A stretch of 24,464 nt of DNA from a virus. Each line of letters opens with the position of its first letter. Positions within the stretch are counted from its first letter, which is position 1. The DNA is taken from positions 1 through 24,464 of IMG/VR virus record IMGVR_UViG_3300032893_000270; one strand, given 5' to 3'. A model generated the notes under the pieces. That model made no database searches and had not been told where the DNA came from. It saw only the letters and a list, made by a program, of their open reading frames with translations. Shown here piece by piece: positions 1 through 24,464 of the stretch. Both the position numbers and the translations under genes were made by a program.

Positions 1-3
1 CTG

Positions 4-363
4 ATGCGCGACGCGATCGACGCCCGCGGAATGTCCGGCCTGATCGCGAAGGACGGCGAAACCGCGCTGGCGAACGAAGTCGCGCAACTGGACGCGGCGA
101 AGGCGGGCGATCCCGAACCGCACAAGGCGGCGCCGTTCGATCCGCTTATGTCAATGCACTGGCATTTCACGAACGACGCGATCCGCTGCGGCGGGCTGTA
201 CCTGATGACGGAGAACCCGGCGGCGGAAGACGGGCATTACTGCCCGATCTGCGAATTCGTGAAGCACTCGAAAGGCTTCGTCGCGACTGAAGCGATCGGG
301 TCGGTCGCCGACCAGATGGCCGAATATTGCCGGGCTGAAGGACTGATCCCGAAGCCGCAATAA
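4..363 (+). CDS. Hypothetical phage protein with CPIC motif (possibly 5'-partial)
   Basis: I do not recognise this family. From the ATG at 4 it reads 119 residues, with a charged Ala-rich N-terminal half (about 1-45) and a compact C-terminal half with Cys62, His78, Cys80, Cys83, His88 and Cys109. The Cys-Pro-Ile-Cys pair next to two histidines could bind a metal, but that is inference. The frame is open to the left edge, so the true start may lie outside the window. However, bases 2-6 read TGATG, which would fit a stop-start overlap with a preceding gene in the style used elsewhere here. It ends six bases before the first inverted repeat of the structured segment. It probably belongs to the phage region upstream of packaging. 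Confidence 0.6.
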   Translation: MRDAIDARGMSGLIAKDGETALANEVAQLDAAKAGDPEPHKAAPFDPLMSMHWHFTNDAIRCGGLYLMTENPAAEDGHYCPICEFVKHSKGFVATEAIGSVADQMAEYCRAEGLIPKPQ

Positions 364-368
364 CGCTC

Positions 369-588
369 TGCCCGCCGCGCTTCGCATTCATCGCGAAGTC
401 GGGACGCCGATCAAAGCGGCGGGCATGACTTCGCCTGTAGCGCCGATGAAGACCGGATAGTCGGCGCTGGTCCCTCCAAGACTGCTTCGACAGGTCCGGC
501 CGAAATTCCAGTTCCCCGCGGACCACCGGGGAAGGGCGGTCCCGCATGGCGCACCGTGCGGGGCCGCCTCGACGTGGTTCAAATCGAG
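369..588 (+). other. Gene-free segment with five consecutive inverted repeats (candidate structured leader RNA or DNA site)
   Basis: The 236 bases between the first gene and the ParA gene hold no convincing ORF but a dense run of inverted repeats. A perfect 10-bp stem (369-378 with 416-425) encloses a 6-bp hairpin (380-385 with 393-398). A perfect 8-bp stem pairs 439-446 with 461-468. A perfect 7-bp stem pairs 512-518 with 527-533. A 12-bp stem with one G-U pair joins 535-546 to 557-568. A 5-bp stem joins 568-572 to 584-588. The arms differ in sequence, so this looks more like a folded RNA than repeated protein-binding sites. A folded 5' leader for the parA-terminase operon, a small RNA, or a packaging or partition site are all possible. 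No U-run follows any stem. Confidence 0.4.
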
Positions 589-599
589 AGGACATCGAA

Positions 600-1259
600 A
601 TGGGTCAACCGCTTTTGGTTATCGTCGGCGCCGACAAAGGCGGCGTCGGCAAGACGACCGTCAGCCGAACGCTGATGGATTGGTTCGCGGCGCAGGGCAT
701 GGACGCCCGCGGCTTCGACACGCAGGTTCCGAAGGGCGTCCTGAAGCGCTTCTTCCCGGGCAAGACCGAACTGGTCGACATCACGACCATTGACGGTCAG
801 ATGAAGGTCTTCGACACGCTGAACGGCTCGTCCGTCACCGTGCTGGACCTTGCGGCCAGCTTGCTGAAGCCGGTTCTGGACGCGCTGCGCGAAACCGGGT
901 TCGTGCAGAAGGTCGCCGAAGGGAAGGCGAAGATCGCCGTCATGCATATCGTCGGGTCGTCGGTTGCCTCGCTGGACGAAGTCAAGACGATCGCAGACGA
1001 CGTCGCCGGGCTTCAGCTGTTCGTCGTGTCGAACCCGGTCAGCGACGCGCCGCCGTCGAAGGACTTGCTGAAGGGCTTCACTGTCATCGAATTCCCGAAG
1101 CTGGCGGATCATGTTTATCAGCTGATCGACCGGGCTTCGCTGCCGGTCAGCGAGTTTATCGCGTCGACCGAACCGAATTCGCCGACGGCGGCCGGTTACG
1201 CGCGCAGCTGGCTGGCGAAGGTCTTCGCCGCGTTCGAAGTGACGCGGTTTCATCGCTGA
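600..1259 (+). CDS. ParA/MinD-family P-loop ATPase
   Basis: This 219-residue protein starts MGQPLLVIVG and carries the deviant Walker A motif KGGVGKTT at residues 13-20, including the signature lysine of the ParA/Soj/MinD family. A hydrophobic VLDLA strand at 81-85 (Asp83) is the likely Walker B. Family members bind ATP, dimerise and position DNA or protein cargo. I chose the ATG at 600: a GAGAGG ribosome-binding-like stretch lies at 586-591, whereas the in-frame ATG at 546 sits inside a strong hairpin and adds a poorly structured arginine-rich tail. No ParB partner is visible; the next gene is a winged-helix DNA-binding protein, which might play that part. ParA proteins are unusual in a packaging cluster. 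The role (segregation of a plasmid-like prophage, or help in packaging) is unknown. Confidence 0.85.
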   Translation: MGQPLLVIVGADKGGVGKTTVSRTLMDWFAAQGMDARGFDTQVPKGVLKRFFPGKTELVDITTIDGQMKVFDTLNGSSVTVLDLAASLLKPVLDALRETGFVQKVAEGKAKIAVMHIVGSSVASLDEVKTIADDVAGLQLFVVSNPVSDAPPSKDLLKGFTVIEFPKLADHVYQLIDRASLPVSEFIASTEPNSPTAAGYARSWLAKVFAAFEVTRFHR

Positions 1260-1264
1260 CGGCC

Positions 1265-1639
1265 ATGTCCGAAATCCAGCGGCTTCGGGATCGCGTCGAA
1301 GAACTGGAAGAACTGCTTGGCATTGGGCGGGATGACCTCGCCCAATACCGCGACGCCCTGAAGGTCAAGGGCAGCAAGCTTAAAATCTTGGGCGCGCTGA
1401 TGAAGCGCAACGTCACCATCAGCCGGGCCGCGCTCTTGACAATGTTGCAGGGCGCGCGGCCCGGGGATATCAGCGACGAACGGCTGATCGACGTGCATGT
1501 CTGCACCCTGCGCAAGCGCCTGCCGACCGGCGTGACGATCCGCACCGATTGGGGCGTCGGATACTACATGGACCGGGCGAGCAAGGACGCGCTGCGCCGG
1601 TTCGTTGCAGAGCGGGGCGGCCATGCCGACGAAGCGTAA
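1265..1639 (+). CDS. Stand-alone OmpR/PhoB-type winged-helix DNA-binding protein
   Basis: This 124-residue protein has a charged, coiled-coil-like start (about 1-30) and then a C-terminal winged-helix domain of the kind found in OmpR-type response regulators. A recognition-helix-like stretch DERLIDVHVCTLRKRL lies at 71-86, followed by a wing strand ending in WGVGYYM at 96-102, the hallmark end of this domain. There is no receiver domain and no phosphorylatable aspartate context, so it cannot be an ordinary two-component regulator. The gene starts five bases after the ParA stop and overlaps the terminase small subunit gene by 17 bases, so the three are co-translated. It could be a phage transcription regulator or a DNA-binding partner of the ParA protein or terminase; the sequence does not decide. 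Confidence 0.75.
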   Translation: MSEIQRLRDRVEELEELLGIGRDDLAQYRDALKVKGSKLKILGALMKRNVTISRAALLTMLQGARPGDISDERLIDVHVCTLRKRLPTGVTIRTDWGVGYYMDRASKDALRRFVAERGGHADEA

Positions 1640-2120
1640 GGGCGTATCGGCGAACGTCTGCGGGGCGCATCTGGACCTGTCGCGGGTCCGGATCGTCCAG
1701 CTGGTCAACGAAGGGGCGCTGCCGCGAAACAAGGACGGAAGCTTCGATCTGGACGCATGCCGGATCGCCTACATCCGTTATCTTCGCAGCGAGGATCGTC
1801 GCGGGTCGAAGTCGGCGCAGGCGTCCCGCGTTCAGGAAGCCCGGGCCAAGGAAATCGAACTGCGCACCGCGCGCGAAGAAGGTCGTCTTTGGGATGCTGA
1901 CGCAGCCGAAGCGGTCTTCGCCGAAATCCTCGGGACTTTCCGCAGCGAGCTTGGCGGCGTCCCGGCCGGCTCTACGCGCGACCTTGCGGTCCGCGCCGAA
2001 ATCGAAAAGCGGCTGAATGATGCAATCGATCGATGCGACGCGCGCATTGCGGACGCAGCGCGGAATTTACGCGCTGACAAGGAAGGCGGCGACGTGGAAG
2101 GCGAAGAACCAGACGCCTGA
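1623..2120 (+). CDS. Terminase small subunit (Nu1-like DNA packaging protein)
   Basis: This 165-residue protein sits directly before the large terminase. Its N-terminal part (about 10-55) resembles the winged helix-turn-helix of lambda Nu1: a short helix pair, then LVNEGALPRNKDGSFDLDAC, matching the turn, wing and 'residue read from template' pattern of that family. The middle (about 65-115) is strongly charged and helical, and the C-terminal region is predicted to be helical with an acidic tail. Small terminase subunits bind the packaging start site and load the ATPase-nuclease onto DNA. I prefer the ATG at 1623 over a TTG at 1605. Its 3' end overlaps the large-subunit gene by 104 bases. Assignment rests on position and the N-terminal pattern. 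Confidence 0.75.
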   Translation: MPTKRKGVSANVCGAHLDLSRVRIVQLVNEGALPRNKDGSFDLDACRIAYIRYLRSEDRRGSKSAQASRVQEARAKEIELRTAREEGRLWDADAAEAVFAEILGTFRSELGGVPAGSTRDLAVRAEIEKRLNDAIDRCDARIADAARNLRADKEGGDVEGEEPDA

Positions 2121-4053
2121 CGAATGGGGCGCGGAAAACCGCATCTATGGTCCGGAAACCGGCGTCCCCGGGCGCCGCAATCCGTACCTGACGCCGTACG
2201 CGGTCCCGTTCGCGCGAAGCTTCGCCGACCCGAAATACAAGCGCGTCGTCTGCGTCATGGGCGCGCAGATGGCCAAGACGGAAACCTTTCTGGACGTCAT
2301 CGGCGAACGTCTCGACAACCGGCCGGCGCCGATCCTGTATGTCGGGCCGTCGAAGGAATTCGTTACCGACCAGTTCGAACCGCGGCTGGTCGGGCTGTTC
2401 GAGCAGTCTGAAACGCTGAAGGCGAAGGTCGTCGGCGGGATCGACAGCAAGCGGCAGAAGAAAACGCTTAAGCGCGTCGCGGGCGTCCGCGTCCGCTTGG
2501 CGCATGCGGGATCGTCGACGGCGCTGAAGTCCGACCCGGCCGCGATCGCGCTGGTCGACGAATATGACGAAATGCTGTCGAACGTTAAGGGGCAGGGCGA
2601 CCCGCTGGGCTTGGTCGAAGCCCGCGGCTTCACTTACGCAGATTTCTGCGTCGGCATCACTTCAACCCCGTCGCTTGGCATGGTCGAAATCGATCGCGAT
2701 CCGGCGACAGGGCTGGAATTCTGGAAGGCCGGCGAGGAAGACGACGTTCAGTCGCCGATCTGGCGGCTTTGGCAGGAAGGGACGCGGCATCATTGGGCAT
2801 GGCCCTGCCCGCACTGCGGCGAATACTTCATTCCGCGGTTCAACCTCCTGAAATGGCCGAAGACCGCGACGCCGGCGCAGGCACGAAGGGAAGCTTACAT
2901 CCAATGCCCGCGCATCGATTGCGGCGGCGTCATTGAGGAGAAGCACAAGGCGGCGATGAATGCCCGCGGCCGCTACGTCGCGCCGGGTCAGGCGATCGAC
3001 CGCGACGGCAACGTCACCGGCGACGTGCCTGAAACGTCGACGCTGTCGTTTTGGGTCAGCGGGCTTTGCTCGCCGTTCGTATCGATCGGGGCGCGCGCTG
3101 AAACGTACCTGATCGCGCTGCGGTCGAACGAAAGCGCGAAAATCCAGACGGCGACGAACGCCGAATTCGGCGAAGTCTATGTCGACGGGTCGGGCGACGT
3201 CCCGCCATGGGAAGAAATCTTCGCGCGGCGCGGTTCTTACGCGCCGCTGACCGTCCCGGAGGATGCGCGCTATCTGACCTGCGGCGTCGACGTCCAGAAG
3301 ACGCGGCTGGTCTTCGTCGTTCGCGCATGGGGCGCGCGGGCGACGTCATGGCTTGTCCAGCACGGCGAGCTATGGGGCGAAACGGCGCAGCCTGAAGTCT
3401 GGCAAGACCTCGCGCAGCTGTTAACCGCACCGATCGACGGCGACCTGATCAAGGTCGCCTTCATCGATAGCGGCTTCCGGCCGGGAAAGAAGGAAGGCGT
3501 CCCCGTCAACCGGGTTTATGAGTTTTGCCGGCGCTTCAAGCGCTTTGCTTTCCCGACGAAAGGTTCGTCGGTTAAGCTTGTGCGCCCGCTGGTGAAGTCG
3601 ACGATCGAAGTCAAGCAGGACGGATCGGCGCAGAAGTACGGGCTGGAGCTAATCCGCTTAGACACCGATCATTGGAAGTCGTTCGTTCATGAACGGCTGA
3701 AATGGCCGAAGGATCAGCCCGGCGCGTGGCATCTGCACAAGGACGTCACCGAAGACTATTGCCGCCAGCTGGTCGCCGAAGCGCGCATCGTGCTTCCGAC
3801 CGGCAAACCGCAGTGGATCGAACGTTCGCGGGAAAATCACTTTCTGGACGCTGAAGCGATGGCTGGCGCGGCCGGCTATCTGCTTAACGTCCAACATCTG
3901 CGCGGCGGTCTGTCCTCTCCCGCCGATCAGGGGGCATCGGCGCCGGCGGCGGCCTCAACGTCGGCGCCGGCGTCACCTCCTGCGCCGGCCGTTGCCGCGG
4001 CCGTCGCGAAGAAGAACCGCTTCGCCGATCTGGCGGCGCGCCTCAACCGATAG
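2017..4053 (+). CDS. Terminase large subunit, lambda gpA family
   Basis: This 678-residue protein is the packaging motor ATPase and genome-cutting nuclease. Lambda gpA landmarks appear in order: an N-terminal TPDEWGAENR segment (33-42) like lambda's AVEWADAN; a Walker A-like MGAQMAKTE at 81-89; Walker B IALVDEYDE at 177-185; a Cys-rich pair CPHCG near 264 and CPRIDCGG near 300, as in the gpA zinc-like region; and RNase H-like nuclease acidic residues in CGVDVQ (near 425), FIDSG (near 483) and NHFLDAEA (near 611). Lambda gpA is 641 residues, so the length fits. The last roughly 45 residues are a low-complexity Ala-Pro-Ser stretch (about 630-668) before a basic end. The ATG at 2017 is favoured because the N-terminus aligns with lambda gpA, although it overlaps the small subunit gene by 104 bases. 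Confidence 0.95.
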   Translation: MMQSIDATRALRTQRGIYALTRKAATWKAKNQTPDEWGAENRIYGPETGVPGRRNPYLTPYAVPFARSFADPKYKRVVCVMGAQMAKTETFLDVIGERLDNRPAPILYVGPSKEFVTDQFEPRLVGLFEQSETLKAKVVGGIDSKRQKKTLKRVAGVRVRLAHAGSSTALKSDPAAIALVDEYDEMLSNVKGQGDPLGLVEARGFTYADFCVGITSTPSLGMVEIDRDPATGLEFWKAGEEDDVQSPIWRLWQEGTRHHWAWPCPHCGEYFIPRFNLLKWPKTATPAQARREAYIQCPRIDCGGVIEEKHKAAMNARGRYVAPGQAIDRDGNVTGDVPETSTLSFWVSGLCSPFVSIGARAETYLIALRSNESAKIQTATNAEFGEVYVDGSGDVPPWEEIFARRGSYAPLTVPEDARYLTCGVDVQKTRLVFVVRAWGARATSWLVQHGELWGETAQPEVWQDLAQLLTAPIDGDLIKVAFIDSGFRPGKKEGVPVNRVYEFCRRFKRFAFPTKGSSVKLVRPLVKSTIEVKQDGSAQKYGLELIRLDTDHWKSFVHERLKWPKDQPGAWHLHKDVTEDYCRQLVAEARIVLPTGKPQWIERSRENHFLDAEAMAGAAGYLLNVQHLRGGLSSPADQGASAPAAASTSAPASPPAPAVAAAVAKKNRFADLAARLNR

Positions 4054-4064
4054 GGTCTGGCCAA

Positions 4065-4328
4065 ATGGCAGATTTCAGCAAGTCGCCGGCGAAGGTCGCG
4101 GTCGCGTTCGTCGTCACCGCGGCGTTCATTGCCTGCCTTGTGCTTCTGATGACCGCCAAGGTCAACTTGAGCGAAGCGGCCGAAAAGGCGTTCCTGATCC
4201 TTGTCGGCGTTCTCGCGACGTCGCTGACGACGATCGTCAACTATTACTTCGGCTCGTCTGCCGGTTCGGCGGCGAAGTCCGAACAGCTGGCGGCTATCGC
4301 GGCTAACAGCGGGAAGACTGCGCAATGA
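4065..4328 (+). CDS. Holin-like small membrane protein
   Basis: This 87-residue protein has two hydrophobic segments, about residues 10-30 and 41-60, separated by a short polar stretch with acidic residues, and a small polar tail. Just after the second segment it reads NYYFGSSAGSAAK, a motif I associate with a family of small phage holin-like proteins. It would sit in the inner membrane and could form the lysis hole. It lies 12 bases after the terminase stop and its own stop overlaps the portal start (ATGA). The position is unusual for a holin, and no endolysin lies nearby, so a non-lysis role such as membrane-associated assembly cannot be excluded. Confidence 0.6.
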   Translation: MADFSKSPAKVAVAFVVTAAFIACLVLLMTAKVNLSEAAEKAFLILVGVLATSLTTIVNYYFGSSAGSAAKSEQLAAIAANSGKTAQ

Positions 4329-5935
4329 ACATCGTCGATCGCGTGCGGAATTTCGTCGGCGTCGGATCGCCGTCGTCGCTTCCGGCAAAGCCTGCGGTTT
4401 CGTCGCAGTACATGAAAGGGAACGCTTCGCCGTTCTTTTTCAACTGGCGGCCGGCGCTGCGCGACACGCGCGACGACGCGCGCGAAGCCTATTACACCGC
4501 CGCTGCGCGCGCGATCGATGCGATCCAGAATTCCGGCTGGCTGACCGGCGCCGTCAATCAGGCGATCGGCGCCACGATCGGCGAGGGCTTGCGGCTGGCG
4601 TCGAAGCCGAACGCGGAAGCGCTGGGCTGGACGCAGGATGAAGCCGACGAATGGTCGCGCAAGGTCGAAAGCCTCTGGAACGAATGGGCAAACTGCCCCA
4701 TGGAATGCGACGTCCGCGCGACGATGACGGTCGCCGAAATGACGGATGCGGCCCTGCGCAGCTATTTCAGCCATGGCGAAGTCGTCGGGCTTCTGCCCAT
4801 GGTCGGCCGTCCGTTCGCGAAGACGCGGACGAAGGTCAAGCTTCTGCCGGCCCATAAGCTGATGCAGGACAGCAACGGCTTTCGTCAGTATCAGGGCATC
4901 ACGACCGACGCATGGGGCATGCCGATCAGCTACCGCTTCACGCTGCGCGTTCGTGAACTGTATGAAGAAATCGTCGACATTCCCGCGCGCGACGGCGCCG
5001 GGCGGCCGCAGGTCTTGCATGTCTTCGACGGCGAAATCGAACAGATGCGCGGCATCACGCCGCTGGCGCCGGCGCTGAAGATCGCGCGGCAGTATGACCA
5101 GCTGTCCGACGCGACGCTGACTGCGGCACTGATCCAAGCGATCTTCGCGGCGACGATCGAAAGCGACGCGCCGACGGATACGATCCTGCAAGCCTTGCAG
5201 GACGATGACGAACAGGGCGTCGGCGGCGGCAACATGGACGCGCTTCTGGGCGCGAAGGCCGGCTGGTATGACGCGACGAAGATCGACCTTGGCCGCGCCG
5301 GCAAGATCGCCCACCTGTTCCCCGGCGAAAAGCTGATCTTCAACGGTTCGAAGACGCCGAATTCGACCTATGAGGCATTCGCCAAATTCCTGATGCGCGA
5401 AATCGCGCGTTGTCTCGGCTTGTCGTTCGAAACGCTGACCGGCGACTATAGCGCCGCGACCTATTCCAGCGTTCGCATGTCGACAAGCGAGCTATGGCCG
5501 CTGACGGTTCGACGTCGCCGCCGCATTCCCGCCCGTCTCTGTCAGACCATCTTTGAAGCATGGCTGGAAGAACAGATCGAATTGGGTCGGGTCGCCTTCC
5601 CCGACGGACTATTTGGTTTCATCGAAAACAAGACGGCAGCCTGTCGCGCTGAATGGCGCGGGCCTCCGAAGCCGCAGGCTGACGACCTGAAGACCGCGAA
5701 GGCGCATCAGACGTATCGATCGCTTGGCGTCATCACCGACGAAATGATCTGCAACGATCTGGGGACCGACGTCGAAGACGTCTATCGCCAGCGCGCCCAT
5801 GAAAAGAAGCTTCGGGAGAAATACGACCTTCCGGAGGGCGACCCCGCAACTGCCGAAATCGACGACGCGACGGTCGCGAAGCTGACCGCCGACGACAACA
5901 AGGGCGGCAGCGGAGGCGAAGACAATGGCGGTTGA
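4325..5935 (+). CDS. Portal protein, lambda gpB family
   Basis: This 536-residue protein forms the dodecameric portal ring at one head vertex through which DNA enters and leaves; lambda gpB is 533 residues. Visible support: an N-terminal region with SPFFFNWRPALRDTRDDARE, then GWLTGAVNQAIGATIGEGLRL, the typical opening of lambda-type portals. Further on come WNEWANCPMECDV, HGEVVGLLPM, the HVFDGEIEQMRGITPLAP segment, and FAKFLMREIARCLGLSFETL followed by YSAATYSSVRMS, all characteristic of this family. The acidic Gly-rich tail is usual. Its start overlaps the membrane protein stop and its end overlaps the gpW-like gene by 11 bases, so translation is probably coupled across all three. Confidence 0.95.
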   Translation: MNIVDRVRNFVGVGSPSSLPAKPAVSSQYMKGNASPFFFNWRPALRDTRDDAREAYYTAAARAIDAIQNSGWLTGAVNQAIGATIGEGLRLASKPNAEALGWTQDEADEWSRKVESLWNEWANCPMECDVRATMTVAEMTDAALRSYFSHGEVVGLLPMVGRPFAKTRTKVKLLPAHKLMQDSNGFRQYQGITTDAWGMPISYRFTLRVRELYEEIVDIPARDGAGRPQVLHVFDGEIEQMRGITPLAPALKIARQYDQLSDATLTAALIQAIFAATIESDAPTDTILQALQDDDEQGVGGGNMDALLGAKAGWYDATKIDLGRAGKIAHLFPGEKLIFNGSKTPNSTYEAFAKFLMREIARCLGLSFETLTGDYSAATYSSVRMSTSELWPLTVRRRRRIPARLCQTIFEAWLEEQIELGRVAFPDGLFGFIENKTAACRAEWRGPPKPQADDLKTAKAHQTYRSLGVITDEMICNDLGTDVEDVYRQRAHEKKLREKYDLPEGDPATAEIDDATVAKLTADDNKGGSGGEDNGG

Positions 5936-6230
5936 TTTCAACGATCCCTGTCAGCGCTTTCAAGCGCTGCAAACGGCTTACTACACGCTGATTTCGGGCG
6001 CTAACGAAAGCCTGATCCGCTTTCGCGGCCCGAACGGCGAACAGGAAGTCCGCTTCAGCCCGGCGAACATCGAAGCGCTGAAGGTCGAAGTCGACGCCGC
6101 GCAGGCGGCTTGCGCGGTCGCGCAGGGGCAGCCCAACCCAAGCCGGCGCTATGCGATCCGCGCCGGCGCCCGCCGGCGGGGCATTGCGACAGACTTCTGG
6201 ACGATCCCGCCTTGGTTCCTCGTCCCCTGA
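5925..6230 (+). CDS. Head-tail joining protein, gpW-like, with C-terminal extension
   Basis: This 101-residue protein follows the portal. Its first about 65 residues fit lambda gpW: a helix with LQTAYYTLISGANESLI, a beta hairpin IRFRGPNGEQEVRFSPANIE, and a second helix IEALKVEVDAAQ. gpW seals the packaged head at the portal and provides the surface on which the tail attaches. Lambda gpW is only 68 residues. Here about 30 extra residues follow, basic (RRYAIRAGARRRG) and then aromatic and Pro-rich (FWTIPPWFLVP), with no counterpart in lambda. In lambda W lies before the portal gene, while here it lies after it. A terminator-like hairpin lies 19 bases past its stop. Confidence 0.8.
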   Translation: MAVDFNDPCQRFQALQTAYYTLISGANESLIRFRGPNGEQEVRFSPANIEALKVEVDAAQAACAVAQGQPNPSRRYAIRAGARRRGIATDFWTIPPWFLVP

Positions 6231-6248
6231 TTTCGGCCCGCGCCTGAC

Positions 6249-6271
6249 GAAGCGCGTCAAGCGCTTCTTTT
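6249..6271 (+). terminator. Intrinsic terminator after the gpW-like gene
   Basis: A perfect 7-bp stem GAAGCGC/GCGCTTC (6249-6255 with 6261-6267) closes a five-base loop and is followed at once by four T residues. It lies in the 139-base gap between the connector gene and the protease gene. A second weak hairpin (6330-6334 with 6340-6344) lies nearer the next start. The short U-run suggests partial termination; the remainder of this gap shows no gene. Confidence 0.6.
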
Positions 6272-6369
6272 CCATCGCTTTCACCGCCGAAACAGATTGA
6301 AGCGATCGGAACCGAAAGCACTGACCCGCCCCGCATGTTGCGGGCCGAAACCCTTTTGAGGCTTGCCTG

Positions 6370-7716
6370 ATGACGAAGCTTGCACATATCGCGGACCGCG
6401 TCCTGAACCGGCCGCTAATGATCCATCCGGACAAGCTGTCGCTTATCGCGTCGATCTTGGATGGCAGGATCGGGATCGATGGCGCCGATCTGCGCGCGCA
6501 AGACGTCTCGGCTGAAGAAGCCGGCGCAATGATGGGCGCCGGTCCGGAAGCGTCGCGTTACGTCGGACAGTATGCGCTGAACGATCCGAACGATCCGAAG
6601 TCCGGCCGCAAGCCGTACCGGACGACGGCGGACGGCGTCGCGATTATCCCGGTCCTTGGATCGCTGGTGAACCGCGGCAGCTGGCTTGATGCCATGTCGG
6701 GCGTGACGTCTTACGAGAAGCTGAAGTTCCAGATCGCCGCGGCCGCGCGCGACAAGGACGTGACGTCTATCATTCTCGATATGGACAGCCCGGGCGGCGA
6801 AGCCGTCGGCGCCTTCGAAGTCGGCGACGTTGTCGCGGAAGCCGCGCGCGCGAAGGAAGTCGTCGCAGTCGTCAACGGCATGGCGGCCAGCGCCGCCTAT
6901 GCGATCGCGTCGCAGGCGTCGCGCATCATTACGACGTCGTCCGGGATTTCCGGATCGATCGGCGTCGTCATGCTTCACGCCGACTACTCCGTCGCGATCG
7001 CGAACAAGGGGATCAAGCCGACGCTGATCCACGCCGGCGCGCGCAAGGTCGACGGCAACCCCTATCAGCCGTTGACCGATGACGTGAAAGCCGAACTGAA
7101 GGGCGAAATCGATCGCTTCTATGATCTGTTTGTAACAAGCGTCGCCGTCGGCCGGGCCGGCATGACGGAAGAAGCAATTCGCGCAACAGAAGCGCGAACA
7201 TACATCGGGGCCGATGCAGTCGCGGTCGGTCTTGCCGATGCAGTCGGTAGTTTTGAAAGCGCGCTTTCCGAACTGTCGGCCAAACCCGCGGCTGTCAAAC
7301 TGTCCCTCAAGCTCAACAATCCGAAAGGATCATCCATGACTGACAAGACTTTCACGCAGGCGGATATCGACGCGGCCGTTCAGGCTGCCGTTGCGCAGGC
7401 GACCGCCCCGAAGGCGCCGACCGCCGCGGACGCCGCTGCGTCCGAACGCGCCCGGCTCGCTGCCATCATCGCGCTTCCCGAAGCGAAGGGTCGGGAAGGT
7501 CTTGCGCTTGCGCTGGCGACCACGACCGACATGACCGTCGATCAGGTCAAGGTCGCGCTGGTAGCTGCGCCCGTTTCTGTTGCTGGCGCCCGCGCCGCCG
7601 ACAGCGATATCGGCCTGTCCGTCGACCCGGGCAAGTCGCAGCAGCAGAACAGTCAGAACACGTCCGCCATGTGGGACAATGTCCTGACCTCGCGAGGAAT
7701 GAAGATCGCCAGCTGA
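6370..7716 (+). CDS. Prohead protease (peptidase S49, lambda gpC-like) with in-frame scaffold domain
   Basis: This 448-residue protein matches lambda gpC (439 residues) in design. The protease part (about 85-300) has the SppA/ClpP fold signatures: ILDMDSPGGE at 135-144, the nucleophile Ser174 in MAASAAYAIAS, GSIGVV at 195-200, and a candidate general base Lys226 in GARKVDGNPYQPLTD, the equivalent of the SppA Ser-Lys dyad. It cuts the scaffold and other head proteins during prohead maturation. From residue 323 the chain becomes an Ala-rich helical scaffold with its own start codon (separate entry). The ATG at 6370 follows a weak GAGG at 6358-6361. It is preceded by a terminator-like hairpin. 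Confidence 0.92.
   Translation: MTKLAHIADRVLNRPLMIHPDKLSLIASILDGRIGIDGADLRAQDVSAEEAGAMMGAGPEASRYVGQYALNDPNDPKSGRKPYRTTADGVAIIPVLGSLVNRGSWLDAMSGVTSYEKLKFQIAAAARDKDVTSIILDMDSPGGEAVGAFEVGDVVAEAARAKEVVAVVNGMAASAAYAIASQASRIITTSSGISGSIGVVMLHADYSVAIANKGIKPTLIHAGARKVDGNPYQPLTDDVKAELKGEIDRFYDLFVTSVAVGRAGMTEEAIRATEARTYIGADAVAVGLADAVGSFESALSELSAKPAAVKLSLKLNNPKGSSMTDKTFTQADIDAAVQAAVAQATAPKAPTAADAAASERARLAAIIALPEAKGREGLALALATTTDMTVDQVKVALVAAPVSVAGARAADSDIGLSVDPGKSQQQNSQNTSAMWDNVLTSRGMKIAS
7336..7716 (+). CDS. Nested capsid scaffold protein (lambda Nu3-like), internal start within the protease gene
   Basis: An in-frame ATG at 7336 (residue 323 of the protease) is preceded by AAAGGA at 7324-7329, six bases upstream, an ideal ribosome-binding site inside a coding sequence. 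It would give a 126-residue protein beginning MTDKTFTQADIDAAVQAAVA. It is Ala-rich and helical, with a coiled-coil-like start, as expected of a capsid scaffold. In lambda, Nu3 is made in the same way from the 3' part of gene C. The scaffold would assemble inside the prohead and be degraded by the protease from the same gene. The internal SD and the change in composition are seen directly; the role is by analogy. Confidence 0.75.
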   Translation: MTDKTFTQADIDAAVQAAVAQATAPKAPTAADAAASERARLAAIIALPEAKGREGLALALATTTDMTVDQVKVALVAAPVSVAGARAADSDIGLSVDPGKSQQQNSQNTSAMWDNVLTSRGMKIAS

Positions 7717-7767
7717 TCGGCGCTCTTTAGTCCATCCCTCAAACCCTCCCGATAGACGGAGAAAGCA

Positions 7768-8445
7768 ATGTCAACTGTCTTCAACGAAGCCCGTCATTCG
7801 GGCGAATTTATTATCTCGGAACTGGACGGCCACGGCAGCCGCGATAATATCGTCATTCAGGCGTCGACGCAGACGATCGTTCCCGGCGCCGTGCTGGGCG
7901 GTATTGACGTCGTCGCTAGTGCGACGTCGTCGGCCGCTGCCGACAGCGGCAACACCGGCAACGGCACGTTCACGCTGGACGCGACCGCCCCGGTCGGGTC
8001 GGGCGCGATCGATGGCGTTTATCGCGCCATCTGCATCGCGGCCGCGACCAACTCCGGAACCTTCGCCGTGTTCGACCCGAACGGTCGCGAAATCGGCAAG
8101 GTCGTCGTCGGCGCGACCTTCAACAATCAGATCAAGTTCGTCATCGCGGACGGCGCGACGGACTTCGTTGTCGGCGATGCCTTCAGCATCACCGTCGGCG
8201 TCGACCCGCTTTCCGGCCGGCAGTATGTCGCGCTCAACCCGTCCGGGACCGACGGTTCGCAGATCGCCGCGGCGATCGCGATCTATGCGGCCACCACCGA
8301 CAACAGCAACACCGCGGCGATTTCGGCGATCACCCGCATGGCTGAAGTCAATTCGCAGACGATCACTTGGCCGGCCGGCATCACTGCCGCGCAGAAGGCT
8401 GAAGCGATCGTCCAGCTTCGGAAGGCCGGCATCAGCCTGCGCTGA
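7768..8445 (+). CDS. Head decoration protein, lambda gpD family, long form
   Basis: This 225-residue protein begins with a gpD-like arm, HSGEFIISELDGHGSRDNIVIQ, and lies just before the major capsid gene, as D does in lambda. gpD trimers clamp the capsid lattice after expansion. Lambda gpD is 110 residues; here a roughly 100-residue Gly/Ala/Thr-rich segment (about 48-150) with TGNGTFTLDATAPVGSGAIDG and an FVVGDAFSITVG strand is inserted before the core resumes at GRQYVALNP. Inserts of this sort are known in long-form relatives and would project from the capsid surface. A strong GGAGAA precedes the start at 7768. An intrinsic terminator follows the stop. Confidence 0.85.
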   Translation: MSTVFNEARHSGEFIISELDGHGSRDNIVIQASTQTIVPGAVLGGIDVVASATSSAAADSGNTGNGTFTLDATAPVGSGAIDGVYRAICIAAATNSGTFAVFDPNGREIGKVVVGATFNNQIKFVIADGATDFVVGDAFSITVGVDPLSGRQYVALNPSGTDGSQIAAAIAIYAATTDNSNTAAISAITRMAEVNSQTITWPAGITAAQKAEAIVQLRKAGISLR

Positions 8446-8473
8446 TCGTCGCCGACATCGCTGACCAACCGTT

Positions 8474-8509
8474 AAGGGCGGCGCCTCCGGGCGTCGCCCT
8501 TTCTGTTTT
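8474..8509 (+). terminator. Intrinsic terminator between decoration and major capsid genes
   Basis: A 12-bp stem with one G-U pair joins 8474-8485 to 8490-8501 around a four-base loop (TCCG). It is followed by a T-rich tail, TTCTGTTTT, ending at 8509. It lies in the 103-base gap before the capsid gene, whose own SD (AAAGGGA) is at 8532-8538. It may separate two levels of expression or need antitermination. Confidence 0.75.
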
Positions 8510-8548
8510 CGCAACTCGCAACCTCCATCAGAAAGGGACCAACAGACC

Positions 8549-9565
8549 ATGTTGGACATCTTCAATAGCAATGCGTTCGGCGTGGTTTCGCTGACCGACG
8601 CGATCAACAAACCGCTGTTTGCGCCGGGTCGTCTCGGCCAGATGGGCCTTTTCACCGAACGCGGCGTTTCGACGACGACCATCGTCCTTGAGGAAAAGGC
8701 CGGCAACCTTATCCTGATCGCACCTTCGCCGCGCGGCGGCCCGGGCGCGACCCTCGATAAGAAAAAGGCCGACAGCCGCGCGATCGTCGTCCCGCATTTC
8801 GAAATCAATGACGCGATCTATGCGGACGAGGTTCAGGGCGTCCGCCAGTGGGGCACCGAAAACCAGCTGATGACCGTCATGGGCATGGTCGCGGATCGCA
8901 TCGCGATCCATAAGCCATCCCATGAAGTGACGCTGGAATATCAGCGCATTGGCGCCGTGAAGGGCGTCATCACTTACGCCGACGGTTCGACGACCGACCT
9001 GTTCGCCTTCTTCGGTATCTCGCAGGACACCGAACTGGCCTTCGACCTTGATAACAAGGCGAACGGCGCGCTTCGCATGTTCTGTCAGCAGACGATCCGC
9101 CAGATGGCTACCAATCTCGGCGGCCTTCCGTTCACCGGCGTTCGCGCGCTCTGCGGCGACGCGTTCTTCGATCACCTGCTGTCGAACGCGGAAGTCCGTG
9201 CCAGCTTCCTGAACCAGCCGGGCGCCGACAACCTGCGCGATCCCTACGTCAATTTCGGCGGCCAGACTTACGGCCAGTTCGAATTCGGCGGCATCGTCTG
9301 GGAAAACTATCGCGGCTATGTCGGCAACACGACGTTCATCGATACCGACCATTGCCACCTGTACCCGGTCGGCGTCCCGAACCTGTTCCGGACCTACTTC
9401 GCGCCGGCGGACTACATCGAAACCGTCAACACGATGGGCCGCCGCCTGTACCTGAAACAGTACCGGATGGACAACGACAAGGGCGTCAATCTGGACAGCC
9501 AGATGAACGCGCTGTCGCTCTGCACCCGTCCGAAGGCGCTCCTGAAGGGCCGCCGCACCTCGTAA
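8549..9565 (+). CDS. Major capsid protein, lambda gpE family
   Basis: This 338-residue protein (lambda gpE is 341) is the main shell subunit with the HK97-like fold. Family features are visible from the N-terminus: FNSNAFGVVSLTDAINK, GLFTERGVSTTTIVLEEKAG, then LIAPSPRGGPG and the VPHFEINDAIYADEVQGVR segment typical of gpE proteins. Later come GDAFFDHLL and WENYRGYVG, and a C-terminal YLKQYRMDNDKGVNLDSQMN with LCTRPKAL. A strong SD AAAGGGA precedes the start by ten bases, fitting high expression. A hairpin spans its stop codon. No cleavage site is evident. Confidence 0.95.
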   Translation: MLDIFNSNAFGVVSLTDAINKPLFAPGRLGQMGLFTERGVSTTTIVLEEKAGNLILIAPSPRGGPGATLDKKKADSRAIVVPHFEINDAIYADEVQGVRQWGTENQLMTVMGMVADRIAIHKPSHEVTLEYQRIGAVKGVITYADGSTTDLFAFFGISQDTELAFDLDNKANGALRMFCQQTIRQMATNLGGLPFTGVRALCGDAFFDHLLSNAEVRASFLNQPGADNLRDPYVNFGGQTYGQFEFGGIVWENYRGYVGNTTFIDTDHCHLYPVGVPNLFRTYFAPADYIETVNTMGRRLYLKQYRMDNDKGVNLDSQMNALSLCTRPKALLKGRRTS

Positions 9566-9579
9566 GCGGCGCCGCCTTC
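9544..9579 (+). other. Hairpin spanning the major capsid stop codon
   Basis: An outer 5-bp arm (9544-9548 with 9575-9579) and an inner 6-bp GC arm CGCCGC/GCGGCG (9551-9556 with 9566-9571) enclose a nine-base loop ending in the TAA stop. No U-run follows, so it is not a standard intrinsic terminator. It could stabilise the capsid mRNA or act as a weak block. Confidence 0.35.
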
Positions 9580-9615
9580 GTTACCTGACTTCGCTTTCAA
9601 CTGAGGCTTTCGCCG

Positions 9616-10011
9616 ATGCCGACACCGTTCGCAGATCGGGCCGCAAGGCTCGCCGCTTCGATCAATAAGGCGTTCGGCGAAAGCTTCACGTTCCTTCCGT
9701 TCACGTCATCGGGCGACGTGAACCTTCCGAAAATTCCCGACGTCTCGCGCTCGCAGTTCGACGCGACTGGACAATGGGACGGCCCGACGAAATCCGACAT
9801 TCCGCATGCGCGCGGGTCGATCCAAGACGACAACGCGCACGGCTGGACCGCTTCGAAGCCGTCCGTCTGCATCGCTGATGCGGCGCTGAACTGGACGCCG
9901 AAGCGCGGCGATCGATGCCTGCGCCAGTTGGACGGCTCTGTCTATGAAATCAGTTCGACCGCCCCGGACGGCTTCGGCTCAACCTTCTTTTTCCTGACGG
10001 CGCGCAAATGA
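9616..10011 (+). CDS. Head-completion / head-tail connector protein, gpFII-like
   Basis: This 131-residue protein lies right after the capsid gene, the place of lambda FI/FII. Its C-terminal half (about 85-131) reads DAALNWTPKRGDRCLRQLDG, then YEISSTAPDGFGSTFFFLTA. This is a beta-rich pattern of a 'what the sensor needs to know' kind seen in small gpFII-like head-tail attachment proteins, where a conserved DG turn precedes the final strand. The N-terminal half has FADRAARLAASINKAFGESFTF. Such proteins bind the portal-gpW end of the filled head and take part in tail docking. The stop overlaps the next start (ATGA). The assignment relies on position and pattern, not on a decisive motif. Confidence 0.6.
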   Translation: MPTPFADRAARLAASINKAFGESFTFLPFTSSGDVNLPKIPDVSRSQFDATGQWDGPTKSDIPHARGSIQDDNAHGWTASKPSVCIADAALNWTPKRGDRCLRQLDGSVYEISSTAPDGFGSTFFFLTARK

Positions 10012-11096
10012 CCCTTGTCCGAACTGCGCTGCGGCTGGCCGCGGTCAATGCGCTGCAAGGCGCCAACGCGACCAGCGGTCCGACGATCGCGAAGAACCGC
10101 GTCTATGACAGCCGCATCAGCGATTTCGATCCGGAAGCCTACCCGGACGACGCGCTTCCGACCGTCATCATTCTGGCTGATCAGGACGAGGGCGAACAGT
10201 TGTCGAAACAGAACGGCGGGCCGCCGTTCGACCGTCATGTCGATCTGGTCTTCGAACTTGGCATGATCCAGAAGGTCCGCGACGATAACGGGACCGATCT
10301 GATCTATCCGCAAACCGACGCGCAGCTGGAAGCCGCGCTGGACATGCTGGAATTCCAGATCGCGCGCCGGCTCGGCTATGACCCGGACGCCTCCGCGACG
10401 CTGTTCCGAAGCTTCGCGCGCCCGCTGAAGACCGATTGCCATCGGCAGGTCATGGACGACGCCGGCGTGAAGATCGCCTGCCGGCTTCTGACTTGGACGT
10501 GCAAGGTCAATGACGATCAGGTTCGGATCGTCAACGAAAAGAACACGCTGCCGTATGGCTTCAACGTGCTTCCCGAACCGCTGCGGCGCGTCGCGCATGC
10601 GCTGCCGAACGGGTCCGGCTTCGACATCTGCGTCGCGATCGCCAAGGCGCTGACGCCGCTTGTCGCGCCGTCGCTTGACGAATTCGTCATGAACGCCGTC
10701 GCAAAGGATTTAAGCGCCATGAACTTTAACGTCGACATCTTGAGCGGGCTTGACGTTCCGCAGGTTCTGGCGTCGGCGTCCGCCGGTCAGATCGATTACC
10801 AGCTGGGCTGCGTCGACGTTATTTCGACGTCCTATCAGAACCTCGTTTTGGATCAGGACGTCGCAAGCCTGTCCGTCGTTGGCTGGCCGCGCTTCGGCGT
10901 CGAAGCGAAGCTGATCCTTCAAATCACGAACAACGGCGCTTTTGCGATCAACGGCTGGCCTGCCGGGACGAAATGGGTCGGCGGCGTTCCGCCGACCGTC
11001 ACGCAGGGCGCCGGCTCCAAGGACATCGTTGTTCTCACCACTCCGGACGGCGGCCAAACCATCTTCGGCAACATCGTCGGCCAGAACTACCAATAG
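10008..11096 (+). CDS. Tail-terminator-like protein fused to a C-terminal beta-rich module
   Basis: This is a 362-residue protein. The N-terminal part (about 1-175) begins VRTALRLAAVNALQGA and has DALPTVIILADQDEGEQLSK and a VDLVFELGMI strand, resembling minor tail/tail-terminator proteins of the gpU/gpJ type that cap the tail tube at the head end. A linker (about 176-237) follows. The C-terminal module (238-362) is different: it ends in repeated strands with ITNNGAFAINGWPAG, WVGGVPPTVTQGAG and DGGQTIFGNIVGQ, a pattern I know from Gly-rich jelly-roll-like modules in phage tail-fibre proteins. An in-frame ATG at 10719 (residue 238) has AAAGGA at 10703-10708, so the module may also be made alone. 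Function is inferred from position. Confidence 0.55.
   Translation: MTLVRTALRLAAVNALQGANATSGPTIAKNRVYDSRISDFDPEAYPDDALPTVIILADQDEGEQLSKQNGGPPFDRHVDLVFELGMIQKVRDDNGTDLIYPQTDAQLEAALDMLEFQIARRLGYDPDASATLFRSFARPLKTDCHRQVMDDAGVKIACRLLTWTCKVNDDQVRIVNEKNTLPYGFNVLPEPLRRVAHALPNGSGFDICVAIAKALTPLVAPSLDEFVMNAVAKDLSAMNFNVDILSGLDVPQVLASASAGQIDYQLGCVDVISTSYQNLVLDQDVASLSVVGWPRFGVEAKLILQITNNGAFAINGWPAGTKWVGGVPPTVTQGAGSKDIVVLTTPDGGQTIFGNIVGQNYQ
10719..11096 (+). CDS. Possible internally initiated C-terminal module (alternative product)
   Basis: The ATG at 10719, in frame with the larger gene, is preceded ten bases upstream by AAAGGA. It coincides with the border between the tail-terminator-like part and the beta-rich module, starting MNFNVDILSG. 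It would give a 125-residue protein. The coincidence of start signal and domain border is seen; actual use is inferred, and spacing is at the long end of the useful range. Confidence 0.35.
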   Translation: MNFNVDILSGLDVPQVLASASAGQIDYQLGCVDVISTSYQNLVLDQDVASLSVVGWPRFGVEAKLILQITNNGAFAINGWPAGTKWVGGVPPTVTQGAGSKDIVVLTTPDGGQTIFGNIVGQNYQ

Positions 11097-11108
11097 GAGA
11101 TCGCCTAA

Positions 11109-11519
11109 ATGACCATTCAGCTTTCGACCGCCGTCCGCAATGCTCGCCTTGATGCCATCGAAACCGCGATCGGCGTATCCGCCAAATTGCAAATTTGGAC
11201 CGGCTCGATGCCGGCGAACTGCGCCGCGGCCGCGACCGGCACGAAAGTCCTTGACGACGCGCTGGCGTCGGACTGGATGGCGAACGCCGCCAGCGGCCAG
11301 AAGAGCATGAACGGCCTTCCGGTCGCCGGCACCGGCATCAACGGCGGCGGCACCGCGGGATATTTCCGCATCTATGACAGCGCCGGCACGACCTGCCATC
11401 TGCAAGGCACCGTGACAGCGACGGGCGGCGGCGGCGACATGACGATCGACAACACGTCGATTGCGAACGGTCAGACCGTCAACATCACCGGGTTCACGCT
11501 GACGGACGGCAACGCCTAA
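11109..11519 (+). CDS. Small Gly/Thr-rich phage structural protein, function unknown
   Basis: This 136-residue protein belongs to a family I have seen in prophages: an N-terminal helix RNARLDAIETAIGVSAKLQI, then the motif IWTGSMPANCAAA, an LASDWMANAASGQK stretch, and a core GTAGYFRIYDSAGTTCHLQG followed by Gly/Thr-rich beta strands (TATGGGGDMTIDN). The all-beta look fits a virion component, but no function is established that I can name. A good SD (AGGAG) lies at 11096-11100. Gene order places it in the accessory block between head-completion and tail sheath genes. A 9-bp hairpin covers its stop codon. Confidence 0.6.
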   Translation: MTIQLSTAVRNARLDAIETAIGVSAKLQIWTGSMPANCAAAATGTKVLDDALASDWMANAASGQKSMNGLPVAGTGINGGGTAGYFRIYDSAGTTCHLQGTVTATGGGGDMTIDNTSIANGQTVNITGFTLTDGNA

Positions 11520-11530
11520 TCGGCGTTGCC
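11508..11530 (+). other. Perfect 9-bp hairpin covering a stop codon
   Basis: GGCAACGCC (11508-11516) and GGCGTTGCC (11522-11530) form a perfect stem around a five-base loop that contains most of the TAA stop. The tail TTGAGGCTTT has few U residues, so termination would be weak; transcript stabilisation is an alternative. Confidence 0.5.
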
Positions 11531-11557
11531 TTGAGGCTTTGAGGGAAGGGCGCACAG

Positions 11558-11986
11558 ATGGCCACTTACGTTTACAAGATCGCGGACGGGTCGCTCTATT
11601 CGTGGAACGCCAATGATGGCGATCCCGTCGCCTCCGACGCGACGCTGGCTGCGGCCGGGCTTGCCAAGGTCACGGGGCTTTTGCCGCTCGACGCAACCCA
11701 TGCCTGGGATGCGCCGAGCAAGTCGGTTGTCGTCGTTGCGGCGCCGGTTGTGCCGAACAACGTCGAGACGTGGAAATTCATTCTGCTTTTCACGCCGGCC
11801 GAGCATGCGGCGATCGCGGCCTCGACCGACCAGCGCGTGACGCAGTTTATGCTCGCCGTCCAGGTCGCGCAGACGATCAACCTTAATGATCCGATTGTGC
11901 AGGGCGGCGTCAACTATCTGGCTTCGATCGGGCTTCTGACGCCGGCGAACGCCGCGCTCATTCTTTCCGGACAAGCGAGCCAGTAA
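11558..11986 (+). CDS. Hypothetical phage protein (142 aa)
   Basis: I do not recognise a named family. The N-terminal part reads TYVYKIADGSLYSWNANDGD, a beta-hairpin-like start seen in short phage accessory proteins, followed by LAAAGLAKVTGLLPLDATHAW. From residue about 68 (NNVETWKFILLFTPAEHAAI) it becomes mostly helical, ending with a run of hydrophobic helices around VQVAQTINLNDPIVQGGVNY. An N-terminal beta part and C-terminal helical part could mean a chaperone or small structural protein, comparable in layout to tail-fibre accessory proteins. It lies 38 bases after the previous gene and one base before the next. Confidence 0.55.
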   Translation: MATYVYKIADGSLYSWNANDGDPVASDATLAAAGLAKVTGLLPLDATHAWDAPSKSVVVVAAPVVPNNVETWKFILLFTPAEHAAIAASTDQRVTQFMLAVQVAQTINLNDPIVQGGVNYLASIGLLTPANAALILSGQASQ

Positions 11987-11987
11987 G

Positions 11988-12776
11988 ATGCCGGGCGGCT
12001 TTCCTGAAGGCTGGAATATTTGCAACGGGCAATCGGTTGGCGCTGCGTTTAATTCACCGCCGGGAACCCCGGTCACTTGCGGTGCGGCCAATGCAAAAGG
12101 ATCATGGACGCAATTGACGGCATCATGCCCGCGCGACGTCGCGATGATCGGTTTGCTTGTTTCGACTAACGTCAGCAATCATGTCAATGTTATCGACGTT
12201 GCCGTCGGTGCGTCAGGTTCTGAGGTCATTGTTGTCAGCAATCTGTTGAGTAGCAGTTCGCAATGCTTTTTCTTCATCCCGCTATCCATACCAGCCGGAA
12301 GCAGGATTTCTGTACGAGGGCAGAGTTCGACCGCTGCTGATACGGCAGTAGTGTGGGCTCAACTATTCGATGCCTCCTTTACTCAGATGGAGGGGGTAGC
12401 CGGCTATGACAGTATAGGGTTTAGTTCCGCCACGACACTTGGCACGCCCTTCACTCCCGCCGGCTTTGCGAAATCGGCGTGGACCCAAGTCATCGCCTCT
12501 ACTGTTCGCGACTATATGGGGCTGATGTGCTCTTTCGACGGGCAGGGCACCAATGCTTATTACGAACTGGCAGCTATCGACATTGGCCTTGGAGCAAGCG
12601 GATCAGAGGTTGTTCTGATCCCCGATATTCCCGCCTATACGGCGGGCACGGCCATAAACGGCGGCAATGGGTTTTATCCCGTTGATGTCCCATCAGGATC
12701 GCGCCTCTCGGTTCGCGGTGCCATTGCCTATAATCCTCCGACAATGGGCGCAACACTTTACGGGGCCTACAAATGA
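11988..12776 (+). CDS. Duplicated beta-module protein, AT-richer than neighbours (possible virion-surface or receptor-binding protein)
   Basis: This 262-residue protein consists of two copies of one module. Copy A (residues about 36-112) and copy B (about 161-244) share AK-S-WTQ-A-S-RD near their starts, then the identical GASGSEV (74-80 and 202-208), then PAGSRISVRG / PSGSRLSVRG near their ends. Each ends in strands with an aliphatic-aromatic pattern. The fold looks like a jelly-roll or carbohydrate-binding-like sandwich, but that is inference. Two 60-base lines inside the gene are 50% GC, against 68% for a line I counted in the capsid gene, and codons rare elsewhere (ATA, AGT, TTA) occur, so it is probably a later arrival. 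It lies one base after the previous gene and overlaps the next by four (ATGA). Confidence 0.6.
   Translation: MPGGFPEGWNICNGQSVGAAFNSPPGTPVTCGAANAKGSWTQLTASCPRDVAMIGLLVSTNVSNHVNVIDVAVGASGSEVIVVSNLLSSSSQCFFFIPLSIPAGSRISVRGQSSTAADTAVVWAQLFDASFTQMEGVAGYDSIGFSSATTLGTPFTPAGFAKSAWTQVIASTVRDYMGLMCSFDGQGTNAYYELAAIDIGLGASGSEVVLIPDIPAYTAGTAINGGNGFYPVDVPSGSRLSVRGAIAYNPPTMGATLYGAYK
12093..12323 (+). repeat. Internal duplication, copy A
   Basis: This is the first copy of the duplicated protein module described for the 262-residue gene. It pairs with 12468-12719. The two share the GASGSEV and SGSR-SVRG blocks at matching positions, but the DNA has diverged, so the duplication is old. Confidence 0.7.
12468..12719 (+). 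repeat. Internal duplication, copy B
   Basis: This is the second copy of the module at 12093-12323, with the same order of motifs and a slightly longer segment (AYTAGTAINGGNGF) before the final strands. Confidence 0.7.
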
Positions 12777-13096
12777 CATGGACCGTTGATAGTTCCGGCT
12801 CTCAGACCGCGACGATCGGGACCGAGCATGTGCTCGACGCGCCGACGACAGCTGCGACCTACGTCCTTTCCGTCGATACCAAAAATCTCGCGCTCGGCGA
12901 CCTGGTCGAGTTGCGGGTTTATGACATGGTCGACGGCACCAATTATGCGCAAGTCTGGAAAGGATCGTTCCAGCATGTGCAGATCAATGCCGGCAAAGTG
13001 TCGCCGCCGGTCGCCGTGACGACGCAGGCGAAGTTCACGCTGAAGCAAACCGCAGGCACCGGGCGCGCTTTCCCTTGGAGCGTTCGCCGCATCTAA
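12773..13096 (+). CDS. Small beta-rich phage protein, function unknown
   Basis: This 107-residue protein resembles short proteins found in many prophages near tail genes. It has an N-terminal WTVDSSGSQTATIGTEHVL, a central TYVLSVDTKNLALGDLVELR, and the conserved-looking end SPPVAV, then FTLKQTAGTGRAFPWSVRRI. The pattern is a small beta sandwich without helices. Its location after the duplicated-module protein and before the repeat protein suggests a virion-surface or tail-decoration role, but no function has been assigned that I can cite. Start ATG overlaps the previous stop (ATGA), indicating co-translation. Confidence 0.6.
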   Translation: MTWTVDSSGSQTATIGTEHVLDAPTTAATYVLSVDTKNLALGDLVELRVYDMVDGTNYAQVWKGSFQHVQINAGKVSPPVAVTTQAKFTLKQTAGTGRAFPWSVRRI

Positions 13097-13108
13097 GGAC
13101 GCGCACCG

Positions 13109-13834
13109 ATGCTGTATCACTACGGCCTCATTGAGGAGTTGCCGACATCCGGAGGCGGCGGCGCGCTTAGCGCGTCCGTCAGCGTCACGCTTGGCGCGCT
13201 AACCGGAACCGAAACGGCGACGGTCCTTGATCAGGCGACGGACAGTTCAACGCTCGGCCTGTTGACTGCATCGGCGACGGCGAAGGCGATCGATAGCGCG
13301 ACCCTATCGGCGACGCTGGGCGCGCTGACCTCGGGCGCCACCGCTACGGACCCGGACAGCGCGACGGCAAGCGATACGCTCGCCGCGCTGACGTCCACGG
13401 CAACCGCGCAGGTCATCGATAACGCGGCGGTCGGCGTCACCCTCGGCGCGCTGACTGTCGCGGCTACCGCCTCCGACACGCCCGGCATGGTCGTTCAGGA
13501 AACGCTGGCAGCGCTGTCGCTGTCGGCAACGGCGGTTGTCGTCCCCGCCCTGTCGCTAAGCGAAACGCTCGGCTTGTTGACCGCAAGCGCGTCGGCGCAG
13601 GCGATCGATCAGGCTGTCGCTGCCGCAACGCTGGCAGCGCTCACAAGCGCGTCGTCGGCGGCGAATATCGACAACGCAACGGAGGGCGGGGCGCTTGGCG
13701 CCCTGCTTTCGAATGCGGGGGCGATTGTCGTCGATAATGGCGCAGCGAACGCAGCGCTTGGCAGTCTTACCCTGAACGCGCGCGTCGCGTTCATCAGCGG
13801 CCGCCGGCGCGAACCCGCCGTCCTCATGTTCTGA
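13109..13834 (+). CDS. Repeat protein with ten 21-residue units
   Basis: This is a 241-residue protein. After a short start (MLYHYGLIEELPTSGGGG) it is built of ten consecutive 21-residue units covering residues 25-234, with consensus like -ATLGALTS-ATA--ID-A-. The Leu-Gly-x-Leu core and Ala/Thr positions recur exactly every 21 residues. The last unit is degenerate and leads to a basic FISGRRREPAVLMF end. Ala, Thr, Leu, Ser and Val dominate and charged residues are scarce, so a regular beta-solenoid or fibrous rod is likely. Similar LGALT-type repeats occur in phage proteins near tail genes. A thin fibre or head/tail decoration is plausible; no function is proven. Confidence 0.65.
   Translation: MLYHYGLIEELPTSGGGGALSASVSVTLGALTGTETATVLDQATDSSTLGLLTASATAKAIDSATLSATLGALTSGATATDPDSATASDTLAALTSTATAQVIDNAAVGVTLGALTVAATASDTPGMVVQETLAALSLSATAVVVPALSLSETLGLLTASASAQAIDQAVAAATLAALTSASSAANIDNATEGGALGALLSNAGAIVVDNGAANAALGSLTLNARVAFISGRRREPAVLMF
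13181..13810 (+). repeat. Ten tandem 63-base units (21-residue protein repeats)
   Basis: The phase is kept exactly at 63 bases over 630 bases, with boundaries at residues 25, 46, 67, 88, 109, 130, 151, 172, 193 and 214 of the encoded protein. The DNA copies have diverged while the Leu-Gly-Ala/Leu-Leu-Thr core is kept, so selection acts on the protein. The best matched pair is units 2 and 7 (TLGLLTASATAKAID and TLGLLTASASAQAID). Confidence 0.85.
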
Positions 13835-13853
13835 ACCTCCAAAGGGACCAAAA

Positions 13854-14075
13854 ATGCAAACGGTTTACGTCAAGCCGCGCGCGGGCGGCCGCGTCCGCAT
13901 GCCTGATCGCAACTTCATGCCCATGCCGCAGACCGGCGCATGGGTCCGGCGCATCGATTATTACGAACGCCTTTTGATCTGCGGCGACATCGTCATCAGC
14001 GATCCGCCCGCCGAAACGCCCGCGGCCGACGCGCCGCCGGCTGCCGAAGCCGCGCCCGCGGCTGGCGCCTCCTAA
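13854..14075 (+). CDS. DUF2635 family protein (Mu gp38-like)
   Basis: This 73-residue protein begins QTVYVKPRAGGRVRMPDRN, the signature start of DUF2635 proteins, which in Mu-like phages sit just before the tail sheath gene. The domain covers about residues 1-48 (ending GDIVISDPP). The last 25 residues are a low-complexity Ala-Pro-Glu tail. Its function is not known to me beyond the constant position next to the sheath. A strong SD (AAAGGGA) precedes the start. It opens the Mu-type tail module after the lambda-type head and accessory genes. Confidence 0.8.
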   Translation: MQTVYVKPRAGGRVRMPDRNFMPMPQTGAWVRRIDYYERLLICGDIVISDPPAETPAADAPPAAEAAPAAGAS

Positions 14076-14123
14076 CCCGATCCAGCCGATCGGCAGCCCT
14101 TCCCGAAACGGAGAACCTGACCC

Positions 14124-15632
14124 ATGACCGTGAAGTTCAATCAAATCCCCTCAAACCTGCGCGTCCCGCTGTTCTATGCGGAAGTGAACGCTGGCCAGTC
14201 GCCCTATGAAGGGCCGTCGCGAACCCTCCTGATCGGCCAGATGGGCTCAGATGGCAGCGCGACCGCAAACACGCCGGTCATCTTGAGCGGCGACCCGCAG
14301 CCGCAAATGGGCGTCGGCTCGATGCTGTCGGAAATGGCGATTTGGGCGCGCCAGAACAACCAGTTCGGCGAAATCTGGATGCTGCCGCTGGCTGATCCGT
14401 CCGGAAACAAGCAGACGTTCACCGTGACCGTCGGCGCCGGCATTGCTGGCAACAGCGGTACGCTTGCGCTGTATATCGCCGGCGAACTGGTTCAGGTCGG
14501 CGTCGCCTCGACCGACACGAACGCCAACGTCGCGACGAATATCGCGGCCGCGGTCGCTCAGGGCTATGTGAAGTTCGGCCGCAAGCTTCAGTTCCCGGTC
14601 ACGGCGGCCGCAGCGTCGAACGTCGTCACGCTGACCGCGCGCCACACCGGCACGCTGTTTGCGAAGCTGGACATCCGGACGAACCTGATCGGCAACGAAG
14701 GGTCGCTTCAGCAATACCTGACCGTCGCAGCCGGCACCGCCGGAACCGGCGTCCCGGCGCTTGGCACCGCGCTGGCCGCGCTGGGCGATCAGGAATTCGA
14801 CTACATCGTCAGCCCGTATTCGGACGCCGTGTCGCTTGGCTCGATCAAGCCCTTCCTTGACGGCATCTCCGGACGCTGGTCGCCGATGCAGCAAATTTAC
14901 GGTCATCACCTGACCGTCATGTTCGACACCTTCGCGAACCTTGCTTCGTATGGTGCGGCCCTGAACGATCCGAACTGTTCGATCATGGGCGTCGCGGAAA
15001 GCCCGTCGCCGCCTTGGCGCTGGGCCGCCGCCTATGGCTCGGCGATCGCGTCCGACAAAAATCTGGGCGGGACCGTTGATCAGGCTTACCGCATCTCGAT
15101 GCCGGTCCAGACGCTGCAACTTGAAGGCATCCTGCCGCCGTTCAGCCGGACCAATTGGTTCAGCATCACGCAGCGGCAGACGCTGTATCAGGACGGGATC
15201 GCCAGCTTCGTGGTGCAGCGCGACGGCACGGTCGCGATCGACCGCTGCGTCACGACCTACCAAACGAACAGCTACAACCAGCCCGACATCACTTGGCTGG
15301 ACATCGAAACCCGCCTGCAAATGGTGTACTTCGTCCGCTACATGCGCCAGCGCATCACGCAGGACTATGGGCGCTGCGCGCTGGTCGACGACAACCCGAC
15401 CGGCAATCCCGGCCTTGTTTCGCCGGCGATCCTGAAGGCGGCCTGCGTTCACGTTTACAACGAACTGGAAGCCGGCGGTCTGGTCGAAAACTCCGACCTG
15501 TTCGCGAAGTCCTTGGTCGTCGAACGGTCGGCTGATCCGAACCGGGTCAACGCATACCTGCCCGTCGACGTCGTCAATCAGTTCCGTGTCTTCGCGGTCA
15601 ACGCGACGACTTTCCTGCAATATCCGTCTTAA
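14124..15632 (+). CDS. Tail sheath protein, Mu gpL family
   Basis: This 502-residue protein is the contractile sheath subunit around the tail tube. The start KFNQIPSNLRVPLFYAEV is the typical Mu-type sheath opening, followed by RTLLIGQMGSDGSA and a SMLSEMAIWARQNN segment. The middle (about 90-210) is a Gly/Ala/Thr-rich beta domain likely on the outer face. The C-terminal half carries the conserved sheath core, with YIVSPYSD, WSPMQQIYGHH, and a final ITWLDIETRLQMVYFVRYMR segment and a C-terminal strand for sheath-sheath contacts. A strong terminator follows the stop, so a boundary between transcripts lies between sheath and tube. Confidence 0.93.
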   Translation: MTVKFNQIPSNLRVPLFYAEVNAGQSPYEGPSRTLLIGQMGSDGSATANTPVILSGDPQPQMGVGSMLSEMAIWARQNNQFGEIWMLPLADPSGNKQTFTVTVGAGIAGNSGTLALYIAGELVQVGVASTDTNANVATNIAAAVAQGYVKFGRKLQFPVTAAAASNVVTLTARHTGTLFAKLDIRTNLIGNEGSLQQYLTVAAGTAGTGVPALGTALAALGDQEFDYIVSPYSDAVSLGSIKPFLDGISGRWSPMQQIYGHHLTVMFDTFANLASYGAALNDPNCSIMGVAESPSPPWRWAAAYGSAIASDKNLGGTVDQAYRISMPVQTLQLEGILPPFSRTNWFSITQRQTLYQDGIASFVVQRDGTVAIDRCVTTYQTNSYNQPDITWLDIETRLQMVYFVRYMRQRITQDYGRCALVDDNPTGNPGLVSPAILKAACVHVYNELEAGGLVENSDLFAKSLVVERSADPNRVNAYLPVDVVNQFRVFAVNATTFLQYPS

Positions 15633-15643
15633 GACGACCATTC

Positions 15644-15670
15644 AGCGGCGGGGCAACCCGCCGCTTTTTT
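15644..15670 (+). terminator. Strong intrinsic terminator after the sheath gene
   Basis: A perfect 9-bp stem AGCGGCGGG/CCCGCCGCT (15644-15652 with 15657-15665) closes a GCAA tetraloop and ends in six T residues (15665-15670). An outer ACGAC/GTCGT pair (15634-15638 with 15671-15675) lengthens the structure. This is the clearest terminator in the window, inside the tail gene cluster. Confidence 0.9.
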
Positions 15671-15718
15671 GTCGTTTCTGGACCCTCGCAAAACCCTCCA
15701 ACCTTGAAAGGCTAAACC

Positions 15719-16105
15719 ATGTCTCACACTGCCGGCGGCCGCGTCTCGACTGTTATCGGCGGCGTCGCCTATTCCGCGCGCGGCAACATCACGCTTGCGG
15801 TTTCGAACATCTCCGTCAGCGCCGGCGTCAATCAGGACGGCAGCGTTTACCGCACCGTCGCCCCGAAGGCGCGCACCGCGGAAATCAGCTTCGACCGCCT
15901 TGTTAGCCAGACCGACGGGACGCCGCTGCGATGGGACGAAACGCTGATGCTTCTGGACAATCTGGGCATCACCTTCGTTGAACAGGACACCAACGTTACG
16001 CACCTGCTTTCCGGCGGCTTCTTCACCGGCGATCCGCAGCTGGACACCGCGTCAGGCGAAGTCAGCGGTCTGGGCTTGGCGGCCGACAAGTACAAGACCC
16101 TTTAA
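15719..16105 (+). CDS. Tail tube protein, Mu gpM family
   Basis: This 128-residue protein follows the sheath gene, as M follows L in Mu. It forms the inner tube through which DNA passes. The sequence is beta-rich: GGRVSTVIGGVAYSARGNIT at the start, a VNQDGSVYRTVAPKARTAEI segment and an FDRLVSQTDG helix-turn, then VEQDTNVTHLLSGGFFTGDP and a final GLGLAADKY. These are features of the Mu-type tube family. The AAAGG before the start (15707-15711) is a good SD. It is separated from the sheath by the strong terminator. Confidence 0.9.
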   Translation: MSHTAGGRVSTVIGGVAYSARGNITLAVSNISVSAGVNQDGSVYRTVAPKARTAEISFDRLVSQTDGTPLRWDETLMLLDNLGITFVEQDTNVTHLLSGGFFTGDPQLDTASGEVSGLGLAADKYKTL

Positions 16106-16130
16106 CCTCTGACAGACGATTGGGGCCAAT

Positions 16131-16454
16131 ATGTCTGAAACGAAAACCATACCGCTGAAGAAGCCGCTTCAGTCGCCGGAAGGGCCGGTTCACAAGATCG
16201 TTCTTCGCGAACCGACCTTCAACGAATACCTGACGCATGGCGATCCCTACACGATCGCCGCGTCAGCCGGCGGAAACCCGTTCATGGTCGAAAACGCCGA
16301 CGTCATCGCGGCCTATATCCGGGTTTGCCTTGTCGAACCGAAGGACGCGACCATTCTTGAACAGGGCAAGGCGCGGCTGGCGAAGGAAGTCAAAGAAGCA
16401 CTCTTGTCTTTTTTCCGTCCCGACGTCGAAGCGGGCGAGGGCTCCGAGACTTAG
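16131..16454 (+). CDS. Tail assembly chaperone, short (unshifted) form
   Basis: This 107-residue protein lies between the tube and tape measure genes. It starts SETKTIPLKKPLQSPEGPVH, the usual opening of Mu-type tail assembly chaperones, which bind the tape measure during tail building. A FNEYLTHGDPYTI motif and a helical C-terminal half with VIAAYIRVCLVEP follow. At 16409-16415 the zero frame reads across a T-TTT-TTC slippery heptamer. Ribosomes that do not slip end at the TAG at 16452-16454. Those that slip -1 enter the overlapping frame that ends at 16597 (separate entry). Confidence 0.85.
   Translation: MSETKTIPLKKPLQSPEGPVHKIVLREPTFNEYLTHGDPYTIAASAGGNPFMVENADVIAAYIRVCLVEPKDATILEQGKARLAKEVKEALLSFFRPDVEAGEGSET
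16409..16415 (+). promoter_or_regulatory. -1 programmed frameshift site (T_TTT_TTC)
   Basis: The bases 16409-16415 are TTTTTTC, with zero-frame codons TTT (16410-16412) and TTC (16413-16415), exactly the X_XXY_YYZ arrangement for tandem slippage. The -1 frame is open from here to 16597. A possible weak CCCG/CGGG stem (16419-16422 with 16432-16435) lies just downstream. Confidence 0.75.
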
Positions 16455-16597
16455 CGGATGAACTCGCCTTCGGCGGCGTCGGGGAGCACCGGGAACCCTT
16501 CTATGCTCTCGGCAAGCTGACGATTTCCGAACTGCAATACTGGCACTCGCGCGCGGTCGCATGGACGCGACGGCCGAAACCTAAGAAGTGGCGCTGA
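16415..16597 (+). CDS. Tail assembly chaperone -1 frameshift extension
   Basis: The -1 frame from 16415 to the stop TGA at 16595-16597 adds 60 residues to the first 95 of the short chaperone, giving a 155-residue long form. The peptide contains LADELAFGG, then ALGKLTISELQYWHSRAVAW and a basic end TRRPKPKKWR. The ELxxW-type helix is the usual style of phage GT extensions. It has no start codon suited to independent expression, and its stop overlaps the tape measure start (TGATG). In tailed phages the long form is made in a small ratio and links chaperone to tape measure. The slip, open frame and overlap are seen; the role is from established phage biology. Confidence 0.75.
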   Translation, partial: PSRRRSGRGLRDLADELAFGGVGEHREPFYALGKLTISELQYWHSRAVAWTRRPKPKKWR

Positions 16598-18960
16598 TGG
16601 CAAAGATCATTGAGGCAAAAGCTGTCATTAGCGCCGAAGACAAGACCGGCGCTGTCTTCGACAAGATCGCGAAGAAGATCGAAGGCATCGCCAAGTCAGC
16701 GAAGTCGTCAAAGCAGGTCGACGCGCTGACAAAGTCGCTTGCCAAGGCGCAGGAACAGATGGCGGCGATCGACCGCTTCGGTTCAGCGAAGGGCGGCTTT
16801 GCCGACGCGCGGACCCGCTTCCGCGAAGCGCAGATGGCCGTCGAAAAGGCGGCCCGGGCGATGAAGGCCGGCGAGGGCGATGCAAAGCAGCTGGCGCGCG
16901 CCTATGAAGTCGCGCAAGCGGCCGTCAGCCGCGCGTCAGCCGCGTTCGAACGGCAGAAGATCGCGGTCCTTCAGGCCAGGGCCGGCCTTGAAGGTTTCGG
17001 CATCCCGGTCAGCCGCGCCGTCGAAGCGCAGAACAGGTTGCGCGCGGCGGTCGAACGGACGAACGCCGTCCTTGAACGGCAGCCCGGCATGCTCCGACGC
17101 GCCGCCGGCGCTGTCGGCCGCGGCGCCGGCAACGCGGCAATGCTCGCCGGCCCGGGCATCCTCCACGGCACCTATGAAGCCGCGAAGTCCGGCGCAGAGA
17201 TGCAGTCGGAAATGGTCAAGATGCGCGCCGCCGGCATCCCGCAGGCGGACATTGATCGCGCATGGGCGCAAAGCGGCGACCTGACCGCGAAATATACGAA
17301 CGTCAAACGCGCGGACGCGATGGAGCGGTTCAAGGAACTGCGCTCAATCATGCTCAACCCGGAAGAAGCGCATACGATGCTTCCGCTGGCGGTTCAGGCG
17401 ACCGCGGCGATGAACGCGATCGACAAAAGCGGCGAAGGCGCGAAGGGGCTGAACCTCGCCTTCAAGGGCGCCGAAATGCTGGGCTTGGGTCAGGACGAAG
17501 GTCGACTGCACAGCTACGTTGACAGCTTCATCAAAGCCAAGCAGGTCATGGGCGACACGATCACGCCCGAAGCGATGTATGAATTCGCGAAGTACGCGAA
17601 AGCGTCCGGCGTGTCGCTGTCGGATCGCTACCGCATGACGACCGCGCTGTCGCTGGCGCAGGAAATGGGCGGCCAGACGGCCGGTCAGTCGACCGATATG
17701 TTCGTCAAGCAAGTCATCGGCGGCTTTCAAGGAAACCAGCATTCCGCAGCGAAGGAATTCGTTTCGCTCGGTCTTGCGAAGAAGTCGGACTTCGACCTGA
17801 CGAAGACCGGCGAAATCAAGGGAATGAAGCATGGGCGCCATGTTGCCGGGTATCAGCTGGCGCAGTCTGATCCCGATCTATGGGTCAAGAAGTATTACAT
17901 CCCGGCGCTGAAAAAGGCCGGGTTCAACACTCTCGACGAAATGGTCGGGGAAACCCGGCGCGCGTTCCCAGCTGGACGATCGGCGGACCTTGTGTCGAAG
18001 CTGATCCAGCAAATGCCAAGCTTCGAAAATCACGCGAAGCTATACAACGAAGCGCAGGGTTTGGACGCGGTCAAAAATAACAAGAATGACCCCTTCGTCG
18101 CCCTGAACTCGCTGACGACGTCGCTTGAAAACTTCGCCGGCGTGCTGACGCAGCCGGCGATGGAGACAGCGTCGGGCGTCCTGAACAGCATGGCCGACAC
18201 GTTCGCCAGCTGGCAGTCCGAACTGTCCAAGTTCAACAAAGAACATCCCGACGCCGCGAAGTGGATCGGCGGCGGGGCGGTTGCCGCCGGCGTCGGCGCC
18301 GGGGGCGTGGCGACCTATGGGCTGTTTTCCGGGCTGATGAACGGCTTCGGTCTGGGCGCCTCTGCAACGGCGCTGGACGGGTCTGCGGCGGCCCTGTCCG
18401 CGGCGGCTGCGGAGCTATCCGGCGCGGCTGGTGTAAAGAGCGCGGCGTCGGCTGCGGCCGCTACAGCGGGCGCTGCGGGCGTCTGGGGCACCGCCGCGGC
18501 GGCCCTGCCTTGGGTCGCCGGGGGCGCCGGCATCGCGGGCGGCCTTTATGCGATGCATAAGTCCGTCGAAGACGCTGGCTATGACGGCCTGACCAGCGGC
18601 GAACGCCTTCGCCTGCAACGCGGCGGATCGATGCGCGACGTCTATCGCCGCGCCTTCGGCTACGGGGACAACTTCATTTCCCCGGAACTGTCGCCGACCA
18701 TGACTTACGGGACCGGCGTCGGCGGCGATCGATCGCAAACCGTCAGCGTCTCCGGTCAAGTGACCGGCGAAGCGAAGATGGCGCTGGACATCAACGCCGG
18801 GTCGTCCCTGATCGACGTCGTCAAGCGCGCAGAAGCCGCGATCCGGCTCGCCGGGTCGCTCAATTCGAACGGCCCGGGCTCGCTGGGCCATTCCTCGCCC
18901 GACGCGGCTGCACCGCCGCCCGGTTCGCCGGGCGCGCCGTCGCCGCCGATTTCCTACTAA
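16597..18960 (+). CDS. Tail tape measure protein
   Basis: This 787-residue protein is the largest in the window and lies after the chaperone pair. It sets tail length and lies within the tube. The first about 180 residues are charged and helical (KIIEAKAVISAEDKTGAVFD, then long Lys/Ala/Glu-rich coiled coil). The middle has the Met-rich, Ala-rich helical pattern of phage tail tape measure proteins (about 185-550). Two hydrophobic Gly/Ala-rich segments (about 556-590, WIGGGAVAAGVGAGG..., and about 638-655, WVAGGAGIAGGLYAMH) could insert into the host membrane. The Pro/Gly/Ser-rich end is flexible. I chose the ATG at 16597 because it overlaps the chaperone-extension stop (TGATG); an in-frame GTG at 16588 is less likely. 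Confidence 0.9.
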   Translation: MAKIIEAKAVISAEDKTGAVFDKIAKKIEGIAKSAKSSKQVDALTKSLAKAQEQMAAIDRFGSAKGGFADARTRFREAQMAVEKAARAMKAGEGDAKQLARAYEVAQAAVSRASAAFERQKIAVLQARAGLEGFGIPVSRAVEAQNRLRAAVERTNAVLERQPGMLRRAAGAVGRGAGNAAMLAGPGILHGTYEAAKSGAEMQSEMVKMRAAGIPQADIDRAWAQSGDLTAKYTNVKRADAMERFKELRSIMLNPEEAHTMLPLAVQATAAMNAIDKSGEGAKGLNLAFKGAEMLGLGQDEGRLHSYVDSFIKAKQVMGDTITPEAMYEFAKYAKASGVSLSDRYRMTTALSLAQEMGGQTAGQSTDMFVKQVIGGFQGNQHSAAKEFVSLGLAKKSDFDLTKTGEIKGMKHGRHVAGYQLAQSDPDLWVKKYYIPALKKAGFNTLDEMVGETRRAFPAGRSADLVSKLIQQMPSFENHAKLYNEAQGLDAVKNNKNDPFVALNSLTTSLENFAGVLTQPAMETASGVLNSMADTFASWQSELSKFNKEHPDAAKWIGGGAVAAGVGAGGVATYGLFSGLMNGFGLGASATALDGSAAALSAAAAELSGAAGVKSAASAAAATAGAAGVWGTAAAALPWVAGGAGIAGGLYAMHKSVEDAGYDGLTSGERLRLQRGGSMRDVYRRAFGYGDNFISPELSPTMTYGTGVGGDRSQTVSVSGQVTGEAKMALDINAGSSLIDVVKRAEAAIRLAGSLNSNGPGSLGHSSPDAAAPPPGSPGAPSPPISY

Positions 18961-18972
18961 GGGGGCCGCCGG

Positions 18973-20193
18973 ATGGCTGTAGCTCGTGACTGGCTGAAAA
19001 CGCTCTGGAGGGCGTCCTATAAGGGGACGCCTTTCTTCGTTGAGCGGGACGCCGAAGACGGCGGTCGACGGATCGTCGTTCACCTGTTCCCGATGCGCGA
19101 TGACCCGTATCTGGAAGACCTCGGGGAGGATAAGCGGTCATTCGACGTCACCGCCTACGTTGCGTCGGACGCCGCCGACAGCGACGCCGGAACGCTGGTC
19201 GCGACCTGCGCGACGCGCGGCCCGGGCGTCATGGTCCTGCCGGCGCATGGGCCGCGGCTCGTTCGCTGCCTCAACTTCCGCCGGGAGCGGTCGAAGGACA
19301 AGCACGGCTTTATCGCGTTCACCCTGACGTTCATCCGGGAGGGCGCGTCGTCGGCGGTCATCTCGGTCGCCATGCTGGCTAACCTCGTCTTTGCGGCGGC
19401 GGACGCGGCGGCGCTGTCGATCGCCGCGTCGTTCGTGGCGAACATCGTCACCGCGCTACAGCCGGACTTCGTCGTCGAAACGGCGTCCGACGGAGCGCAA
19501 AACGCGGTCTCGACCCTTGAAGCGATCCGGACGACCGAACCCGTCGATCCCGCGGTCAGCGCCGCGCAGCGCGACCAGCTGCAAGTGACGTTCAACGCCG
19601 CGCCTGACCTGATCGTCGACCCGGTCAACGTCGCGACGCTGCCGACGAAGATCATCGCGTCGGCCCGGGCGATCGGCGCAGCGATGCCGGCCGCGAATGC
19701 GATCAGCGCCTTCGAAGCGGTCGTCACCGACCCGACGCTTGCGCCGGCGACCAGCGCGCCCGTCTATCCGACGAAAAGCCGGGCCGCGGCTGCGCAGAAC
19801 GACGCGGCGGCAAAACAGTTGCTGTTGCTGGCTGCGGTCACGGCCTATTGCGAGGGCGTTTCCCGCGCGCCGCTGGCAGACCGGCCGTCGGCAATCACCC
19901 TGCGTGCCAACGTCGCCGAATACATCGCGGCCATTCTGGAGAACATCCCGGCCGGCGATATCGACCTTTATCACGCGATCGAAAGCCTGCGTAACGCGAC
20001 GATCCAGTATCTGTCGAAGGCGATCCTTGATCTGGCGCCGGTCGTCACCGTGGAAGCCAACCAGTCCATGCCGTCGCTCTATTGGGCCTATCGGCTCTAT
20101 TCCGACCCGACGCGGTCGGGCGAACTGGTCGCGCGCAATCAGGCGGCCCACCCGTCTTTTTTGCCGCCGACGTTCGAAGCGCTCGCGAAGTGA
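18973..20193 (+). CDS. Mu gpN-like protein (DNA circularisation N-terminal domain family)
   Basis: This 406-residue protein has the DNA_circ_N-type domain at about residues 5-100: DWLKTLWRASYKGTPFFVER, then RRIVVHLFPMRDDPYLEDLG, RSFDVTAYV and the HGPRLVRCLNFRRERSKDKH to FTLTFIREG segment. That is the opening typical of Mu N and related baseplate proteins. In Mu, N is a baseplate or hub-associated tail protein; the family name comes from an older annotation. The rest is mostly Ala-rich and helical, with AFEAVVTDPTLAPATSAP, and a C-terminal VEANQSMPSLYWAYRLYSDP. The SD (AAGGGGG, 18959-18965) is good. It sits between tape measure and gpP as in Mu. Confidence 0.9.
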   Translation: MAVARDWLKTLWRASYKGTPFFVERDAEDGGRRIVVHLFPMRDDPYLEDLGEDKRSFDVTAYVASDAADSDAGTLVATCATRGPGVMVLPAHGPRLVRCLNFRRERSKDKHGFIAFTLTFIREGASSAVISVAMLANLVFAAADAAALSIAASFVANIVTALQPDFVVETASDGAQNAVSTLEAIRTTEPVDPAVSAAQRDQLQVTFNAAPDLIVDPVNVATLPTKIIASARAIGAAMPAANAISAFEAVVTDPTLAPATSAPVYPTKSRAAAAQNDAAAKQLLLLAAVTAYCEGVSRAPLADRPSAITLRANVAEYIAAILENIPAGDIDLYHAIESLRNATIQYLSKAILDLAPVVTVEANQSMPSLYWAYRLYSDPTRSGELVARNQAAHPSFLPPTFEALAK

Positions 20194-20199
20194 ACCACC

Positions 20200-21252
20200 A
20201 TGGGGATCGAAGTCGTCACCATCACCGCCGGCGGCGGTCAATACACCGCGTTTGAGGAATTCCACGTTCACGCCGCCTTTAACAAGGCGGCCCGGTCGTT
20301 CTCGCTCGAAATCGCGGCCGAAGTCGGCGCCGAAGCGACGAATGCGATCTTCGCGCTGGGGACGGAAGTCACGATCAGCGCGAGCGGCGACCTTCTTCTG
20401 ACCGGATACGTCGACTGCCGCGAACCGTCATTCGCGGCGAAGAAAGCCATCATCAGCGTCAGCGGCCGATCGAAGTCTGCCGATCTGGTCGACGGGGCGG
20501 CCGAACACGAAACCGGGCATTTCGAAAATCAGGACCCGCTGGAGATCGCGCAAGCCATCTCTGGCGAGTATGAACCGAAATGGGAAAGCGATCAGCAGCT
20601 GGAGAAGGTCGACCAGTATCAGATCACACCGGGCGAAACCTGTTACCGCTGCGTCGAAAAGCTGACCCGCCAGCAAGGCTTGACCATTGCAGGCACGCCG
20701 GAAGGCAACGCCAAGATCACGAAGGCGGGCAGCCTGCGGCAGTCCGGCGCGCTGATCGAAGGGCAGAACATTCTGTCCGGGACCGCGCATCACAACGACA
20801 GGAACCGGCATTCGAAGATCATCGTCCGCGGCCAGCGCCCGTTCGGTCACGGCGACGAAAACACGCAGATCGAAGCGACCGAAACCGATGGCGCGGTCAA
20901 GCGGCATCGGACCGTCATCATCGTTCAGGATGAAGACACGACGCAGGATCGCGCGACGAAGCGGGCGAAGAACCGCAAGAACCGCACCGCCGGCAACGGC
21001 ACGAAGGCGGAAATCTGCGTTCAGGGCTTCCACGACGACGGGGGCATGCTTTGGACGCCGGGCGCGCTGGTCTGGACCGAAAGCCCGTTTCTCGACCTCG
21101 CGCAAGACATGCTGATCGAAGCGGTCGACTACGTCCAGAACGACGGCGGCAGCATTGCAAACCTGCATCTGGTCGACCCGCGGGCTTACGACGGGCAGGG
21201 CGCCGGCGGCGGGCAGGGCAACCAGTCCGGCGACGATTGGGACATGGGGTAG
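20200..21252 (+). CDS. Baseplate hub protein, Mu gpP (gp44) family
   Basis: This 350-residue protein is the central hub of the baseplate, the trimer onto which the spike and tube join. The order of segments matches Mu P: EVVTITAGGGQYTAFEEFHV at the start, a FSLEIAAEVG domain, the ISASGDLLLTGYVD strand, SVSGRSKSADLVDGAAEHET and the QDPLEIAQAISGEYEPKWES segment, then PGETCYRCVEKLTRQQGLTI. A C-terminal block includes HNDRNRHSKIIVRGQR and a VQGFHDDGGMLWTPGALVWT strand. The gene starts six bases after the gpN stop. Confidence 0.92.
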   Translation: MGIEVVTITAGGGQYTAFEEFHVHAAFNKAARSFSLEIAAEVGAEATNAIFALGTEVTISASGDLLLTGYVDCREPSFAAKKAIISVSGRSKSADLVDGAAEHETGHFENQDPLEIAQAISGEYEPKWESDQQLEKVDQYQITPGETCYRCVEKLTRQQGLTIAGTPEGNAKITKAGSLRQSGALIEGQNILSGTAHHNDRNRHSKIIVRGQRPFGHGDENTQIEATETDGAVKRHRTVIIVQDEDTTQDRATKRAKNRKNRTAGNGTKAEICVQGFHDDGGMLWTPGALVWTESPFLDLAQDMLIEAVDYVQNDGGSIANLHLVDPRAYDGQGAGGGQGNQSGDDWDMG

Positions 21253-21257
21253 GGCTG

Positions 21258-21896
21258 ATGCATTGGGAACACGACGACGGCCTTCGGTCGTCGACGCGCC
21301 GCGCGCGCGTCGTTCAGGTCGACGACAGCCAAAGTCAGCAGCGGGTCGACCTGAAGGGCCTGAAAAACGAACTGCCGAAGAAAATCTGGCGGCCGCAGGA
21401 ATTCGGGTCGACGTCGGTTCCGCCGTCCGATTGCGATGGCGTCATGGTGCAGATGGGAAGTCGATCGGACCGGACGCTGTACTATGACGGCGGCCACGAA
21501 AAGTATCGGCCGAAGAACACGCCGGAAGGCTGCAAAGCCATCTTCAATATGTACGGCGACATTGTCCGCGTCTTCAAAGACAGCGCGGACGTCGTTCATC
21601 AAAAGCAGATTAATATCCGGGTCGGTCACGGCTACCACGCCGGACAATCCAGCATCAGCGGCAACGGCATTGACGATGCCAGCGATCAGGACACGACGAC
21701 GATTTCCATCGTCGCGACGACGTCCGGCCTGACCATCACATTCGGCAATACGTCGATCGCAATGCAGAGCGGGCTAATCACGATGACCGCGCCGAAGGTC
21801 GTCGTCAAAAGCGATCAAGTACATCTTGGCGACGACGGCGGAACGCTGATCGGGCTCTGCGGCGGCGGCTGCGCAACAAAGGTCTTTGCGGTATGA
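21258..21896 (+). CDS. Baseplate spike protein, Mu gp45 family
   Basis: From the ATG at 21258 this is 212 residues. The frame extends upstream, but the start at 21258 begins MHWEHDDGLRSSTRRARVVQ, the usual opening of Mu gp45-type spike proteins. It contains an OB-fold-like first half (KGLKNELPKKIWRPQEFGSTS, then MVQMGSRSDRTLYYDGGHEKY) and a repeated short-strand region after residue 120 (TTTISIVATTSGLTITFG) that would wind into a triple-stranded beta helix. The tip ends in CGGGCATKVFAV, with Cys201 and Cys205 and no HxH iron-binding motif. The spike punctures the outer membrane. It overlaps the gp46-like gene by four bases. Confidence 0.85.
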   Translation: MHWEHDDGLRSSTRRARVVQVDDSQSQQRVDLKGLKNELPKKIWRPQEFGSTSVPPSDCDGVMVQMGSRSDRTLYYDGGHEKYRPKNTPEGCKAIFNMYGDIVRVFKDSADVVHQKQINIRVGHGYHAGQSSISGNGIDDASDQDTTTISIVATTSGLTITFGNTSIAMQSGLITMTAPKVVVKSDQVHLGDDGGTLIGLCGGGCATKVFAV

Positions 21897-22477
21897 GCTA
21901 CCTGCGCGTTCGCATCAACGAAGGCGGCGGCGCACAGCCGATCCTGCTTTGGGATAGCGTCTGGGCGCCATGGCGCGGCGCCGCCGATTGGGCGATCGCC
22001 GGCAGCGACGAAGCTCAGAACCTTGGCGGGCTTCAGTCAAAGGCGGCACTGCACACCGCGGTCATCATCTCGCTGTTCACCGACAAGCGCATCCCGGCCG
22101 ACCATCCGCTTCGCTATCTGGTCTTGGACGGCGACCCGCGCGGATGGTGGGGCGATGGCGCCGACATTCATCCCGAACTAGGCGAAACCGACATGGGTTC
22201 GCTGCTTTGGGTCTTCGAACGGGCGCCGCTGACCGAAGACATCCGCCGCTGGGTCGAAGCGATCGCGCTGGACGCGCTGGCGCCGCTGATCTTCCAAGGC
22301 GTCGCGACCAAGATCGAAGCGCAGGCGACTGCGGAATTCGCCGCCGATCGCTGCGATCTGGCGATCCAAATTTACGGCCGCGACGGCTCGCAACTCTACA
22401 ACTACCGCTTCGACGACATCTGGAAGCAATCCGTCACGTCGCCGTCGCCGCAACCGTTCCCGCAAAATCCGGCCTGA
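21893..22477 (+). CDS. Baseplate protein, Mu gp46 family
   Basis: This 194-residue protein belongs to the GP46 family, a wedge-like baseplate component. Landmarks include WAIAGSDEAQNLGGLQSKA, HTAVIISLFTDKRIPADHPL, and the pair DGDPRGWWGDG and ETDMGSLLWVFERAPLTEDI, which are distinctive of this family. A C-terminal segment reads RCDLAIQIYGRDGSQLYNYR. It lies after the spike (ATGA overlap) and 13 bases before the J-like protein, the same gene order as in Mu. Confidence 0.92.
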   Translation: MSYLRVRINEGGGAQPILLWDSVWAPWRGAADWAIAGSDEAQNLGGLQSKAALHTAVIISLFTDKRIPADHPLRYLVLDGDPRGWWGDGADIHPELGETDMGSLLWVFERAPLTEDIRRWVEAIALDALAPLIFQGVATKIEAQATAEFAADRCDLAIQIYGRDGSQLYNYRFDDIWKQSVTSPSPQPFPQNPA

Positions 22478-22490
22478 TAGGACTGCTTGA

Positions 22491-23624
22491 ATGTTCGCCC
22501 TCCCGACACTCGCTGACCTTCTCAACCGGACGCGGCAATCGTTCCGCGCGAACCTGAAGGGTTCGGACGCATGGGTCTGGCCGAATAACGTCTATGCGTC
22601 GGCGAAGGTCATCGCCGGCGCGATCTTCGAAGTCTTCGGCTTCGCCGCCTACATCCAAAAGCAGATGTTTGCCTTCAGCGCGCCGGACGTCGAAAGCCTG
22701 ACGAACCACGGGGCCGAATACGGCATCCCGCGCAACCCGGCCGCGCCGGCGTCAGGGAATGTTGTCTTCACCGTGACCGACAACGTCACCGTGAACACGA
22801 ACGCGGTCCTTCAACGCACCGACGGCGTTCAGTTCATCGTCACCGCGGGCGGCACGCTGGCGACATCAGGATCGCTGACGGTCCCGGTCATCGCCGCAGC
22901 CGACGGCGCGGCCGGCAACACCGACGCCAACGCGCCGCTTGCCATCCTGTCCGGCGTCACGTCGACCAGCACGACGGCGCCGACGGCCGCCGTCGACGGC
23001 AACGGCCTGACGCTTGGCGCCGATCTGGAAGACATCGAAAGCTGGCGAGCGCGCATCCTGTTTCGCAAACGCAACCCGCCGCATGGCGGCGCGCCGGCCG
23101 ATTATGTGTTCTGGGCCGGGCAGGTTTCCGGCGTCTCGTTCTATCTGGACCGGCCGACGGTTTACGTCGAACGGCTTTGGCAGGGGCCGGGCACGGTCCG
23201 CGTCTTCCCGCTGATGTACGGGCTTTATGCCAACGGCATCCCGCAGGCGGCGGACGTCCAGCGCGTTCAGGACTACATCGAAACCGTCAAGCCTGCCGGC
23301 GCGCAGGTCACGGTCGCGGCGCCGATCGCAGTCCCGGTCAACGTCACGATTTCCGGACTTCAGCCGAACACGGTCGACGTTCAGGAAGCGGTCCGCGCCG
23401 AACTTGCGGACGCCTTCCAGCGCCTGTCGCGTCCGGCCGGCGCCGACGCGCAGTTCGGCAGCATGCCCTATCTGGCGTCACCGTTCTCGTTCTCGCTGTC
23501 GTGGATTTGGCAGGCGGTCGCCAACGCAACCGGCGAGCAACGCCACAGCATCACGTCACCTGTCACCGACGTCGCGCTTTCCGCCGGGCAAATGGCGACG
23601 CTAGGGACGATCACCTTCGTCTAA
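22491..23624 (+). CDS. Baseplate J-like protein, Mu gp47 family
   Basis: This 377-residue protein forms the baseplate wedge. It starts LPTLADLLNRTRQSFRANLK, followed by WVWPNNVYASAKVIAGAIFE and an SLTNHGAEYGIPRNPA segment, typical of gpJ/gp47 proteins. The middle (about 85-165) is a Val/Thr/Ala-rich beta domain with LQRTDGVQFIVTAGGTLATS, and it continues with ESWRARILFRKRNPPHGGAP and DYVFWAGQVSGVSFYLDRP. The C-terminal half has YIETVKPAGAQVTVAAPIAV and a final strand. It lies between gp46 and gp48, as in Mu. Confidence 0.93.
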   Translation: MFALPTLADLLNRTRQSFRANLKGSDAWVWPNNVYASAKVIAGAIFEVFGFAAYIQKQMFAFSAPDVESLTNHGAEYGIPRNPAAPASGNVVFTVTDNVTVNTNAVLQRTDGVQFIVTAGGTLATSGSLTVPVIAAADGAAGNTDANAPLAILSGVTSTSTTAPTAAVDGNGLTLGADLEDIESWRARILFRKRNPPHGGAPADYVFWAGQVSGVSFYLDRPTVYVERLWQGPGTVRVFPLMYGLYANGIPQAADVQRVQDYIETVKPAGAQVTVAAPIAVPVNVTISGLQPNTVDVQEAVRAELADAFQRLSRPAGADAQFGSMPYLASPFSFSLSWIWQAVANATGEQRHSITSPVTDVALSAGQMATLGTITFV

Positions 23625-23636
23625 GGAAACAGCATC

Positions 23637-24332
23637 ATGTTTTGCCCATCCTTGGACGACGTCACGTCCGCGGTTCTCAAACTTTTGCCGCGGGGCCGCG
23701 CATGGCAGACCCATGAAGGTCTGCCGATGCCGGGGCAGGAAATCGGCTTCGACCCGGACGCCTTCGATAGCGACGCCTTTTCGACGGCCCGGTCGGCGCC
23801 TAGCATTCTCTGGCAATACTTCCGATCGTTCGCCGCCGTGCTGCAATACGCAACGCAGCGGCTTTGCGACCTGCGGCAGGAATTCTGGTGTCAGTCGATC
23901 AGCGAAACCCGCGACGGCTGGATGAAGGAATACGGTCTTCCCGACGCCTGCGATCCGTTCCCCGACCTCTGCACGAAGGTCGCCGCGATCGGCGGGACGC
24001 GCTGCGACTATTACGCGCAGGTCGCGGCGCGGTCTGGCTGGTCGATCAGCTGCATTGAACAGGTCACGTTCTGCGGATCGCGCGCCGGCAAGGCGCTTGC
24101 GGGGCGCGCCAAGGCGGGGCGTGTCATGGGGCTGTCGACCCTGCGCGTCGTCGTTTTCCAGAACGAAAGCCCGGCGCTCGCGAATGCGGGCCGCAACCTA
24201 CCGCCGCTTGCCGGCCGCTTCCGTGCGGGCCGCCGCCATAGCTGCGGTCCCGACATATCACCCCTGATCTGCATCCTTTCGCGGATCGTCCACGCCGAAA
24301 TCCAGCTAACAGTTGAGGTAAGCAATCAATGA
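23637..24332 (+). CDS. Tail protein of the YmfQ/DUF2313 family (Mu gp48-like)
   Basis: This 231-residue protein starts MFCPSLDDVTSAVLKLLPRG, then RAWQTHEGLP, a typical N-terminus of the gp48/YmfQ family, which caps the baseplate and links it to fibres. A WMKEYGLPDACDPFPDLCTK motif follows, then VAAIGGTRCDYYAQVAARSG. Cysteines are unusually many (about nine) and the C-terminal region is Arg-rich (GRAKAGRVMG, GRFRAGRRHSCGPD). The gene starts 12 bases after gp47 and overlaps the next ORF (ATGA). The C-terminal domain is divergent and could contact the fibre. Confidence 0.85.
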   Translation: MFCPSLDDVTSAVLKLLPRGRAWQTHEGLPMPGQEIGFDPDAFDSDAFSTARSAPSILWQYFRSFAAVLQYATQRLCDLRQEFWCQSISETRDGWMKEYGLPDACDPFPDLCTKVAAIGGTRCDYYAQVAARSGWSISCIEQVTFCGSRAGKALAGRAKAGRVMGLSTLRVVVFQNESPALANAGRNLPPLAGRFRAGRRHSCGPDISPLICILSRIVHAEIQLTVEVSNQ

Positions 24333-24464
24333 GCATCGATCTTTTCGGCCCGACCGTCGGCGCGGGCGGCGTAACTGTGCGCCCGACCGAAACCCGCACG
24401 TTCGGCGCCGCCGACACCTTCTTCAAGGACTGTTCGTCGCCTGACCTCGATGACGGGACCGAAT
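24329..24464 (+). CDS. Partial tail protein gene, cut by the window end
   Basis: This ORF starts at ATG 24329, overlapping the stop of the gp48-like gene by four bases, and runs open to the last base (45 complete codons). It begins MSIDLFGPTVGAGGVTVRPT, then AADTFFKDCSSPDLDDG. I do not recognise the family. In Mu order the next gene after gp48 is a tail fibre, and a fibre or fibre-associated protein is the natural guess, but only the N-terminus is visible. Confidence 0.5.
   Translation, partial: MSIDLFGPTVGAGGVTVRPTETRTFGAADTFFKDCSSPDLDDGTE

Follow-up and report, generated by a model that had tools for sequence, protein, structure and literature searches.

The gap ahead of the ParA and terminase genes of an uncultured bacterial virus very probably holds a real, conserved and structured RNA element on the + strand. 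The stretch analysed, referred to here as the window, is the linear 24,464-base IMG/VR virus record IMGVR_UViG_3300032893_000270, and the element occupies about 145 bases in the gap between two of its genes. In its predicted fold, a three-way junction (P1/P2/P3) is connected through a conserved linker to two tandem hairpins (H3 and H4), and the reading as a structured RNA is based on the maintenance of base pairs by compensatory change in a related virus together with the better folding of the + strand. As to its role, a cis-acting element working at the level of transcription on the operon that follows is the leading single reading, which we put forward tentatively.

Genomic setting and relatives

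The gap (364-599) is preceded by a small gene and followed by genes for a ParA/MinD-type ATPase, a winged-helix protein, the small (TerS) and large (TerL) terminase subunits, the portal and further structural proteins (Table 1). All genes around the gap lie on the + strand. The upstream small gene has no Pfam or PHROG family. The ParA protein is a small single-domain ATPase with the motif GADKGGVGKT; in the window its gene heads the packaging genes, with no ParB noticed alongside. Small ATPases of this type are encoded in many phage contigs as well as in Bradyrhizobium loci, at varying gene positions (the window, L002-L006, L009, L010 and L121-L199).

Searches with the terminase genes led to a relative, IMGVR_UViG_3300037466_002523 (hereafter L009), whose TerS is 88% identical to that of the window and in which a gap of 185 nt separates the same pair of upstream and ParA genes. 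The core of the window's gap aligns with a segment of this shorter gap, which starts no more than a few nt after the stop codon of the upstream gene. A third relative, L010 (TerS 82% identical to its L009 counterpart), has the same genes with about 780 bases containing other open frames between the small gene and ParA; these extra frames (L010:624-1192) stand where the window and L009 carry the element. No copy of the element was found in L010, as full-model scores with filters off were insignificant, and the one match there was limited to a short GTCCGGCCG..GAAATTC stretch. In both relatives the winged-helix gene is absent and TerS directly follows ParA, so that this gene is a lineage-specific insertion or loss.

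Table 1. Features in and around the gap, with positions in the window
Feature	Position	Strand	Remarks
Small gene with a C-x2-C pair (HxCPxCEF motif)	4..363	+	Homologues in L009, L010, L096 and L097
Hairpin I	369..425	+	Perfect 10-bp stem (10+7 bp overall); z -3.94 alone; not in the conserved core
Conserved structured RNA core (three-way junction, H3 and H4)	426..569	+	Homologous to L009:505-652; all pairs kept
P1 of the three-way junction	433-438/490-495	+	GCCUGU/ACAGGU; innermost pair U-A here, C-G in L009
P2 hairpin	439-447/460-468	+	9 pairs; one double change (A-U/G-C) and two one-sided consistent changes relative to L009
P3 hairpin	469-472/480-483	+	Weak in the window, 6 bp in L009; paired in both sequences
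Linker GGTCCGGCCGAAATTCC	493..509	+	Invariant; first three bases part of P1; identical in L009 up to GAAATTC
H3 hairpin	512-518/527-533	+	7 bp; arms invariant in both sequences; loop CGGACCA conserved
H4 hairpin	535-547/556-568, extending to 549/554	+	13 pairs kept in L009; two double changes (A-U to G-C, U-G to G-C)
ParA/MinD-type ATPase gene, first downstream of the gap	600..1259	+	Pfam CbiA 3.5e-6; PHROG 164 ParA-like; 67% identical in L009
Winged-helix gene (Trans_reg_C)	1265..1639	+	
Terminase small subunit gene	1623..2120	+	PHROG 57 / PHROG 15 pair for TerS and TerL
Terminase large subunit gene	2017..4053	+	Pfam GpA_ATPase and GpA_nuclease

A conserved fold maintained by compensatory changes

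When the L009 segment is folded alone, both the minimum free energy and the centroid structures give the three-way junction followed by H3 and H4 (z -4.28; 0 of 200 shuffles), and the window retains every pair of this fold. Indeed, 100% of the pair cells are paired in both sequences and in seven pairs (three in P3, four elsewhere) both sides differ between them, while no such double change appears when the partners are slid. Since the gaps of the padded alignment (A5) were placed by hand, which matters mainly for P3, the three double changes of P3 count as weak evidence. With P3 left out and the structure taken from L009 alone, the 39 remaining pairs contain 11 substitutions; all of these pairs are still intact, and in four of them both sides have changed. 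In a simple randomisation of the same number of substitutions, again without P3, the probability of keeping all pairs is 5e-4, and that of also obtaining at least four double changes is about 1e-5, the covariation being that of one comparison between two sequences. For the three stems that had been defined from the window alone the corresponding value is P = 0.0026. In parallel, RNAalifold yields -75.3 kcal/mol on the + strand, against a mean of -39.2 kcal/mol for shuffled columns (z -8.5), and only -55.8 kcal/mol on the - strand. Conservation also extends to the unpaired positions, 40 out of 55 of which are identical to L009 over the whole element; in particular, the P2 loop, which carries the conserved CCGGAUA, the linker and the loop of H3 are nearly invariant, and H3 and H4 are separated by one nucleotide in both sequences.

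The initial annotation, made from the window only, had described five successive hairpins and named four stems, all of which were found at the positions it gave. The perfect 10-bp stem 369-378/416-425 and the stem 512-518/527-533 are present as described, 439-446/461-468 extends to 447/460, and the stem given as 12 bp at 535-546/557-568 is in fact 15 bp long (535-549/554-568) with a 4-nt loop. The row of five hairpins did not hold as an arrangement: in the core, a three-way junction (433-495) is followed by two hairpins (512-533 and 535-568), and hairpin I lies outside the conserved unit. The latter directly follows the stop codon of the upstream gene and is present only in the window, as it is missing from L009, the only homologous locus; parts of it are weakly similar (10-15 nt) to 429-450. 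Homologues lacking compensatory changes had been named as the finding that would speak against a folded RNA, and in L009 such changes are present. Of the kinds of RNA that had been suggested (leader, sRNA or packaging RNA), the folded RNA they have in common stands, and nothing specific for a packaging RNA emerged.

Folding energy gives a less distinctive picture. The + strand of a 237-nt segment folds better than 200 of 200 dinucleotide shuffles (z -3.55), whereas the - strand of the same 237 nt folds more weakly (z -1.80). Among 2,436 windows of 120 nt on both strands, after regression on GC content, the best one of the segment deviates by only -2.46 sd; energy alone cannot set the segment apart because some 20 GC-corrected windows elsewhere deviate more. 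In this GC-rich phage, folding as strong as that of the segment is seen in many coding stretches, and hairpin energy was discarded as proof of an element since other windows of the same genome fold equally well. It is the comparison with L009, rather than energy, that singles out the segment. This comparison also bears on the view that the gap is GC-rich intergenic DNA without function, in which inverted repeats and conservation arose by chance. Equally strong folding elsewhere and the use of two sequences only agree with it; however, a non-coding segment has been conserved here without the loss of any pair and with four double changes outside P3, which makes this view highly improbable.

Coding was considered as another source of conservation, as a short conserved protein would have told against an RNA. 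The window and L009 have no long frame in common, the longer ones being interrupted by several single-base indels between the two sequences. A short open reading frame at 425-460 ends at the same TAG in both sequences, with changes that are all non-synonymous and none synonymous, and the in-frame upward extension of ParA to the ATG at 546 is not kept in L009. Judging from these frame comparisons, the segment does not code for protein.

Alternative pairings and resemblance to leader RNAs

The core of the window, when folded alone, has an alternative fold about 1 kcal/mol better than the three-way junction, and a switch between the two folds is possible according to these energies. Moreover, GGTCCGG in the linker (493-499) is complementary to both the P2 loop (453-457/495-499) and the H3 loop (493-498/519-524), and could pair with either of them; both complementarities are invariant and thus lie outside the covariation. 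These features are what might be expected of a riboswitch, or of a protein-binding autoregulatory leader of the ParA operon, in which the junction would bind a ligand or a repressor: a loop of the three-way junction able to pair with the linker just after P1, and two folds that exclude each other while being similar in energy. Like the bacterial leader RNAs and riboswitches of Rfam, the element is a structured RNA before an operon, with a junction and a possible loop-tail pairing. Unlike them, it has no Rfam match at the gathering score, for riboswitches or otherwise, but sub-threshold scores only; no expression platform reaching the ribosome-binding site is seen, and ParA homologues elsewhere lack the element. 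A riboswitch or autoregulatory leader is accordingly a distinctly improbable reading.

Distribution of the element

No Rfam family reached its gathering threshold on the element, riboswitches and self-cleaving ribozymes included, and permissive scans of both copies (E up to 10) returned sub-threshold scores to sRNA, miRNA, snoRNA and hammerhead models only. ARAGORN detected no tRNA or tmRNA. The hammerhead was rejected, its sole match scoring 13.8 bits on the - strand. A covariance search, which the initial annotation had called for, was run with a model of the element (R1) over 97 first-round and 78 ParA-selected sources, and meaningful scores were obtained at two places only, the window and L009. 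A general leader of ParA genes was discarded, as most ParA homologues are without the element and, among the 80 IMG/VR ParA loci listed and searched with the model, only L009 has it. The exact linker motif GGTCCGGCCGAAATTC has four matches in IMG/VR, three of which are without the rest of the element. Phage and plasmid records contained nothing comparable, a Bradyrhizobium phage match being to ParA coding sequence only. About 1,170 distinct alphaproteobacterial genomes, drawn from around a Bradyrhizobium genome at the family, order and class levels, yielded no relative in TerS, model or DNA searches, a weak silence given the limited first-look candidates and the strict filters of the model search over 392 of the genomes. 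The short DNA matches in genomes mainly resemble the P2 hairpin and look like chance. Overall, no third copy was found in the IMG/VR, phage and plasmid records or in the alphaproteobacterial genomes searched.

A proposed cis-acting element and competing explanations

In the mechanism that we propose, the core would be transcribed on the + strand within a polycistronic phage mRNA, and the transcript would fold into the three-way junction, the linker and the tandem hairpins. The folded RNA would then act in cis on the downstream operon (ParA, winged-helix protein, terminase, portal and so on), most likely through the transcribing polymerase, whose entry into these packaging and morphogenesis genes it would control by antitermination or attenuation. 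A cis element in a polycistronic message fits the position and the orientation of the segment, the lack of sigma-70 promoter and U-tailed terminator signals in positions 1-1000, and the conserved unpaired segments; between co-directional genes and shortly ahead of the start codon of ParA, the element is placed as expected of an intercistronic one. Against the cis-acting reading, L010 has the same gene pair without a detectable copy, so the function is dispensable or replaced there. Transcription, action in cis and the effect on elongation are all deduced from the sequence, with effects on mRNA processing, stability or translation as alternatives to the last, and a role of this kind is thus offered as a tentative preference.

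The compact, highly structured and intergenic nature of the element, with its conserved unpaired segments, would also suit an sRNA of the phage, about 145-180 nt long, that is made independently and acts in trans. However, a scan for the sigma-70 consensus found no promoter-like site in positions 1-1000 of the window, where no U-tailed terminator is seen either, and in L009 the core starts so close to the upstream stop codon that there is no room for an intergenic promoter. A trans-acting sRNA is therefore rather improbable.

Hairpins between two co-directional genes could instead process or stabilize the mRNA, by blocking exonucleases or by directing cuts by RNase III or RNase E, and thereby lead to unequal amounts of upstream and downstream message. 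The very stable H3 and H4 (15 bp), and the strong hairpin I that the window adds just after the upstream stop codon, are compatible with this explanation. Plain stability hairpins need no conserved loops, though, whereas here the loops of P2 and H3, as well as the linker, hardly vary, and a three-way junction is more elaborate than required. An intercistronic processing or stability element thus appears unlikely, if still worth weighing.

The segment might also act as DNA. Packaging sites are expected near terS, and cos sites of the lambda type contain dyads. The element has dyads, and it could in principle be a cos site comprising a nicking site and TerS binding sites. In VP882, whose large terminase is 43% identical to that of the window, the ends of the record (L104:1-9 and L200:790-798) share GGCGGCAAA, about 200 bp before terS, in keeping with cohesive ends that the record includes at both termini; in addition, a motif CCGAAATT(C/T)CAG recurs near TerS in L011. 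Yet the TerS-proximal DNA of L011, L112, L115, L019 and L024 has a different common block, and L010, with a closely related TerS, has no copy of the element. There is no direct-repeat family in the L009 gap, a result that also led us to reject a direct-repeat operator despite the occurrence of GGTCC copies, and the compensatory changes and the preference for the + strand point to RNA. On balance, a packaging site within the gap is improbable. The common block, AGGGACC(G/T)T ... TTTGAGCATATTTC, is found at L011:1490-1612 and upstream of TerS in L112, L115, L019, L021 and L024, and L010 carries part of it at L010:2-53, ahead of the small gene, with 79% identity to L112 (E 2e-10 in a small local set). 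This conserved block is a candidate packaging site of the phage group. Given its position in L010, the window's phage more likely has its packaging site to the left of the window, outside what the window shows, than within 364-599.

Comparison with known phage RNAs

The cis-acting, transcription-level reading has a precedent in the put-type RNAs, which suppress pausing and termination through the zinc domain of the polymerase beta' subunit. To our knowledge, RNA-only control elements have rarely been described outside lambda-like phages. The put RNA of HK022 (putL/putR), of about 70 nt with two stem-loops, serves the early operons as a cis-acting antiterminator that acts on RNA polymerase by itself (PMC9378689). 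Like HK022 put, the element would be a phage RNA ahead of phage genes with two close tandem stem-loops, H3 and H4 being one nucleotide apart in both copies; unlike put, it has an added conserved three-way junction and precedes packaging genes. The resemblance is one of layout and not of membership, and antitermination is suggested here by analogy. The more specific proposal of a protein-independent, cis-acting antiterminator of an alphaproteobacterial-type phage, combining a put-like hairpin pair with a conserved three-way junction and without a match to a known family, is itself improbable on present evidence.

Among packaging RNAs, the pRNA of phi29, which works with the gp16 ATPase (PMC6765105), is likewise a phage RNA with a three-way junction. 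The window, in contrast, encodes a gpA-type terminase rather than a phi29-type gp16, and the element matches no Rfam family. With respect to cos of the lambda type, the likeness lies in the expected proximity to terS and in the dyads, while the difference is that the TerS-proximal block of the relatives is another sequence, found elsewhere in L010.

The element would be of less interest if it were an array of stability hairpins or part of a packaging site. Phages regulate the timing of expression of their packaging and structural genes. The element, a conserved RNA of compact size and defined fold ahead of a terminase operon, offers a candidate for such control that can be tested directly, in a group of environmental phages without an isolated close relative in the collections searched.
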